Origin: Listeria monocytogenes
GTDB lineage: Bacteria; Bacillota; Bacilli; Lactobacillales; Listeriaceae
Reading direction: 5' to 3'
NCBI RefSeq assembly: GCF_041765605.1
Contig: NZ_CP168900.1
Coordinates: 1,256,001 to 1,320,000, forward strand
DNA length: 64,000 nt
Of the stretch, positions 1 to 64,000 are shown one piece after another; position 1 is the stretch's first letter, and the number at the start of each line of letters is the position of its first letter. The notes under the pieces were generated by a model. It was not told the DNA's origin. It ran no database searches and saw only the letters and a list, made by a program, of their open reading frames with translations. The position numbers and the translations under genes were made by a program.

Positions 1-916
1 TGATTTTTCTAAAAAAGCATTCGATTGGGCAGCGCATCCTATCAAAAATTTAAATAAACTTTTTGGTGGTTTATCTGCAGGCGTGAAAATGGGGAACGAT
101 GGAAATTTAGGTTCCGATGTGCTGAACTATTTGAAAAACAGTATCGGTTCACCTCTAGAAAAAATGCTGTCTGGTTTTAAAGAAACGGCGCCAGTGGCAG
201 GACCGGCTGGGAAAGGTGCTTCGGCGTGGTCTAGTGTTATTAAGAAAGCTGCTCTAGCCATGAAAGTGGATTTGTCCGGTGGTGAATTAAAAGGGATTAT
301 AGCACAAATTCATCGTGAGTCTGGCGGGAATGAAAAAATAACTCAGTCATCTGCTGTTGTGGATGTTAATACATTATCAGGCAACCCGGCTAAAGGTTTG
401 CTTCAATATATACCACAAACATTCAATGCATATAGAATGAAAGGGCATAACAATATATTTTCTGGTTATGACCAGTTGCTGGCATTCTTCAATAACTCGT
501 CATGGAGAAATGACCTTCCCTATGGTAAACGAGGTTGGGGACCACGAGGACATCGTCGATTTGCAAACGGTGGTTTTGTAAACAAAAATGAAATGATAGA
601 AGTTGCTGAGAACAATAAGCCAGAGGTCGTCATTCCCCTTACTCGAAAAAACCGAGCAGTTCAATTAATTAAAAAAACAAAAGAAATTATAGGAATGAAT
701 GATGGCGGTAGTGTCACTATCAATAATAATAATAGTAATAATAATAATAATTTGATTTTGGAAGAAATGAAAAAGCAAAATGAATATTTAAAATTACTTC
801 TGATGAAAAGCTCTAAAATTGTTATTGATAAAAATTCTATAATTGAAACAGCAAATGAGGGCTTAGGTGTCAAATGGAGCCGAAGCAACTATGAAGATGG
901 TGGTGTTACATTCTAA
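1..916 (+). CDS. Phage tail tape measure protein, C-terminal part with lytic transglycosylase domain
   Basis: The reading frame is open from the first base of the window, so this is the end of a longer protein that starts outside. The visible part contains a soluble-lytic-transglycosylase-like module with a HRESGG motif (about residues 102-107 counted from base 83) whose Glu is the probable catalytic acid, then a GLLQYIPQTF segment typical of SLT domains. Tape measure proteins set siphophage tail length, and an embedded muralytic domain helps local cell-wall penetration. A low-complexity Asn run precedes a C-terminal coiled-coil-like segment. The stop overlaps the start of the next tail gene by one base. 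Confidence 0.8.
   Translation, partial: DFSKKAFDWAAHPIKNLNKLFGGLSAGVKMGNDGNLGSDVLNYLKNSIGSPLEKMLSGFKETAPVAGPAGKGASAWSSVIKKAALAMKVDLSGGELKGIIAQIHRESGGNEKITQSSAVVDVNTLSGNPAKGLLQYIPQTFNAYRMKGHNNIFSGYDQLLAFFNNSSWRNDLPYGKRGWGPRGHRRFANGGFVNKNEMIEVAENNKPEVVIPLTRKNRAVQLIKKTKEIIGMNDGGSVTINNNNSNNNNNLILEEMKKQNEYLKLLLMKSSKIVIDKNSIIETANEGLGVKWSRSNYEDGGVTF
722..752 (+). repeat. AAT trinucleotide tract inside the tape measure gene
   Basis: About ten near-perfect AAT triplets interrupted by one AGT encode an Asn-rich stretch between the SLT domain and the C-terminal helix. Gain or loss of whole triplets would keep the frame, so length variation would be tolerated. Confidence 0.8.
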
Positions 917-1746
917 TGAAGATACCAAAAAAATCAAGGTGGGTATTGATACTAAATAAAAATAATGAAAAAGAGCTCACGAGTTTATCGGGGCTCTATT
1001 TTTTAGAAGCAGAACAAGAAGATTTAAACTACAGAGCACTTGTACAAACGTCAGAAATCAATGATGGCGAGGTGCCAATATCTAATTTTTTTGACCCTTT
1101 TACACTAAAACTTCTTTTCTACTTCAAGGGGAGGGATGAAAAAGATTTAAATTTATTAGTACAAGAATTAAGACAAGAATTAGCTATAAGGAATTCTTAC
1201 TATGTTGTTCATAGTGATTTGCCAATGTTTAAATATCCTTGCAATCAGGCAAGTTTCGAAATTGAGAGAATAAACAATTCTGATGCGAAAATATCAATTT
1301 CTTTCAGAGTCTTCAAAGGTTATAAAGAATCCCTTCCTAATACACTTTCGGCACAGCTTATTGATAATAACTGGGGATTTGGTATGGGCTTAGAAATGCA
1401 AGATTTAAGTTATACACATGAGACTAAAAGCTTTGATATTTTTAACGCAGGCTTAGAAATTGACCCACGTTTACAGCATACATTAAAGATAGCTTTTTCT
1501 GGAATTGTGACAAACAAATTGACGATATACAATCAAACAACAGATGATTCTTTTATTTATAATGGAAATTTAAAAAAAAATAATATTTTATTATTGGACG
1601 GTGTTTACCCTTTGGTAGATGGAGCAAGGTGTGGTAAAAATACAAATAATGGAATTGTAAGACTTGCGAAGGGAAATAATAGTATAAAAATTGAAGGTGC
1701 AAATGATTTTAAAATTAGTTTTGCTTTTCATTTTCTCTACAGATAG
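916..1746 (+). CDS. Phage distal tail (Dit-like) protein
   Basis: A protein of 276 residues directly after the tape measure gene, the usual place of the distal tail protein in siphophages of Gram-positive hosts. Its size and mixed-beta composition fit the siphophage tail family (Dit), which forms the hub ring joining tail tube and baseplate. The start overlaps the preceding stop (TAATG), suggesting translational coupling. The function rests mainly on position and general similarity; no catalytic motif is expected. Confidence 0.65.
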   Translation: MKIPKKSRWVLILNKNNEKELTSLSGLYFLEAEQEDLNYRALVQTSEINDGEVPISNFFDPFTLKLLFYFKGRDEKDLNLLVQELRQELAIRNSYYVVHSDLPMFKYPCNQASFEIERINNSDAKISISFRVFKGYKESLPNTLSAQLIDNNWGFGMGLEMQDLSYTHETKSFDIFNAGLEIDPRLQHTLKIAFSGIVTNKLTIYNQTTDDSFIYNGNLKKNNILLLDGVYPLVDGARCGKNTNNGIVRLAKGNNSIKIEGANDFKISFAFHFLYR

Positions 1747-1755
1747 GAGTTTTTT

Positions 1756-3348
1756 ATGTCTGACGTATATGTAAGAACAGCAACCGGTAAGGTTCAGGAA
1801 GTCCTTCTCTCTCATAGCAATTTCAAAATTGATTTTCAAACAAATGTTAGTTGGAATTGTAGCTTTTCAGCATTTTTAAATGACAAAAGTAAAACAGCTT
1901 ACGATTTGATACAAAATGAAAATATAATCATATATGAGGGACAACAATATGTGATAAAAGAATTGAGCCTAGTTGATGAATGGACAAAAGAAGTATTCGC
2001 GCAACATATTGCTTGGGAATTTCAAAACCATATTCTCGCAGCATCAGAGGAAGAACAGAAAAATGTTAAATACACTTTGAAACAATACCTCGAAAAGTCA
2101 ACCAAAGGAAATATTTTTGACTATTCATTTGTTATTCACGGTTCTTTTCCCACAATAACATTTGAGAATGACATCGGTGGGAAAAATGGAATTGAATTAA
2201 TCAAAGAAGCATGTGAACAGTTTGGATGTTTTTTTTATCCTGATAACAAAATTTTACATTTATATAGTGAAAACATGTACTATAAATCAAGTGAAGTTAC
2301 GTTGCGCTATTTATTTAATACGAAAGATGTCAAAGTATCAGTTAATACTAATGAGTTACGCACTCGTATTAAAGCATATGGAAAAAAGAAAACAACAAAT
2401 GGAAAATATTCTATTCGTAAAACAACAGATTTAACATTAAATGGAACATTTATTAAAACAGGAACTTGGTATGCAGAAAATCCAACTTTAAGCACAAGTT
2501 TTAGCGCAAATGTCAATGTGTCATACGATGGTGACTCTATCTTTTTTGATTTGAAACAAGGAAATCATGGAGGCATTGTTGAATTGTTTTTTGACGGCAA
2601 AAATGTAGGGAAATATTCCCAGTGGTCATCAAGCTCAAAATCAAGACAAATTATTATCACTAATAATGCTAGCAAAGGGGATCATGTAATCACTTGTAAA
2701 TTTAGCAATGAAGATAGTGAACATAAAATGAGTAGTAAAACAGTTACTGAATATATAACAGATGTCAAAACGGGAAAAAAGGTTAAAGTGACAAAACAAG
2801 TAAAAACACCAAATTGGTTATATGTAGGCACAGCGACAGGCAATGTTACATGGAGTGTATATAACACTACAGGAAACAATAAATATTATGCATTTGTTGA
2901 TTACATTAGTCCTAATGCCAATTTATATGGAATTCGTGAAGCGAATAGTGTTTTTGAAGAGAAGTATTCTGATGACAAAGCCTTGCTAGAATTTGCAAAA
3001 AAACAAATTTTAGATGTTCCAGAAACTTCTTTAGAACTAACTTATACTGGTACAGAAGACTTAAATCCGCGAGATACGATTCGCTTTATACATGAGCCGC
3101 TGGGGTTTAACACAGATTTGAAAGTTGTGTCTATAACCAAGCCTCATGGGTTATCAGGACAGCCTATTACTGTTAATTTTAGTAATACAAAAAAAGACAT
3201 AGTAAAAATACAACAACGAATTGCCCAAATGGCTAAATCGGCATCTTTGAAAGCATCTAACTCTATTAACAGTATAACCATGTTGCAAGATTCTATTTCT
3301 GATCAAGCTTTAGAAAGCGAAGTTGTGGGGGAGGTGGAAGATATTTAA
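1756..3348 (+). CDS. Phage tail endopeptidase-like (Tal) protein
   Basis: A protein of 530 residues whose N-terminal 370 or so resemble the prophage tail endopeptidase (Tal/gp18-like) family, which forms the tail tip below Dit. Recognisable features are the early NENIIIYEGQQYVIKE-type beta segment, the FGCFFYPDN segment and the NELRTRIKAYGKK segment. It starts 9 bases after the Dit stop behind a GGAG site and its stop overlaps the next start by one base. Family members either carry a C-terminal lytic domain or are purely structural; no clear peptidase motif is visible here. Confidence 0.65.
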   Translation: MSDVYVRTATGKVQEVLLSHSNFKIDFQTNVSWNCSFSAFLNDKSKTAYDLIQNENIIIYEGQQYVIKELSLVDEWTKEVFAQHIAWEFQNHILAASEEEQKNVKYTLKQYLEKSTKGNIFDYSFVIHGSFPTITFENDIGGKNGIELIKEACEQFGCFFYPDNKILHLYSENMYYKSSEVTLRYLFNTKDVKVSVNTNELRTRIKAYGKKKTTNGKYSIRKTTDLTLNGTFIKTGTWYAENPTLSTSFSANVNVSYDGDSIFFDLKQGNHGGIVELFFDGKNVGKYSQWSSSSKSRQIIITNNASKGDHVITCKFSNEDSEHKMSSKTVTEYITDVKTGKKVKVTKQVKTPNWLYVGTATGNVTWSVYNTTGNNKYYAFVDYISPNANLYGIREANSVFEEKYSDDKALLEFAKKQILDVPETSLELTYTGTEDLNPRDTIRFIHEPLGFNTDLKVVSITKPHGLSGQPITVNFSNTKKDIVKIQQRIAQMAKSASLKASNSINSITMLQDSISDQALESEVVGEVEDI

Positions 3349-3572
3349 TGACAGAAATTAGAGTATTAAAAAATAACGGTGATATTTATTATCCACAGAC
3401 GCATGCTCAAGCGGTTATGAATTTAAATGAAACTATCACTAAGGAAATGAATCAAACTGTGTTTGATTATATTAGAATCGCGAGTCCAAACGGGACAGTC
3501 TTTAGTTTAAGTGTTACTAACGATGGTTTATTAAATATTATAGAAGATGTATCTGAACAGGAGGTAAAATAA
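3348..3572 (+). CDS. Small phage baseplate/tail protein, function unknown
   Basis: A protein of 74 residues coupled to both neighbours by one-base overlaps, between the tail tip and tail spike genes. It has no membrane segment or recognised domain. The tight coupling makes it a real gene; a structural or adaptor role in the baseplate is inferred from position only. Confidence 0.6.
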   Translation: MTEIRVLKNNGDIYYPQTHAQAVMNLNETITKEMNQTVFDYIRIASPNGTVFSLSVTNDGLLNIIEDVSEQEVK

Positions 3573-5491
3573 TGTCAAGAATTAATTTAAATACGAGTGA
3601 CATAGGAGTCAGTTTAACAAGGGCAAATATGAATGCCATAATTGATAATTTTAAAAGCATTCAAAATTGTTTAAACGACAACTACACAAATTATAATAAT
3701 CACAAAACTAAAGATAATGGAGCCCACACTACAAATCAAATAAATGTAACATCATCATACACGTTACAGAAAAATTTAGAATGGTTACAAGAGACAATTG
3801 ACAATCTAGTGATTGGAGCAAATGGTGACGGTGTTGCTGAAACAAAACAAGCTAGAGTTAGCTTTTTTGATAATAAAGCTTTTGAAACAGTTAATAGTCG
3901 TCTTTTTTCAGATTTTAAATTTGCATCTGATCGTTTACATGAGTTAGATGAAAATTTAAATAAATACATTACCAATGTTAAATTGTTTGGTGCTATAGGC
4001 GATGGAGTTAATGATGATACTGAAATTATTCAATCATTATTACTAAGTAATAAAACAGAGCTTTTCATTCCTAATGGGACCTATGCAATCAAAAAAAATC
4101 TATATGTACCTGCTAATACAACAATAACATTTGAAAGCAAAGATGCTATTTTTAAACGTATGTCAAGTGATGTTAATTATTTATTTATCAATTATGAAGA
4201 TGGAGTTCCGCACAAGAACTATGATGGTAATGGAAATATAAATATTTTTGGTGGAACGATTGATATAAATGGTGCTGAATTTCCAACAGTTTGTTCCGCA
4301 GTGATGTTAAGGCATGCTGATAATTGTCATTTTAAAGATATGCTAGTTCTAGATACAGTAAATGGACATGCATTTGATGTCAATGGGTGTCGAAATATTT
4401 ATTTCGATAATGTAGAATGTTTAGGATGGAGAGACGTGACAGTCGATAAATCATTGATAGCGCAAGAAGCCTTTCAACTATCTGTTGCTTCCGAGGATGT
4501 TTACGATATAGCTGTTCAAAATGCTTATTCTAATAGAGAGATTTATTTTAATAATTGTAGAACTGGTAATTCGAAAACAGCAGGTAGCGTGGCATATAAT
4601 GTAGCAATTGGTAATCATAGCGCGTACACGGTTTCGAACGGTGTAAATATATACATTACAAATTGTCAGTTTGATGGTGGCAATTACTATGCTATTCGAC
4701 TTTTTGGGTTTAAGAATGTATTTGTGCGAGGATTGAAAGTGAATGATTATCTAGGTTTAACAGCATTGCATAGTAGTGCGGGTTTTACTTATAATCCTGA
4801 TTTAACAAAAAACTATAGTGTAGATATGACAAGTGAGAATATACATTTTAAAGATGTTGATTTTTATTCGAAAAAAACTAATACAGATAGACAAGCTATT
4901 CTAATTGTTGGTTCTACAAGTGAAGAAGGAATTAGGTTGAATTATTCAAGGAAAATATCTTTTAACAATGTAAGAATGAATGGAACATACGAACGAACAA
5001 CCAACCTCGCGTATATAAGAGATGCTATTTCTGTAATGTTTGATAATTTTACGGCTTACGATTTTTTAGCTGGAATAAGAGGGACAAGAAACGAGTTTAT
5101 TAGTTTTTCAAGGATTTCTTTAGATCATATTTCAACAGAAGCTGTTTATTTTACAGATACTAAGTTTTCAGAAATCACTACGTCTTCTTTTGTAAATTGT
5201 GCTATTGACAATAGCAATGGAGTCGTTAGTTTTTCTAATGGGTGTGCTAATAACACAATAAGTGGTAGTAATATCCGATTGGGTGGATTAGGAAATCAAA
5301 AATATGGAGTTGTAATGACAACTGATACTCACCACTGTCATTCATTTAACAATTTTTTAGAAGGAATGATAGGGGCCGCAGCAACAAGCGGAAGTAAATG
5401 CTATAATGGTTCATTATTCTATGAAGGTTCAAAAATGTACGTTGGATTGGTTGTAAACGGAATGTTTCAATTACAAGAAATAACCGCATAA
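3572..5491 (+). CDS. Phage tail spike / receptor-binding protein with right-handed beta-helix
   Basis: A protein of 639 residues. Residues 1-130 look like an attachment region with helical segments. From about residue 133 (KLFGAIGDGVNDDTE) it has the entry motif of the pectate-lyase-3 superfamily, followed by many short repeats of N-I-Y-F-x-N and similar type, as in single-stranded right-handed beta-helices. Such proteins bind or cleave surface glycans, for Listeria phages probably wall teichoic acid sugars. No catalytic set can be assigned from sequence alone. It is coupled to the preceding gene (TAATG) and followed by another baseplate gene. Confidence 0.7.
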   Translation: MSRINLNTSDIGVSLTRANMNAIIDNFKSIQNCLNDNYTNYNNHKTKDNGAHTTNQINVTSSYTLQKNLEWLQETIDNLVIGANGDGVAETKQARVSFFDNKAFETVNSRLFSDFKFASDRLHELDENLNKYITNVKLFGAIGDGVNDDTEIIQSLLLSNKTELFIPNGTYAIKKNLYVPANTTITFESKDAIFKRMSSDVNYLFINYEDGVPHKNYDGNGNINIFGGTIDINGAEFPTVCSAVMLRHADNCHFKDMLVLDTVNGHAFDVNGCRNIYFDNVECLGWRDVTVDKSLIAQEAFQLSVASEDVYDIAVQNAYSNREIYFNNCRTGNSKTAGSVAYNVAIGNHSAYTVSNGVNIYITNCQFDGGNYYAIRLFGFKNVFVRGLKVNDYLGLTALHSSAGFTYNPDLTKNYSVDMTSENIHFKDVDFYSKKTNTDRQAILIVGSTSEEGIRLNYSRKISFNNVRMNGTYERTTNLAYIRDAISVMFDNFTAYDFLAGIRGTRNEFISFSRISLDHISTEAVYFTDTKFSEITTSSFVNCAIDNSNGVVSFSNGCANNTISGSNIRLGGLGNQKYGVVMTTDTHHCHSFNNFLEGMIGAAATSGSKCYNGSLFYEGSKMYVGLVVNGMFQLQEITA

Positions 5492-5499
5492 GGAGGAAG

Positions 5500-6777
5500 A
5501 TGATGACAATAAAAAAGATTGGTACAACTAAACTTGAGACTAGCGCCTATTATCAACCTATTGGAAATACTGGCATTAAGTTTTGGAATATGGATTCTAA
5601 TACCTCAATTCTTCAATTTCAAATAACAAGAAATAATATTGTTTTACCTTTAGGCTTAAACAACGTCATTGCTTATATTACTCTAATAGCAAGCGATGGA
5701 AGTCATTTAACTGATACATTAGAAATCATTGATGAATTGAAAGGTATTTTATCATATCAAATTCCCAATGATTTTTTAATGCACACAGGAACAGTTCAGG
5801 GGCAGGTTTATATTAGTGTGAATAACACAGAAGAGACAGTAACGGAAGCTGAGTTTATTTTTGAGATTGAAGATGCATTAATCAACAAGATAACAAGTGA
5901 TATAAAAATAAAATATATTCGTATTTTTGATGATTTAAAAAAAGATATTGAAAAAAAAATAAAAAAAATCATTGCTGATATTGACTCAGGAGATGATTAT
6001 GTAACAGCTATACAAAACGTGTCTATTGATGCCACCACAAAAATAAATGCGAAGTATGACGACTTACAAACACGATTCGACAATTTAAATCCCTCGCAGC
6101 TCGCAAAAAAAACAGGTGATACTTTCACTGGATCATTGCAATTTGACGGAGTACCAACAATCTTTCAAGCGAAGCAGAGCAATGCTTGGTGGTATCGTCT
6201 AACATCAGAAAATAGCACAACTTGTCAGCAATCTTTGTTTCCAACAATTGTTTCAGGTATAAACGGCATTCAAGGAGCTGGTTATAACTTTAAACAGGCA
6301 TACTTGAAGTTAAATAACGTCGATGTAGAAACAGTTACAGGTGCGCAAGCAAGAGCAGACAAAGCACTTGATGACGCGAAAACAGATTCACAAGCGAAAG
6401 CAAATCAAGCTTTAATAGATGCGAACATCTATACAGACAACTCGAGTAAAGAAAAGCTCGTATGGTCTGGTTCGTCCTACTTTCTTGATACGCATACCTT
6501 CAGCTGGGACGCCGCAAAAGTAAAACATGGCGTATTACTAGAATTCTCACGTTACATTCCGGGCACAGGGGTGCAGGACTATGGTTATATCCAGTATTTT
6601 TTCTCAAAAGAATATCTAGTAAGAAATAATAATAAAGCAACTTGGATAAATATGCCTGGAGCAACAGATGCAGCTAAGAAAACGGTTAGACTAACACCAA
6701 CAAGCGTCAGTGGAGATGCAACAAATGGTCAAGCACAAAGCACGAGTTACGCATTAAGAACAGTGGCAATCTTTTAG
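5500..6777 (+). CDS. Phage baseplate upper protein (BppU N-terminal domain-like)
   Basis: A protein of 425 residues. The N-terminal 135 or so, with TSILQFQITRNN and a following beta-rich segment, resemble the BppU N-terminal domain that docks receptor-binding proteins onto siphophage baseplates. A Lys-rich helical linker (about residues 140-165) follows, then a beta-rich C-terminal part that probably contacts the host or carries accessory tips. It starts behind an AGGAGGAAG site just after the spike gene. Confidence 0.6.
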   Translation: MMTIKKIGTTKLETSAYYQPIGNTGIKFWNMDSNTSILQFQITRNNIVLPLGLNNVIAYITLIASDGSHLTDTLEIIDELKGILSYQIPNDFLMHTGTVQGQVYISVNNTEETVTEAEFIFEIEDALINKITSDIKIKYIRIFDDLKKDIEKKIKKIIADIDSGDDYVTAIQNVSIDATTKINAKYDDLQTRFDNLNPSQLAKKTGDTFTGSLQFDGVPTIFQAKQSNAWWYRLTSENSTTCQQSLFPTIVSGINGIQGAGYNFKQAYLKLNNVDVETVTGAQARADKALDDAKTDSQAKANQALIDANIYTDNSSKEKLVWSGSSYFLDTHTFSWDAAKVKHGVLLEFSRYIPGTGVQDYGYIQYFFSKEYLVRNNNKATWINMPGATDAAKKTVRLTPTSVSGDATNGQAQSTSYALRTVAIF

Positions 6778-6793
6778 GCAGGAGGTAATTAAC

Positions 6794-7114
6794 ATGAAGT
6801 CATTTGTTACAGTAAATAGCGATGGATACATCGATATGTGGAGTAATCATAAATTAGAAGGATTTATAGAAGTTGAAACAGCAGAAAATAACATGAATCT
6901 AATTAATGTGTGCAAAATTGAAAACGGTAAAGTTGTTTTAGATGAAAAACGACAGCAAGAAATTATTGCTAGTCAACGAGCAGAGAAAACAGAATTAGAA
7001 TTGTTAAAACAAGAAAATGCAGATATGATGCTATATGTTGCAGAAGTTGAACAGAAAACGCAGCAAGATAATGCAGATTTATTATTATCTCTAGCGGAAG
7101 CAGGTGTTTTGTAA
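6794..7114 (+). CDS. Small phage baseplate-associated protein
   Basis: A protein of 106 residues with a short N-terminal beta part and a long C-terminal helix rich in Glu, Gln and Lys (about residues 55-105) predicted to form a coiled coil. Similar small proteins sit between receptor-binding and holin genes in many Firmicute siphophages. The next gene, for an XkdX-like protein, starts immediately after its stop. The function is unknown. Confidence 0.6.
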   Translation: MKSFVTVNSDGYIDMWSNHKLEGFIEVETAENNMNLINVCKIENGKVVLDEKRQQEIIASQRAEKTELELLKQENADMMLYVAEVEQKTQQDNADLLLSLAEAGVL

Positions 7115-7261
7115 ATGATTAACTGGTATGAAAAAGTAAAAGATTATTTTTTAGGTGGCTACTATACTGAAGCAGATGTTAATAAATTCGTTACTTTAAA
7201 AAAGATAACGAGATCACAAGCAGATGAAATAATCGCTATGAAAGAAGCAAAAGCCGAGTAG
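7115..7261 (+). CDS. XkdX-like small phage protein
   Basis: A 48-residue gene starting with ATG directly after the previous stop. The product begins MINWYEKVKDYFLGGYYTEA and continues with DVNKFVTLKKIT, the layout of the XkdX family (W-Y segment, then a Y-T/S-x-x-D-V/L-x-x-F-V pattern). These mini-proteins are nearly always encoded just upstream of the holin/lysin module in Firmicute phages; their role is unknown. Confidence 0.7.
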   Translation: MINWYEKVKDYFLGGYYTEADVNKFVTLKKITRSQADEIIAMKEAKAE

Positions 7262-7286
7262 GCTTATTTTTATAGGGGATGATTAA

Positions 7287-7742
7287 ATGAAGAAAGCCTG
7301 GGTAAAAATCAAATTGCAACTATATGATAAGCCATATAAAGAGTATTTGAGTATTCTTTATTTATTACAGGTTAGTTTATTCAGCATGGTTACGGGTGGT
7401 TTCTTAATCGTCAAAGGCGATGAAATTATTGAGCAGAGTAAAACCTACAAATTAATGGCAAACCTCATGACAATGGATACATGGGGTTTTTTGTTTGTGA
7501 TCAGTTCTGTTTTGATCTTCATTGCAGCATTTCAAGAAACAAAGGCTAAATTTATCAATATGCTGATAGGAGGACTTGTCGGGGTGTTTGTCCTCTTTTT
7601 ATATGCAAGTGCAAGTGCTGAAAGTCAAGCGACACAGCTATGGCCTATACGCTACGGATTAAGCGCTTGTTTTAATCTATTTGTATCAATCGCAGGAGGC
7701 TGGGAGTTATGGAGGATGAAAAAGATAGAAAAAGATATGTGA
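7287..7742 (+). CDS. Phage membrane protein of unknown function
   Basis: A protein of 151 residues with about four hydrophobic segments (near residues 23-45, 68-88, 92-112 and 118-140), so an integral membrane protein. It starts behind GGGGAT and its 3' end overlaps the next gene by 34 bases in another frame. Its position between baseplate and lysis genes suggests a lysis or membrane-associated phage function, but no family was recognised. Confidence 0.55.
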   Translation: MKKAWVKIKLQLYDKPYKEYLSILYLLQVSLFSMVTGGFLIVKGDEIIEQSKTYKLMANLMTMDTWGFLFVISSVLIFIAAFQETKAKFINMLIGGLVGVFVLFLYASASAESQATQLWPIRYGLSACFNLFVSIAGGWELWRMKKIEKDM

Positions 7743-8104
7743 CCCGGCTCGATCTTTTAGAACATGGCGATAAATTAAAAAAAGAGATCAGAACCGAAAT
7801 CAAGGAGGTTGATAAAAATGTAGACGAACTGAGGGAAGATATGGGCGAGCTAAAAGATTTAGTATTACCAATTTCAGGCGCTTTACAGCAAATTGTAGAT
7901 AATACCAAAGAGACTGCCGTATCTTTAAAAGGAGTTATCGAAAAGCAACAAGCACATGATATTGAAATGGCAGAGTTTCGTATTTCCAGCAAACAAAAAG
8001 GAAAGAAGCGAGAAGGAAATACAACAATAATCGTGGCGATCATTGGGGGTATTTGTACCATAATCGGAACAATGCTCACGGTTGCACCACTAATTTGGCA
8101 TTAG
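7709..8104 (+). CDS. XhlA-like (hemolysin XhlA family) phage membrane-anchored protein
   Basis: A protein of 131 residues with a charged helical coiled coil over about residues 1-95 and a single C-terminal membrane anchor (about residues 108-128), the architecture of PBSX XhlA-type proteins that act with the holin in host lysis. An AGGAGG sequence precedes the start inside the upstream gene. It stands directly before holin and endolysin, consistent with a lysis cassette. The family call is by architecture and position. Confidence 0.6.
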   Translation: MEDEKDRKRYVTRLDLLEHGDKLKKEIRTEIKEVDKNVDELREDMGELKDLVLPISGALQQIVDNTKETAVSLKGVIEKQQAHDIEMAEFRISSKQKGKKREGNTTIIVAIIGGICTIIGTMLTVAPLIWH

Positions 8105-8116
8105 GAGGAATAATAA

Positions 8117-8365
8117 ATGAACAAAATCAATTGGAAAGTAAGATTTCAAAATAAAGTGTGGGTAGTCGCATTAATTGCGGCTATTTTCTTTGTAGTTCAA
8201 GCAGTCTTGTGGGTGTTCAATATTGAATGGGACTACAACGACCTATTACAGCGCATCATTACCGTGGTTACGGGAGTGTTTGCTGTAGTAGGCTTAATTA
8301 TTGATCCTACAACCGCAGGAAGCAAAGATAGTGACTTAGTGATGAAAAGAAAGGATGATAAATAA
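8117..8365 (+). CDS. Phage holin (phi LC3-like)
   Basis: An 82-residue protein with the typical holin pattern of the phi LC3 family: a short basic N-terminus ending in RFQNK-W, a first membrane segment (about residues 16-34), a loop containing D/N residues, a second membrane segment (about 48-62), then PTTAGSKDS and a charged tail. It permeabilises the membrane to release endolysin. The stop overlaps the endolysin start by one base. Confidence 0.8.
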   Translation: MNKINWKVRFQNKVWVVALIAAIFFVVQAVLWVFNIEWDYNDLLQRIITVVTGVFAVVGLIIDPTTAGSKDSDLVMKRKDDK

Positions 8366-9195
8366 TGACTATGTATTATGAAGAAAGAAGTAGAAATAAC
8401 ATTGCTAAACTTGCTACAAACACGAGAGCAAAAGCACTGGAATGGTTTAACTGGTGTTGTAAAAATGGGATTGAGATTTTAGTATATGAGACTATTCGAA
8501 CAAAAGAGCAACAATCCGCAAATGTCGCTAATGGAAAATCGCAAACAATGCGTTCTTATCACATCGTTGGACAAGCTTTTGATTTTGTAATGACAAAAGG
8601 CAAAACTGTGGATTGGAGTGGCTATAAAACAGCTACAGCGAAGAAAGCTATCGCAAAAGCGAAGTCCCTTGGATTTTCATGGGGTGGGGATTGGAGCGGT
8701 TTTTTTGACTGTCCACATATGCAATATGAATACAAGGGCTATGGGACAGATAAATTTACAGCAGATACTCCAACTACTACGAAAAAAACAGGTAAACAAG
8801 GAGTGTATGCACGAGGTAATTTAAACATCCGCACAAAAGCAACGTGGGATAGTACTACAGCGTTTAAAGTGCCTGTTTACTACTATGCGCAAATTTTATG
8901 GGATACAAAACAAGGAGAGTGGGTGCAAATTGAGTTTCAAGGCAAGAAAGGCTGGTACAAACCGAACTTTAAAGATTATTGGTTCGAGAAAGACCCTTGC
9001 ATCGCTTATATCTGCACAGCAGATGTTAATTTCCGGAAAAGTTCAAAATGGGATAGTCCAGTTGCACAGAAGAAGAAAAAAGGCGATACTGTGCGAATGG
9101 TAAAAAAAGCAAAAAATGGTTGGCTAGAGTTCGGGCTAACGAATGGAGTTATTGGTTATATTCCGAATTCCACAAAATATGTGAAGAAAAAATAA
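8365..9195 (+). CDS. Phage endolysin, M15-family L-alanyl-D-glutamate peptidase with two C-terminal SH3-like domains
   Basis: A protein of 276 residues. The N-terminal domain (1 to about 130) carries the zinc-peptidase motif S-Y-H-I-V-G-Q-A-F-D near residues 56-65 and a second metal/catalytic motif D-C-P-H-M near 114-118, as in Listeria phage Ply118/Ply500-type enzymes that cut between L-Ala and D-Glu of peptidoglycan. The C-terminal half holds two SH3b-like repeats (GVYARGNLNIRTK..., then AYICTADVNFRKSS...) that bind the Listeria wall. There is no signal peptide, so release depends on the holin encoded just upstream. Confidence 0.85.
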   Translation: MTMYYEERSRNNIAKLATNTRAKALEWFNWCCKNGIEILVYETIRTKEQQSANVANGKSQTMRSYHIVGQAFDFVMTKGKTVDWSGYKTATAKKAIAKAKSLGFSWGGDWSGFFDCPHMQYEYKGYGTDKFTADTPTTTKKTGKQGVYARGNLNIRTKATWDSTTAFKVPVYYYAQILWDTKQGEWVQIEFQGKKGWYKPNFKDYWFEKDPCIAYICTADVNFRKSSKWDSPVAQKKKKGDTVRMVKKAKNGWLEFGLTNGVIGYIPNSTKYVKKK

Positions 9196-9203
9196 TTTTG
9201 ATG

Positions 9204-9231
9204 CCCTCGCTTTTGCGGGGGTTGTTTTTTT
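9204..9231 (+). terminator. Terminator of the phage late operon
   Basis: The stem CCCTCGC/GCGGGGG (one wobble pair) with a four-base loop is followed by a T-rich run. It lies nine bases after the endolysin stop and separates the lysis module from the following three-gene cassette. Confidence 0.85.
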
Positions 9232-9326
9232 GTATAAAAAGGATACTTTTGCGATACTTTGTAAGCTAATAAATAAGCTAAAATGAAGATAACATCATTT
9301 TGTGGCTGTTTATAGCTGTTAAGCAC

Positions 9327-9354
9327 GTTTAAAAGCGTTTAAAAGATGTTTAAA
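9327..9354. repeat. Three tandem GTTTAAA repeats upstream of the accessory cassette
   Basis: GTTTAAA occurs at 9327, 9337 and 9348, close to one helical turn apart, in the 245-base gap between the lysis terminator and the next gene. The spacing suggests same-face protein binding (regulator or recombination arm sites); the ligand is unknown. Confidence 0.4.
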
Positions 9355-9440
9355 GTGATTTGGATTTCAAAAAAGGTTTACTTTTTAGCTAAATGTGTAT
9401 ATAGTTAATTAAAGAAATGTAAAATCCGGAGGAAATAACT

Positions 9441-9842
9441 ATGAGTAGGATAGCGTCATTTGTATGTTGTTTAGCTATAGAGCAAGATGATAATCAAATA
9501 AAAATTGTGAACCCTATCAATACAGTTAAATTAAAAAGTTTTCCTAATAATTTTTCGTTTATTATAAATTTCACTTTGGTTGATTTTGATTTTAATCCAG
9601 AAAATTTATTAAAGTTAACTATTAAAGACCCTTTTGATGAAACAGTATTTGATTCAGGAGAATTACCATATCCTGAAGGCTATGTAAATAATAACAAAAT
9701 CACAAATAGTATAAATATTGCCTTGAATTTGAATAACTTAACGATAGAAAACGTTGGGGAATATAATATTTTTATTAAAAGTCATGAAGAACAAATTGAC
9801 TCGTTCCCATTATATTTTGAGGAGGATGTTAGTCATGAATAA
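9441..9842 (+). CDS. Phage accessory protein, DUF6941-like
   Basis: A protein of 133 residues that begins MSRIASFVCCLAIEQ and reads as an all-beta protein, similar in layout to the DUF6941 family (short SFV-C start, a FP-x-x-FSF-x-I strand, then an extended sandwich). It starts behind CCGGAGG and overlaps the next gene by eight bases. It is first in a three-gene plus-strand cassette between the lysis terminator and the anti-CRISPR operon, a usual place for lysogenic conversion genes. No function can be assigned. Confidence 0.5.
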   Translation: MSRIASFVCCLAIEQDDNQIKIVNPINTVKLKSFPNNFSFIINFTLVDFDFNPENLLKLTIKDPFDETVFDSGELPYPEGYVNNNKITNSINIALNLNNLTIENVGEYNIFIKSHEEQIDSFPLYFEEDVSHE

Positions 9843-10164
9843 TAAAGCAGTGTTAGGTGGCGTTCTGTTTTTTACATTGATAAGTGTCCCCGCGCAGACT
9901 CCTAAACAGGTGAATTTTGTAAATCAAAAAAAAGAGGATTCAAATGGAAGTATTGTTTATCTAAATTACTGTATGAATGAGTATAACAATGTTCCTGTAT
10001 TAGAGATAAACCGAGGTAATTTGAATGCTGATGTGAGTGATGATTTATTAGGAAACCAGGTGAAATTAACTGATCGAGAATACGCTGAATATCAAAGTGC
10101 GATAAATGAGTACTATAATGAGAATGGTAGTAAGCTTTTTAGCTTAGAAAATTTTTATGCATAA
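9835..10164 (+). CDS. Small secreted or membrane-anchored phage accessory protein
   Basis: A protein of 109 residues starting at an ATG preceded by GAGGAGG inside the upstream gene; a longer in-frame start at 9754 lacks such a site. Residues 1-20 form one hydrophobic segment ending near VPAQT, which could be a signal peptide or membrane anchor. The rest is acidic and polar. It overlaps both neighbours by eight bases, implying a coupled operon. No family was recognised. Confidence 0.55.
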   Translation: MNNKAVLGGVLFFTLISVPAQTPKQVNFVNQKKEDSNGSIVYLNYCMNEYNNVPVLEINRGNLNADVSDDLLGNQVKLTDREYAEYQSAINEYYNENGSKLFSLENFYA

Positions 10165-10726
10165 TGATTTAGGTAATTATCTCAGTAGTGTTTTTCCAGG
10201 TATTGATTTCACCGATAAATCAAATGAAATAAAAAAAGCAATTAAACAATTTGATAAACTTGAAGGAAATAAATTTATCACTCATAACTGCATTACTCAT
10301 TTAGCTCAAGGAGATATTTTTAAAAATGTTCCATACATCCACTTTAACACTGATACAGGCAACTACATGAAAACTCTTGTTGATGCGATTCTAGTGTCAA
10401 ATACATGCGATGCATCTAGAAAAGAAAATTTAACCTTTGCTCCTGTATTGCCTATAGCCCTATTTAATGATAACGAATTATCTCATAATGAACTTAAAGC
10501 TAATAATAAATTTGCATTTCTATATATTCCTGATATAAGATTGCAAGACAAAATAATAGATTTTAATTCATTCTTTAGTTTTCCTCGAGAAACTTTTGAA
10601 TCTCTTTTAGATAATCAAAGAGTTGAAAAAAAATACTCTTTAATGTTAACAGGTTACTATTTATATATTACTAAATTAGTTACTTTATTGTGCAGACCTG
10701 AAAGCGAAGAAGTAATTAGAAGTTAA
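10157..10726 (+). CDS. Phage accessory protein of unknown function with NTCDAS motif
   Basis: A protein of 189 residues, third in the cassette. It has no membrane segment. It contains a short LVSNTCDASRKEN motif near residues 80-95, similar in form to the T-C-D-I/A-S motif seen in uncharacterised phage and defence-associated proteins, and a FLYIPDIRLQDKIIDF segment near 128-143. The gene ends at a strong terminator. A superinfection or host-interaction role is inference from position alone. Confidence 0.5.
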   Translation: MHNDLGNYLSSVFPGIDFTDKSNEIKKAIKQFDKLEGNKFITHNCITHLAQGDIFKNVPYIHFNTDTGNYMKTLVDAILVSNTCDASRKENLTFAPVLPIALFNDNELSHNELKANNKFAFLYIPDIRLQDKIIDFNSFFSFPRETFESLLDNQRVEKKYSLMLTGYYLYITKLVTLLCRPESEEVIRS

Positions 10727-10730
10727 CCAA

Positions 10731-10758
10731 CCCTAACCACACGTTAGGGCTTTTTTTA
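10731..10758 (+). terminator. Terminator of the three-gene accessory cassette
   Basis: A perfect seven-base stem CCCTAAC/GTTAGGG with a five-base loop is followed by a run of seven or more T, four bases after the last stop of the cassette. Confidence 0.85.
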
Positions 10759-10761
10759 TGC

Positions 10762-10791
10762 AAAAAAACACGCTAAACATAAGCTTAGCGT
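10762..10791 (-). terminator. Terminator of the anti-CRISPR operon
   Basis: On the minus strand the stem ACGCTAA/TTAGCGT is followed by seven T. It lies just beyond the stop of acrIIA1, so two converging operons are separated by back-to-back terminators. Confidence 0.8.
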
Positions 10792-10796
10792 AATTG

Positions 10797-11246
10797 TTAT
10801 ATCAATTCGTTTTTCTTCTCTTTTAACACAGTGATAGCATTTTCCAGTGCTTTTCGAACATCTTTTTCTATATCTACATGCGTTTCATTTTCAAACCTAT
10901 TAAATGTAAAAGGAAGCACTTCAATATTCGCACATTCAAACTCTTTAATTAAGCAGTACAACTCAAATTCTTGTGCAGGAAATGACAACTTATACTTATC
11001 TAATAAGTGTTTAAATCCAGCAAGATCGTCATAACTTTTTTCCAATTCTGCTAGCTCGATGAAAACATCAAATGTAGATATTCCTGCACACATTGAGAGT
11101 GCGCGCAAGAATGAAACAGAATACTTGTTTAACTCTTTTTTATTGTAATCGTTCAATGTGTTTTGCGAGATACCAGTCAGTTTGCTTAACTGATACCTCG
11201 TTTTACTGTGTTTTTTTAAGAATTCATCTAATAGTTTTATTGACAT
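10797..11246 (-). CDS. acrIIA1: Anti-CRISPR AcrIIA1, Cas9 inhibitor and acr autorepressor
   Basis: A protein of 149 residues, the usual AcrIIA1 length. An N-terminal helix-turn-helix domain (KHSKTRYQLSKLTGISQNTL, about residues 13-32) is followed by a C-terminal domain with DDLAGFKHLLDKYKLSFPAQ and EVLPFTFNRFEN, which I recognise as hallmark AcrIIA1 stretches. Known role: the C-terminal domain binds type II-A Cas9 and promotes its loss during lysogeny, and the N-terminal domain represses the acr promoter through a palindrome. It is last in the operon, four bases after acrIIA2. Identification is from remembered sequence similarity. Confidence 0.92.
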   Translation of the reverse strand: MSIKLLDEFLKKHSKTRYQLSKLTGISQNTLNDYNKKELNKYSVSFLRALSMCAGISTFDVFIELAELEKSYDDLAGFKHLLDKYKLSFPAQEFELYCLIKEFECANIEVLPFTFNRFENETHVDIEKDVRKALENAITVLKEKKNELI

Positions 11247-11250
11247 ATTT

Positions 11251-11601
11251 TTAGTTCAACTCACTTTTTATAATTACTTCTTGTTTATCGTGTTTTTCCT
11301 TATCTTCATCTGTAGCTAGTTTAAAATCATCTTCATTAGTTACTACAAAGTTAATATAATAAGTTTCATCTTCAATATCCAAACGTGTCGAGTGAACTAA
11401 AGTTTCATCTAAATATAGCTTGTCATCATCGAGCAGGCAAAGTGCTACTGCATACGCTTCATTTTTTGTAATAACTAAGTAGTCAGAGTCATTAAGTAAA
11501 TCCTGCGAAAACGCTGGTGTTTGTTCTAATTCTTTACTGATAATTGCTTCAAATTCATTCATCGCGTCATAATATCTTTTTTGTGCTGTTGTTATTGTCA
11601 T
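11251..11601 (-). CDS. acrIIA2: Anti-CRISPR AcrIIA2-family Cas9 inhibitor
   Basis: A protein of 116 residues from the second start, which reads MTITTAQKRYYDAMNEF and sits at good distance from AAAAGGA; a GTG nine bases upstream is less likely. The segments DSDYLVITKNEAYAVALC, DLYLDE-type and the C-terminal EVIIKSELN match AcrIIA2, including the acidic character typical of a protein that blocks PAM recognition by Cas9-sgRNA. It is slightly shorter than the 123-residue reference I remember because of a shorter loop before KLYLDETLV. It lies between acrIIA3 and acrIIA1. Confidence 0.88.
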   Translation of the reverse strand: MTITTAQKRYYDAMNEFEAIISKELEQTPAFSQDLLNDSDYLVITKNEAYAVALCLLDDDKLYLDETLVHSTRLDIEDETYYINFVVTNEDDFKLATDEDKEKHDKQEVIIKSELN

Positions 11602-11632
11602 TTTAATCACATTCCTTTTCTATAATATAATT

Positions 11633-12010
11633 TTAAGCTGCTGTTTGTGGAAACAAGTCATTGTGTAGTTTAACTGCTTTCATTGCACAAGCCCAAACAC
11701 TTAAGCCGAAATGCTGTTTAGTTTCATCTTTTACACTAGTGAATTTTTCATCATCTGAAATATTAAAACGTAATCCTAGTTTTCTTTCAGCCCAATTCCA
11801 AGCTTTAAGTTCTTCGCTTTTAGAGATGTGTTTGATCTCTTTTTCTACTTCTTTAACTTCTTCTTTTGCTTTAGACCAAGCGGCTTTTAAACATACGGAG
11901 AAAGTTTTTTCTTTGTCTGTGTAACTTACCCATTCGATATCACTTAACCAAACATTGCTATCAGTGAACCAGTTCCAAGCTTGTTTCATAATTTCTGCCT
12001 TGTTAAACAT
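11633..12010 (-). CDS. acrIIA3: Anti-CRISPR AcrIIA3-family protein
   Basis: A protein of 125 residues beginning MFNKAEIMKQAWNWFTDSN, with WLSDIEWVSYTDKEKTFSVC and a C-terminal FGLSVWACAMKAVKLHN, matching AcrIIA3 in length and in these Trp-rich segments. AcrIIA3 was reported with AcrIIA1, 2 and 4 from Listeria prophages as a Cas9 inhibitor with some toxicity when overexpressed. It is the first gene after the regulated promoter, with a GGGAGG ribosome site. Confidence 0.85.
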   Translation of the reverse strand: MFNKAEIMKQAWNWFTDSNVWLSDIEWVSYTDKEKTFSVCLKAAWSKAKEEVKEVEKEIKHISKSEELKAWNWAERKLGLRFNISDDEKFTSVKDETKQHFGLSVWACAMKAVKLHNDLFPQTAA

Positions 12011-12043
12011 TGTGTATTCCTCCCGTTCCTTTACTATATATAT

Positions 12044-12072
12044 ATTATACTACGAATAATCGTAGTAGTCAA
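12044..12072 (-). promoter_or_regulatory. acr operon promoter with AcrIIA1-type palindromic operator
   Basis: On the minus strand there is TTGACT (12067-12072), a 17-base spacer and TATAAT (12044-12049). The spacer coincides with an inverted repeat, ACTACGA-TTAT-TCGTAGT (12049-12066), with seven-base perfect arms. Listeria acr promoters are known to carry such a palindrome bound by the AcrIIA1 helix-turn-helix domain. The first gene, acrIIA3, starts 34 bases downstream of the -10 box. Confidence 0.88.
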
Positions 12073-12097
12073 TAGTTTTATTAAATTTATTTTAAAA

Positions 12098-12125
12098 TAA
12101 AAACCCCGAAATTTTTCATTCAGGG
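12098..12125 (-). terminator. Terminator after the small leftward phage gene
   Basis: On the minus strand an imperfect hairpin (CCCTGAA against TTTCGGGG) is followed by TTTTT. It overlaps the stop of the 69-residue gene and insulates that gene from the acr promoter. Confidence 0.65.
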
Positions 12126-12325
12126 CTATTGTCTAATGAAATTATTTCAGTTTTTCTTTGCTTTATTGCAATTTCTAGTTCTTCCAAGTCTTCTAAAGTG
12201 GCTTTTTTCTTAATAAAAGATCGCGCAGCTGAACGGCTTTTTAAATAGTTTGCATGTTCTTTGTTCTTGCTTTGCCATTCCTTATTTGCTTTCAACTGCG
12301 CGTCAGAGGTCGTTTTTTTCGTCAT
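12116..12325 (-). CDS. Small charged phage protein, function unknown
   Basis: A protein of 69 residues, highly charged, starting MTKKTTSDAQLKANKEWQSKN, then SRSAARSFIKKKATLEDLEELE. I recall similar short proteins from Listeria and other Firmicute phages and plasmids; a nucleic-acid-binding or regulatory role would be a guess. It is preceded by AGGAAG and lies just downstream of a 46-residue membrane peptide gene on the same strand. Confidence 0.6.
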   Translation of the reverse strand: MTKKTTSDAQLKANKEWQSKNKEHANYLKSRSAARSFIKKKATLEDLEELEIAIKQRKTEIISLDNSPE

Positions 12326-12331
12326 AATTAA

Positions 12332-12472
12332 TCACTTCCTAATTTTTATTAAGTACACTAGACAAGCTAATGTAGTCAGTATAGCAATGATGGTCAATGC
12401 TATATTCTGAAAGTAACTAGCGAGTCCGTTAACACAGATAACAATTAATATAACCCAGATATATTTATTCAT
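12332..12472 (-). CDS. 46-residue membrane peptide
   Basis: An open frame from ATG at 12472 gives MNKYIWVILIVICVNGLASY followed by a second hydrophobic stretch (about residues 25-42) and a KIRK end, so a two-pass membrane peptide. It ends seven bases before the next leftward gene. It is short and the ribosome site is weak, so its reality rests on composition and operon position. Confidence 0.45.
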   Translation of the reverse strand: MNKYIWVILIVICVNGLASYFQNIALTIIAILTTLACLVYLIKIRK

Positions 12473-12530
12473 AATTTATGAAAGACGTGATATACTTTTA
12501 ATAGAGGGAGGGGAGTTTCACCCCTCTGAT

Positions 12531-12632
12531 TTAGCGGTTCTTGTCTTTATCATTCTTGTGTATTGTTGTCAGCGCTACTACAAGAGTGATAATTTCAAGG
12601 ACTGTTTTTATTTCCTCTAAAACATCTTTCAC
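12531..12632 (-). CDS. 33-residue holin-like / type I toxin-like peptide
   Basis: A GTG-started frame encodes MKDVLEEIKTVLEIITLVVA followed by LTTIHKNDKDKNR: one amphipathic/hydrophobic helix and a charged tail, the layout of putative holin-like toxins and Fst-like type I toxins of Firmicutes. A strong promoter lies immediately upstream, and a GC-rich hairpin (12508-12528) lies at the 3' end. No clear Shine-Dalgarno site is seen, and the antisense partner RNA is not proven. Confidence 0.4.
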   Translation of the reverse strand: MKDVLEEIKTVLEIITLVVALTTIHKNDKDKNR

Positions 12633-12656
12633 TTTCTCAACTCTTTCTATATTTAT

Positions 12657-12685
12657 ATTATAATACATGTATTATATAATTGCAA
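12657..12685 (-). promoter_or_regulatory. Leftward promoter overlapped by an 18-bp palindrome
   Basis: On the minus strand TTGCAA (12680-12685), a 17-base spacer and TATAAT (12657-12662) form a near-consensus promoter. The perfect palindrome TATAATACATGTATTATA (12659-12676) overlaps the -10 box, so a repressor site is plausible. It would drive the 33-residue peptide and perhaps the genes after it. Confidence 0.6.
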
Positions 12686-12697
12686 GTGTTTTAAAAA

Positions 12698-12718
12698 TTT
12701 GTGGCATGATTTGTGGCA
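12698..12718. repeat. Paired TTTGTGGCA sites, candidate integrase arm sites
   Basis: TTTGTGGCA occurs twice, 12 bases apart (12698 and 12710), at the prophage side of the candidate attachment core. Related copies occur at 12882, 12891 (TTTGTGGTA) and 19405. Short direct repeats flanking a core are typical of tyrosine-integrase arm sites. Confidence 0.45.
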
Positions 12719-12753
12719 ATCGCATTATAAATGGCTATATATCAACACATATT

Positions 12754-12769
12754 AATCCCTCTCAGGACG
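12754..12769. other. Candidate prophage attR core resembling a tRNA 3' end
   Basis: AATCCCTCTCAGGACG looks like the 3' half of a T-arm plus acceptor stem of a tRNA gene, and tRNA-Arg is a known Listeria prophage site (phage PSA). It lies just after the last phage-like gene and paired short repeats, and is followed by a hairpin terminator as a tRNA gene would be. The matching attL and tRNA body must lie outside the window, so this is an inference. Confidence 0.5.
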
Positions 12770-12787
12770 TTAATAGCTATATTAAAT

Positions 12788-12890
12788 AAATCTCTAAAAC
12801 GTTGAAAACCCTTGATACTAAAGGGTGGATGAACGGGTTGGAGATTTTTTTATCTTATAATACCCGTTTTATTCCATTGTTTTTGTGGCA
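12788..12890 (+). repeat. Island-flanking repeat, copy A, containing a terminator hairpin
   Basis: An imperfect long hairpin (AAATCTCTAAAACGTT against AACGGGTTGGAGATTT) with an inner CCCTT/AAGGG stem ends in TTTTTTT (12788-12851). It is followed by a segment ending in TTCCATTGTTTTTGTGGCA. The whole segment recurs in diverged form at 19313-19413 in the same orientation. Confidence 0.75.
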
Positions 12891-13074
12891 TTTGTGGTAT
12901 TTTGATTCGTTTTTAGAGTGGAAAAACATCTGCTTTGGACTGATTATGTTGACGCAATTTAGAACTTAAATGACTGTAATAGTATAATGTCGTACTAACA
13001 TCTGCAGAAACGTATATAATACGCCCATATTTATTAAATTAGATTATCATAACCAAAATCTAATTCAACAAAAA

Positions 13075-13119
13075 TTAGGCTGTAAATCACCGATAGAGTA
13101 TCGGCAATCTATAGCCTAA
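13075..13119 (-). terminator. Hairpin downstream of the ankyrin gene
   Basis: A long imperfect stem (outer TTAGGCT/AGCCTAA, inner CCGAT/ATCGG) is followed on the minus strand by TTTTTG. It lies 80 bases after the ankyrin stop and also has a T-run on the plus side, so it may act in both directions. The remaining gene-free bases from 12891 to 13198 show nothing else recognisable. Confidence 0.6.
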
Positions 13120-13198
13120 TTAATTGCTTTTTTTATTACTGTCTCAGTTTAAGGGCAATTCCAAGTGATTCTTTACGTTTATGTTTATATTTAGTTTC

Positions 13199-13639
13199 CT
13201 ATTCATCAGACAATAAGTCTTCAGGGGATATTTGGTATTTATTTTGCTTTGTTATATCAGCTCCATTTTCCAATAAAACAGCTATAGATTTAGCTTCTTT
13301 AGGTAGCTCCATTGCTGCACGCCATAACGGAGTATTCCCATTACTATCTTCTGCATCAACCATTACTCCTTTTGAAATCAAGTACTCAACTATTTCAGCA
13401 TAGTCATGCATCGCAGCTAGATGTAATGCTGTCATTCCATTTTTATCCTGTAAATTCAAATTACTACCTTTTTTAATTAAATATTCGATAACGCTCATTT
13501 TTCTTTCAACGACTGCTGACATTAACAAAGAACGATTATCTCGATCCACACTATCTATACCATATTTAGTTAGAAAATCGTCAATCTTAGAAAAGTTATT
13601 ACTTAGTAGTACTGAATATAACTCATTTTCATTAAACAT
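13199..13639 (-). CDS. Ankyrin-repeat protein
   Basis: A protein of 146 residues from ATG at 13639, chosen because AGAGGTG sits just upstream; the GTG nine bases earlier lies inside that site. It contains about three ankyrin repeats with D-x-x-G-x-T-A/P-L-x-x-A motifs (DKNGMTALHLAAMHDYAEIV and DSNGNTPLWRAAM) plus degenerate caps. Ankyrin proteins mediate protein binding. There is no signal peptide. It stands alone between the prophage end and the transposon remnant, with no obvious partner. Confidence 0.75.
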   Translation of the reverse strand: MFNENELYSVLLSNNFSKIDDFLTKYGIDSVDRDNRSLLMSAVVERKMSVIEYLIKKGSNLNLQDKNGMTALHLAAMHDYAEIVEYLISKGVMVDAEDSNGNTPLWRAAMELPKEAKSIAVLLENGADITKQNKYQISPEDLLSDE

Positions 13640-14092
13640 ATGTTGCACCTCTTTGTATTATTTTTTCTTTGCTGTTGGTTTCCTTATATGAGTTTTTATA
13701 ACCAATTTATACGTACTAAATCTCTCGAATTTTACTGATTATCTTATACTATACCAATTATTTTGCAATTTTAGTAGGTTTTCTAATTTTTCAATAAGTG
13801 TATAGATATCTTGATTCTTGTTTTCTTCCATAATATAACAAAATAAAACTCAATTAAAAAGCGTACTTAATAGTATGTTTTTTTTATTTTTATGACCCAA
13901 AAGAAAATTCTAATTGTAGTAGTTATGCAAGCTATAAAAAATTTGCATCCGTTCTTTGACAACTGAATAAGAAGACGCTCCAATACGATTCAATTTTTAA
14001 TGAGCAAGAAAAAACACAACCACTTCTGCTACGGGTGAAATGAGCAGAAGTAAAAAGTACATTGACTAAAAACAAAAGGGAGAAACAGACAA
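13640..14092. other. Gene-free stretch with leader hairpin before the adhesin gene
   Basis: No open frame is convincing here. A perfect nine-base inverted repeat ACTTCTGCT/AGCAGAAGT with a 12-base loop (14022-14051) lies 42 bases before the adhesin start and is not followed by a T-run, so it may be a leader structure. A TTGACA at 13956 could be a -35 box but no good -10 box follows. A ribosome site AAAGGGAGA precedes the ATG at 14093. Confidence 0.4.
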
Positions 14093-16219
14093 ATGAATAG
14101 TCAAAAAAAGAAGGCTAAAAAAGGAAAAATAATCGCAATGGTGATAGTAGTTCTGATATTAATCAATCAATTTCAACCATTCAATGCAATAGCGGCTGCA
14201 CTTCGCCTCGATGAAACAGGTTATTTTTACACGGGGATTAGTTTTACTAATGGGCAAAAGTTAGAAAATAAAGATATTTGGAATATGAAAATGGATGGCA
14301 AAGATGTCTTTTGTATCGATTCTGCAGCACCAGCGAATACAGAGGATGGCTATAGTGCGGAAACTTATACAGGTGAGAAGAAAGACTTATTATCTAAAGT
14401 TGCTTATTACGGCTTTACGCAGTCTGAACAAAGTTACAAAGATTTTGCGACTACGCAATTACTTATTTGGGAAGTGCTTGGTGAACAATTAGAGTGGACA
14501 TAATTACCTAACTATTGGTCAGATAGAGACGACATTTTAGCAAAGGTGAGAAAGCATGATACTCAGCCATCATGGGATACACAGACAATAACTTTGATTG
14601 AAGGGCAAGAGTTTGAACAAGCAGATACAAACAGTGTGACAGATATACTCAATATCACAAGCAATGCGACGGGAATCCAAGTTACAAAGAGCGGGAATAC
14701 ACTCAAATTAAAAGCAGATAAAAATTCTAAATCAGGAGAAATTATGTTTTCTAAAGTTCCAGATTCTGCTTTAGGAACATCGATTCTTTATAAGAAAGCA
14801 GACCGACAAAGTTTGGTAGATTTTTATTTACAAGATACTGGGAAGGCTAAGCTGAAAGTAAACGTGAAAAAACTCGGCGGTGTGCGGGTGAAGAAAATAG
14901 ATCCCCAAACAAATAAAGCCCTGCCAAACACAACGATTAAATTTGAATATGGAAATACATCTAAAACAGTTGTGACAGATGCAAATGGCATTGCGGAACT
15001 TGTTGGAATTCCAGAAGGGACACAAGTGAAAATTTCAGAATTATTAGCTCCAAGTGGTTATCACAATATTGGAGAAGTTAAAACAACCATCATTAGACCA
15101 AGCGAAACAACAGAACTTATTTTTAATAATAATAAGCAAATGGGAACTGTTAAATTAACGAAAAGTGGACAAGAATTTGGCGCGGACATGCCAAATGACA
15201 ACTACACTTTAAAAGATGCTTTATACGGGATTTATAACAGCAGTGATGAACGAGTAGGAGAATTAATTACAGATGAAAAAGGCTACGCAGAATCTAGTTC
15301 GCTTTCGTTGGGACAATATTATCTGCTAGAAGAAAAAGCCCCTTCTGGTTACCTCTTAAGTGAAGAAAAACTCCCCTTTGAAATCAAGTATGCTGGTCAA
15401 GACGTTGCTGTAACAAATACAGAAGTACAAGCAGTGGACGTGGAGCAAAAAGGCACTGCTAAATTAATTAAAGAAGACGCTGAAACAGGTGATATAGCAC
15501 AAGGGAAAGCTACGTTAGATGGAGCAGTTTATGAATTATATCGTTCATCAGATGATAAGTTAATCGATACAGTGACGATTGAAAATGGCCAAGCGCAATC
15601 AGATAATTTATTGCTTGATAGTTATTATTGGCTAGAAAAAGAAGCGCCAACTGGTTATCTGTTAGACAAAGAGAAGCATGCTTTCGATTTAACCTATAAC
15701 AGTGAAGCCGAAGTAGCTGATGTAACTGTCACGGTGAAGGAACAGGTCATCAAAGAAAAGATTAAAGTAATGAAATACGATGAGGCGACAAAAGAACCTA
15801 TTAAGAATAATGCTGCTGCCTTTAAATTAAAAGATTTACAAACAGGTGAATTTATAGAGCATGATGGTCAATTAGAATTTATGACAGACCAGTCGGGTGA
15901 ATTTGTGACAGAAGATTTACCATATGGCGAGTATGAATTGATAGAGATTATTGCTCCAACCAATTATCAGCGGAAGATGGAACCGACTAAAATAACCATT
16001 GACGGGAAACATAACGGTATTGTTGAAGTGAAAATTATGAACGCGGAAATACCTAAACCACTTTTGAAGAAATCAACACGTCATACGACAGATCCGACAC
16101 GAAAAGCGACAGAAGTAAAATCCTTACCACTACTAGGAGATAAAGACGGTATTACGCTATTATTGATTGGTCTAGCACTCGTAGCAAGTAGTTTAGCCAT
16201 TTATAGGAGCAAGAAATAA
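14093..16219 (+). pseudogene. Thioester/CnaB-domain cell-wall adhesin interrupted by one in-frame stop
   Basis: One frame of 709 codons is broken only by TAA at 14501-14503 (after EQLEWT); the same frame resumes with LPNYWSDRDDILAKV. The N-terminus has a signal/anchor segment. Residues about 60-135 hold VFCIDS and TTQLLIWEVLG, the Cys and Gln motifs of thioester-forming adhesin domains. Next come several CnaB/SpaA-type repeats with E-x-x-A-P-S/T-G-Y motifs, then a C-terminal sorting signal in which the expected LPxTG reads LPLLG, a hydrophobic segment and RSKK. Similar proteins are cargo of Tn916-like elements in Listeria. The stop and the altered motif suggest decay. Confidence 0.8.
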
Positions 16220-16237
16220 AAATAGCGTAGAAAGAAA

Positions 16238-16275
16238 AGAGAGAAGCCTGATAACTTAGGTTTCTCTCTTTTTTT
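16238..16275 (+). terminator. Terminator after the adhesin pseudogene
   Basis: The stem AGAGAGAAGCCT/AGGTTTCTCTCT with one wobble pair and an eight-base loop is followed by TTTTTTT, 18 bases after the adhesin stop. Confidence 0.9.
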
Positions 16276-16531
16276 GAAAACGTAACATCTATTTGAAGAG
16301 ATTAAAACAGGAAAGGCTTACCAAAATATTTTATAATTTTCATAGAGAGGAGTTTAGCAAAACAGCATAGATTATATTGAAGGAATAGAAAGGCAAAAAA
16401 ATATAGAAATTTGCTTTTTTTAACATTTTTTCAATATTATTGTCCCAAAAATAGTATTTAGTTGTAATAGTGATGTCGGGGGAAGTATGTCCTGACAATT
16501 TTATACGGGGGATAAATCAGGAGGTGAGTAG

Positions 16532-16951
16532 ATGCATCTACAAGCGCACAAAAAACATAAACAACATGCCTTTGATAGCTACTGTAAAAAAATATTAAGG
16601 AATGAGACGAGAAATATCTACAAAGAAATTGAACGTCTAAAAAAATATGAAGTGTCCATGGAGAGTTTGTCAGAAAAAGAATTAGGTAAACATGTTATAT
16701 ATGAAAGTAACATGTCTAGTGAGTTTTTATTCTTCGTCGAAAATGTAGGTATGGTAATAGTAACGGGAGAAATCATCGCAGAAGCTATTAAATTATTACC
16801 AAAAGAAAAACAAGCTATCATATTACTCTCCTATATTCTCGGTATGTCTGATAGGAAAATTGCGGAAGAATTGAACTTAGTTAGACGCACTGTTTCACGC
16901 AGGAGAAATAGAACGTTAGCAGAATTAAAAAAGATAATGGAGGAAGACTAG
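16532..16951 (+). CDS. Tn916 Orf7-like sigma-factor-related regulator
   Basis: A protein of 139 residues with a C-terminal sigma-70 region-4-like helix-turn-helix (LLPKEKQAIILLSYILGMSD, then RKIAEELNLVRRTVSRRRNR). Its overall layout, including FFVENVGMVIVTGEIIAEA before the helix-turn-helix, matches Orf7 of Tn916-family conjugative elements, which regulates transfer genes with Orf8. It starts behind CAGGAGGTG, two bases before the next gene in the pair. No integrase, excisionase or transfer gene is present nearby. Confidence 0.75.
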   Translation: MHLQAHKKHKQHAFDSYCKKILRNETRNIYKEIERLKKYEVSMESLSEKELGKHVIYESNMSSEFLFFVENVGMVIVTGEIIAEAIKLLPKEKQAIILLSYILGMSDRKIAEELNLVRRTVSRRRNRTLAELKKIMEED

Positions 16952-16953
16952 AA

Positions 16954-17196
16954 ATGAATGAAACAACGCAGAGAAAAAATAGACTAGTACCTTACGAAAC
17001 AATTGTTGCTGCATCAGAGGGAGATATAGAAGCAATTGGAGCAGTTTTGGACCACTATACGGGCTATATTACAACATTATCTACAAGAGTATTATTTGAT
17101 GAATATGGAAATCCGCACGCTTGTGTAGATGAAGATTTGCGGCGCAGAATCGAAGCGAAATTAGTTGCGAAATTGTTGCTGTTTAATGCTTCGTGA
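16954..17196 (+). CDS. Tn916 Orf8-like helix-turn-helix protein
   Basis: An 80-residue protein with PYETIVAASEGDIEAIGAVL, DHYTGYITTLSTR and DEYGNPHACVDEDLRRRIEA, the conserved signature of Tn916 Orf8-type helix-turn-helix proteins. It starts two bases after the Orf7-like gene with a GGAGG site inside that gene. Together the pair is the regulatory core of a conjugative transposon whose other parts are missing. Confidence 0.75.
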   Translation: MNETTQRKNRLVPYETIVAASEGDIEAIGAVLDHYTGYITTLSTRVLFDEYGNPHACVDEDLRRRIEAKLVAKLLLFNAS

Positions 17197-17322
17197 AACA
17201 GAAAAATATAATGTAATGAACGACAAAATCGGGAGTTAAAGTAAATAATTAAATTCTATTATTTTGAATGAAGCATTCGTTTATGTTTAAATATATTTTT
17301 TCTATTGTATTGGAGAGTTTTG

Positions 17323-17421
17323 AAAAACGTAACAGGAACAAAAGATGATGTGGGCTATGATTTAGTTCAATTGAGCAACAAAAGTATATATGGGGAGTCT
17401 AGGTTAGGAATCAGTTGATAA
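17323..17421 (+). pseudogene. Short coding remnant, possible toxin C-terminus
   Basis: A frame running KNVTGTKDDVGYDLVQLSNK and on to a stop has protein-like composition but no start signal or length. Its place just before immunity-like genes suggests a fragment of a polymorphic toxin tail. The rest of the gene-free span 17197-17702 holds a terminator and a second remnant. Confidence 0.35.
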
Positions 17422-17456
17422 ATGTTACTGATATGAAAGAGCTAAATTTAATAAAA

Positions 17457-17502
17457 AGAACTATTAGTGTAAAAAATGTAAGCACTAGTAGTTCTTTTTT
17501 TG
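17457..17502 (+). terminator. Terminator in the toxin-remnant region
   Basis: A thirteen-base stem AGAACTATTAGTG/CACTAGTAGTTCT (one wobble pair) is followed by TTTTTTT. No intact gene precedes it closely, so it probably ended a deleted gene. Confidence 0.85.
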
Positions 17503-17565
17503 TCACTTGATTTCTTGCTGCCAATAAAAATATAGTGTTAAATATTAACAGTTTCAATATAAAGA

Positions 17566-17658
17566 GCTAGCAAATATGGATCCTATTTACCCAATAGAAC
17601 AACTCAATTGAATGCAAATGGAACTTTACAAATAATAACTTCCATTTGTATACTAAAG
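17566..17658 (+). pseudogene. Second short coding remnant, possible toxin C-terminus
   Basis: A frame reading ASKYGSYLPNRTTQLNANGT then LQIITSICILK has bacterial-protein character and lies about 45 bases before an immunity-like gene, where the C-terminal toxin domain would be expected in an intact locus. There is no start codon or ribosome site. This is an inference from context. Confidence 0.35.
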
Positions 17659-17702
17659 ATACACATGAAAGTATTACATGATTTAACAAAGGATGAACGT
17701 AA

Positions 17703-18071
17703 ATGCAAAGAAAAGTAGAAGAAATTAATCTTTTAGTTAGAGAGGCTCGCCTATGGTTTGACTTTGATATTTCATCATTTAATGGTCATGAACTTGAAAT
17801 TATTGGTGGGATAGACCTTAGTTATTTTTATGAAATAGAAATTAAATTTAGCAATGTTAGTTTTTTGTCAGGATATACTTCCTTACATATAGACACTTCA
17901 AAAGATTTTCTTTTTGTACACAAAGGTAGTTATGAAACTTCGCGGATGAATCTTCCTAAAGTTAGAGATAATTCATATATCTTTGAATTTAAAACGGACG
18001 ATATAGACGATCTACCTTTTATAGTTATGGCAGAGCAAATAGAATATAAATACGAGCGAGTAAATCTATAA
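17703..18071 (+). CDS. Putative orphan immunity protein
   Basis: A protein of 122 residues, acidic and beta-rich, beginning MQRKVEEINLLVREARLWFD and then FDISSFNGHELEIIGG. Size, low pI and location beside SUKH-3-like and Imm51-like genes fit an immunity protein of a polymorphic toxin system; a distant relation to the Imm50 group is possible but I cannot confirm it. It starts with ATG after AAAGGATG. A 15-codon frame with a good GGAGG site follows at about 18094 and overlaps the next start. Confidence 0.5.
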   Translation: MQRKVEEINLLVREARLWFDFDISSFNGHELEIIGGIDLSYFYEIEIKFSNVSFLSGYTSLHIDTSKDFLFVHKGSYETSRMNLPKVRDNSYIFEFKTDDIDDLPFIVMAEQIEYKYERVNL

Positions 18072-18139
18072 AACTTACTGGAGGATAACAGCATGAATGA
18101 GGATGCAGTTCAATTAAATATTCTTGAGAGGATAAACAT

Positions 18140-18595
18140 ATGAACTATACATTTGATGAGCGGGTAACCAAAATACTACGACAAAATGATTGGTATCCCG
18201 ATAGATCTATAAATATTAATAACTACCGTCGCATTTTAGAGGAGAAAAATTATTATTTGAATCAAGGTGCGGAGAGATTTTTAAGTAATATAGGTGGGTT
18301 AATCATAACGCATGAAGCTTACTCTGACATTAATGATAAGGATGTTTCGGTGTTTGATCCTTCTAAACCAACAGCGTGGCTAGATCCTGCATGGGTAAAA
18401 GAATGTTATGAGGACATCATAAAAGAAAAGTTATGCCCAGTTGGAGTTGGTTTTTCTGAGCATATGATCTTTTTCGTTTCCGAATCCGGTGGCTTTTACG
18501 GTGGCTATGATGACTATTTTTGCTTAATAGGTGACAGTGTGGAGAGTGGGCTGTTGAACTTATTTAAAGATCATAATTTTATTAGTTTGAATTAG
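18140..18595 (+). CDS. SUKH-3-like immunity protein
   Basis: A protein of 151 residues. WYPDRSININNYRRILEEKN near residues 18-37 and RFLSNIGGLII near 45-56 match the SUKH-3 pattern (W-y/f-P-x-R-x-v-d, then F-L-x-x-x-G-G-L). The C-terminal GFSEHMIFFVSESGGFYGGY, then DDYFCLIGDS, also fits. SUKH proteins bind and neutralise C-terminal nuclease or other toxins of contact-dependent systems. The start codon overlaps a TGA of a 15-codon frame. No matching toxin gene is intact. Confidence 0.7.
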   Translation: MNYTFDERVTKILRQNDWYPDRSININNYRRILEEKNYYLNQGAERFLSNIGGLIITHEAYSDINDKDVSVFDPSKPTAWLDPAWVKECYEDIIKEKLCPVGVGFSEHMIFFVSESGGFYGGYDDYFCLIGDSVESGLLNLFKDHNFISLN

Positions 18596-18603
18596 TTCAA
18601 AAT

Positions 18604-18705
18604 TTCAATGACGGAGTAGGTCTTCCTAGCAAAGCGAATACATCATTAAAAGTGCTACTTATGAAGCTCGGAACAAGCGAATTGTATGAAATTGGTATGA
18701 AATGA
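18604..18705 (+). pseudogene. Third short coding remnant between immunity genes
   Basis: A frame reading FNDGVGLPSKANTSLKVLLM then KLGTSELYEIGMK ends in TGA. It lacks a start signal. Placement between two immunity genes matches arrays built by repeated addition of toxin-tail plus immunity cassettes. Confidence 0.35.
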
Positions 18706-18809
18706 GATTAAATGTACTTTTAACGGATAAATTTTTTACAATAGGGCTAAATTTTGTTAAAGTATAAAATGAAAAACAACGAAGTTATAACTAAAGGAGC
18801 CAACACTTC

Positions 18810-19172
18810 ATGGAAAATTACGTATCAATAGTAAAAGTCGAAAACAATCTTTCCGTGTGCTTTTACAACAGCTCGGAGAAAGTAGTAGCAATTGCGAAGA
18901 AAATGAATGAGATTAACAAAGATGCTTATATGCATGGTTACAATTGGGAAGCATTTTTTAACTACTATTTACCTAAATATGCTCCAGAGGTCTTAGAAGG
19001 AATGGGCTCTGATCCGGAAGCGGAAATGTATGTGGCGTATTACACGCTATCACCTGAAACTGAGGCACGAGCAGAAAAACTTGTTCAAGTAATTACGAAT
19101 CTCATCGAGAACGAAGAACTACTTTATCAAATAATTGAAAATGAAGGCAATAATATTAGTTGGGATAATTAA
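18810..19172 (+). CDS. Imm51-like immunity protein
   Basis: A protein of 120 residues with SIVKVENNLSVCFYNSSEKV at the N-terminus, MHGYNWEAFFNYYLPKYAPE near residues 43-62 and YVAYYTLSPETEARAEKLVQ near 75-95, a set matching the Imm51 immunity family. A good AAAGGAG site precedes the ATG. Its last 23 codons are duplicated downstream at 19424-19492. Confidence 0.7.
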   Translation: MENYVSIVKVENNLSVCFYNSSEKVVAIAKKMNEINKDAYMHGYNWEAFFNYYLPKYAPEVLEGMGSDPEAEMYVAYYTLSPETEARAEKLVQVITNLIENEELLYQIIENEGNNISWDN

Positions 19173-19312
19173 TCCTTTTTCAAAAAAATCCTTATCTATT
19201 TGTTTGTATAGTATTAGCAAGAGGTGAAGAACCTGTATAATATAATTGACGATATTTTAAAGCATTAGATCCTATTGGCAGATGCTCTTAAAACGTTAAA
19301 CAGTAAAATAAA

Positions 19313-19413
19313 AAATCTCTAAAACATTTGAAACTCTTTGTAATTAAAAGGTGAATGTTTTAGAGATTTTTTTATCTTGCATTTCCCATTTTTATTCCGT
19401 TGTTTTTGTGGCA
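19313..19413 (+). repeat. Island-flanking repeat, copy B, containing a terminator hairpin
   Basis: A sixteen-base perfect stem AAATCTCTAAAACATT/AATGTTTTAGAGATTT runs into TTTTTTT (19313-19373), then a segment ends in TTCCGTTGTTTTTGTGGCA. It aligns along its whole length with 12788-12890. Base changes inside the stem of copy A are partly compensated by wobble pairs. Confidence 0.75.
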
Positions 19414-19423
19414 AATTTTATTA

Positions 19424-19492
19424 AAACTAGTTCAAGTAATTACGAATCTCATTGAAAACGAAGAACTACTTTATAAAATAGTCAAAAATTAG
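19424..19492 (+). pseudogene. Truncated duplicate of the Imm51-like gene 3' end
   Basis: This encodes KLVQVITNLIENEELLYKIV then KN and a stop, nearly identical to the end of the intact gene (KLVQVITNLIENEELLYQII). At the DNA level it matches 19077-19145 with few changes. Its 5' part is replaced by repeat copy B, so the junction lies at about 19414-19424. The remainder up to 19839 (gene-free) shows only an isolated TATAAT at 19743 that could belong to the LRR gene promoter. Confidence 0.8.
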
Positions 19493-19839
19493 GACAAGCA
19501 GATTATTGAGATGATTGATCCTTTACTTTAATAATAATTTTTATGTAAACTCATCCTTTATTAGGTGTTCTATTGTATGACTTGAGAGTAGTTTTTTTGA
19601 GAATTTCAAGCAATAAATTTAAATATATTAGAGAGTCTAAAATTAGCACTAATCCCTAAAAAGATATGAACGATATGTGAACGATGATATCAAGAAATGA
19701 AAAAATCTCTATACTACATTCAAATTGTAAGCTTGGGACTGCTATAATTAGTACTTATTGAGGCGATATGATGCCACATACATTAAATACAGAATAAACT
19801 CATTCTTTAAGATAATAATTACATCTAAGGAGACTAATC

Positions 19840-22800
19840 ATGAAAAGAAAGATAAGTTCTATCATTGTAGTCGGGATAATGCTCTTTCAATCATTAACTA
19901 CGTATCCATTTATCACCGAAGCCAAAGAAAATGAACAAAAAGAAGAAATAAATAAACCCTCAAAAATAACTAAGGGATTAACTAATTCCCTAAAATACAC
20001 TAAGACAATTCTTGAAACAGGGGACACCTATGATAGTGTATTTCCTGACAGTGCTTTAGCTAAAGTAGTTGCTAAAGAAGCAACAGGGTCAGAGAATACA
20101 ACTCAGCTAGTAACACAAGCAGACCTGAATAAAATCAAATCTCTCAATGGTTATAATAAAGGAATCAGCGTATTAACAGGAATCGATTTGCTAGTCAATG
20201 TGACAAGTATAAGCTTGAATAATAATCAAGTAACAGACATTTCTCCAATAGATCAATTACCTAATTTAGTAAGCCTATCGGTAAAAAACAATCAAATTAG
20301 CAGTCTTATCTTAAATGCGCAAAATCAACTCCCGAAACTAACAACCATTGATATTGAAAATAATCCTGATCTTAATACTATCGATATCCAAGATCAACCC
20401 CAATTGATAGATGTAAAGACGTCCGGTTATACAGGATTACGCAAGTTAACAACGGTAATTGCCAAAAACAATCCAGAATTAGTCAATTTAGGCCAATACA
20501 CTATCCGAAATGTCTACTTTAGCCAAGTAGCAAGTTTAACGAAAGTTGAATTAGTCAATCTCCCTAAGGTAAGAAAAGTAAACCTTGAGTGGAACAGTAT
20601 TAATGAGCTAAAAGTTACTGATTTAGCCATTGAAGATCTGCCATTAGGAGAAAACGAATTAACAGATACAGTATTTGATAACATCCAAAATCTGCCTAAT
20701 TTAAAAACGTTAGACCTGTCAAAAAACCAACTAGAAGAAGTTGTGTTAGACAAAACGGATGTAGAAAATCTACCCAATTTGATGACACTAAATATACAGC
20801 AAAATTTGGCTATAAAATTGATAAATGTTCAAGAACAACCCCAATTGGTAGATGTAAAGACTTCCGATTATAAAGAATTATCTGCGTTAACAACAGTAAT
20901 TGCCAAAAATAATCCAGAATTAGTTAATTTAGGTTATCCCAGTATGCAAAATGTTTACTTTTACCTAGTAGCAAGTTTAACGAAAGTTGAATTAGTCAAT
21001 CTCCCTAAGGTAAGAAAAGTAAACCTTGAGAGGAACAGTATTAATGAGCTAAAAGTTACTGATTTGGCTATTGAAGATCTGCCATTAGAAGAAAATGAAT
21101 TAACAGATACTGTATTCGATAACATCCAAAATCTGCCTAACTTAAAAACGTTAGACCTGTCAAAAAACCAACTAGAAGAAGTTGTGTTAGACAAAACGGA
21201 TGTAGAAAATCTACCCAATTTGATGACATTAGATATACAGCAAAATTTGGCTATAAAATTGATAAATGTTCAAGAACAACCCCAATTGGTAGATGTAAAG
21301 ACTTCCGATTATAAAGAATTATCTGCGTTAACAACAGTAATTGCCAAAAATAATCCAGAATTAGTTAATTTAGGTTATCCCAGTATGCAAAATGTTTACT
21401 TTTACCTAGTAGCAAGTTTAACGAAAGTTGAACTTGCTAACCTTCCAAAAGTAAGAGCAGTTCGATTGGAACGTAATAGCATCAATCAGATTGAACTAAA
21501 TAATTTAGTTTCAGTAAAAGACGTGAATCTAAATACTAACAAAATAACAAATGATAGTATAGAGAAATTTAAAGGCATGCCTATACTAGCAACTTTAAAT
21601 TTAAACAAAAACCAAATTACCAATATAAATATGCTTGATGATTTCCCAGAAATGACTACTTTAAATATTGATTTAAACTCCGTCAGTGTTTTACCAAGTA
21701 ACCTTAAAACAAAGATGCCAAAACTATCGAGAATTAGTGCATTAAATCAAACAGTTACTTTAGATAAAGCAATTGTAGTGGATGATTCCGATTTAATTAT
21801 TAATAATGAGATTAGTAATTTTGGAAAGTTAACCGATCCAAGCCCAATATCAAATTTTGGAACTTACGCAAATGAAAAAATAACTTGGTCGTCTGAAAGA
21901 ATTAAAAATTTAACAGAGGTTAGTTTTAAGTTTTCTGAGCTAATTAATGTGACTGGTATAGATGGAACTTTTTCAGGAAAAGTAACACAACCATTTAAAA
22001 AATCAACTACACCAGTAATTAATGCAGATTCCGAAATTCATTATCCGCAAGGGACAAAAAAAACAGAAGCAGAGTTTTTAAAGGATATTCAAGCGCAAAC
22101 AACGGATGATTTATCCATTAAAAGCGATTTTGAAATAATGGTGAATCTCAAGAAAGTAGGAAAATACACAGTAATATTAAACGTAGAGAATATGGATGGA
22201 ACTAAAGCTAATCCAAAAGAAGTGACTGTTTATATTGATGCTGTACAAGGTGCAAATATAACTGTGAAATATGAAGACAAATCAGGGAATAAACTTGCAG
22301 AAAATAGTATATTAACTGGAAATGTCGGTGAAGAATATAGTTCAAGTGAAAAAGAAATTTTAGGTTATACACTAACTGAAATTCCAACAAATGCACAAGG
22401 AGAATTTAGTTTAGAAGAACAGACTGTGACATATATCTATTCGAAAAATCCCGTTCCAGCTAAAGACATCACGGTACAATATACCGATGAAGATGGAATA
22501 GAACTAGCACCAACCGAAACATTATCAGGTAATTTTGATGAAAATTATGTTACAACAGCGAAGACTTTTACAGGATACGAATTAATTGAAACTCCGAGCA
22601 ATGCAGAAGGAAAGTTTAGCGAAAATGCACAAACAGTGACCTATGTGTATCGCGCGATTAAAGCAGATCCAATTTTAGCAAAAGAAGTTACGGTGAACTA
22701 CCAGGACGAATTAGGAGCTAAAATTAGTGAAACGGAAGTATTAACTGGTGAAATTGGTGAAACATACACAACAGTGGCTAAAACAATAGATGGCTATACC

Positions 22801-23529
22801 TTAATTAAGAGCCCTATTAACGCTAGCGGGATTTTTAACGAAAATCCTCAAACGGTTACCTATGTGTATCAATTACAAAACAACCCAATAACAGCAAATA
22901 TCACTGTTAAACACTTGGATGAAAACAACAATGAGCTAGCACCGAGTGAGGTACTAAGTGGAATTGTCGATGAAGCATATACAACTAATCCAAAAGAAAT
23001 AAAAGACTATTCGCTAGTAAAAGTACCAACTAATGCTAGCGGAAAATTCACGACAGAAGCACAAACGGTGATTTATCACTATAAAAAGAACAGTATACAG
23101 ACATCATCTTATATTACTGTAAAATATGTAGATGAAACAGGGAAAGAGCTGGCCATAAGCGAGGTATTAAACGGAAACATTAATGATTCCTACGCAACTA
23201 CAGCTAAGGAAATTAAAGGCTACACGCTAGTGGAAAATCCCTCTAATGCAACTGGTAAATTTACAGATCAGGATCAAACTATAAAATATGTATATCGTGC
23301 TAATACAGATGAAGTAAATCTAGACCCAGATGTACCAGCGAGAAATCCCAATGGAGATATTCAACCAATGAATGATGCCCAACCACCAATTGAGGTTCCA
23401 AAATCCCTGCCTAAAACAGGTAGCCAGCCGGCAAATTTGATCTTTGGATTAGGAGTTTTACTAGTGTTTCTTAGTACCCAATGGCTACATCGAGATAAAA
23501 GAAAAAAAGATAAATCTCATAACTGCTGA
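19840..23529 (+). CDS. Internalin-like LRR, MucBP and LPKTG cell-wall protein
   Basis: A protein of 1229 residues. It has a signal peptide (1 to about 28), a cap region, then many 20-25-residue LRRs over about residues 100-640 (LNNNQVTDIS, LDLSKNQLEE, LNLNKNQITN type). A bacterial-Ig-like/linker part follows, then five MucBP-type repeats of about 68 residues from residue 805 (each with ITVKY-D, a central GY and a QTVTYVY end). The C-terminus has LPKTG at 1190, a hydrophobic segment and a Lys/Arg tail for sortase A. It would be exposed on the wall and likely bind host or mucin ligands. A 441-bp internal repeat makes part of the LRR array nearly identical. It starts behind AAGGAG. Confidence 0.88.
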   Translation: MKRKISSIIVVGIMLFQSLTTYPFITEAKENEQKEEINKPSKITKGLTNSLKYTKTILETGDTYDSVFPDSALAKVVAKEATGSENTTQLVTQADLNKIKSLNGYNKGISVLTGIDLLVNVTSISLNNNQVTDISPIDQLPNLVSLSVKNNQISSLILNAQNQLPKLTTIDIENNPDLNTIDIQDQPQLIDVKTSGYTGLRKLTTVIAKNNPELVNLGQYTIRNVYFSQVASLTKVELVNLPKVRKVNLEWNSINELKVTDLAIEDLPLGENELTDTVFDNIQNLPNLKTLDLSKNQLEEVVLDKTDVENLPNLMTLNIQQNLAIKLINVQEQPQLVDVKTSDYKELSALTTVIAKNNPELVNLGYPSMQNVYFYLVASLTKVELVNLPKVRKVNLERNSINELKVTDLAIEDLPLEENELTDTVFDNIQNLPNLKTLDLSKNQLEEVVLDKTDVENLPNLMTLDIQQNLAIKLINVQEQPQLVDVKTSDYKELSALTTVIAKNNPELVNLGYPSMQNVYFYLVASLTKVELANLPKVRAVRLERNSINQIELNNLVSVKDVNLNTNKITNDSIEKFKGMPILATLNLNKNQITNINMLDDFPEMTTLNIDLNSVSVLPSNLKTKMPKLSRISALNQTVTLDKAIVVDDSDLIINNEISNFGKLTDPSPISNFGTYANEKITWSSERIKNLTEVSFKFSELINVTGIDGTFSGKVTQPFKKSTTPVINADSEIHYPQGTKKTEAEFLKDIQAQTTDDLSIKSDFEIMVNLKKVGKYTVILNVENMDGTKANPKEVTVYIDAVQGANITVKYEDKSGNKLAENSILTGNVGEEYSSSEKEILGYTLTEIPTNAQGEFSLEEQTVTYIYSKNPVPAKDITVQYTDEDGIELAPTETLSGNFDENYVTTAKTFTGYELIETPSNAEGKFSENAQTVTYVYRAIKADPILAKEVTVNYQDELGAKISETEVLTGEIGETYTTVAKTIDGYTLIKSPINASGIFNENPQTVTYVYQLQNNPITANITVKHLDENNNELAPSEVLSGIVDEAYTTNPKEIKDYSLVKVPTNASGKFTTEAQTVIYHYKKNSIQTSSYITVKYVDETGKELAISEVLNGNINDSYATTAKEIKGYTLVENPSNATGKFTDQDQTIKYVYRANTDEVNLDPDVPARNPNGDIQPMNDAQPPIEVPKSLPKTGSQPANLIFGLGVLLVFLSTQWLHRDKRKKDKSHNC
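20400..21460 (+). repeat. 441-bp tandem repeat within the LRR gene
   Basis: The unit starting CCAATTGATAGATGTAAAGA at 20400 recurs at 20841 and 21282, a period of 441 bases or 147 codons; the third copy is partial and fades after about 21440. Copies 1 and 2 are close, and the starts of copies 2 and 3 are almost identical, indicating recent duplication or ongoing unequal recombination. Confidence 0.9.
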
Positions 23530-23543
23530 TAACATTTCTTGAC

Positions 23544-23574
23544 AAAACTCTCCTTATCCTAAGGAGAGTTTTTT
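23544..23574 (+). terminator. Terminator of the LRR protein gene
   Basis: AAACTCTCCTT/AAGGAGAGTTT forms a perfect eleven-base stem with a five-base loop, followed by T-rich DNA, 15 bases after the stop. Confidence 0.9.
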
Positions 23575-23651
23575 ATTTTACGCTTGAACATTCAAAAACA
23601 AGGGTATTAGTTAAGTGTTCTAAAAAAAGCTAATTGAAGGAGGATTTTTAC

Positions 23652-25010
23652 ATGAAAAAAATGCTACCTGAGAGTAAAGTAGAGGCAATTAGAAAAGAAG
23701 GATTTTTAAATCGAGCTGTTGAGGCATATCGATTTTTCTATCCAACTGTGTCCAATGTGTCTAATTTTAAAGCATTGAATGACTTAGGGATTACAGAAAA
23801 TCACGATTTCATTATTCAACTCACAACGCCTGATTTGAATGTATTGACGCAAAACTCAGATACACCATATTGCCTTGGAACGGGAAACACCGAGAATGGT
23901 CCAGTTGTTATCGAGTTGCCACAAGGCGCTATCGTTGGTGTGGCTGACGATATTAATTTTAAATTTATAACGAATATGGGATTAACAGGTGATGAGCAAG
24001 GGAAAGGTGCGAAATATTTATACTTACCACCTAATTATGATGGGGATATCCCGGAAGGCTACATAGTACGCAAACCTTCAAGCTATCGTTTCCTCATTTG
24101 TTTACGAGCGATGGTTCACCAAGCAAGTGATTATGAAAAAGCATTTGAACTCCTGAAAAAAGTGAAATTCTATCCATTAGAAGAAAAAGATAATAATCCA
24201 ACCAGTACATTCCACGATTTTTCGCATCGAAAAGCGATTTCGACACCATATTATGTCGAAGGGAAATTTGACTACTGGGAAGTTATTAAATGGGCGCTGG
24301 ATAATGATGAAACAGATCCAGAATATTACCAAATGTATGGCTTACTAAAAGCAATTGGTTTAGCGCCAAATAAAGAATTTAATCCTGAACCGGATAAAAA
24401 AGCTTTATTAATAGAAGCTGCCGAAAAAGCAGACAAGATGATGTTTGTGAATTCCTTTAATACGGATGATCCAGCTGCTATTGTTTGGCCAGGAAAGAAC
24501 TGGGAATGGGCTGTCTATGGTGAGAATAATGACTTCTATGAAAAAACGTATTTAAATCTTCCTGTAAGAGAGCGTTGGTTCTATCAAGCGACACTCGAAA
24601 CACACATGATGTTTATGCATAAAGTCGGATTTGGTTCCGTTTATATGCTTGGGGTGAAAGATAAAGAAGGAAACTATCTGGATGGGGGCAAAAGTTATAC
24701 ATTAAAAGTGCCAACACCAGTGCCAACGAGCATTTTCTGGTCGGTAACGGTTTATGAGATGGATACTCGTTCGGAAATTGTCACAGAGCAATTTATGCCT
24801 GCGCTTAACTCCATCAAAGATACGTTTGAAGTAGATGCTGACGGCAATACAACACTTTACTTTGGGCCAAATCCTCCAGAAGATGAGTCGCTTCCATGGA
24901 TTCAAACCGTTCCAGATGCCAATTGGTTCACGTATTTCCGTATTTACGGACCAACCGAACCAGCCTTTGACAATAGCTGGCAACTATATGATTTTGAAGA
25001 AGTTAAATAA
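23652..25010 (+). CDS. DUF1254/DUF1214 domain protein
   Basis: A protein of 452 residues from ATG at 23652, placed behind GAAGGAGG. The N-terminal part (about 20-150) with NSDTPYCLGTGNTENGPVVI fits DUF1254. The C-terminal part with MLGVKDKEGNYLDGGKSYTL, FWSVTVYEMDT and LYFGP-NPP fits DUF1214. There is no signal peptide, unlike many Gram-negative relatives. The biochemical role is unknown. It is monocistronic, flanked by terminators. Confidence 0.75.
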   Translation: MKKMLPESKVEAIRKEGFLNRAVEAYRFFYPTVSNVSNFKALNDLGITENHDFIIQLTTPDLNVLTQNSDTPYCLGTGNTENGPVVIELPQGAIVGVADDINFKFITNMGLTGDEQGKGAKYLYLPPNYDGDIPEGYIVRKPSSYRFLICLRAMVHQASDYEKAFELLKKVKFYPLEEKDNNPTSTFHDFSHRKAISTPYYVEGKFDYWEVIKWALDNDETDPEYYQMYGLLKAIGLAPNKEFNPEPDKKALLIEAAEKADKMMFVNSFNTDDPAAIVWPGKNWEWAVYGENNDFYEKTYLNLPVRERWFYQATLETHMMFMHKVGFGSVYMLGVKDKEGNYLDGGKSYTLKVPTPVPTSIFWSVTVYEMDTRSEIVTEQFMPALNSIKDTFEVDADGNTTLYFGPNPPEDESLPWIQTVPDANWFTYFRIYGPTEPAFDNSWQLYDFEEVK

Positions 25011-25012
25011 AC

Positions 25013-25050
25013 AAAAAGAGGCGTAACTTTTAATAGTTGCGCCTCTTTTT
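25013..25050. terminator. Convergent terminator
   Basis: The stem AAAAAGAGGCG(T)AAC... against ...GCGCCTCTTTTT lies between the stops of two converging genes and has A- and T-runs on both sides, so it can serve both. Confidence 0.85.
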
Positions 25051-25051
25051 A

Positions 25052-25645
25052 TTAATCATTAAGTCCTAACCCGTCTAAAATTGTTGCTTCATATTTCTCA
25101 ATGCGCGAAACACGCGTTTTCGATTGTTTCGGAGCTGCAAAATAAAGCAAGTAAGCTTTTTGACGACCAGGAGTCAAGGCTTCAAAAGCTGTTTGTAGCG
25201 CAGGCATTTCTTCAAATTTAGCGAGTAATTCTTCTGGAATAGGCGTTTCTGCTCGCGGTTTAAGTTCCACTTCTAATCCAGCTTTTTCTACTTCAATTGC
25301 ATTTTGAATATACGCCTTTAGAAATTCTTTTTGATCAAGAATTTCCTGTAAATTTGTGAAGCGGATTTGTCTAGCGGCTTGCACATTTTCTGTTTGCTGC
25401 ACTAAAATGTTTTCCGGATCACGGAGTAGTGCGCCTTTCATAAAGAGTAGAGCACAGTAGTTTTTAAAACCATGAATTAAGAAAACGTTGCTGCCATTAA
25501 TAGCGTAACAAGGTTTCCCCCATTTGAATTCTTCTTCTAGTTCAAACGTGATTGCTATTTCTCTTAATGCTTTGAATTCAGCTTGCCAAGTGGATGGTTT
25601 ACTTAGAAACGCATCTACTTTAGGATTTAATTCGGTTTTTGCCAT
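25052..25645 (-). CDS. YdeI/OmdA-family protein (DUF1801 domain)
   Basis: A protein of 197 residues. The N-terminal domain with EFKWGKPCYAINGSNVFLIH and the C-terminal helix-rich part with LTPGRQKAYLLYFAAPKQSK followed by TRVSRIE match the YdeI/OmdA family with its DUF1801 fold. Homologs are linked to bacterial envelope stress or antimicrobial peptide tolerance in some species, but no biochemical activity is certain. It starts at ATG behind GAGGAATTC and ends at the convergent terminator. Confidence 0.75.
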   Translation of the reverse strand: MAKTELNPKVDAFLSKPSTWQAEFKALREIAITFELEEEFKWGKPCYAINGSNVFLIHGFKNYCALLFMKGALLRDPENILVQQTENVQAARQIRFTNLQEILDQKEFLKAYIQNAIEVEKAGLEVELKPRAETPIPEELLAKFEEMPALQTAFEALTPGRQKAYLLYFAAPKQSKTRVSRIEKYEATILDGLGLND

Positions 25646-25742
25646 AATGAATTCCTCTTTTCCACACTTTTTCTTTGATACGAGTTATTTTAACTTAATA
25701 TGAAAGGCCTTGCAAATTTGACTTACCTACTAAAAGTAGACT

Positions 25743-25774
25743 TAAAGAAAGAACCTGAGTTTTATCCCAGATTC
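25743..25774 (-). terminator. Terminator of the VOC protein gene
   Basis: On the minus strand the imperfect stem GAATCTGGG/CTCAGGTTC is followed by TTTCTTT, a few bases after the stop. Confidence 0.6.
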
Positions 25775-25781
25775 TCTTAAT

Positions 25782-26189
25782 TTAAGATAAATTAAGCTGC
25801 CAACCGACGCCGAATTTATCCGTAACTTGCCCATATTTTTCCGACCAGAATGTTTTACCAAGTGGCATGACAATATTGCCACCTTCTGCAAGCTGATGGA
25901 ATTGTTTGGTTAGTTTTATTTCGTCAGACGTATCAATTACTAGTGTTATATTATCTCCGAATGTGAGCGGCATAGACTTTGGAACATCCGAAAACATAAC
26001 CTTTACTCCGTCCATTACTAAACTAGCATTCATTACTAAATCTTTGAGCGAATCTTCTATAGGTTCTTCGCTGGACTCGATTTCCCCATATGTCATCAAA
26101 TCTGTACACTTTGTTCCAAAAATTTCTTCATAAAACGCGATAGCATCTCTGGATTGTGTTCTAAAATTCAAGTAAACATTCAACGTCAT
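25782..26189 (-). CDS. VOC-superfamily (PhnB/glyoxalase-like) protein
   Basis: A protein of 135 residues from ATG at 26189 with GGAGGAATTC upstream; the open frame extends 68 codons further but that part is low-complexity and overlaps the opposite gene. MTLNVYLNFRTQSRDAIAFY then EEIFG at the start, a DGVKVMFSDVPKS strand and a C-terminal SEKYGQVTDKFGVGWQL are typical of PhnB-like members of the vicinal-oxygen-chelate fold. The substrate is unknown. Confidence 0.8.
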   Translation of the reverse strand: MTLNVYLNFRTQSRDAIAFYEEIFGTKCTDLMTYGEIESSEEPIEDSLKDLVMNASLVMDGVKVMFSDVPKSMPLTFGDNITLVIDTSDEIKLTKQFHQLAEGGNIVMPLGKTFWSEKYGQVTDKFGVGWQLNLS

Positions 26190-26353
26190 TTGAATTCCTC
26201 CTCGATTTTTATTCGCTAAAGTTCTATTCATTTTGGTGTTTTTATTATAGCAGATACTGCGTGAAAGAGGAAAAATTAAGAAGATAAATACTTGACTTGG
26301 AGCTACTCCAGGGTGATAAACTAAAGAGAAGATATAGATTCGGAGGAATTTAG

Positions 26354-26953
26354 ATGAAAAAGACATTGTATTTAATGCGCCACGGTCAAACATTATTTAA
26401 TCAACGTAAAAAAATTCAAGGTTTTTGCGATGCCCCACTTACCGACCTCGGGATTAAACAAGCAAAAATCGCTGGGAGTTACTTTAAAGAAAATAATATA
26501 ACATTCGATCAAGCTTACAGTTCCACATCAGAGCGCGCATGTGACACGTTAGAGCTGATTACGGACAAAAGCTATCAACGGTTGAAAGGTTTGAAAGAAT
26601 GGAATTTTGGTACTTTTGAAGGCGAGAGCGAAGACCTGAACCCACCACTACCATATGGAGATTTTTTTGCCGAGTATGGGGGAGAGCGAGAAGTAGATTT
26701 CAGAGACCGTTTAGTAACAACAATGGAACGTATCATGAGCCAAGATAACCATGATACTGTCCTCGCCGTTTCCCACGGAGCAGCCTGTGCTCAATTTGCC
26801 AGATATTGGGAAAAAACAAGCAAAATTGGCAAAGTAACAGGACTGAAAAATTGCTGCATTCTGAAGTTTGAATATGAAAACGGTAGATTTACTTTAGTTA
26901 ATTTTATTAATCATGATTTTGAGAATGGAACGCATATGGAAAGCGCTAAATAA
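26354..26953 (+). CDS. Histidine phosphatase (phosphoglycerate mutase-like) family protein
   Basis: A protein of 199 residues. LYLMRHGQTLFNQRKKIQGF at the N-terminus is the RHG catalytic motif, SSTSERACDTLELI supplies the second Arg, KEWNFGTFEGES the Glu region, and AVSHGAACAQF the second catalytic His. These enzymes remove phosphate through a phosphohistidine intermediate; the substrate cannot be read from sequence. GGAGGAATTT precedes the ATG and a strong terminator follows. Confidence 0.85.
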   Translation: MKKTLYLMRHGQTLFNQRKKIQGFCDAPLTDLGIKQAKIAGSYFKENNITFDQAYSSTSERACDTLELITDKSYQRLKGLKEWNFGTFEGESEDLNPPLPYGDFFAEYGGEREVDFRDRLVTTMERIMSQDNHDTVLAVSHGAACAQFARYWEKTSKIGKVTGLKNCCILKFEYENGRFTLVNFINHDFENGTHMESAK

Positions 26954-26981
26954 AAAAAGCACTCGTTAACGAGTGCTTTTT
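26953..26981. terminator. Convergent terminator after the histidine phosphatase gene
   Basis: The perfect palindromic stem AGCACTCGTT/AACGAGTGCT is flanked by an A-run and a T-run, between two convergent genes. Confidence 0.9.
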
Positions 26982-26985
26982 CGCT

Positions 26986-27246
26986 TTATTGAAACAAATT
27001 CTTTATTTTATCCAAAAACCCACCAGTTAACTCATTCGCAGTATCTTGCAAGTTTTCCGTAAGTCCACTTGCTTTATCTTGCAGATTTTCTGTTAGGTTC
27101 GTTGCTTCATTCTGTAAGTTTTCCGTGACGTTACTTGCTTGTTCACCAAGCTCAGATGCTTTGTTTGTTGCCTCTTCTGTCAGTGTTCCTAGGTTCTCCA
27201 GGGGCAGGGACTCGGTAACTTTATTCTTCAAATCATCTAAATTCAT
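26986..27246 (-). CDS. Small amphipathic-helix protein with 11-residue repeats
   Basis: An 86-residue protein made almost wholly of helix. Residues about 35-75 contain undecapeptide repeats of the form E/D-x-A-S/T-x-L/V-T-E-N-L-Q, as in LEA group-3 or apolipoprotein-like helices. A C-terminal GGFLDKIKNLFQ could be an amphipathic anchor. There is no signal peptide. It starts behind AAGGAGG. The role is unknown; stress or surface-associated helix binding is a guess. Confidence 0.65.
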   Translation of the reverse strand: MNLDDLKNKVTESLPLENLGTLTEEATNKASELGEQASNVTENLQNEATNLTENLQDKASGLTENLQDTANELTGGFLDKIKNLFQ

Positions 27247-27369
27247 TGTTTCCTCCTTATTTTGGGGGCTTAGAGTTTATTCTAAAGGAAGACGCGGGGA
27301 ACTACAAACAATTCGTACCGTCATTGGTGAAAAAATATGGTATGATGATAAAAGGAAATGAGGACTGAC

Positions 27370-28782
27370 ATGCATAATTTAAAATTAAGTGAAGAAATTA
27401 AAAGAGCAATTAACGAACTAGGATATACAGAAGCAACGCCTGTTCAAAAAGCAGTAATTCCAGTTGCCTTAACAGGGGAAGATATCGTTGCTAAATCACA
27501 AACTGGTAGTGGGAAAACAGCAGCATTCGCTATTCCTATTGCTGAACAAGTCGAATGGGAAGAAAATAAACCGCAAGCGCTAATCATCGTTCCAACGCGA
27601 GAACTTGCAATGCAAGTCAAAACAGAATGTACGAATATCGGGCGATTTAAACGCGTCAAAGCTGCAGCAATATACGGACAATCACCATTTGCAAAACAAA
27701 AATTAGAACTAAGCCAAAAAAATCATATCGTCGTTGGGACGCCTGGTCGCCTACTGGATCATATTGAAAAAGGATCTCTGAATGTCGATAAAGTAGCCCA
27801 CTTAGTTTTAGATGAAGTAGACGAAATGTTAAGTATGGGCTTTATTGATCAAGTAGAAGATATTCTTAGCCGTTTACCAAAACAGCGCCAAAATCTATTT
27901 TTCTCTGCAACTATGCCAGAAGAAATGCAAGATTTAATCAAACGCTATCAAGACGATCCAATGGTTATCGAAATGGCATCAGAAAAAACAAATCCTATCT
28001 TCCATGTGGAGATGCAAACAGATAATAAAGAAAAAACGCTAAAAGATGTTTTAATTACGGAAAATCCAGATAGCGCGATTATTTTTTGCAACACGAAAAA
28101 TCAAGTCGATGAACTCACGGATTTACTTGATGTAAAAGCTAGTAAAATTCATGGTGGCTTAAGACAAGAAGATCGTTTTCGGGCAATGGATGATTTCAAA
28201 AGTGGCAAATCGCGTTTCTTAATTGCGACAGATGTGGCAGGGCGTGGAATTGATGTGGATAATGTCTCATTAGTTATTAACTATGATTTACCAATCGAAA
28301 AAGAAAACTATGTGCATCGTATCGGTCGTACTGGTCGCGCTGGCAAAAGCGGGAAAGCCATTAGCTTCGTGAAAACTAATGAAAATCCACTTTTGCGTGA
28401 TATAGAAGAAATGCTCGACGTTACAATTGAAAAAAAACGTAAACCGACAGTAATCGAAGTGAAAGCAAACGAAGATGCTTTCCGCAAAAAACAACAAAAG
28501 CGACCAACTATCAAAAAAGCTCGTGGCGAAAAATTAAATAAAAACATCATGAAATTGTACTTTAATGGTGGGAAAAAGAAAAAAATTCGTGCAGTAGATT
28601 TTGTGGGAACTATTTCTAAGTTAGAAGGAATTACGGCTGAAGATATTGGGATTATTACGATTGAAGACCATGTTTCTTTTGTCGAAATTTTAAATGGAAA
28701 AGGGCCCGCTGTACTGGACATGATGCGCTCTCGTAAAGTAAAAGGTAGACGCCTGAAAGTAAACGAAGCCAGAAAACGATAA
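27370..28782 (+). CDS. dbpA: DbpA-type ATP-dependent RNA helicase
   Basis: A protein of 470 residues from the second ATG, which has GAGG seven bases upstream; an ATG at 27358 is an alternative. It has motif [11 protein letters not shown], Ia [15 protein letters not shown] (not DEAD), [18 protein letters not shown] and [12 protein letters not shown], then a C-terminal DbpA RNA-binding domain ([20 protein letters not shown]) that recognises 23S rRNA hairpin 92 in YxiN/DbpA proteins. It acts in large ribosomal subunit assembly. It is the largest gene of this segment. Confidence 0.88.
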
Positions 28783-28806
28783 TTTTAAGAAAAGAAGGTC
28801 CAAACA

Positions 28807-29070
28807 ATGGAAAGGCCAGATAATCAACTTATTTTAATGGTGTTAGAAGTTGTTAAAAATCCACTTTACAATATAAAATCACTAACAATTAATTTTCTGC
28901 AGGGAGAGATTGTTGGCAATTCAACAAGAAACGAATTGTTATATTGCACATACTGGCTTGAATTTCATGGTTTTATTCTTCGTGACGAAAAAGGAGATAA
29001 CCAAAAGTACTATAGCATGACTAAACAAGGGGATTTTTTACTTCAAAAAATTAAAAATGAACTTTCTTAG
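28807..29070 (+). CDS. Small winged-helix-like protein
   Basis: An 87-residue protein whose pattern of helices (NQLILMVLEVV, NSTRNELLYCTYWLEFHGFI) followed by a wing-like YYSMTKQGDFLLQKI segment resembles small winged-helix regulators. It is 24 bases downstream of the helicase gene behind AGAAGG and ahead of a strong terminator, so probably cotranscribed with it. The target is unknown. Confidence 0.6.
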   Translation: MERPDNQLILMVLEVVKNPLYNIKSLTINFLQGEIVGNSTRNELLYCTYWLEFHGFILRDEKGDNQKYYSMTKQGDFLLQKIKNELS

Positions 29071-29142
29071 TTTGTTCATACTTTTTTAACATTTATTCGT
29101 TATATTAAGAGTAACCTTTTTTTCAATGAAATATCTCACCTG

Positions 29143-29185
29143 GCAGCATCCGTCTCCCTACTAAAACGCGGATGCTGCTCTTTTT
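29143..29185 (+). terminator. Terminator after the helicase gene pair
   Basis: The ten-base stem GCAGCATCCG/CGGATGCTGC with a 16-base loop is followed by TCTTTTTG. Confidence 0.9.
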
Positions 29186-29235
29186 GTGCCTAAAATTATG
29201 ATATACTGAAAAAAACTTGGAAAGTAGATGGAAAT

Positions 29236-29712
29236 ATGTATAAATACACACTTTGTTTTATCCAAAGAGGCGATGAAATTTTATTATTGAATAGACAAAA
29301 ATCTCCCTGGATGGGAAGTTGGAATGGTGTCGGGGGTAAAATTGAGCAAGGGGAGGCGCTCCTCGAATCGATTAAGCGTGAAATCACAGAAGAGACAGGG
29401 ATTTTCTCCAATGATTATGAAATTCGTGATATTGGTGAAATGAAATGGTTTGTGGATGGTGAAAATCTTGGAGGAATGCATTTGTTTCTGGCTAATCTTC
29501 CTGATAATTATATATACGCAACACCTCGCGCAACCGATGAAGGAATACTTGATTTTAAAAAAAGGGAATGGATACTTAATCCAGAAAATACAGGTGTAGT
29601 AAACAATTTACCATACATTATCCAACATGCCCCAAAAGCCCCACTTAGAATAGAAGTTTCGACAAAATATCAAGAAAATACATTACTACATATTAGTCAT
29701 CAATCCTTATAA
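29236..29712 (+). CDS. Nudix hydrolase, MutT/8-oxo-dGTP-type
   Basis: A protein of 158 residues. The Nudix box GGKIEQGEALLESIKREITE then ETGI is complete (G-x5-E-x7-REUxEExGU). The upstream SPWMGSWNGVGG segment is typical of MutT-like 8-oxo-dGTP diphosphatases, which prevent mutation by cleaning the nucleotide pool. Substrate choice among oxidised nucleotides cannot be decided. It has its own promoter region after a terminator and ends at a convergent terminator. Confidence 0.85.
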   Translation: MYKYTLCFIQRGDEILLLNRQKSPWMGSWNGVGGKIEQGEALLESIKREITEETGIFSNDYEIRDIGEMKWFVDGENLGGMHLFLANLPDNYIYATPRATDEGILDFKKREWILNPENTGVVNNLPYIIQHAPKAPLRIEVSTKYQENTLLHISHQSL

Positions 29713-29741
29713 AAAAAGCATTGCGCTGATTCGCAATGCTT
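29713..29741. terminator. Convergent terminator after the Nudix gene
   Basis: AGCATTGCG/CGCAATGCT forms a perfect nine-base stem next to an A-run on the left; it lies between converging genes. Confidence 0.8.
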
Positions 29742-29748
29742 CCATACT

Positions 29749-29994
29749 TCAAGATGTCGTAAAATAACTCGCTTCCCAGCGACTAATTAAATTTTGCGCA
29801 TCGTCTGTAGATAATTTTTTATGTCCGATAATCTGCTCTTTAGCAATTTCAAGACTCTCAAAATGATCAATTAATCGTTGCGAAGGATTATTAATATAGA
29901 CATCACTAAGTAGAATGGAGTGGTTTTTCTCCTTTTCTATGCTTCTAACTCCTACGATATAACCTGCTGCTGTAATAAGTAATAATTTATTCAT
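29749..29994 (-). CDS. Small protein translationally coupled to the MFS transporter
   Basis: An 81-residue protein starting MNKLLLITAAGYIVGVRSIE; the N-terminus is hydrophobic and the rest polar, ending TDDAQNLISRWEASYF. Its start overlaps the transporter stop by four bases, so it is in the same operon. No family was recognised. Confidence 0.6.
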   Translation of the reverse strand: MNKLLLITAAGYIVGVRSIEKEKNHSILLSDVYINNPSQRLIDHFESLEIAKEQIIGHKKLSTDDAQNLISRWEASYFTTS

Positions 29995-31196
29995 ACTTCT
30001 TCGCTCCCTTTTAGTTGTTCTGCTGCACCACTAGACACTTTTTTTCTGGATAAAAACATATAGATGAAAACGCAAATAAAAGCGATGGCACCGGCAATAA
30101 TGTAAATACCTTGGAATGAAAGCACATGATGAATTTCACCCATAATATAAGGCCCAATGCCAAGTCCTAAATCAAGCCCGATAAAGTAGGTAGATAAGCC
30201 AATCCCAATACGATGAGGTTCACATACTTTTAAACAAACAGCTTGTCCATTTGACATAAACGTTCCATAACCTAAGCCGATGAGTCCGCCTGAAATAAGT
30301 AGCACGAGACTTGATGTTGCAGTACTAAGGACCACTAATCCAACTGCTAAAAAGAGATAACTAGGATACATGACATATTTTTCACCTTTTGCATCGAAAA
30401 GTTTTCCAGACATTGGGCGCGTAAAGGTAATGACTAATGCGTAGACAACAAAGAAGAATGTCCCAGCGCTCACTAAATTAATTTCTCTAGCATAGGAAGC
30501 AAGGAATGTAAGCACACTAGAATAAGAAATCCCCATTAAGAAGGCAATAAAGGTAATCGGAATTACTTTATACTCAACAAAACTTTTAACCGTCCAAGTT
30601 TGTAAGGCCTTCCGATGTTCGGCTGTTAAAACAATATTTTTCACTGGTAAGTAGAAGCAAAGTAGTGCAGTTAATAAGACAATAACCGTGGAAAAAATAA
30701 TAATCGTATAAAAGTTCGTTTTGTTTAGTAAAATCATTCCGATGAATGGGCCAATCGCGGCTGCAAGACTCGTGCTGAGACCATAATAATTAATTCCTTC
30801 TCCGTTTCTAGAATTAGGAATATAAGCTGTGACAATCGCATTGGTAGCTGTTGACGTTGTTCCGTATGCGAATCCATTTAAAAAACGAATAATAAACATA
30901 ATGGCAATCGTTGGCATGTATAAGTAAGCCATCGTCGTTACTAAGAAAAATAAAATCCCAAATCTTAAAACCCGCTTACGACCAAATAGTTCCAGCTTTT
31001 TCCCCATGTAAAGTCGTGCGAGGAGCGTCCCGATAATATAAATCCCAGACGCAAATCCGGCTTCACCAAGAGACGCGTTCAACTCTTCTTGAGCAATAAC
31101 GGCAATAATAACCATTAGCAAATAATAAACGAGATAAACGACAAAGTTAATCAATGTTATTAAGACAAAACCCTTGTTAAATAATTTTTCTTTCAT
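29991..31196 (-). CDS. Major facilitator superfamily transporter
   Basis: A protein of 401 residues with about 12 membrane segments. The loop between segments 2 and 3 reads ARLYMGKKLELFGRKRVLRFG, the MFS signature (G-x-x-x-D/E-R/K-x-G-R/K-R/K). It resembles drug or metabolite efflux proteins of the YhhS/DHA type, but the substrate is unknown. It is transcribed away from a Crp/Fnr-type regulator gene with a palindrome between them, so control by that regulator is likely. Confidence 0.8.
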   Translation of the reverse strand: MKEKLFNKGFVLITLINFVVYLVYYLLMVIIAVIAQEELNASLGEAGFASGIYIIGTLLARLYMGKKLELFGRKRVLRFGILFFLVTTMAYLYMPTIAIMFIIRFLNGFAYGTTSTATNAIVTAYIPNSRNGEGINYYGLSTSLAAAIGPFIGMILLNKTNFYTIIIFSTVIVLLTALLCFYLPVKNIVLTAEHRKALQTWTVKSFVEYKVIPITFIAFLMGISYSSVLTFLASYAREINLVSAGTFFFVVYALVITFTRPMSGKLFDAKGEKYVMYPSYLFLAVGLVVLSTATSSLVLLISGGLIGLGYGTFMSNGQAVCLKVCEPHRIGIGLSTYFIGLDLGLGIGPYIMGEIHHVLSFQGIYIIAGAIAFICVFIYMFLSRKKVSSGAAEQLKGSEEV

Positions 31197-31304
31197 AAAA
31201 TAAAATCCCTTCTTACGTATAATTTGTAATTTATCTCAGCGACAAAGAGTATTATAGGGGATATTCGGAGAGGATACTTTTTAATTTGGTAATTATTTCT
31301 GCTA

Positions 31305-31320
31305 TATACAAATTTGTATA
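31305..31320. promoter_or_regulatory. 16-bp perfect palindrome between the MFS and Crp/Fnr genes
   Basis: TATACAAATTTGTATA is a perfect palindrome in the 204-base divergent intergenic region, 81 bases before the regulator start. Position and symmetry suit a dimeric Crp/Fnr-family regulator controlling the transporter, itself, or both. Its half-site differs from the classical PrfA box. Confidence 0.55.
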
Positions 31321-31400
31321 ACATTTGTTGAAAAAATAGGGAATAGTATTTTGTATGATTAATATGCTTTAACTGGAAGGACAAAAAGGAGGTTAAGAAC

Positions 31401-32060
31401 ATGAAGCAAAATATTCTTAATAATTATGTGAGCACAAATGATTTTCCAGTTATTACAAGGGGAAAACGTAAATATTTAACTTACGAGGGGCTGGAAGATT
31501 CTTATGTCTACATACTTAAAAAAGGGATTATTAAAACGAGTATTATATCAAGGGATGGTAGGGAGTTTAACTTGAATTACATTAATAAAATGGATATTAT
31601 CTCTCTGTTAAAAGATGAATACTCCCAGTTTGCGAATGCACCGTTTAATATTCGCGTGGAGTCTGATACGGCAGAACTATACCAAGTTGACCGGGTAAGG
31701 TTTTGGAAAGACGTGAATCGTGATGTGGATTTGCAAATTTATGTAAAAGATTATTACCGTACGAGGTTGCTACAATCCATTAAAAAAATGCAGCAAATGC
31801 TAATGAATGGGAAACTGGGAGCAATTTGTACGCAACTCTACGAACTTTATACGCTTTTTGGAGTGGAAATTGCGCCTGATCAGTATTTGATTGATTTTCT
31901 AGTAAGTAATGAAGAAATTGGTCATTTTTGCGGGATTAACTCCGCAAGCAGTGTGAACCGGATTTTCCAACAACTCAAAAAAGAAGGCGTCATTACGATG
32001 CAAAACCGCTATATTATTATTAAAAAATTAGATGTTATTCAAGAAAACGTTATTTTTTAA
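31401..32060 (+). CDS. Crp/Fnr-family transcriptional regulator
   Basis: A protein of 219 residues with an N-terminal cyclic-nucleotide-binding-like beta roll (YVYILKKGIIKTSIISRDGR, about residues 30-49) and a C-terminal winged helix (LVSNEEIGHFCGINSASSVN then RIFQQLKKEGVI). It belongs to the PrfA-like set of Listeria Crp/Fnr paralogs. No iron-sulfur Cys cluster is apparent. It is divergent from an MFS operon. AAAGGAGG precedes the start. Confidence 0.8.
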   Translation: MKQNILNNYVSTNDFPVITRGKRKYLTYEGLEDSYVYILKKGIIKTSIISRDGREFNLNYINKMDIISLLKDEYSQFANAPFNIRVESDTAELYQVDRVRFWKDVNRDVDLQIYVKDYYRTRLLQSIKKMQQMLMNGKLGAICTQLYELYTLFGVEIAPDQYLIDFLVSNEEIGHFCGINSASSVNRIFQQLKKEGVITMQNRYIIIKKLDVIQENVIF

Positions 32061-32063
32061 CAG

Positions 32064-32100
32064 TAGAAAAGCACTGCAATCAATCGTTGCAGTGCTTTTC
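32064..32100. terminator. Convergent terminator after the Crp/Fnr gene
   Basis: AGAAAAGCACTGCAA/TTGCAGTGCTTTTCT forms a perfect 15-base stem with a short loop, with T-rich ends in both directions. Confidence 0.9.
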
Positions 32101-32294
32101 TATCCTCTTTTTTTAAAGGAATATCGAATCCTAAGTGTGATGAGTCCAATGATGATTAATAAACTGCCAACCATCAAATTCTCTAAGTCGCTAAAATCCC
32201 AAAAAATAGAGATTCCGATATTAGATAGTCCTAGAAAAACAAAAACCAAGCCAACAACAAGTAAAACCAAATAAGCCGGTTTAGAAATTTTCAT
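32100..32294 (-). CDS. Small two-pass membrane protein
   Basis: A 64-residue protein with two hydrophobic segments (about 7-25 and 36-54) separated by SIFWDFSDLENLM and a basic C-terminus KKRG. It starts behind AAGGCGT-type sequence of modest quality. It is a separate short gene between convergent terminator and the YitT-family gene. The function is unknown. Confidence 0.6.
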   Translation of the reverse strand: MKISKPAYLVLLVVGLVFVFLGLSNIGISIFWDFSDLENLMVGSLLIIIGLITLRIRYSFKKRG

Positions 32295-32360
32295 AAGGAC
32301 GCCTCACTTACATTAAAAATAATTTCCACATTATTGTAACATAAGTTTAGCAAAACCACA

Positions 32361-33209
32361 TCACTCGCTTGTTATTTGTTTTGTAAAGCCTTCACCTACA
32401 ACACTTTGCACATCATTAATAATAAAGAATGCTTTCTCATCATATTTATTAACGATTTTAGTGAGAGGTAGTAATTGATCTCGGCTGATTACAATATAAA
32501 GAATTTTTTTATCTTGGCGCATATAGAAACCTTGACCGTTGAAAAGGGTAATACCACGTTCTAAATTCGCATCAATTTCAGTTGCAATTTCTTCATAATA
32601 ATCCGATATAATCGTGACAGATTTTTTAGGATTGTAACCTTCCAGAATGAAATCAAGTACTTTGGTCGAAATATAAAGCGAAACGACGGTAAATAGCATG
32701 TTTTCAAAACCGATTACAAAAACAGAAGGAATAACCACAAGTAAATCAAAGAATAGCAACGCGTAACTCGTATTCCAACCAAGATATTTATTAGCAATTT
32801 TCGCTAAAATAGCGCTACCAGCAGTAGTTCCGCCACCATTCATAATTAGTCCCATACCAATTCCCATCATTAATCCGGCAAAAATGGCTGCGACAATCGT
32901 TTGATTTGCCACGAAAGCAAGCGGCTCAGAAAAATGTAAAAATATCGAAGTGAAACTAATAGCCACAATTGTCCAGACAATCGTCATTCGATCAAGAAAC
33001 TTGTAACCAATAATAAGTAAAATACCATTAAATATAAAAGTAGTGACTGCGGGAGTCCAACCAAGCAAGTAATAAAGCATCATTGTTAGCCCAGTAACGC
33101 CACCTTCTCCTAAATTATTCGGGATAGCAAAAACATTGACAGCAAGCGAGAAAATAAGCGCCCCCACGATAATTTTTGCGATGTTCCAACCAGTTTTATT
33201 TTTGTTCAT
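32361..33209 (-). CDS. YitT-family membrane protein (DUF2179 C-terminal domain)
   Basis: About 282 residues from ATG at 33209, the start best spaced from AAAGGAG; upstream in-frame starts at 33215 and 33230 are possible. Five to six membrane segments (NLGEGGVTGLTMMLYYLLGW early in the protein is characteristic of YitT) are followed by a soluble DUF2179 domain (NPKKSVTIISDYYEEIATEI to the end). The role is uncertain; YitT proteins are suspected small-molecule transporters. A structured leader lies directly upstream. Confidence 0.8.
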   Translation of the reverse strand: MNKNKTGWNIAKIIVGALIFSLAVNVFAIPNNLGEGGVTGLTMMLYYLLGWTPAVTTFIFNGILLIIGYKFLDRMTIVWTIVAISFTSIFLHFSEPLAFVANQTIVAAIFAGLMMGIGMGLIMNGGGTTAGSAILAKIANKYLGWNTSYALLFFDLLVVIPSVFVIGFENMLFTVVSLYISTKVLDFILEGYNPKKSVTIISDYYEEIATEIDANLERGITLFNGQGFYMRQDKKILYIVISRDQLLPLTKIVNKYDEKAFFIINDVQSVVGEGFTKQITSE

Positions 33210-33231
33210 CTCCATTTCTCCTTTCCACACA

Positions 33232-33313
33232 AAAAAAGACCCAAGAACACCTCTAAATAGGCACTCTGGAGTCTTTTTATAAAAAAAGCATTAACTGACA
33301 TCTTTGTCATTAA
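33232..33313 (-). promoter_or_regulatory. Two tandem terminator-like hairpins in the YitT gene leader
   Basis: On the minus strand the first hairpin (33282-33313; TGACA/TGTCA with flanking pairs) is followed by TTTTTTT, and the second (33232-33279; AAAAAGACTCCAGA against TCTTGGGTCTTTTTT) ends in a T-run 20 bases before the gene's start. Terminators so close to a start codon usually mean attenuation or a riboswitch-like leader. No known riboswitch class was recognised. Confidence 0.5.
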
Positions 33314-33407
33314 TTGTCTCACCATAAAAAATTGCTATTCATTTCAACACAATTTACAATATACCATAAAAAATAAGCACCTTCAAGCCTTTTTTAAGTA
33401 TAAATAA

Positions 33408-33515
33408 TTAGCCGAAAATCGCTAAAAATGGCATTAAATTAAGTAGAAATAAACCTACAAGAACACTAATAACAATTTTGATGACAAGTGGTTTTTCACT
33501 TTCTGTTTTTTTCAA
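33408..33515 (-). CDS. 35-residue membrane miniprotein
   Basis: A TTG start preceded by the strong site AAGGAGG encodes MKKTESEKPLVIKIVISVLV then GLFLLNLMPFLAIFG: charged N-terminus and one membrane helix. It follows a 45-residue membrane protein gene after 24 bases, so probably in one transcript. The strong ribosome site and clear topology argue that it is real. The function is unknown. Confidence 0.55.
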   Translation of the reverse strand: MKKTESEKPLVIKIVISVLVGLFLLNLMPFLAIFG

Positions 33516-33539
33516 TGTGTTTTCCTCCTTAATGTGCGC

Positions 33540-33677
33540 TTACTTAGCCCAGTGTACGAATTCATTTTTTAGTGGCATATAAGTGGCAGTTTTTTTCTTA
33601 TAGATTTGGTAAGCAAGTATAAATCCGAGAAACGCAGGAACGATAATTGCAAAAATAGTTAAAATAACTTTAGTCAT
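33540..33677 (-). CDS. 45-residue membrane miniprotein
   Basis: An ATG start behind GAGGAGGTA encodes MTKVILTIFAIIVPAFLGFI then LAYQIYKKKTATYMPLKNEF, VHWAK: a single membrane segment (about residues 4-23) with a basic, presumably cytoplasmic tail. It is upstream of a second miniprotein gene with equally strong signal. No family was recognised. Confidence 0.6.
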   Translation of the reverse strand: MTKVILTIFAIIVPAFLGFILAYQIYKKKTATYMPLKNEFVHWAK

Positions 33678-33827
33678 AGAAAATACCTCCTCTTAAATCA
33701 AAACACAAATTCAAATCTTACTACTAATAGTGTACCAAATTTCACGTGATTTTGGTAATAAAGCGGGCTAACAAATTTCGGTTACAATTACGGGCAAATG
33801 TGCTACAATAGCCTTGGGTGAGTAAAT

Positions 33828-34541
33828 TTGAATAAGAAAAATAAGTTTTTCGACATATATTTAGAATTAGAGCAAGATATTACATCTGGCGTTTATCCAG
33901 CAGGCACACTACTTCCAAGTGAAAATGTCCTGGCTAAGCGTTTTTCGGTATCTCGTGAGACCATTAGAAAAGCACTTGTATTATTGCTTGAAAACGGCTG
34001 TATTCAAAAGCTCCAAGGAAAAGGCTCCATTGTTATTGACCGGGAACGTTATTCTTTTCCAGTCTCTGGATTAACTAGCTTTAAAGAATTACAAAAATCC
34101 GAACACATGAATGCTACTACGGAAGTCATCCGGAATGAAGAGACAACTTTACCGGATCGAATTGCTGATTTTGCCGGTCTCCCGCATGGTTCAACCTGTT
34201 TAGCTATTCTTAGAGTGCGTTATTTAGAAGGAGAAGCAACTATTTTAGATTACGACTATTTATTAGACAAAACCGAGCCGATTGCGGACGAGATTTTAGA
34301 AGACTCCTTGTATCAATACTTAGAAAATGAAAAAGGCTATGAAATCAGTTATGCTCAAAAAGAAATAACCGTTGAGCCACTGAATGCCGAAGATAAAAAA
34401 TACTTAGCCTTACATGGTGATACGCATGTGGTTGTCGTGAAAAGTACCGTGTTTTTAAAAGATACAACACTTTTTCAGTATACTGAATCGCGTCACCGGT
34501 TGGATAAATTCCGTTTTATTGATTTTGCTAGAAGACGCTAA
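33828..34541 (+). CDS. treR: Trehalose operon repressor TreR (GntR family)
   Basis: A protein of 237 residues from TTG with GGGTGAG upstream. The N-terminal winged helix (YPAGTLLPSENVLAKRFSVS then RETIRKAL, about residues 20-48) is of GntR/HutC type and the C-terminal part is a UTRA effector domain (RLDKFRFIDFARRR end). Length and C-terminus match Bacillus TreR, which releases DNA on binding trehalose-6-phosphate. It converges with treC, sharing a terminator; its operator lies before treB. Confidence 0.87.
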   Translation: MNKKNKFFDIYLELEQDITSGVYPAGTLLPSENVLAKRFSVSRETIRKALVLLLENGCIQKLQGKGSIVIDRERYSFPVSGLTSFKELQKSEHMNATTEVIRNEETTLPDRIADFAGLPHGSTCLAILRVRYLEGEATILDYDYLLDKTEPIADEILEDSLYQYLENEKGYEISYAQKEITVEPLNAEDKKYLALHGDTHVVVVKSTVFLKDTTLFQYTESRHRLDKFRFIDFARRR

Positions 34542-34574
34542 AAAGCCTGAGAAACGAATCTCAGGCTTTTTTTA
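34541..34574. terminator. Shared terminator of treR and treC
   Basis: AAAGCCTGAGA/TCTCAGGCTTT with a short loop and T-runs on both strands sits between the two converging stops and overlaps the treC stop. Confidence 0.9.
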
Positions 34575-36218
34575 TTGTATTAATGTTAATGTTTCATATG
34601 GCGCTAATTCCAGTTCAGAACTGATTCTCTGGCGCTCATAATTAGAAAGAAGTACTTCAGCATTTAAAAACTCAGTTGGCAGTTGAATTTTTTTCTTCTC
34701 GGAACCAAAATGATGAATGGAAAGAAGGGAAGTAGTTTCGTTTGAACGCTTGTAGGCGATAATAGAATCTTCTTCCGTCAAACATGGTGTGTAATCACCC
34801 GTTTGAATGACAGGATGCTCTTTCCGGAGTGCGATTAGTTTTTGGTAAAAATAGAAAATGCTCGCTTTATTAGATAAAGCAGTTTGAACATTTATTTCCT
34901 TTGCATTATCAGCCACTTTTAGCCAAGGGGTACCAGTTGTAAAACCGGCATTTTGCGAATCGTCCCATTGCATAGGAGTCCGGCTGTTATCGCGCGAACG
35001 TTCTTTAATAATCTCCATTACTTCCTGTTCACTAAGTCCGTTTTTTTGTAAAATATCAAAATGGTTGAGCGTTTCCACATCCACATAATCATCAATGGTA
35101 GGGAATTTTGGATTCATCATACCAATTTCTTCTCCCATATAAACAAACGGTGTACCTCGCATAAAATGAATCGTTGCGCCAAGTAGGGTCGCAGAATGAT
35201 AATAATGTTCCGGCTTGTCGGAAGCAAAGCGACCAAGGGCTCGAGGTTGGTCATGGTTGTTCCAGAAAAGCGCATCCCAACCATTTTCATCTGACATCGC
35301 AACTTGCCACGTATGGAAAATAGATTTCAAGTTCTCGAAATTCACATCCGCTAAACGCCATTTTTCTCCATCAGGATAGTCTACTTTCAAATGATGGAAA
35401 TGAAAAACCATCGATAATTCTTTTTCGTCTGGATTACTATAACGAATGCAGTTATCAATATCCGTAGATGACATTTCTCCAACTGTTACAATAGGTTTAT
35501 CGCCAAAAGTTCGTTCATGTAGTTCTTTTAAATAAGCATGAATTCCTGGTCCATCTGTATAAAAACGACGGCCATCACCCTCAAAATCATCTTCTAAAAA
35601 CTTAGGTTTGGCAATCACATTTAATACATCTAAACGAAAACCTTCCACGCCTTTATCAATCCAAAAATTCACGACATCAAAGAGTGCCTCGCGTACATTC
35701 GGATTGGCCCAGTCTAAATCAGCTTGAGTAACATCGTATAAATGCAAATAGTACTCAGAGGAGTCAGGCAATTTTTCCCAAGCATTACCGCCGAATTTGG
35801 AAACCCAATTTGTTGGAGGGGAACCATCGGCTTTTGCTGGGCGGAAATAGTAAAAATCACGATAGAATGGATCACCAGCAAGCGCTTTTTTAAACCAAGG
35901 ATGCTCTGTTGAAGTATGATTTAATACTAAGTCAATCATAATCCCAATATTTCTTTTTTTCGCTTCCTTGATAAGCGTTGTCACATCGTCCATCGTACCA
36001 AATAAAGGATCAACCGCGGTATAGTCAGCGATATCATAGCCGTTATCATTTTGCGGAGAAGGATAAAATGGATTCAGCCAAATCATCTCAATTCCGAGTT
36101 TTTGTAAATAATCAAGCTTGGCGGTGATACCGGGAATATCCCCAGTACCATCGCCAGTCGTATCATAAAAGGATTTCGGATACACTTGATAAATTGTTTT
36201 TTGAGCAAACTTTGTCAT
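34572..36218 (-). CDS. treC: Trehalose-6-phosphate hydrolase (phospho-alpha-1,1-glucosidase)
   Basis: About 548 residues from ATG at 36218 (GTGAGG upstream serves as the ribosome site; a GTG start 15 bases earlier overlaps it). GH13 enzyme: DLVLNHTS region, nucleophile Asp in GFRLDVLNV, acid/base Glu in VGEMSST, and NNHDQPR third Asp. It splits trehalose-6-phosphate to glucose and glucose-6-phosphate in the cytoplasm. It lies 18 bases downstream of treB and is cotranscribed with it. Confidence 0.9.
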   Translation of the reverse strand: MTKFAQKTIYQVYPKSFYDTTGDGTGDIPGITAKLDYLQKLGIEMIWLNPFYPSPQNDNGYDIADYTAVDPLFGTMDDVTTLIKEAKKRNIGIMIDLVLNHTSTEHPWFKKALAGDPFYRDFYYFRPAKADGSPPTNWVSKFGGNAWEKLPDSSEYYLHLYDVTQADLDWANPNVREALFDVVNFWIDKGVEGFRLDVLNVIAKPKFLEDDFEGDGRRFYTDGPGIHAYLKELHERTFGDKPIVTVGEMSSTDIDNCIRYSNPDEKELSMVFHFHHLKVDYPDGEKWRLADVNFENLKSIFHTWQVAMSDENGWDALFWNNHDQPRALGRFASDKPEHYYHSATLLGATIHFMRGTPFVYMGEEIGMMNPKFPTIDDYVDVETLNHFDILQKNGLSEQEVMEIIKERSRDNSRTPMQWDDSQNAGFTTGTPWLKVADNAKEINVQTALSNKASIFYFYQKLIALRKEHPVIQTGDYTPCLTEEDSIIAYKRSNETTSLLSIHHFGSEKKKIQLPTEFLNAEVLLSNYERQRISSELELAPYETLTLIQ

Positions 36219-36236
36219 AAAGGGAAGCCTCACTTT

Positions 36237-37721
36237 TTAGTTGGTTGTTTTTGCAGATTCACGATACTCCTTTTTACCAAACGTACGAATTGGTGCAGTA
36301 TCTACTTTGTTTAAAATATTATATTTGCGGAATAATACAGTTAGAATGAAAGGAACAACAATCGTTATTAACATACATACTGCAAAAACTGCGTAATATT
36401 TAGGGTTAATAGACAAGATTCCAGGTAGTCCTCCGACACCAATCGAGTTAGCCATGACACCACTAGACACAGAAACCACAGCCGCAATTGCGGAACCAAT
36501 CATAGCAGCTACGAATGGATATAAGTACTTCAAGTTAATACCAAACATCGCAGGTTCTGTTACACCCAGATAACAGGAAATAGTTGCTGGAATTGAAACT
36601 TGTTCTTCTTTTTCATTGCCACGATGTAAGAAAATAATTGCTAGAACAGCGGACCCTTGGGCGATGTTAGAAAGTGCAATCATCGGCCAGAGATTCGTTC
36701 CACCAAATTGACTCATTAATTGTAAATCAATAGCATTGGTCATATGATGGAGTCCCGTGACAACGAGCGGGGCATATAGGAAGCCAAATAGTGCGGCGAA
36801 TAACCAACTTAGTCCACCAGTCAAGCCAGCATAAACGACGTTCGAAATCGCGTCGCCAATTTTCCAACCAATTGGTCCAAGAATAACATGAGCTGCTAGA
36901 ACAGTAGGTACGAGAGCAAAGAATGGAACAAAAATCATCGAAATGGCATTTGGAATAAATTTACGTAACCAGATTTCGAGATAGGCTAGTAAGAATCCAG
37001 CCATAATGGCAGGAATAACTTGCGCTTGATACCCAATCATCTGTACTTGAGCAAAGCCAAAGTCCCAAACTGGAATATCGCCTGCTTTTGTTTCAACAAC
37101 GCTATAAGCATTTAGTAATTGCGGGGAAACAAGCGTTAAACCAAGGACAATCCCAAGAATTTGTGTGGTTCCCATTTTTTTCGCGATGGACCATGTAATC
37201 CCAACAGGTAAGAAATGGAATACAGCTTCACCAATTAGCCATAAGAAACTATAAACACCAGCCCAAAATGGATAAACATCCACAATCGTTTTCGTGCCGT
37301 CTTCTAAAAACTTAATATCTCCAATTACGTTACGGAAACCAAGAATAAGACCACCAACAACAATTGCTGGAATTAATGGAGTGAATATTTCAGCTAAACC
37401 AGCAAGTAAACGCTGAAGAATACTCATATTTTTCTTCGCATCTACTTTGGCATCTTCTTTATTAACACCTTCCACACCACTAATTTTTGAAAATTCATTA
37501 TAAAAAATAGCTACATCATTACCTATAATTACTTGAAATTGACCAGCTTGTGTAAATGTCCCTTTTACTGCTGGAATGTCTTCGATGGCTTCCACATCGG
37601 CATTATCTGGATTTTGCAAAACAAAACGCATTCTTGTAGCACAATGTGTGACAGATGAAATATTTTCTTTGCCACCAATTAACTCTAAAAGAGCGCTTGC
37701 ATCTTTTGTATAGTCAACCAT
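36237..37721 (-). CDS. treB: Trehalose-specific PTS transporter EIIBC
   Basis: A protein of 494 residues from ATG at 37721 with AAAGGAGG upstream; the frame continues 58 codons further but crosses the promoter, operator and part of the opposite gene. EIIB: MVDYTKDASALLELIGGKEN..., phosphorylation Cys in THCATRMRF (residue about 27). EIIC: eight or more membrane segments with GLHHMTNAID and GVTEPAMFGINLKY. It has no EIIA domain, so a shared EIIA is needed. It imports and phosphorylates trehalose. Confidence 0.9.
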   Translation of the reverse strand: MVDYTKDASALLELIGGKENISSVTHCATRMRFVLQNPDNADVEAIEDIPAVKGTFTQAGQFQVIIGNDVAIFYNEFSKISGVEGVNKEDAKVDAKKNMSILQRLLAGLAEIFTPLIPAIVVGGLILGFRNVIGDIKFLEDGTKTIVDVYPFWAGVYSFLWLIGEAVFHFLPVGITWSIAKKMGTTQILGIVLGLTLVSPQLLNAYSVVETKAGDIPVWDFGFAQVQMIGYQAQVIPAIMAGFLLAYLEIWLRKFIPNAISMIFVPFFALVPTVLAAHVILGPIGWKIGDAISNVVYAGLTGGLSWLFAALFGFLYAPLVVTGLHHMTNAIDLQLMSQFGGTNLWPMIALSNIAQGSAVLAIIFLHRGNEKEEQVSIPATISCYLGVTEPAMFGINLKYLYPFVAAMIGSAIAAVVSVSSGVMANSIGVGGLPGILSINPKYYAVFAVCMLITIVVPFILTVLFRKYNILNKVDTAPIRTFGKKEYRESAKTTN

Positions 37722-37739
37722 AAAACTTCCTCCTTTTTT

Positions 37740-37757
37740 AACTTGTATATACAAGTT
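37740..37757. promoter_or_regulatory. TreR operator
   Basis: AACTTGTATATACAAGTT is a perfect 18-bp palindrome just downstream of the treB -10 box and close to the Bacillus TreR site built on TTGTATATACAA. Confidence 0.85.
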
Positions 37758-37767
37758 GTTCGCCATT

Positions 37768-37799
37768 ACTATACTATAAATAATTTGAAAGCGCAACCA
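37768..37799 (-). promoter_or_regulatory. treB promoter with CcpA cre site
   Basis: On the minus strand TTGCGC (37791-37796), 17 bases and TATAGT (37768-37773) form the promoter. TTGAAAGCGCAACCA (37785-37799, read on the plus strand) fits the cre consensus WTGNAANCGNWNNCW at every position and covers the -35 box, implying CcpA-mediated catabolite repression together with TreR control. Confidence 0.75.
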
Positions 37800-37838
37800 C
37801 TTTATTTGTGCTAAAATAAAAAAGAAGGAGAGGTGGCC

Positions 37839-38300
37839 ATGAAACACGTTAGAACTGCAGCAATTATTATGCATCAAAACAAAATTTTGCTCCACTCAAA
37901 CCAAGAAGAAGATTACTGGACACTTCCGGGCGGTGCAGTGGAAAAAGAATCAACAAAAGAAGGATTAAAACGTGAAATGAAAGAAGAACTCGGGGAAGAT
38001 GTGGCTATTTTAGAATTGAGCATTATTGCGGAAAATCGCTTTTTATATCGCGGCGAAGAAATAGATAGTATTGAGTTTTATTATGCTGTTAAACTGTTAC
38101 CAGAGAGCAGTTTACTTAATCAACCTACATTTACAAAAATAGAAGAATTTGGTCAATACGGGGAAGAGGCATACAAACTGCATTTTAAATGGTTCGATAT
38201 AGACAAGTTGAAAAATATCACCATTTTACCAACATTTCTTGAAACGGAGCTAGCAAATCTTTCGAGAAAAAATATTCTACATTTGGAACAGACAACATAA
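37839..38300 (+). CDS. Nudix hydrolase
   Basis: A protein of 153 residues from ATG at 37839 with GGAGAGG upstream; a GTG two codons earlier lies in that site. The Nudix box reads GGAVEKESTKEGLKREMKEE then LGE. The following half is beta-rich with a FYYAVKLLPESSL segment. The substrate is unknown. It is divergent from treB and ends at a convergent terminator. Confidence 0.82.
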   Translation: MKHVRTAAIIMHQNKILLHSNQEEDYWTLPGGAVEKESTKEGLKREMKEELGEDVAILELSIIAENRFLYRGEEIDSIEFYYAVKLLPESSLLNQPTFTKIEEFGQYGEEAYKLHFKWFDIDKLKNITILPTFLETELANLSRKNILHLEQTT

Positions 38301-38337
38301 AAAATCCCACGAAATTTTTACGTTTCGCGGGATTTTA
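38300..38337. terminator. Convergent terminator after the Nudix gene
   Basis: AAAATCCCACGAAA/TTTCGCGGGATTTT (one mismatch) forms a 14-base stem between converging genes. Confidence 0.8.
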
Positions 38338-38338
38338 T

Positions 38339-38803
38339 TTAATTAGTTAAAGATACTAAGGTAATCTCTTTTTTACTGATATCTAAGAATGGTAATTTAA
38401 CCCGTGTATCTAAACAATAAGCGTTGTAGAGTAACGGTTTTAATGTTGTAGTAGAACTTTCTACTTGGCGAACAAAATTGCCAATTTCTTGATACAATAT
38501 TTCAATGTTTTTTAAACTACCAATTTTGGAATCGATACGATTTTCACTTACGTTTACATTAGAGTTCGTAACTTTTTCGTTAAATTCATCATTGATAGCA
38601 TCTTTCGTACGTTCGATACGCGTGAACCGAGTATCTTCCCAATCAATTTCGATGATATGGCAATCGTCCAGTTGAAGAAAATCACCAGTCCAAAGTTTGC
38701 CGTCGATTTCTACAATCATTCTCGTATCAGGAAAAACCTCTTTGTTACGGTATTTTTTGAGTAAATAATCATACATTTGTAATTGCGCTAAACAGTTATC
38801 CAT
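38339..38803 (-). CDS. Protein of unknown function
   Basis: About 154 residues from ATG at 38803, nine bases from AAGGAG; the ATG at 38812 abuts that site. No membrane segment or known domain. Residues 20-60 form a beta-rich part (DTRMIVEIDGKLWTGDFLQL), the middle is polar and helical. It is monocistronic between a terminator and an independent promoter region. Confidence 0.6.
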   Translation of the reverse strand: MDNCLAQLQMYDYLLKKYRNKEVFPDTRMIVEIDGKLWTGDFLQLDDCHIIEIDWEDTRFTRIERTKDAINDEFNEKVTNSNVNVSENRIDSKIGSLKNIEILYQEIGNFVRQVESSTTTLKPLLYNAYCLDTRVKLPFLDISKKEITLVSLTN

Positions 38804-38991
38804 GTGTGTCATCTCCTTATGGGACTATTATAACATATTGTGATTATGTGAACAATCTTCAAAATAGAAATGAACAGTTGGAACTGTAACTTTTTAACTA
38901 GTTATACAAAAGTCCTAAAAAAAGCCTGTGAAAGAGTGAAAACAACTATCAGGTGGTATACTAATAATAAGATGAAATGGGAGGGAGACAG

Positions 38992-39906
38992 ATGTACAAA
39001 CAAATGAAATTAAAAGCTACAGATGGACTCGATTTGCATTTACATATTTGGGATGAGGTGGAAAATCCAGTTGGTGTAGTTCAAATTGTTCATGGGATGG
39101 CAGAACACGGGGCAAGATATGGCTTGTTTGCGGAACGTTTGAATCAGGCTGGATATATTGTCGTAGCCGATGATCATCGTGGCTTTGGGAAATCAGCCAT
39201 TGATGAAGCATCTTTAGGTCATTTAGACGGAGAAACAGGCTTTAAAAACATGGTAGAAGATGAAGTGGTGGTACGAACTTATTTAAAAGAAACGTATCCC
39301 GGTTTACCATACTTTATTTTTGCGCATAGTATGGGAAGTTTTATTATACGAACCTTTATGGCGAAATATCAAGTTGATGGAGTAATTCTCAGCGGTAGCG
39401 GACTTCAACCGATAGCTCTTCTAAAAATGGGTCAAATGATTACAAAACAAAGAGTGAAAAAAGATGAAAGAAAAAGAAGTGGTCTTCTAAATAAATTGGC
39501 CTTTTGGGGTTATAATAAACCATTTAATGAAAATCATCGTTTTAGTTGGCTTTCGCGGGATGTGGCTATTTATGAAGCCTATGAACAAGATCCGTTTTGC
39601 GGTCCAGTAGTTGGAACAAGTGGTTTTTTCCATAATCTTTTTGAAGCCGTAAAGGTGAGTCAACAAAAAGAAACGTTGGAAAGTGTGCCAAAGGATTTGC
39701 CTGTGTTGTTGCTTTCTGGAAGTGATGATCCGGTAGGGCATTTCGGAAAAGACACACCTAAAATTGCTTTATCCTTAGAAAAAGCTGGGGTAGAGGATGT
39801 TACTTATAAAATTTATGAAGATGCTCGTCATGAACTGGTGAATGAATTATGTAAAGAAACTGTTTTTCAAGATGTAATTGATTGGTTGGATGAAAAAAGA
39901 AGGTAG
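38992..39906 (+). CDS. Alpha/beta hydrolase, lysophospholipase/monoacylglycerol lipase-like
   Basis: A protein of 304 residues from ATG at 38992 with GGGAGGGAG upstream. VQIVHGMAEHGARYGLFAER supplies the oxyanion region; the nucleophile elbow reads AHSMGS, with Ala in place of the first Gly of GxSxG; SGSDDPVG carries the Asp and DARHELVNE the His. It resembles YtpA/PldB-like enzymes acting on glycerolipids. Cytoplasmic, no signal peptide. Confidence 0.82.
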   Translation: MYKQMKLKATDGLDLHLHIWDEVENPVGVVQIVHGMAEHGARYGLFAERLNQAGYIVVADDHRGFGKSAIDEASLGHLDGETGFKNMVEDEVVVRTYLKETYPGLPYFIFAHSMGSFIIRTFMAKYQVDGVILSGSGLQPIALLKMGQMITKQRVKKDERKRSGLLNKLAFWGYNKPFNENHRFSWLSRDVAIYEAYEQDPFCGPVVGTSGFFHNLFEAVKVSQQKETLESVPKDLPVLLLSGSDDPVGHFGKDTPKIALSLEKAGVEDVTYKIYEDARHELVNELCKETVFQDVIDWLDEKRR

Positions 39907-39932
39907 CCTAAACCATAGGCTACCTTCTTTTT
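39903..39932. terminator. Convergent terminator between the hydrolase gene and proA
   Basis: GGTAGCCTA/TAGGCTACC with a five-base loop and TTCTTTTT, overlapping the ends of both converging genes. Confidence 0.9.
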
Positions 39933-41178
39933 AATTGCGGATTTGACCATCTCCGAAAATAATATATTTAGTGGATGTAAGTTCTGTTAAGCCCATTGGT
40001 CCACGTGCATGAAGTTTTTGAGTACTAATGCCAATTTCAGCGCCAAATCCCATGGCAAAACCATCAGTGAATCGAGTAGAAGCATTGATATAAACGGCTG
40101 CAGCATCCACTTTTTGATGGAATGCTTGACCAGTTGCGTAGTCATTAGAAATAATTGCTTCTGAGTGCTTGGTGCCATATTTATTAATATGTTCAATAGC
40201 CTCTTCAGCGGAATCGACTACTTTAACAGCTAGGATAAAATCTAAAAATTCATCTTCCCAGTCGGACTCTTTCGCTGCTTTTGCCTCTTGTAAAATTTCC
40301 TTCGCACGTTCATCCGCACGTAGTTCGACATCATATTCTTTTAGCGCAGTTTCCATCGCTGGAAGATAATCTTCGGCGACATCTCGATGAATGAGCAAAG
40401 TTTCTGCAGCATTGCATACAGAAGGGCGCGAACACTTAGCATTAACTAAAATATCTATAGCCATTTGTTTCTCTGCCGCTTTATCTACGTAGATATGACA
40501 ATTACCAGTACCTGTTTCGATGACTGGAACAGTTGCATTTTCAAGAACAGTTTGAATTAATCTTGCACCACCACGAGGGATGAGCACATCTAAAAAGCGA
40601 TTTAGCCGCATCATGTCTCGGGCAGTTTCGCGAGAAGTATCTTCAATTAATTGAACACTAGAACGAGGGAAGCCAGATGCCTCAAGAGAATCCTGGATAA
40701 CGGACATTAATGCTTTATTGGAATCAATAGCATCACTACCGCCACGTAAAATTACCGCATTTCCTGTCTTAAAACAAAGAACAGAAGCATCTACAGTGAC
40801 ATTTGGTCTGGATTCATAAATGATACCAATAACGCCAAGCGGAACCCTTGTTTTGCCAATCGTTAACTCGGCTTCATTTTTCCACATATTCGTTACTTCG
40901 CCTATAGGATCCTTTAGCGCGACTACTTGTTTAACCGCTTCGGATATCTCTTTCATTCTATCTTCTGTAAGACGAAGACGATCAATCATTGTTTCTGGCG
41001 TTCCTTTTTTCTGCGCACGAAGGATGTCTTTTTCATTTTCTTTTAAAAGAGTACTCGTATGTGCAAGTAAATCATTACTTAAATTTAACAATGCTGTATT
41101 CTTTTGTTTTGTTGTTGCTTGTGCTAGAAATTGGGCAGCTTCTTTAGCAGCGCTCCCTTTTTTAATGAGTTCGGTCAT
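39931..41178 (-). CDS. proA: Gamma-glutamyl phosphate reductase
   Basis: About 415 residues from ATG at 41178, which has AGGAGGAAT upstream; the frame extends 16 codons further inside proB. The family hallmarks are [15 protein letters not shown], the [10 protein letters not shown] loop, the catalytic Cys in [15 protein letters not shown] and the C-terminal [15 protein letters not shown]. It catalyses the second step of proline synthesis, NADPH-dependent reduction of gamma-glutamyl phosphate. Its start lies inside the end of proB, so the two are translationally coupled. Confidence 0.93.
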
Positions 41179-41992
41179 GTGACAATTCCTCCTTTTTACT
41201 AGCGAATAAAGTACCCACTTGTTCACCTTGCATTATATTAAAAATAACTGTAGGATTTTTGCCGTTTGTTAAAATCATTTTTTGGTTGGATTCCATACAA
41301 TAAGAAGCAGCAGAGAGTTTCGTTAACATACCACCAGTTCCAAATTTAGAACCTCGACCACCAGCAAGTGCTTCGATTTCTGGCGTGATTTGATTGATTT
41401 CAGAGAACATAACGGCATCCGGATCAGTGGTTGGATTGCTCCCGTAAAATCCGTCGATATCAGAAAGCATGATGAGTAAATCAGCTTGCACTAGTTTGGC
41501 AACAATGGCAGAAAGAAGATCATTATCTCCGTATTTCGTCACATGTTCCAGTTCTTCTACAGCAACGGTATCATTTTCATTTACAATTGGGATAATACCA
41601 CGGCTTAATAAACTGTCTAAAGTATTCATAACATTTTCGCGGCTAATAGGGAAGTCAGTTACATCACGAGTAAGTAACACTTGTCCAACAACTTGTCCGT
41701 ATTCACCAAAAAACTTACTATAAATATGCATTAGTTCACTTTGACCAACCGACGCGACGGCTTGAAGGTCAGGAATACTTGTAGGTCTTACTGGAAGCTG
41801 TAATTTATGACAACCAACGCCGATTGCCCCAGAAGAAACAAGAATGACTTCTTTTCCTTCGTTACGTAAATCAGATAAAACCATCGCTAATTTCTCAATG
41901 GTACGTAAATTTATATGGCCATTTCCATACATTAATGTACTTGTACCAACCTTAATAACTAATCTCTTGCTATTTTTCAAAGATTCGCGCAT
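41162..41992 (-). CDS. proB: Glutamate 5-kinase, short form without PUA domain
   Basis: A protein of 276 residues: amino-acid-kinase fold with [12 protein letters not shown] at the N-terminus, [18 protein letters not shown] and [12 protein letters not shown]. It phosphorylates glutamate, the first and feedback-controlled step of proline synthesis. Many ProB proteins are about 365 residues with a C-terminal PUA domain; this one ends after the kinase domain. It overlaps proA by 17 bases. Confidence 0.92.
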
Positions 41993-42107
41993 TTCTATGA
42001 CCCCTCTGCTAATTAGATAATACTTCTATTTTACATGAAAATGCAGATATGTCCATATTAGAATCAAGTTTGTCAGCTTTCTGTTTTTAATTTTGGATAT
42101 AAAAATA

Positions 42108-42137
42108 AGCCCTAAGAAATTTTCTTAGGGCTCTTTA
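42108..42137 (-). terminator. Terminator of the PrsW-like gene
   Basis: AGCCCTAAGAAA/TTTTCTTAGGGCT forms a 12-base stem; on the minus strand it is followed by TATTTTTATA. It lies between the PrsW-like stop and the proB promoter region. Confidence 0.75.
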
Positions 42138-42139
42138 GC

Positions 42140-43279
42140 TTATTTAGAAGCTTTGCTCGCGGCCGAAATAACGGAAACTTGTTTCAGACCTTTACTAATA
42201 AGACGCAAGATAACGAACCAAACAATCACAATTAAAACAATTTGTTTAAAGGCAATTGCTGGAAGTGGGTTGAACGGGCAATCCCAAGCAAAATGTAATG
42301 CGATTGGAATAATAAACCATTTCCAGAAAGTTCCTGTGAAAATATGGTGCATGCCAAGTTTTTGGTTGCCTTTCGCGATGACAAGAGCGGCACCAGTGAT
42401 AGCAGCCCATACAACATGACCACCGATAGACTGCCAACCACGGCTAAAGATAACATTAATCATCGTCTCGCCGGCAATATGAATATCTTTGAATAAGAAA
42501 GCAGCATCCACGCTATAGTTAAATGCATAACCAAGTGATTCAAATGCAGCAAATCCAGCACCAACAGCGGCACCAATGAGTAAACCGTTTAAAATGTACT
42601 TCGAGTTTAAGGAACGAATGAAAAGGGCAACAATAATCATTTTCCCAGTTTCTTCAATAAATCCAACTAAAAGGGCATTGAAATAATTTAATTTACCAAC
42701 TGGAATAATCCAGTAAATAACTAGTGTCGCAACAAGTGCAGCCACACCACCGATAAAGAACATCCTCACTACATCAAAAACACTGATGTTTCGCGGTGCA
42801 TTCGTTTCGAAAAAGAATAATAAGACAGAAAACGGAACTGCAAATGAACCAATTACCATAAGTCCAGGTATTGTATTACTGTTATTAAACAAATATGTAC
42901 ATGCTAGAAGTAAGAAATACGTGACGATTAACACTAAGAAAACTCTGGAAAACACCCAGGGATGCGGCCAAGAATGCGGAATATCGCTAGTTGCAGGCGT
43001 TGTATATTTAGTACCCGCAATAAAAACTTTTTCCCCTTCTTCTTTCGAGTGCTTTTTAAAAACAGCCGAGAAAAGGTCGCGTATTTTTAGTTCTGAACTC
43101 CCGTGGTTTCCAGTATGTTGATGCAATTCTGTTTGCTTAAATGCAACCCACTCTGGATGAGGGGATTTTTGGACCAATGTAAGATCATTAATCTCTTTCT
43201 TTCTATAAAGAGCAATCATCTCTACATTTGTAAAAGGTCCAACCTTCTGTTCGTTCTTTTTGAAGTACCATTCTGACAA
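42140..43279 (-). CDS. PrsW-like intramembrane protease with N-terminal GYF-2-like domain
   Basis: A protein of 379 residues. Residues 1-50 (EWYFKKNEQKVGPFTNVEMI then ALYRKKEI) are a GYF-2-like domain, a cytoplasmic peptide-binding module. After a linker, about eight membrane segments carry FIEETGKM (E-E pair), FAAFESLGYAF, HVVWAAITG and HFAWDC, the conserved acidic/His motifs of PrsW-family proteases. Bacillus PrsW cuts anti-sigma factor RsiW in envelope stress; the substrate here is unknown because the domain layout differs. Confidence 0.82.
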   Translation of the reverse strand: MSEWYFKKNEQKVGPFTNVEMIALYRKKEINDLTLVQKSPHPEWVAFKQTELHQHTGNHGSSELKIRDLFSAVFKKHSKEEGEKVFIAGTKYTTPATSDIPHSWPHPWVFSRVFLVLIVTYFLLLACTYLFNNSNTIPGLMVIGSFAVPFSVLLFFFETNAPRNISVFDVVRMFFIGGVAALVATLVIYWIIPVGKLNYFNALLVGFIEETGKMIIVALFIRSLNSKYILNGLLIGAAVGAGFAAFESLGYAFNYSVDAAFLFKDIHIAGETMINVIFSRGWQSIGGHVVWAAITGAALVIAKGNQKLGMHHIFTGTFWKWFIIPIALHFAWDCPFNPLPAIAFKQIVLIVIVWFVILRLISKGLKQVSVISAASKASK

Positions 43280-43360
43280 ATGAAACTCCCCCTTTAGCTT
43301 TTTATTTTGACTCCATTAATTATTCCCAAAAAAGCTAAAAGTTAAACGAGGTGAAGGTGA

Positions 43361-43756
43361 TTAATCATTTAATTTCTTGGCCTGTTCATAAAGGAAATCG
43401 ATGGAATCTGCTAAGAAATTCACTGCGGACTCATTTAAAGGCTGACCATCTAAATGTAAATCATCTTCATACTTTAAATCTTCACTAATTTTTGTCATTC
43501 TTTTCCCAATATCTTTTTCATCTTGGAGTTCACTAGGGGCATATGTCGGAATACTTTGTTGACCGAGTAAATAATCAACGCTAACATCGTATAACGTTGC
43601 AATTTGTGTCACCATCTCAAGGTCTGGCTCTCGAATACCATATTCCCAATTGCCATAAGTAGAAGGGGCTTTTAAACCAAGTCTTCTTGCTGTTTCTGCT
43701 TTTGACCAACCTTGCTTTTCCCGTAATAAAGTAAGTCTGTTACTTAAATTTGGCAT
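43361..43756 (-). CDS. XRE-family transcriptional regulator
   Basis: About 131 residues from ATG at 43756 with AAGGAGTG upstream; a TTG-started extension of 14 codons lacks support. The N-terminal Cro/C1 helix-turn-helix reads NRLTLLREKQGWSKAETARR then LGLKAPSTYGNWE; the SVDYLLG end of the domain is typical. The C-terminal half is acidic and helical, probably for dimer or effector contact. It is divergent from a second XRE gene, with an inverted repeat between. Confidence 0.85.
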   Translation of the reverse strand: MPNLSNRLTLLREKQGWSKAETARRLGLKAPSTYGNWEYGIREPDLEMVTQIATLYDVSVDYLLGQQSIPTYAPSELQDEKDIGKRMTKISEDLKYEDDLHLDGQPLNESAVNFLADSIDFLYEQAKKLND

Positions 43757-43836
43757 TATTTCACTCCTTTTTGTTTGATTATACAATATCTTACTCAATT
43801 TAGCTATATTTTAACACATAACGTATTATTTTACGA

Positions 43837-43881
43837 TTGACATAGTCTTATTGAGTTGTTAATATTGTATTAACAACTCAA
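43837..43881 (+). promoter_or_regulatory. Promoter and operator between divergent XRE genes
   Basis: TTGACA (43837-43842), a 17-base spacer and TAATAT (43860-43865) form a rightward promoter. An inverted repeat with perfect 12-base arms TTGAGTTGTTAA/TTAACAACTCAA and a seven-base centre (43851-43881) covers the -10 box and start region, as expected for repression by one of the two flanking regulators. Confidence 0.8.
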
Positions 43882-43906
43882 ATTGTGTAGATAAGGAGAA
43901 GATGAC

Positions 43907-44122
43907 ATGAAAACAGTAGACACCAGAAGAATAAATACGGCCAAAATTCGAGAATTACGTTTGCAACGAGGAATCACGCAAGCGTTCATTGCGCGGAGGA
44001 TGGGTTATAAGTACACATCGGGCTATAGCAACATTGAAAAAGGAACTGTCAGACTATCACACAAAAACGCGGTTATCCTTAGCGAAGTTTTAATGTGCGA
44101 TTTGAACTTCTTCTATGAATAA
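43907..44122 (+). CDS. Small XRE-family DNA-binding protein
   Basis: A 71-residue protein consisting only of a Cro/C1 helix-turn-helix: KIRELRLQRGITQAFIARRM then GYKYTSGYSNIEKGTVRLS. It starts behind AAGGAG, 26 bases after the inverted repeat, so is likely autoregulated or controlled by the divergent partner. Confidence 0.85.
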   Translation: MKTVDTRRINTAKIRELRLQRGITQAFIARRMGYKYTSGYSNIEKGTVRLSHKNAVILSEVLMCDLNFFYE

Positions 44123-44514
44123 TAAAATATAGGGTAAAGATACTAGATAAAAAGAATATCTTTTCCAAAAACAATTATTTATGGGAATCATTTAGATCCA
44201 ATGCACACAATATGTGTGAAAACGTGAAAAGAGAAGCCAACTTTATGAGGGAAACTAACAGTATTTCTAATTTGCGCCACTAACACAAATGCTTGTACGA
44301 CGCTTGGATATTAGATATCGAAGTCCAGTGTTACATTAAATAGAAGAAATCTATCAAGAAGTTTTAACAAAATACAGGGAATAAATAAAAAAGCAAGCTA
44401 CCCGCAAGGCCTCGGTGTGAAATCGAGGTCTACCTTTTTGTTTTAAATAAAAAATGCGTAGAAAATAAGACTTATTCTAGCCAATTTTTTGTAATAAAAC
44501 ACCATAAAATCCAC

Positions 44515-44543
44515 TTGACAGAACTAAACTATCCAAGTAGAAT
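44515..44543 (+). promoter_or_regulatory. Vegetative promoter upstream of the TPR-like gene
   Basis: TTGACA, a 17-base spacer and TAGAAT give a near-consensus sigma-A promoter about 108 bases before the gene start. Confidence 0.65.
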
Positions 44544-44577
44544 GAATCAAACCAAATCAACATTTTTACTAGAAATG

Positions 44578-44602
44578 GTTAGATTTTTAACAATAAGGGT
44601 AA
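44578..44602 (+). promoter_or_regulatory. Possible sigma-B promoter
   Basis: GTTA, 15 bases and GGGTAA approximate the Listeria sigma-B consensus GTTT-N13-15-GGGTAT. It lies 49 bases before the TPR-like gene. Two deviations from consensus make this tentative. Confidence 0.35.
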
Positions 44603-44650
44603 ATCCAGTTAGTATAAATAAAGCTTTTTCAAATAAAAGGAGATAAAACG

Positions 44651-45589
44651 ATGAGTGAAAGTGGTGCTTTTTTTCCAATGAGTGTTAAAAAATTTCTGGA
44701 AAAAGGGATTACCTCGTTGTCCGAAGAAGAAAAAATGAGTACGCTACATTATTTGGAGAATGCGTATCATCAAGAGCCTTGCAACGAGGAAATTGTACAT
44801 AAATTAATTCAATTTTATAACCAGACGGATAAAACGAAGAAAGCGCAAGAAGTCGGCCAAAACTTTTTGACAATGAATGGATATAATAAGGATATTCTTG
44901 GAGAGCTATCTGTAACTTTTATGAAAGAAGATAATATGGATACGTACTTCACGTTAGTTAGACATTATATGGAAGAAGAAAAAAACGAAGCTATAGATGA
45001 AGTGGCTGATAATGTTATTCCTTTTCCAAAACAGTTTATCCCAAGAAAAGATATTCGTGAATTTGCGTCTTGGCATGCGACGGAGCAGTTGGAGTTTCTA
45101 CAAGAGGCTCGTTTCTTAGAAATAGATTCATTTCTGCCAGCATTTAAAGAGTTTCTAGCGGATGATAGTTTTTCTCCGTTTGTGCAGTCGATGATTTTTG
45201 AATTAATGCAAGAAAAAGAAGTAAATGAAGCTATTCGAGTTCGGAAAATAGATAAAGACGGTACGTTTAATCCTAGCCTTGTACCAATGCTTGCTGATAA
45301 CGAATTTGCAACAGCACTTTTCGCTGGGCTTGCTGAGTTGCTCGAGCATAGCAATCCAAGTCTTTTAGAACAGGTGATTGGCATTATTCAGCAACACTTA
45401 TTTATGCTTTATCCGTTTGAGTTAGAGCCTCGGGAAGTGGATGTGTGGATCAATGCCTACTATAAATGGGCGAACGCAATGTATGGTGATTATTGTGTTA
45501 TTTCGGACGATGTAAATCATTTAGCGGTTGAGGAAGCAATTTCTATTATTGAAGCGTTGGAAATAAGACAGCAAAATTATTTTGTATAA
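44651..45589 (+). CDS. Helical (TPR-like, possibly DUF3196) protein
   Basis: A protein of 312 residues. The N-terminal part (about 20-110) shows TPR-like helix pairs (EEKMSTLHYLENAYHQEPCN then EEIVHKLIQFYNQTDKTKKA), and the acidic C-terminal part is helical. It resembles the DUF3196-type proteins that precede tig in Listeria and some bacilli, by size and position. It starts behind AAAGGAG and is separate from tig. The function is unknown. Confidence 0.65.
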   Translation: MSESGAFFPMSVKKFLEKGITSLSEEEKMSTLHYLENAYHQEPCNEEIVHKLIQFYNQTDKTKKAQEVGQNFLTMNGYNKDILGELSVTFMKEDNMDTYFTLVRHYMEEEKNEAIDEVADNVIPFPKQFIPRKDIREFASWHATEQLEFLQEARFLEIDSFLPAFKEFLADDSFSPFVQSMIFELMQEKEVNEAIRVRKIDKDGTFNPSLVPMLADNEFATALFAGLAELLEHSNPSLLEQVIGIIQQHLFMLYPFELEPREVDVWINAYYKWANAMYGDYCVISDDVNHLAVEEAISIIEALEIRQQNYFV

Positions 45590-45704
45590 TGACATTTCTT
45601 GTTTTCAAGTCAGGGATATCTGTGTTATTATTAGTGAGTATGGCTGAAACTTGTCATGAGAGTAATTAAATTTGAACTAAATAGATGATGGAGGGAATTA
45701 TACC

Positions 45705-46988
45705 ATGTCAGTAAAATGGGAAAAACAAGAAGGTAATGTTGGAAAACTTACTTTTGAAATTGAACAAGAAAAAGTAAAAGAAGGTTTAGATAGAGCTTTC
45801 GTAAAAGTACGTAAAACTCTTAACGTACCTGGATTCCGTAAAGGGAAAGTTCCACGTCAAATTTTCAACCAACGTTTTGGCGAAGAAGCACTTTACCAAG
45901 ATGCGCTTGATATCTTGCTTCCAGAAGTATATTCTGCAGCAATTGATGAAGCTGGAATTGATCCAGTGGACACTCCTCAAGTAAACATTGAGTCTATGGA
46001 AAAAGGCGAAACTTGGGTTTTAACAGCAGAAGTTACTGTAAAACCTGAAGTTAAACTTGGAGACTATAAAGGTCTTGAAGTAGAAAAACGCGAAACAGAA
46101 CTTACAACAGAAGAATTAGAAGCTGAATTAAAACAATTACAAGAGCGTCAAGCTGAGTTAGTTGTTAAAGAAGATGCTCCAGCTGAAAACGGCGACACTG
46201 TTATCCTTGATTTCGAAGGATTCAAAGACGGCGTAGCTTTTGAAGGCGGACAAGCTGAAAATCATTCTCTAGAACTTGGAAGCGGACAATTCATTCCTGG
46301 TTTTGAAGAAAAATTAGTTGGCTTAAAAGCTGGCGACGAAGCAGACATCGAGTTAACATTCCCTGAAGAATACCATGCGGAAGATTTAGCTGGACAACCT
46401 GTAGTTTTCAAAGTGAAATTACACGAAATTAAAACAAAAGAAGTTCCTGCACTTGACGATGAACTTGCAAAAGACATCGACGAAGAAGTAGAAACTTTAG
46501 ATGAATTAAAAGAAAAAATCTCTAAACGTTTACAAGAAGCAAAAGAAGAATCTGTTGCTCAAGCTAAACAAGAAGAAGTTATTGCGAAAGCTGTTGAAAA
46601 TGCAGAAGTGGACATTCCACACGCAATGGTTCATCATGAAGCTGATCATTTAATGAATCATTTTGCTCAAGATTTACAAGCACAAGGTCTAACTCCTGAA
46701 TTATATTACCAATTTACTGGCCAAACAGAAGAAGCGATGCATGCACAAATGGAAAAAGACGCTGAAAAACGCGTGAAAATGAACCTAGTGCTTGAAGCAA
46801 TTGCTGAAGCTGAAAACATTGAGCCAACGGAAGAAGCTATCGATGAAGAAATTTCAACATTAGCTGAAAAATACGGTATGGAAAAAGACGCTGTTCGTGC
46901 TGCACTTGGCGATATGAGCGAACTTAAATCTGATCTTAAAATCCGTAAAGCTATTGACGTATTACTAGATAGCGCAGTGGAAAAATAA
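45705..46988 (+). CDS. tig: Trigger factor, ribosome-associated chaperone and prolyl isomerase
   Basis: A protein of 427 residues. The ribosome-binding domain holds [12 protein letters not shown] (residues about 43-54); the FKBP-like isomerase domain (about 160-245) contains [20 protein letters not shown] and the [14 protein letters not shown] pocket; the C-terminal arms form the chaperone cradle. It binds nascent chains at the exit tunnel. Ribosome site GGAGGG. The stop is followed by a GGACATGAG/CTCGTGTCC hairpin. Confidence 0.95.
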
Positions 46989-47025
46989 GCTACGATTGAT
47001 TAAATAATTTCATTAAAAAAATGGG

Positions 47026-47048
47026 GGACATGAGTTATACTCGTGTCC
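47026..47048 (+). terminator. Hairpin between tig and clpX
   Basis: GGACATGAG/CTCGTGTCC (one wobble pair) with a five-base loop. The T-run after it is poor (TTCTG), so termination may be partial. Confidence 0.5.
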
Positions 47049-47078
47049 TTCTGAATGTAGAAATATGAATACAGATGA

Positions 47079-47108
47079 TTGGCATTTCTAATAAACAAAT
47101 GATATTAT
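47079..47108 (+). promoter_or_regulatory. Possible clpX promoter
   Basis: TTGGCA, 18 bases and TATTAT lie about 65 bases before the clpX start. Confidence 0.45.
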
Positions 47109-47172
47109 TAACACACATAGGAGATGAAAAATCGCCTATAAGCAACATACCTATGCGAAGGGGTGAAATATT

Positions 47173-48432
47173 TTGTTTAAATTTAACGATGAAAAAGGCC
47201 AACTTAAATGCTCCTTTTGCGGAAAGACTCAAGATCAAGTACGTAAATTAGTGGCCGGTCCAGGTGTTTATATTTGTGATGAATGTATCGAGCTTTGTAA
47301 TGAAATTATTGAAGAAGAGCTAGGTATTTCTGAATTTGTTGATTTTGGTGAAGTGCCAAAACCACAAGAAATCCGTCATATATTAAGTGACTATGTTATT
47401 GGTCAAGAACGTGCTAAAAAAGCACTTGCTGTAGCAGTTTACAATCACTACAAACGAATTAATTCCAATGAAACGAAAGAAGATGAAGTAGAACTTTCGA
47501 AAAGTAACATTTGTTTAATTGGTCCAACTGGTAGTGGTAAAACACTTCTTGCTCAGACATTAGCGCGAATTCTCAATGTTCCGTTTGCTATTGCAGATGC
47601 GACTTCACTTACAGAAGCTGGTTACGTTGGGGAAGACGTAGAAAATATTCTTCTTAAACTGATTCAATCAGCAGACTACGATGTGGAAAAAGCCGAAAAA
47701 GGTATTATCTACATTGATGAAATCGACAAAGTTGCTCGTAAATCCGAAAACCCATCTATTACTAGAGATGTTTCCGGTGAAGGCGTACAACAAGCATTAC
47801 TCAAAATTTTGGAAGGTACTGTTGCAAGTGTTCCGCCTCAAGGTGGTAGAAAACATCCTCATCAAGAGCTAATTCAAATTGATACAGGAAATATTCTATT
47901 TATCGTTGGTGGTGCTTTTGACGGAATCGAACAAATCGTTAAAAATCGAATGGGTGAAAAAGTCATTGGATTTGGTACGGATAATGCAAAATTAAAAGAT
48001 GATGAAACATATTTATCTCGTGTTGTTCCGGAAGATTTACTGAAATTCGGATTAATTCCTGAATTTATCGGACGTTTGCCGGTTATTGCAACACTAGAAC
48101 AATTAGATGAAGCAGCGTTAGTTTCCATTTTGACAGAGCCGAAGAATGCACTTGTAAAACAATACAAACGCATGCTCGAACTTGATGATGTGGAACTTGA
48201 ATTCGAACCAACTGCATTAATTGAAATTGCGAAAGAAGCGATTGAACGTAAAACAGGAGCACGTGGTCTTCGTTCGATTATCGAACAGATTATGCTTGAA
48301 GTGATGTTCGAAATTCCTTCCCGTGATGACATTACAAAATGTATTATTACCGAAAAAGCAGCTCGTGGGGAAGAAGAACCTCAACTGCAATTAGAAGATG
48401 GTTCTATTATTCCAATTAAAACATCTGCATGA
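47173..48432 (+). CDS. clpX: ClpX, ATPase subunit of the ClpXP protease
   Basis: A protein of 419 residues starting at TTG behind AAGGGGTGA; the [20 protein letters not shown] beginning matches other Firmicute ClpX. It has a zinc-binding domain (CSFCGK ... YICDEC), Walker A GPTGSGKT, Walker B YIDEIDK, the RKHP loop (GGRKHPHQ) and a C-terminal [12 protein letters not shown] sensor. It unfolds substrates for ClpP and recognises adaptors through the zinc domain. A terminator follows. Confidence 0.95.
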
Positions 48433-48436
48433 TTAG

Positions 48437-48466
48437 AATGCGCGTCGTAATTGGCGCGCATTTTTT
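48437..48466 (+). terminator. Terminator of clpX
   Basis: AATGCGCG/CGCGCATT with a ten-base loop is followed by TTTTTT. Confidence 0.9.
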
Positions 48467-48550
48467 CTATCAACTCAGCTTGTTTTACTGTAATATCCGA
48501 CTCGTTTCGTGCTATACTTTATTAATATTAATTGGAGAGGATAAAAAGAC

Positions 48551-49117
48551 ATGAAAAGTGAAAATAAATTTTTTTCTGGGGCATTTGGATGGATAAAAAT
48601 AATTCTTATCGCGCTGATACTCGCTTTTGGTATTCGCTATTTTTTAATTTCTCCAGTTACTGTTAATGGGAAATCAATGGACCCGACACTACATGATGGG
48701 CAACATTTATTTATTAACAAAGTATCAGATCCGAAGCGTTTTGATATTATCGTATTTCCTGCTCCTGATGAAGAAAATGCGGAGTACATTAAACGTGTCA
48801 TCGGTTTACCGGGAGATAAAGTAGAGTATAAAGAAGATCAACTTTATATTAACGGTAAAAAGTATGATGAACCGTATTTAGACTCAGAAAAAGCAGCATT
48901 GAAAAATGGTTATTTAACAACTGACGCAGAAGGCGATCCTAATTTTACGATGGCAGATATTCCGAACTCAGGTGGCTCGCTCACTGTTCCTAAAGGCGAA
49001 CTTTTTGTGTTAGGGGATAATCGTCAAGTAAGTAAAGATAGTCGCTATATTGGCTTTATATCGCAGGATAGTGTACTTGGAAAAGTAATCTCTTTCGGGA
49101 AATCCTTAGAGCGTTAA
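48551..49117 (+). CDS. sipX: Type I signal peptidase, first of three tandem copies
   Basis: A protein of 188 residues with one N-terminal membrane segment (about 13-33). Catalytic Ser is in VNGKSMDPTLHDG, catalytic Lys in EYIKRVIGLPGDKV, and the conserved LGDNRQVSKDSR box is present. It removes signal peptides on the outer face of the membrane. Listeria carries sipX, sipY and sipZ in a row; naming follows that order. Long stretches are nearly identical to the third copy. Confidence 0.9.
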   Translation: MKSENKFFSGAFGWIKIILIALILAFGIRYFLISPVTVNGKSMDPTLHDGQHLFINKVSDPKRFDIIVFPAPDEENAEYIKRVIGLPGDKVEYKEDQLYINGKKYDEPYLDSEKAALKNGYLTTDAEGDPNFTMADIPNSGGSLTVPKGELFVLGDNRQVSKDSRYIGFISQDSVLGKVISFGKSLER

Positions 49118-49151
49118 TGTGAACCTGCAGATAGTCTAGGAGGAGACATAG

Positions 49152-49721
49152 ATGACAGATCAGTATGAAAAGAAGCCCAGGAAAAAAAGCGGGGCACATC
49201 AATTGTTAAGCTGGGTACTAGTAATCGTTGCGGCACTTGCAATCGCACTTGTCATTCGCAACTTTGTTATTGCACCAGTAAAAGTAGAAGGAACATCTAT
49301 GGTTCCAACATATCAAGATGGCGATAGAATTTTCATTGAAAAAATTTCCAAGCCAGATCGTTTCGATATTATCGTATTTGATGAACCTCCGATGATTGGT
49401 TCAGGAGAGCATTTTATCAAACGAGTGATTGGCATGCCAGGAGATAAAATCGCTTTTAAAAATGGTGAATTATATTTAAATGGCGAAAGAAAAGTAGAAA
49501 GTTACTTGCCAGAAGGAACGCTTACCCTTTGGAATCCGGACCCAACGCAAAAACCATACATAGCAGATTATACGCTGGAGGATATGACAGGTGAAAGTAC
49601 TGTTCCGAAAGGGAAACTGTTCGTACTTGGAGATAATCGCGGCGGTAGTTCAGATAGTCGTGTTTTTGGATTTATTGACGATTCCATGGTAAATGGCACC
49701 GTGATACAATTCGGGAAATAA
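49152..49721 (+). CDS. sipY: Type I signal peptidase, second tandem copy
   Basis: A protein of 189 residues. Membrane segment about 18-40; catalytic Ser in VEGTSMVPTYQDG and Lys in HFIKRVIGMPGDKI; LGDNRGGSSDSR box. It is the most divergent of the three copies. AGGAGG precedes the ATG, 34 bases after the first copy. An AGAAATCCG/CGGATTTCT hairpin (49724-49758) follows without a strong T-run. Confidence 0.9.
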   Translation: MTDQYEKKPRKKSGAHQLLSWVLVIVAALAIALVIRNFVIAPVKVEGTSMVPTYQDGDRIFIEKISKPDRFDIIVFDEPPMIGSGEHFIKRVIGMPGDKIAFKNGELYLNGERKVESYLPEGTLTLWNPDPTQKPYIADYTLEDMTGESTVPKGKLFVLGDNRGGSSDSRVFGFIDDSMVNGTVIQFGK

Positions 49722-49823
49722 TGAGAAATCCGTGAAAGATACTTTTTCGCGGATTTCTCTATTAAATGAGCGTTTTTTCGTTTATAATAAGACTGTTAGT
49801 ATAAAATAGGGCGGTGCAATTTT

Positions 49824-50366
49824 TTGAAGGAGAAGAATTTAAAACGGTTATGGTCATGGATTTGGGCGGCTGTTTTAGCAGTGTTAATTGCTGTTATAAT
49901 CCGTTTTTATTTGTTTGTCCCTATTCTCGTAGATGGGATATCCATGATGCCTACACTTCATAACGATGACCGTGTAATTATAAATCGCTTTGGGAATGTG
50001 GATCGTTTTGACGTGATTGTTTTCCGAGAAACAGATGGAAAAGAATACATCAAACGAGTAATTGGTTTGCCGGGTGATACGGTAGAATACAAAGAAGACC
50101 AACTTTACATCAATGGTAAAAAATATGATGAACCGTATTTAGATACTTACAAACAAAAGCTGAAAGATGGCTATTTAACAGACGATTACAGTTCGAAAGA
50201 TCAACTAGATGGTGGTAAAATTCCAAAAGATACTTATTTTGTTCTAGGTGACAACCGTAGAGCAAGTAAAGACAGCCGGATTATTGGGCCAATTCCATTA
50301 AGTAAGGTATTAGGAACAACACCGATTTGTTACTGGCCGATTGAAGACGCCAAACTTATAGATTAG
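49824..50366 (+). CDS. sipZ: Type I signal peptidase, third tandem copy
   Basis: A protein of 180 residues starting at TTG. Membrane segment about 11-31; catalytic Ser in VDGISMMPTLHND and Lys in EYIKRVIGLPGDTV; LGDNRRASKDSR box. In Listeria the third enzyme is reported as the major signal peptidase. A hydrophobic run is short compared with sipY. It is nine bases upstream of rbgA. Confidence 0.9.
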   Translation: MKEKNLKRLWSWIWAAVLAVLIAVIIRFYLFVPILVDGISMMPTLHNDDRVIINRFGNVDRFDVIVFRETDGKEYIKRVIGLPGDTVEYKEDQLYINGKKYDEPYLDTYKQKLKDGYLTDDYSSKDQLDGGKIPKDTYFVLGDNRRASKDSRIIGPIPLSKVLGTTPICYWPIEDAKLID

Positions 50367-50375
50367 GAGTATATA

Positions 50376-51239
50376 ATGACAATTCAATGGTTTCCAGGTC
50401 ATATGGCCAAAGCTCGCCGTGAGGTAACGGAGAAATTAAAACTTGTAGATGTGATTTTTGAATTAGTAGATGCACGTATCCCGCTCTCTTCCTCTAATCC
50501 CATGCTAGAAGAAATTATCCACCAAAAAAGACGAGTGATTATTTTAAATAAAGCAGATACTGCTGATGAAAAAACAACGAAAGAATGGATTGATTACTTT
50601 GCTGAGAAAGGTTTGCCAGCAGTTGCTGTGAATGCTCAAGAAGGCAAAGGACTATTCAAAATAGAACAAGCCGCTGAAAAATTAATGGCTGAAAAATTCG
50701 ATCGTTTAAGAAGTAAAGGAATGAAACCAAGAGCAATTCGTGCGATGATTTTAGGTATACCAAACGTTGGTAAATCTACATTAATCAATCGGTTAGCGAA
50801 AAAAAACATTGCACGAACAGGTAACAAACCTGGTGTAACTAAAGCGCAACAATGGATTAAAGTGGGAAAAACGTTAGAACTTCTGGATACTCCAGGGATT
50901 CTTTGGCCTAAATTTGAAGATCAAGAAATTGGCTACAAATTAGCTCTCACTGGTGCAATTAAAGATGATTTACTACAAATGGAAGACATTGCCGGTTATG
51001 GTTTGCGGTTTTTAGAAAACCATTATCCCGACCGACTTCAAAATTGGCTAAAAGTGGAAACTGTTTCAGAGGATCCTGTTGAAACACTTGCTTTTATTGC
51101 CGAAAAAAGAGGTCTTCTAGATCGATACAATGATCCAGATTATTCTCGTGCGGCTGAAACAGTAGTTCGAGAAATCCGCCAGCAAAAGTTAGGGAGAATG
51201 TCATTTGATTTCCCAAACTGGGAAGATGAAGCCGAATGA
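50376..51239 (+). CDS. rbgA: Ribosome biogenesis GTPase RbgA (YlqF)
   Basis: A protein of 287 residues with circularly permuted GTPase motifs: NKAD (G4) before GIPNVGKST (G1) and DTPG (G3). The N-terminus [17 protein letters not shown] is typical. It drives late assembly of the 50S subunit. It starts nine bases after sipZ behind TTAGGAG, and its stop overlaps rnhB by four bases. Confidence 0.93.
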
Positions 51240-52021
51240 GTGATTCCATTTCCGTTATCCGAGAAAAACTAAACCAAGTCACATCAGAACACGATCCCTT
51301 TTTCCAAAAATGCATGCAAGATGAGCGTAAAGGTGTAGAAAAACTTCTGCAAACTACAAGGCGAAAATGGGAAAAAGAAGCGCAATTACGGAACAAACTT
51401 GAAGAAATGAAACAATATGAAACAGATTTATTCCAACAAGGATACAAGTATATCGCTGGAGTGGATGAAGTGGGACGTGGACCTCTCGCAGGGCCAGTTG
51501 TAGCAGCAGCCGTTATTTTACCAGATGATTTTTCTGTTGTCGGAATAAATGATTCTAAACAATTGAGTGAAGCAAAACGTGATGCTTTATACGAAACGAT
51601 ACAAACAGAAGCAATTGCTGTCGGTGTAGGAATTATCGAACATAATGTAATTGATCAAGTAAATATTTACGAAGCAACGAAACTCGCTATGCGTGCAGCT
51701 TTAGATCAATTACAACCAGAACCTGATTTTGTTTTAATTGATGCCATGCCACTAAAATATACGGAGGCAGAATTATCTCTTATCAAAGGAGATACAAAAA
51801 GCATTTCGATTGCTGCGGCTTCTATAATTGCGAAGGTTACGAGAGATAGATTAATGCAGATGTATGATGAAAAGTACCCAGGATATGATTTTGCAAATAA
51901 CATGGGCTACGGCACAAAAAAACATTTACATGGTCTAGACACAATCGGGATTTGCCCTATCCATCGTATAAGTTTTGCGCCTGTAAAAGAAGCAAAGTTG
52001 CATTTTGATAGTTTAAAATAA
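51236..52021 (+). CDS. rnhB: Ribonuclease HII
   Basis: A protein of 261 residues. An N-terminal 70-residue helical extension typical of Firmicute RNase HII is followed by the catalytic core [27 protein letters not shown] and DAMPLKY; acidic residues bind Mg. It removes ribonucleotides from DNA and RNA-DNA hybrids. Start overlaps rbgA stop (ATGA), so translation is coupled. Confidence 0.93.
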
Positions 52022-52036
52022 CTAAATCATATAGAG

Positions 52037-52072
52037 AAAAACGTATTTTCAACTTGGAAAATACGTTTTTTT
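52037..52072 (+). terminator. Terminator of the sip-rbgA-rnhB operon
   Basis: AAAACGTATTTTC/GAAAATACGTTTT with a six-base loop and a following T-run, 16 bases after rnhB. Confidence 0.92.
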
Positions 52073-52154
52073 ATGCCGTTTTATAGATTTTGGTCATTTT
52101 ACAAAAAAGCCCAATGTTTGTACACTGGGAGTAACTATTACGGAGGTGCAACAG

Positions 52155-53015
52155 ATGGATTTTAAACAACGACATACATGGCTCAAAATTGCTTCTTGTA
52201 AGTCTATTTCTGCTAAAAAAAGAGCCAGCATTTGGCAAAAATTAACAGAACTTGACCAGTATGAAATGACAACACAAACATTTGCAGAATCTTTCTTTCC
52301 TGTGGATAAACGCGCACAGATTCTAATGGAGATAGAAACGGCTGAAGCGTGCTTTTTTGATGATATTACCTTGATTTGGATTTTAGATGATGCCTATCCA
52401 GCACTTTTAAGAGAGATTTATGAAGCACCGCCAATTTTATTTTGTAAAGGAAATATTGATTTATTACAACAACAAGCAATTGCCATCGTTGGTACAAGAC
52501 AGATGAGTGAATATGGTAGGAAAGCTTGTGTGAAAATTGCTAGTGAACTTGCTGAGCATAAGCTGACTATCATTAGTGGGATGGCTATCGGAATCGACAC
52601 TACAGCACATAGAGCCACTTTGAATAAACAAGGTGCAACGATTGCAGTGCTAGGTTCAGGTGTCAACAAAATTTATCCCAAGAAAAATGAACTTTTAGCG
52701 AAAGAAATTGTCAAAGAAGGTTTGTTATTAAGTGAGTATTTACCCGATGAAGAAGCGAAAAGATGGCATTTTCCAGAAAGAAATCGAATCATTAGCGGCT
52801 TGGCGATAGGGACAGTAATAATAGAAGCCGCCGAAAGAAGCGGTTCCTTGATTACTGCTGATATAGCCTTAGAACAAAACAGACAAGTTTTTGCCGTTCC
52901 AGGAAATATTTTCATCGATACATGGCGGGGGACGAATTATTTAATTCAAGAAGGTGCCAAGTTAGTTATGAATGCGAACAATATAATAGAAGAATTTATT
53001 CAAATTAAGCCATAA
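52155..53015 (+). CDS. dprA: DNA processing protein DprA (Smf)
   Basis: A protein of 286 residues from ATG at 52155; CGGAGGTG sits seven bases upstream and a GTG at 52146 lies within it. It has an N-terminal helical domain and Rossmann-like core with AIVGTRQMSEYGRKA, SGMAIGIDTTAHRATL and the GSGVNKIYP segment. It loads RecA on incoming single-stranded DNA in transformation. It is shorter than copies with a C-terminal winged helix. The gap to topA (53016-53286) shows no clear terminator. Confidence 0.92.
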   Translation: MDFKQRHTWLKIASCKSISAKKRASIWQKLTELDQYEMTTQTFAESFFPVDKRAQILMEIETAEACFFDDITLIWILDDAYPALLREIYEAPPILFCKGNIDLLQQQAIAIVGTRQMSEYGRKACVKIASELAEHKLTIISGMAIGIDTTAHRATLNKQGATIAVLGSGVNKIYPKKNELLAKEIVKEGLLLSEYLPDEEAKRWHFPERNRIISGLAIGTVIIEAAERSGSLITADIALEQNRQVFAVPGNIFIDTWRGTNYLIQEGAKLVMNANNIIEEFIQIKP

Positions 53016-53286
53016 ATATACTGAAATTATCATTTTTAAGTGATTTGACTTGCATTTCCTGATTTTTTGAGATAAGTTTGCTAAAGAAAGCTGTTATAAA
53101 ACATCAAAAAATGGACTTTTTCATAAAAGCCATTGACAAACCCAGTAGGAAGGGCTAATATTTACTACTGAATTATGTGAAAAATTAGCATTGGAAACTT
53201 ATTGAACGCGAGGCTAAGACTGTAATAGGATTATGACAACGAGTAAAGCCCGTGTATTGACCCAAATCAGGGAGGAATATATAGAT

Positions 53287-55365
53287 ATGGCAGATTATTT
53301 AGTGATTGTAGAGTCACCTGCAAAAGCAAAAACAATTGAAAAGTATTTAGGTAAGAAATTTAAAGTGAAAGCCTCAATGGGACATGTTCGTGACTTACCT
53401 AAGAGTCAAATGGGTGTAGACACAGAGCATGACTATGAACCTCGTTATATTACGATTCGCGGAAAAGGCCCTGTTTTAAAAGAATTAAAACAAGCAGCCA
53501 AAAAAGCGAAAAAAGTCTATCTCGCGGCCGATCCAGACCGCGAAGGAGAAGCAATTGCATGGCACTTAGCCAATAGTTTAGAGTTAGATCAATCAGACAA
53601 ACTACGTGTAGTATTTAACGAAATAACGAAGGAAGCAGTAAAAGAATCTTTCAAAACACCACGTAAAATTGACATGGATTTAGTCAATGCGCAACAAGCA
53701 CGCAGAATTTTGGACCGTTTAGTTGGATATAATATCAGTCCTATTCTATGGAAAAAAGTGAAGAAAGGTTTGAGTGCGGGGCGTGTTCAGTCTATCGCAC
53801 TTCGAATTATTATTGATAGAGAAAAAGAAATCAATAATTTCAAACCTGAAGAATACTGGACAATTGACGGTAACTTCCTTAAAGGGAAGAAAAAATTCCA
53901 AGCCAATTTTTATGGTGTAAATGGTAAAAAGAAAAAGCTTTCCACTGCAGATGATGTAAAAGAAGTAATGTCTGCAATCAAAGGGAAATCATTTGACGTA
54001 ACAGATGTAACGAAAAAAGAAAGACTTAGAAATCCAGCTGCACCATTTACGACTTCAAGTTTGCAACAAGAAGCAGCTCGAAAACTAAATTATCGTACAA
54101 GAAAAACAATGATGCTTGCCCAACAATTATATGAAGGAATTACACTTGGTAAACAAGGGACAGTCGGCTTAATTACGTATATGCGTACAGACTCCACTCG
54201 TATTGCTGATTCCGCTATACTTGAAGCAAGCAATTACATTAAAGAAACTTATGGACCTGAATTTTCTCGTAATCATAAACGTTCAGATAAAAATGCTAAA
54301 GGTGCTCAAGATGCCCATGAAGCAATCAGACCTACAAGTGCAATGAGAAGTCCTCAAGAAGTAAAAGAATATTTAACACGGGACCAACTTCGCCTATATC
54401 GTTTGATTTGGGAAAGATTTATTGCGAGCCAAATGACGCCAGCAGTTCTAGATACAATGCGTGTTGACTTAGATAACAACGGCGTGAACTTCAGAGCAAA
54501 TGGCTCTAAAATTAAATTTCACGGCTTCATGAAAGTCTATGTAGAAAGTAACGATGATAATACGGAAGAAAAAGAAAATATCTTACCAGATTTGAAAAAA
54601 GGAGATAAGGTACAGTCCGAATCGCTCGAACAGCGTCAACATTTCACGCAGCCACCTCCACGTTACACAGAAGCTAGATTAGTAAAAACGCTCGAAGAAA
54701 TTGGTATTGGTCGACCATCGACTTATTCGCCGACACTCGACACAATTCAGCGCAGAAATTATGTTTCTTTAACGAATAAACGCTTTATTCCAACTGAATT
54801 AGGCGAAATCGTTAATGAAATGATTGAAGACTATTTCCCAGAAATTTTAGATGTGAAATTCACTGCCAACATGGAAAGTGAGCTCGATGAAGTAGAGCAC
54901 GGAGAAGTTGAATGGGTGAAAGTCATTGATGAATTTTATAAACGATTTGAACCAAATGTAATAAAAGCAGATGCAGAAATGGAAAAAATCGAGATTAAAG
55001 ATGAACCAGCTGGTATTGACTGTGATCTTTGTGGAGCTCCAATGGTATACAAAATGGGTAAATACGGTAAGTTCCTAGCTTGTAGCAGATTTCCTGATTG
55101 TCGTAATACGAAAGCAATCGTGAAAGAAATCGGTGTTACGTGTCCTAAATGTGAGAAAGGACATGTAATAGAAAGAAAAAGTAAGAAAAAACGTATTTTC
55201 TACGGTTGTGATCGTTATCCAGATTGTGACTATGTATCATGGGATAAACCAGTCGAACGGGCTTGTCCGAAATGTGAGAAACGAGCACTAGTCGAGAAGA
55301 AATTGAAAAAAGGTGTACAAGTACAATGTACAAATTGTGATTACAAAGAATCAACCCAACAATAA
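53287..55365 (+). CDS. topA: DNA topoisomerase I
   Basis: About 692 residues from ATG at 53287 ([20 protein letters not shown]), with GGGAGGAA upstream; the 18-codon extension is unsupported. Toprim motif ([16 protein letters not shown]), catalytic Tyr in TYMRTDSTR, and three C-terminal Cys4 zinc-finger modules starting [19 protein letters not shown] and CPKCEKRAL. It relaxes negative supercoils. Hairpin TGGCAACAC/GTGTTGCCA follows. Confidence 0.95.
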
Positions 55366-55373
55366 TTGGAAAA

Positions 55374-55404
55374 TGGCAACACTTGGATCGTTCTTGTGTT
55401 GCCA
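55374..55404 (+). other. Inverted repeat between topA and trmFO
   Basis: TGGCAACAC/GTGTTGCCA, a perfect nine-base stem with a 13-base loop, lies nine bases after topA and 24 before trmFO. It lacks a T-run, so it may be an attenuating or RNA-processing structure rather than a terminator. Confidence 0.6.
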
Positions 55405-55427
55405 TTGTTGCGCGAGGAGGCGGACAA

Positions 55428-56732
55428 ATGGAAAAGAGTGTTAATGTAATTGGAGCAGGTTTAGCAGGAAGTGAAGCAGCATGGCAGTTAGTAAAACGTG
55501 GGGTAAAGGTGGATTTATACGAAATGAGACCGGTAAAACAAACACCGGCGCATCATACAGATAAATTTGCAGAACTAGTATGTACGAATTCCTTGCGTGC
55601 TAATGGTCTAACGAATGCTGTAGGAGTTATTAAAGAAGAAATGCGGATACTTGATTCTATTATCATTGAAGCCGCTGACAAAGCGTCTGTACCAGCTGGA
55701 GGGGCACTTGCGGTTGATCGACATGAATTTTCTGGTTATATTACAGACAAGGTGAAAAATCATCCACTCGTAACAGTGCATACAGAAGAAGTAACTACTA
55801 TTCCAGAAGGCCCAACCATTATTGCGACTGGTCCACTTACAAGTCCTGCGCTTGCAGATGAAATTAAACAATTAACAGGAGAAGAGTATCTTTACTTTTA
55901 TGATGCAGCAGCACCAATAATTGAAAAAGATAGCATTGATATGGATAAAGTTTATTTGAAATCCCGCTATGATAAAGGAGAAGCTGCCTACTTAAACTGC
56001 CCGATGTCAGAAGAAGAATTCAATGCTTTTTATGAAGCATTAGTAACAGCTGAAACTGCCGCTTTAAAAGAATTTGAAAAAGAAGTATTTTTCGAAGGAT
56101 GTATGCCAATCGAAGTAATGGCAAAACGCGGAATTAAAACGATGTTATTTGGTCCGTTAAAGCCAGTTGGTTTGGAAGATCCAAAAACTGGAAAAAGACC
56201 TTATGCTGTGTTGCAACTTAGACAAGATGATGCAGCGGGAACACTTTACAACATGGTAGGCTTCCAAACGCACCTTAAATGGGGCGAACAAAAACGTGTT
56301 TTCGGAATGATTCCAGGACTTGAAAATGCTGAAATCGTACGTTATGGTGTCATGCACCGCAACACATTTATTAACTCGCCAACTGTACTTGAACCAACTT
56401 ACCAACTGAAAACACGCAATGATTTATTCTTTGCTGGACAAATGACAGGTGTGGAGGGATATGTTGAATCCGCGGCTAGTGGACTTGCGGCGGGGATTAA
56501 TGCGGCCAATTTTGTAGAGGAAAAAGAACTAGTGGTTTTCCCGGCAGAAACGGCGATTGGTAGCCTAGCTCATTACATTACAAGTGCTAGCAAAAAATCA
56601 TTCCAACCAATGAATGTCAATTTCGGGCTTTTCCCAGAGCTTGAAACGAAAATTCGCGCAAAACAAGAGCGTAATGAAAAATTGGCTGAAAGAGCGCTAA
56701 ATGCAATAAAAAGGGTTGCAGAACAACTATAA
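55428..56732 (+). CDS. trmFO: Methylenetetrahydrofolate-tRNA-(uracil-5-)-methyltransferase TrmFO
   Basis: About 434 residues from ATG at 55428 with GAGGAGG upstream; the longer frame overlaps the preceding inverted repeat. FAD-binding [20 protein letters not shown] at the N-terminus; functional Cys in [12 protein letters not shown] and in [15 protein letters not shown]-terminal [17 protein letters not shown]. It makes ribothymidine at position 54 of tRNA using methylene-THF. It lies between topA and xerC in the conserved order. Confidence 0.94.
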
Positions 56733-57015
56733 AAACACTATAATAATTGAGGACTATTCTTTACTGTTCTTTTCATCACGATTTCTACTTTGCTATTTTT
56801 TTGAGAGTGGATAGTGATGGAAAGGCAGTTTTTCTTTCAGACAAATGGTCTAGACAACTTATGCTAGTAAATGTTGTTTTTTTCACAAAAATAAAAGGAT
56901 TTATTTGAATTGATTGTAAATCTAGCTTAATTCAAAAAGTTGCGAAAAATGTATAAAATTATTGCAACGCGGATATGGTTATGTTACCATGATAGTGTTT
57001 GAGAGGTGTATACGT

Positions 57016-57918
57016 ATGACACAAGAGGGGAAGTTAGAGCAACAGTTTCTTGACTATCTTCACTCAGAACGCAACTATTCAGTGAACACTAGTACGGCAT
57101 ATGAAAATGATTTACTCGATTTTCGCCGCTTTCTAAATGAGCAAGCCATCGAGACGTATCAGCAAGTTACTTTTCTAGATGTGCGGATTTATTTGACAGA
57201 ATTAAAGCAAAAATCTTTTTCTCGAACAACTGTCGCTAGGAAAATTTCGAGTTTACGGAGTTTTTACACTTTTCTTTTAAGAGAGAATGTTATTGCTGAA
57301 AATCCGTTTACTTATGTATCACATGCGAAAAATCAGTTAAGGCTTCCCAAATTTTTCTATTCAGAAGAAATGGAAGCTTTGTTTCAAGTGGTTTATGAAG
57401 ATAATGAAACGCTTACACTGCGAGACCGGGTGCTTTTGGAGGTATTATATGGTACGGGAATTCGGGTAAGTGAATGTGCCGGGATACTGTTGCCTGACTT
57501 AGATACATCTTATCAAGCAATTCTTATTCGCGGAAAAGGGAATAAAGAACGCTATGTGCCATTCGGTGTTTATGCGGAAGATGCGATTACCGATTATTTG
57601 CCTAAGCGCACCGAACTGATGACCCGCTATAAAAAGTCGCATGACGCTTTACTTGTCAATCATTACGGTGATCCTTTAACGACAAGGGGTATTAGGTATT
57701 GTTTAACGAAAATAATTAGCAAAGCTTCATTAACTCGAAAGATACATCCGCATATGTTACGCCACACCTTCGCAACAGACTTACTTAATAACGGGGCGGA
57801 TATGCGAACTGTACAGGAGTTGCTTGGACATGCTAGCTTAGCATCCACCCAGATCTATACGCACGTGACAAAAGAGCATTTAAAGTCTACTTATATGAAA
57901 CATCATCCTAGGGCTTAA
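57016..57918 (+). CDS. xerC: Tyrosine recombinase XerC (CodV)
   Basis: About 300 residues from ATG at 57016 with GAGAGGTG upstream. N-terminal SAM-like core-binding domain; catalytic Arg in [11 protein letters not shown], Lys in [23 protein letters not shown] (H-x-x-R) and [15 protein letters not shown] (H and nucleophile Tyr). With XerD it resolves chromosome dimers at dif. It is the first gene of the codV-clpQ-clpY-codY operon, with clpQ 20 bases downstream. Confidence 0.94.
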
Positions 57919-57938
57919 ATTTGGAGGAGGTTAAGGAA

Positions 57939-58478
57939 ATGGAATTACATGCTACAACGATATTTGCAGTTCAACATGACGGTAAAGCGGCGATGGCTGG
58001 AGACGGTCAAGTGACGCTTGGTGAATCGGTCGTAATGAAACATACCGCCAAAAAAGTTCGCCGTCTTTTTCATGATAAAGTAATTGCAGGGTTTGCAGGT
58101 TCTGTTGCAGATGCTTTTACATTATTTGAAAAATTTGAAGCAAAATTGAATGAATATAATGGTAACTTAGAAAGAGCATCTGTCGAACTAGCGCAACAAT
58201 GGCGCAGTGATAGTGTTTTAAGAAAATTAGAAGCTATGCTAATCGTGATGGACAAAGATACACTACTTTTAGTTTCAGGAACAGGGGAAGTTATTGAACC
58301 AGATGATGGTATTCTAGCTATCGGTTCTGGAGGTAATTATGCGCTAGCCGCTGGGCGAGCACTTAAAAGACATAATGGTGGTCAAATGGAAGCAAAGGAT
58401 ATCGCTCGTCATGCGCTAGAAATCGCTTCTGAAATTTGTGTGTTTACAAATGATCATATTACAGTAGAAGAGCTTTGA
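57939..58478 (+). CDS. hslV: HslV (ClpQ/CodW), peptidase of the HslUV protease
   Basis: About 179 residues from ATG at 57939, ten bases after GGAGGAGG. The sequence begins [20 protein letters not shown]: the Thr-Thr-Ile of HslV enzymes is preceded by five residues that would have to be removed to expose Thr6. [14 protein letters not shown] and CVFTNDHI follow the family. It forms the proteolytic double ring working with HslU. Confidence 0.9.
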
Positions 58479-58491
58479 AGGAGTGGTTAAT

Positions 58492-59901
58492 TTGACAAAT
58501 CTAACGTTAATGAACCAGTTGACACCAAAGCAAATTGTTGAAAAACTGGATCAATATATTATTGGACAAACCGGAGCGAAGAAATCAGTTGCAGTAGCAC
58601 TAAGAAATCGTTACCGTAGACAATTAATGGATGAATCAATCCGTGATGAAATTATTCCGAAAAACATTCTGATGATTGGACCAACAGGTGTTGGTAAAAC
58701 GGAAATAGCACGTCGAATTGCCAAAATTGTTCGTGCTCCTTTTTCCAAAGTAGAGGCTACTAAATTCACGGAAGTTGGCTATGTCGGTCGCGATGTGGAA
58801 TCAATGGTTCGTGACTTAGTGGAAGTATCCGTTCGTTTAGTAAAAGAAGAAAAGATGCAATTAGTTCGTGTGAAAGCTGAAAAAAATGCAGAAAAACGCC
58901 TAATTAAACTTTTAGCGCCAAGCCAAAAGAAAAAACAAACAACATCGCAAAATCCATTAGAAGCCCTTTTTGGCGGCATGAATCAACCGGATGAATCTGC
59001 TGAGGAAGAAGTAGATCAAGAATTAAAGAACAAACGAAGCCAAATCGAATGGCGCCTTCAAAATGGTGAGCTTGATGATGAAATAGTAACAGTAGAAGTG
59101 AAAGAACAACAAAACCCAATGCTCGATATGATGCGCGGGGCTGGAATGGATCAAATGAACGGAATGCAAGATGCGCTTTCCGGCATGTTCCCAGCGAAAA
59201 AGAAAAAACGCAAAGTAACTGTCCGAGAAGCGAAGAAAATTCTGTTTGAAGATGAAGCATCTAAACTAATTGACGCAGATGAACTTGCTGCGGAAGGAAT
59301 TCATCGTGCGGAACAAATGGGTATGATTTTTATCGACGAAATTGATAAAATTGCTAGTAAAGAAGGCGGTGGAAATGCGCAAGTTTCGCGGGAAGGCGTC
59401 CAAAGAGACATTCTTCCAATCGTGGAGGGGTCGCAAATTTCTACTAAATATGGTACAGTCAACACGGAGTACATTTTATTTATCGCAGCAGGGGCTTTCC
59501 ATATGTCTAAACCAAGCGATTTAATTCCAGAGCTTCAAGGTCGTTTCCCAATTAGAATTGAACTGGACAAGTTAACGCAAGAAGATTTCTACAAAATCTT
59601 AACAGAACCAGACAATGCACTAATTAAACAGTACAAAGCTTTACTGAAAACAGAAGGAATTGACTTGATTTTCACCAAAGAAGCGGTAGAAAGAATTGCT
59701 GAGATTGCATTCCAAGTTAATCAAGATTCAGATAATATCGGAGCAAGAAGACTTCATACCATTTTAGAAAAATTACTAGAAGATTTACTATTTGAAGCAC
59801 CAGAAATCAATATGGAATCTATAAAAGTAACCGAAAACTATGTTAATGAAAAACTTGCACCAATTATGCAGAATAAAGATTTAACACAATTTATTTTATA
59901 A
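58492..59901 (+). CDS. hslU: HslU (ClpY), ATPase of the HslUV protease
   Basis: About 469 residues from TTG at 58492, nine bases from GGAG; the GTG at 58483 overlaps that site. [18 protein letters not shown]-like start (here [19 protein letters not shown]), Walker A GPTGVGKT, an inserted charged I-domain (about 110-245), Walker [11 protein letters not shown] and the C-terminal [15 protein letters not shown]. It unfolds substrates for HslV. Confidence 0.94.
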
Positions 59902-59921
59902 AATACTAGGAGGATCTAATA

Positions 59922-60701
59922 ATGACTTTATTAGAAAAAACAAGAAAAATTAATGCTATGTTACAAAACGCTGCAGGAAAAACAGTAAACTTCAAAGAAA
60001 TGGCAGATACACTTACAGACGTCATTGAAGCAAACACATATATCGTAAGCCGTAAAGGTAAATTACTTGGCTATTCTGAAGCACTTCCAATCGAAAATGA
60101 TCGTATGAAACAAATGCTAACTGAACGCCAATTTCCAGAAGAATATACGCAAAGTCTTTTCAATGTAGGCGAAACTTCTTCTAACTTAGAAGTATCAAGC
60201 CAGTATACTGCTTTCCCAATCGAAAACAGTGAATTATTCACAAAAGGTTTAACAACTATCGTACCTATCGTTGGTGGTGGTGAGCGTCTTGGAACACTTA
60301 TCCTATCTCGCTTAGAAAGCAATTTCACTGATGATGATTTACTTTTAGCGGAATATGGTGGAACAGTTGTTGGAATGGAAATCTTGCATGAAAAAGCAGA
60401 AGAAATTGAAGAAGAAGCTCGTAGCCGTGCTGTTGTACAAATGGCGATTAGCTCTCTTTCTTACAGTGAATTAGAAGCTATTGAGCATATTTTCGATGAG
60501 TTGAATGGTAAAGAAGGTCTTCTTGTTGCCTCTAAAATCGCGGACCGTGTCGGCATTACACGTTCTGTAATCGTAAACGCACTTCGTAAATTAGAAAGTG
60601 CAGGCGTTATTGATTCTCGTTCACTAGGAATGAAAGGTACATTTATCCGTGTCCTAAATGATAAATTCCTTGTAGAACTAGAAAAATTGAAAAACAACTA
60701 A
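59922..60701 (+). CDS. codY: CodY, GTP- and branched-chain-amino-acid-sensing global regulator
   Basis: A protein of 259 residues. N-terminal GAF domain ([20 protein letters not shown] start; [16 protein letters not shown] region) binds isoleucine and related amino acids; C-terminal winged helix reads [20 protein letters not shown] then KLESAGVI. In L. monocytogenes it links nutrient state to virulence gene expression. It is the last gene of the codV operon, ending at a terminator. Confidence 0.95.
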
Positions 60702-60712
60702 AAAAAATTAGA

Positions 60713-60751
60713 AAAGCTTTCTCTGAAAATATTCGGGGAGAGCTTTTTTTG
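60713..60751 (+). terminator. Terminator of the codY operon
   Basis: AAGCTTTCTC against GGGAGAGCTT (with wobble pairs) and a following TTTTTTT, twelve bases after codY. Confidence 0.8.
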
Positions 60752-60804
60752 GTTTGCTTTGGTAAAATAAGAAAGAAGAACTTGTGTGACTGGAGGAATT
60801 TAGA

Positions 60805-61224
60805 ATGGAAATTGCTGAAACAACTATTGAAGTACGCTACGCAGAAACCGACCAAATGGGTGTTGTATATCATAACAATTACCTTGTATGGATGGAAATC
60901 GGCCGAACGAGATTAATTGAAAAATTAGGTTTTCGTTATTTTGATATGGAAGAAGCAGGTTATCTTTCTCCGGTATTAGATGTGCATATTCATTACGGAA
61001 AACCACTGCGTTACGGACAGAAGGCAGTTGTAAAAACATGGATAAAAGGGTATGATGGACTTCGTGTTACTTATGGTTATGAGATTTGCTATGAAGAGAC
61101 GAAGGAAATAGCCATTACAGGTGAAACACAACATGTATGCGTAACGAAAGAGGATTTTCGCCCTGTATCGTTAAGAAGAACATTTCCGAATTGGCATGAA
61201 GCCTATCTAAAAGCTTTAGAATAA
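60805..61224 (+). CDS. 4-hydroxybenzoyl-CoA thioesterase family protein (YneP/YbgC-like)
   Basis: A protein of 139 residues with a hotdog fold: EVRYAETDQMGVVYHNNYLV then WMEIGRTRLIEKLG contains the catalytic Asp-x-x-G-x-V-x-H/N-N-Y signature of acyl-CoA thioesterases. The physiological acyl-CoA is unknown. GGAGGAATT precedes the ATG. The order with the following genes matches yneP-yneQ in Bacillus, as I recall it. Confidence 0.85.
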   Translation: MEIAETTIEVRYAETDQMGVVYHNNYLVWMEIGRTRLIEKLGFRYFDMEEAGYLSPVLDVHIHYGKPLRYGQKAVVKTWIKGYDGLRVTYGYEICYEETKEIAITGETQHVCVTKEDFRPVSLRRTFPNWHEAYLKALE

Positions 61225-61246
61225 ATAAGACTGGTAGTGATAAAAA

Positions 61247-61558
61247 ATGGCTTTTGGTGTAAAACGCGATGAAATGGAATTATGGAAAGAAAAAGCAGCT
61301 CGTGGAGAGATTGCAATTATTACGCATTATTGGCTAGATGATCGCTTTCCAGAATCAAAAACTGTAACCAAGGTTGCATGTGTAGATTTGAAAAAATTGC
61401 AACAATGGGGGAAACAATATGGTTTAGCCCCAGATTGGATTGATAACCGTCGAAAAAACTTTCCGCATTATGATTTGTTTGGTGAGATGCAACTCGTTGT
61501 ACTGAAAAAAGAAAAAGCCTTTGAACAAATCGAGCGGTTTCATTTGGAGGAGAAATAA
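61247..61558 (+). CDS. YneQ-like protein of unknown function
   Basis: A protein of 103 residues with charged ends and a central HYWLDDRFPESKTVTKVACV segment and WIDNRRKNFPHYDLFGEM. No known domain. Its place after the thioesterase gene matches yneQ of Bacillus. The ribosome site is weak (GTGATAAAAA), so translation may be coupled to the upstream gene. It ends two bases before the next start. Confidence 0.7.
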   Translation: MAFGVKRDEMELWKEKAARGEIAIITHYWLDDRFPESKTVTKVACVDLKKLQQWGKQYGLAPDWIDNRRKNFPHYDLFGEMQLVVLKKEKAFEQIERFHLEEK

Positions 61559-61560
61559 CA

Positions 61561-62433
61561 ATGATCAAACTGGAAAATGAAGTATTACTTGTAGAAATGA
61601 AAACAGCAGGAGCAGAATTAACGCGAATCTTCCACAAAGATACAGGACTTGAGTATTTATGGAATGCTGATAGCAAGTTTTGGGGACGTCATTCGCCTGT
61701 TCTATTTCCAACAGTTGGAAGACTTGTAGATGATACTTACTTAGTTGATGGCAAGCAGTACCACTTAGGACAACATGGTTTTGCTCGAGACCGTGATTTT
61801 CAAGTAATCGAACAAACCGAAAACACTGTACGCTTTGAACTAGATGCGGATGAAGATTCTTTAGCAATTTATCCTTACAAATTTAAACTATCTATCATAT
61901 ATACGATAGAAAAAAATACGGTAGCTGTGTCTTATGAAGTTGAAAATACCGATAACAAGCGGATTTATTTCTCTATTGGCGCACATCCGGCCTTTCATTT
62001 ACCATTAACGGATGGGACGACATTTGAAGATTATTATTTAGATTTCGGAACAGAAGAGAATTTAGAAACACTTTGTTTAGAAGGGCCATACCGTAGTGGC
62101 GAAATTAAAAAAATTATCGATGAACCAGCACGATACTTACCACTGAGCTATGATTTATTTAAAAATGATGCACTTATTTTTGAAGCACTAAAACAAAAAG
62201 AAATGACCATCAAATCAGATAAAACACCTCATTTTGTAAAAGTATCTTTCCCAGAATTCCCATTTGTAGGTGTTTGGACGGCAAAACCAGGGACCCCTTT
62301 CTTATGTATTGAACCGTGGTACGGAATTGCAGATGGTGCTGGAGAATCTGTTGAACTGCGAGATAAAGCGGGGATAGAGCATTTAGAGCCAGAAGCTGTC
62401 TTTGCTTCCGAATATGAAATTACAGTAGGTTAA
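61561..62433 (+). CDS. Aldose 1-epimerase-like (LacX/YeaD-type) protein
   Basis: A protein of 290 residues with the galactose mutarotase fold: GAELTRIFHKDTGLEYLWNA near the N-terminus, SPVLFPTVGRLVDD, GQHGFARDRDFQV (conserved HGFAR) and SIGAHPAFHLPL (catalytic His), with CIEPWYGIAD near the C-terminus (catalytic Glu region). Likely interconverts sugar or sugar-phosphate anomers. Coupled to the preceding gene behind GGAGGAGA. Confidence 0.82.
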   Translation: MIKLENEVLLVEMKTAGAELTRIFHKDTGLEYLWNADSKFWGRHSPVLFPTVGRLVDDTYLVDGKQYHLGQHGFARDRDFQVIEQTENTVRFELDADEDSLAIYPYKFKLSIIYTIEKNTVAVSYEVENTDNKRIYFSIGAHPAFHLPLTDGTTFEDYYLDFGTEENLETLCLEGPYRSGEIKKIIDEPARYLPLSYDLFKNDALIFEALKQKEMTIKSDKTPHFVKVSFPEFPFVGVWTAKPGTPFLCIEPWYGIADGAGESVELRDKAGIEHLEPEAVFASEYEITVG

Positions 62434-62436
62434 AAC

Positions 62437-62474
62437 GAAAACCCAGAAGAGCGAAATGCATCTTCTGGGTTTTA
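62437..62474. terminator. Convergent terminator before plsY
   Basis: AAAACCCAGAAGA/TCTTCTGGGTTTT with a ten-base loop lies between the epimerase gene and the leftward plsY gene and can serve both. Confidence 0.9.
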
Positions 62475-63071
62475 TTACATCCATTTTATTTTGGGTTCTT
62501 CGCCGTTACGAATCCGAGTGATATTTGCTCGGTGACGCCAGATGACAAAGAGTGCGATACAAGCAACAAGAATAATTAAAATCCAGTCTCCCATGAAAAG
62601 AGAAATAATTAACGCTGCAAGTGCTCCAATCATCGAGCTGAGCGATACATATTTGCTGAGTTTAAGTGTAACTAAGAAGACTACAAGTGCGGCTACAAAG
62701 AGTAATGGCGCATAGGCAAGGATGACACCTGCAGAAGTAGCAACTGCTTTTCCGCCTCTAAATCCTGCGAAAAGTGGGAAACTATGCCCGATAATAGCAA
62801 ATGCTCCAGTTAGCAACCAGAAATGATGATCTACATTCAATTGAAAGAAAAACGGAAGTAACGTTGCGACAGTCCCTTTTAAAATATCCATCACTGTCAC
62901 GATGCTACCGGCTTTGATTCCGAGAACTCGGAATGAATTCGTCGCGCCTAAATTACCGCTACCAAAATCGCGAATATCTTTTTTGTAAAAAATTTTGCCA
63001 ATCCATAAACCAGATGGTATCGAACCAATCACATAGGCTAATAAAGAAAGCAGAATTAAATTAATTGTCAT
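62475..63071 (-). CDS. plsY: Acyl-phosphate glycerol-3-phosphate acyltransferase
   Basis: About 198 residues from ATG at 63071 with GAGGGG upstream. Five or so membrane segments with the family motifs [47 protein letters not shown] and the C-terminal [11 protein letters not shown]. It transfers acyl from acyl phosphate to glycerol-3-phosphate, starting phospholipid synthesis. It is transcribed opposite to the flanking genes. Confidence 0.93.
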
Positions 63072-63228
63072 TTTTAAACCCCTCAAGAAGAAATGATGTT
63101 TTCCATAAAGAATTATAGCACAAAATGAAGAGAATTGGCTAAATTGTTGAGATAAATCACGATGAAAAGTTGAAAAAACCGCAAAAATAGCTTATGATTA
63201 GAAAGAATAGTAGGGGGCGATTAGACTA

Positions 63229-63636
63229 ATGCAAAATCCAACAAAAGAAGAAATCCAGCAGATCTTAAAGAAGGCAAAAGTAATCGCAGTCGTTGGTTTG
63301 AGTGATAAACCAGACCGCACAAGCTACCGAGTGAGTCAGATAATGCAACAAGCAGGGTACAAAATTATACCAGTGAACCCTAATGCAGACGAAATTCTTG
63401 GCGAAAAAGCCGTCAAGCGTTTAACGGATATCGAGGAACATGTGGATATTGTTAATGTCTTTCGTCGCTCAGAGTTTTTACCTGAAATAGCGGAGGCTTT
63501 TGACCAAATAGATGCAGATGTATTTTGGGCACAGCTTGGCATAGCTAATCAGGAAGCATTTGATTTTTTGACAGAAAAAGGATATCCTACTGTCATGGAT
63601 TATTGCATTAAGGTTGCTTATCAAGAAATGGATTAA
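63229..63636 (+). CDS. CoA-binding domain protein (YneT-like)
   Basis: A protein of 135 residues forming a Rossmann-like CoA-binding fold: VIAVVGLSDKPDRTSYRVSQ near the N-terminus, GYKIIPVNPNADEILGEKAV, DIVNVFRRSEFLPEIA and WAQLGIANQEAF. The role is unknown; CoA binding is the only inference. It is divergent from plsY and ahead of parE. Confidence 0.85.
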   Translation: MQNPTKEEIQQILKKAKVIAVVGLSDKPDRTSYRVSQIMQQAGYKIIPVNPNADEILGEKAVKRLTDIEEHVDIVNVFRRSEFLPEIAEAFDQIDADVFWAQLGIANQEAFDFLTEKGYPTVMDYCIKVAYQEMD

Positions 63637-63660
63637 TTAAAACACCATTTTTGAAGGAAG

Positions 63661-63691
63661 CAGGTTCTTATAGCAGAGCCTGTTTTTTTAT
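63661..63691 (+). terminator. Terminator before parE
   Basis: AGCAGGTTC/GAGCCTGT (one wobble pair) with an eight-base loop is followed by TTTTTTT. Confidence 0.85.
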
Positions 63692-63814
63692 GAAAAGGAA
63701 TTTGTCACTAAACTATCACTTTATTAATCAGCTAGTTAATGCTATTCTGATAAGGTGGTTTTAAGCGAATAACAACGTGAAAGTTGTAGATTGACGGAAT
63801 GAAGGGAGTTTTGA

Positions 63815-64000
<186 letters not shown>

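Follow-up and report, generated by a model that had tools for sequence, protein, structure and literature searches.

Phage A118 of Listeria carries the acr locus gp30-gp29-gp28, whose products are labelled in RefSeq as AcrIIA3, AcrIIA2 family and anti-CRISPR AcrIIA1, respectively. AcrIIA1 controls its own operon, for which Osuna et al. 2020 is reportedly the primary source. The same three families occur, in the order acrIIA2-acrIIA3-acrIIA1, in L. monocytogenes SLCC2482, the strain from which AcrIIA3 (also 125 aa) was reported (PMC6538845, PMC6739104). AcrIIA2 blocks the DNA binding of Cas9 (PMC6538845), and the binding of AcrIIA1 to the HNH domain leads to Cas9 degradation (PMC13131331); both Cas9 binding and degradation were abolished in the T114A/F115A double mutant of AcrIIA1 (PMC10732428). 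For AcrIIA3, the listing in PMC6538845 gives no mode of action. PMC9410906 describes an inverted repeat conserved in the core promoter as well as the regulation of the operon by the HTH protein AcrIIA1, and PMC10901769 cites Osuna et al. 2020 for Cas9 sensing.

An A118-type acr operon in a Listeria monocytogenes prophage

The window, i.e., the whole stretch of DNA analysed here (64,000 nucleotides), corresponds to C1:1256001-1320000 of a one-contig genome of 2,979,728 bases. A prophage of ~44 kb extends from about 1224.9 kb of this genome to ~12.9 kb of the window, and a 402-aa minus-strand ORF near 1224.9 kb was taken, by its position only, as the integrase. Near the right end of the prophage, the minus strand from 12010 to 10797 holds three ORFs of 125, 116 and 149 aa in the order acrIIA3-acrIIA2-acrIIA1:

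11633..12010, minus strand: acrIIA3, 125 aa, first gene; NCBIfam NF033948, E 1e-53, 180.4 bits (cut-off 70); 99% identity with A118 gp30
11251..11601, minus strand: acrIIA2, 116 aa, second gene; NCBIfam NF033945, E 7.8e-53, 177.7 bits (cut-off 40); PDB 6ifo/6mcb AcrIIA2, E 3.4e-30; 98% identity with A118 gp29
10797..11246, minus strand: acrIIA1, 149 aa, last gene; PDB 5y69/5y6a, E 4e-74; 97.3% identity with A118 AcrIIA1
12754..12970, no strand assigned: inferred right prophage end, an imperfect repeat shared with genome 1224853-1225047, beside the 402-aa ORF

The first-pass annotation had read these three adjacent leftward genes as AcrIIA3, AcrIIA2 and AcrIIA1 and had proposed protein searches against the known families; the family scores and the PDB match bear it out for each of the three products. 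The start of acrIIA2 may be placed at the ATG at 11601 (116 aa) or at a GTG at 11610 (119 aa), and its product also matches the solved homologue 6mcc in the PDB sequence search. The AcrIIA3 sequence matched no solved structure in the PDB. AcrIIA1, present as a single copy in the host genome, consists of an N-terminal HTH domain (Pfam HTH_26, residues 6-47) and a C-terminal domain, and its alignment with 5y69/5y6a spans the full length (residues 1-149), with 48 of 65 residues identical to 5y69 in residues 1-65 and 73 of 84 in residues 66-149. Of four residues tentatively regarded as key in AcrIIA1 (L10, T16, R48 and L74), the first three are present, and position 74 is D in both the window protein and 5y69. 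T114 and F115 are both conserved. The entry 5Y6A is given as AcrIIA1 in the list of PMC6538845. The absence of AcrIIA4, also claimed by the first-pass annotation, holds for the operon, all three genes of which belong to other families; the eight ORFs scanned in and beside it gave no AcrIIA4 match with a library that is not confirmed to include an AcrIIA4 model.

The closest named phages with a complete acr locus are A118 (95.4% DNA identity over 1404 query bases) and, equally close, phage 184 (95.7%). A118 shares with the window the gene order and sizes, the promoter frame, the operator and the terminators. It differs in its −10 region (TATAGT instead of TATAAT) and in what follows on the promoter side, where A118 has its integrase gene, whereas the prophage of the window ends there after three small ORFs (12116-12668). 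In the viral contigs L009 and L029 (IMG/VR), which may be the same genome or a near relative, all three Acr proteins are 100% identical. With FHC15313 and LP-101, a larger part of the query aligns, at a lower identity (85.8%), and both have the operon and operator in common with the window; in their loci, AcrIIA2 is 52% identical, a second operator and an extra 190-aa gene are present, and CRISPR-repeat-like elements lie beside the locus.

The locus belongs to an A118-type Listeria prophage and is its anti-Cas9 operon. The system is already known and well studied as a counter-defence, and the operon in itself is a further copy of it. We consider it highly probable that, taken as a whole, the locus is an A118-type operon that inhibits Cas9, that AcrIIA1 feeds back on it through a palindrome in its promoter, and that the type I-B spacer directed against it is harmless in a Cas9-less host. 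Judging from the published work on these families, the strong promoter would drive the synthesis of AcrIIA3, AcrIIA2 and AcrIIA1; AcrIIA2 would block Cas9, and the C-terminal domain of AcrIIA1 would bind the HNH domain of Cas9, leading to the loss of Cas9. The N-terminal HTH domain of AcrIIA1 would then bind the palindrome in the promoter spacer, exclude the RNA polymerase and turn the operon down.

Cas9, the type I-B array and a spacer against acrIIA2

Does the host contain a Cas9 on which this operon could act? The first-pass annotation predicted that this strain, or its relatives, carries or once met a type II-A Cas9. For the relatives, this agrees with our search, in which TIGR01865 (Cas9) matched 15 of 24 congeners; for the strain itself it does not, as the same search gave no match in the one-contig 2.98-Mb host genome. 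TIGR01865 was used in place of Cas9_REC PF16592, which matched no control genome. A type II-A repeat, searched for without a positive control, was not found in the host within 3 mismatches. On our reading, the host probably has no Cas9 for the operon to act on, unlike SLCC2482, whose genome is listed with a complete CRISPR-Cas system and self-targeting.

What the host does contain is a type I-B CRISPR-Cas locus near 559 kb (C1:543001-563000; L172), with cas6, cas8b, cas7, cas5, cas3 and cas2 around a piece of cas1; family matches were obtained for cas6, cas8b, cas7 and cas3. Its array has 27 spacers, and a separate rliB array, located by Rfam RF01471 (RF01461 is rli24 and was uninformative), has 5, giving 32 spacers in all. 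The repeat type and the CCA PAM are those of the Listeria CRISPR-I and RliB-CRISPR systems, for which spacers against a strain's own prophages have already been reported (PMC3886909). In contrast to those systems, the host array targets acrIIA2 itself, only the last 98 residues of cas1 are left, and cas5 is prematurely stopped. A C-terminal cas1 piece is also all that is left for type I-B in six congeners (G002, G003, G005, G008, G016 and G022). At 226 codons, the open frame of the host cas5 is the shortest among ten compared within the genus (251-278 in the others), and its premature TGA comes 50 residues early: all eight aligned relatives read on to 274-278, and the frame past the TGA matches residues 228-276 in three of these relatives with 100% identity. 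With this stop, the interference genes of the type I-B locus are not all intact, and the truncated Cas5 may keep some function.

The target of the array within the operon is:

11301..11336, plus strand: protospacer in acrIIA2 of spacer 24 of the type I-B array, 36 nt, 34/36 matching, mismatches at 7 and 23; flank 11298-11300 is CCT, whereas the PAM is CCA

Spacer 18 matches a second site in the same prophage, outside the window (left part, L170:11195-11231), at 32 of 37 bases, with 5 mismatches and a CCA flank. The 190-aa gene that adjoins acrIIA1 in LP-101 is matched by spacer 13 at 35 of 37 bases, with no gap in the first 33 and again with a CCA flank. Weaker spacer matches (E 0.002 and above) were taken as chance. 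A perfect source of spacer 24 was found neither in the viral contigs nor in 60 of the 63 phage records listed, among which its best identity was about 94.6%. We found no earlier report of a type I-B spacer against acrIIA2 in the main texts searched, mostly those of open-access papers.

The published PAM, CCA (PMC3886909), flanks all seven protospacers examined in named phages, where each spacer was represented by a single chosen one. For a wider set, we took the arrays near the I-B locus in ten genus genomes, including the host's own; nine gave 271 spacers and one (G010) none, and 26 of the 271 mapped, with no more than 6 mismatches, to six phages that carry acr loci. Their best matches are flanked by CCA in 16 cases, CCT in 5 (one a perfect match), CCG in 2 and other triplets in 3. 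As CCT occurs at 5 of 26, once with a perfect match, this flank may be one that is tolerated, or it may mark an escape. The acr loci are not enriched in type I-B spacer targets: 2 of the 26, both from the host's own genome, fall in acr regions (bounds set by the analyst) that make up 5.8% of the bases.

The first-pass annotation held that a self-targeting spacer against this prophage could be tolerated, and proposed searching the rest of the genome for cas9 and self-matching spacers. The spacer exists, directed against acrIIA2, and cas9 was not found; because the spacer sits in a type I-B array, the AcrIIA inhibitors of Cas9 need not be the reason for its tolerance. Neither spacer 24 (CCT, 34/36) nor spacer 18 (CCA, 32/37) combines a consensus PAM with a perfect protospacer. 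Spacer 24 is probably harmless because of CCT in place of CCA, the two mismatches and the premature stop in cas5, and these features may suffice for tolerance. Against the argument from the PAM, besides the CCT flanks among the 26 mapped spacers, a 2014 survey reported self-targeted PAMs near the consensus and self-targeting that is not necessarily costly, with prophage self-targeting by Listeria arrays already known (PMC3886909).

Could the operon instead shield the host against self-targeting by its type I-B system, with one of the AcrIIA proteins inhibiting type I-B as well? The spacer that matches acrIIA2 of the resident prophage would fit, as would the eight AcrIIA loci listed as conflicting because they occur in genomes with I-B self-targeting (PMC6739104), and strain RO15, with CRISPR-I, self-targeting and AcrIIA1/A2, whose authors predict that its Acrs inactivate its CRISPR-Cas (PMC7331262). 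However, the eight cases are ascribed by their authors to other Acrs, the statement on RO15 is a prediction rather than a test, and the acrIIA2 target has both the CCT flank and two mismatches and faces a truncated cas5. We regard such shielding as very unlikely. With a target that lacks the consensus PAM and a broken cas gene, no hidden Acr need be invoked here, and the host is one case of the published puzzle of AcrIIA loci beside type I-B self-targeting (PMC6739104) that can do without it.

The operator in the acr promoter and across loci

The regulatory sites around the operon are as follows:

12044..12072, minus strand: sigma-70-type promoter TTGACT-17-TATAAT (pattern and promoter scan)
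12048..12067, no strand assigned: operator palindrome TACTACGA-ATAA-TCGTAGTA filling the promoter spacer, 20 bp with 8-base arms; inner arms CTACG-N6-CGTAG
12019..12024, minus strand: Shine-Dalgarno-like GGGAGG of acrIIA3, read by eye
10769..10792, minus strand: intrinsic terminator of the acr operon (terminator scan; annotated at the same place in A118)
10731..10749, plus strand: intrinsic terminator of the convergent transcription unit (terminator scan; annotated in A118)
12102..12127, minus strand: terminator-like site that precedes the acr promoter and closes the upstream unit (terminator scan)

The TTGACT/TATAAT promoter with an exact 17-base spacer and the back-to-back terminators closing the operon, both described in the first-pass annotation, are found at 12072-12044 and at 10731-10749 (plus) and 10792-10769 (minus), respectively, the latter two matching those annotated in A118. 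The palindrome indeed coincides with the promoter spacer, but its arms are slightly longer than the seven bases given there. The promoter lies 33 bases before the start codon of acrIIA3 and has the top score among 22 promoter-like sites in 9300-12800 (shuffles average 18.9 sites). The window contains a single TTGAC..TATAAT promoter holding a palindrome with arms of at least 7 bases, and none of 200 dinucleotide shuffles contains one. The pattern CTACG-N6-CGTAG has a single place in the 2.98-Mb genome, the acr promoter; the same pattern written backwards, used as a control, also occurs once per strand, so that uniqueness alone proves little and is not significant by itself.

To see the operator in other genomes, 55 loci were fetched by similarity to AcrIIA1 or to the window DNA, irrespective of the operator; at least A118 (L001, L017) and LP-101 (L002, L051) are counted twice in this set. 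CTACG-N6-CGTAG stands upstream of acrIIA1 in 44 of the 55, and the other 11 are without promoter DNA: in ten (L011, L015, L016, L021, L024, L038, L040, L046, L050 and L055), the DNA ends before the promoter, and in L031, acrIIA1 lacks its first 12 residues at an apparent junction, with the operator absent. The CTACG arms are constant around a variable 6-nt centre (ATTATT, ATTATC, AATAAT, TATATT, GCGATT, GCCATT, GAGATT, GATATT or TTATAT), and the outer arm varies slightly, with TGCTACG instead of TACTACG in L008, L010, L034, L052 and L054. The operator accompanies two clearly different AcrIIA1 N-terminal domains, the neighbouring genes differ among the loci that bear it, and it is present in a Latilactobacillus sakei phage (L007) whose AcrIIA1 homologue is 34% identical.

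A reverse scan of viral contigs for TACTACG-N6-CGTAGTA gave 100 stretches, two of them (L018, L042) already in the set; the set examined consisted of 98 viral stretches and 2 loci found by a stricter pattern in genome contigs. The site lies in a promoter context in 36 of these 100, the remaining 64 being taken as chance, and an AcrIIA1 homologue is present in 32 of the 36. As the protein searches had already retrieved many of these 32 contigs, the reverse scan is not independent evidence. A protein search for AcrIIA1 in genome contigs, which detects close relatives only, found none, and the operator scan yielded a 40%-identical homologue (L167) that the protein search had missed. Being this well conserved (CTACG-N6-CGTAG within the TTGACT/TATAAT frame, with an AcrIIA1 homologue in 32 of 36), the operator is usable as a search key for anti-CRISPR loci, and it also points to untested genes.

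The four promoter-context loci without an AcrIIA1 homologue are L159, L068, L118 and L166. L159 is a 1-kb fragment whose 80-aa gene equals the one that comes first under the operator in L098, and L118 and L166 appear to be the same Oceanobacillus record. In L068 (10393-10587) and L118 (9438-9632), from other prophages, the operator precedes 64-aa HTH proteins without an AcrIIA1 match, with small membrane-like ORFs in between.

These HTH proteins raise the question of whether the palindrome serves another phage regulator, such as a cI/Cro-like repressor, with AcrIIA1 acting elsewhere. Other repressors are annotated in these phages, and the same operator does precede a different 64-aa HTH protein in L068 and L118/L166; yet these proteins look like solo repressors, the operator stays with AcrIIA1 in the 44 loci despite their differing neighbours, including the one with the 34%-identical homologue, and control of the operon by AcrIIA1 is published (PMC9410906). 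Another regulator at this site is, in our estimate, very unlikely, and the autorepressor reading of the palindrome is well supported at the level of sequence. It is also very unlikely that the operon has decayed or fallen silent: the lack of a Cas9 match in the host would fit such a remnant, but all three reading frames are intact, as are the promoter, operator and terminator, with 95-99% identity to A118.

A second operator and further candidate counter-defence genes

In L002/L051, L004, L006, L028, L030, L032 and L033, a second copy of the operator begins 13 nt past the acrIIA1 stop codon. It precedes a 190-aa protein in the five loci checked (201 aa with an upstream start in L028); the gene lies at L051:4518-5090, with homologues in L002, L004, L006, L028, L030, L032, L033 and L216. 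In all six viral loci returned by a search with the 190-aa protein, its gene starts about 55 bases after the operator. The protein matched no family in PHROGs, NCBIfam or PADLOC and had one sub-threshold match in Pfam.

I-B repeat-like elements lie beside the acr operon in LP-101-type loci. They occur, singly or in pairs and with a terminator-like hairpin behind them, in L002, L004, L006, L018, L020, L022, L023, L028, L030, L032, L033, L052, L098 and L144 and are candidate RNA anti-CRISPRs; the RNA anti-CRISPRs of PMC10651486 resemble them, and in the legend of Fig. 3d there, L. monocytogenes appears among the cases of racr candidates colocalised with acr genes. In the window, no solitary CRISPR-like repeat was found beside the acr genes in a search for I-B repeats with up to 7 substitutions.

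Tentatively, and with somewhat more doubt than belief, we suggest that AcrIIA1 might be the master repressor of a small regulon rather than of a single operon. In LP-101-type phages, the second operator would drive the 190-aa protein as a further counter-defence protein in the same burst. The I-B spacers against the 190-aa gene and acrIIA2 would mean that a Cas9-independent CRISPR type has sampled the anti-Cas9 region, and the loss of the PAM by the phage and of the cas5 end by the host would be two marks of this conflict.

Several neighbouring genes were noted in passing. The first genes of the AcrIIA1-homologue operons in Latilactobacillus (L007:339-956 and L167:3792-4403) encode proteins of 203-205 aa with no family above the cut-off and are candidate anti-CRISPRs; in L167, an AbiH-like gene lies downstream. 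Between the endolysin gene and the acr operon, the window has three plus-strand ORFs at 9441-10726 (DUF6941, an unassigned ORF and phrog_4575), where A118 has gp26 and an acetyltransferase, making this slot one of variable cargo. Just beyond the inferred prophage end, an ankyrin-repeat protein is encoded at 13199-13648 on the minus strand. In L033 (2830-5440), the acrIIA3-A2-A1 operon occurs as a tandem duplicate with 1270 of 1306 bases identical (97%), which may be real or an effect of assembly.
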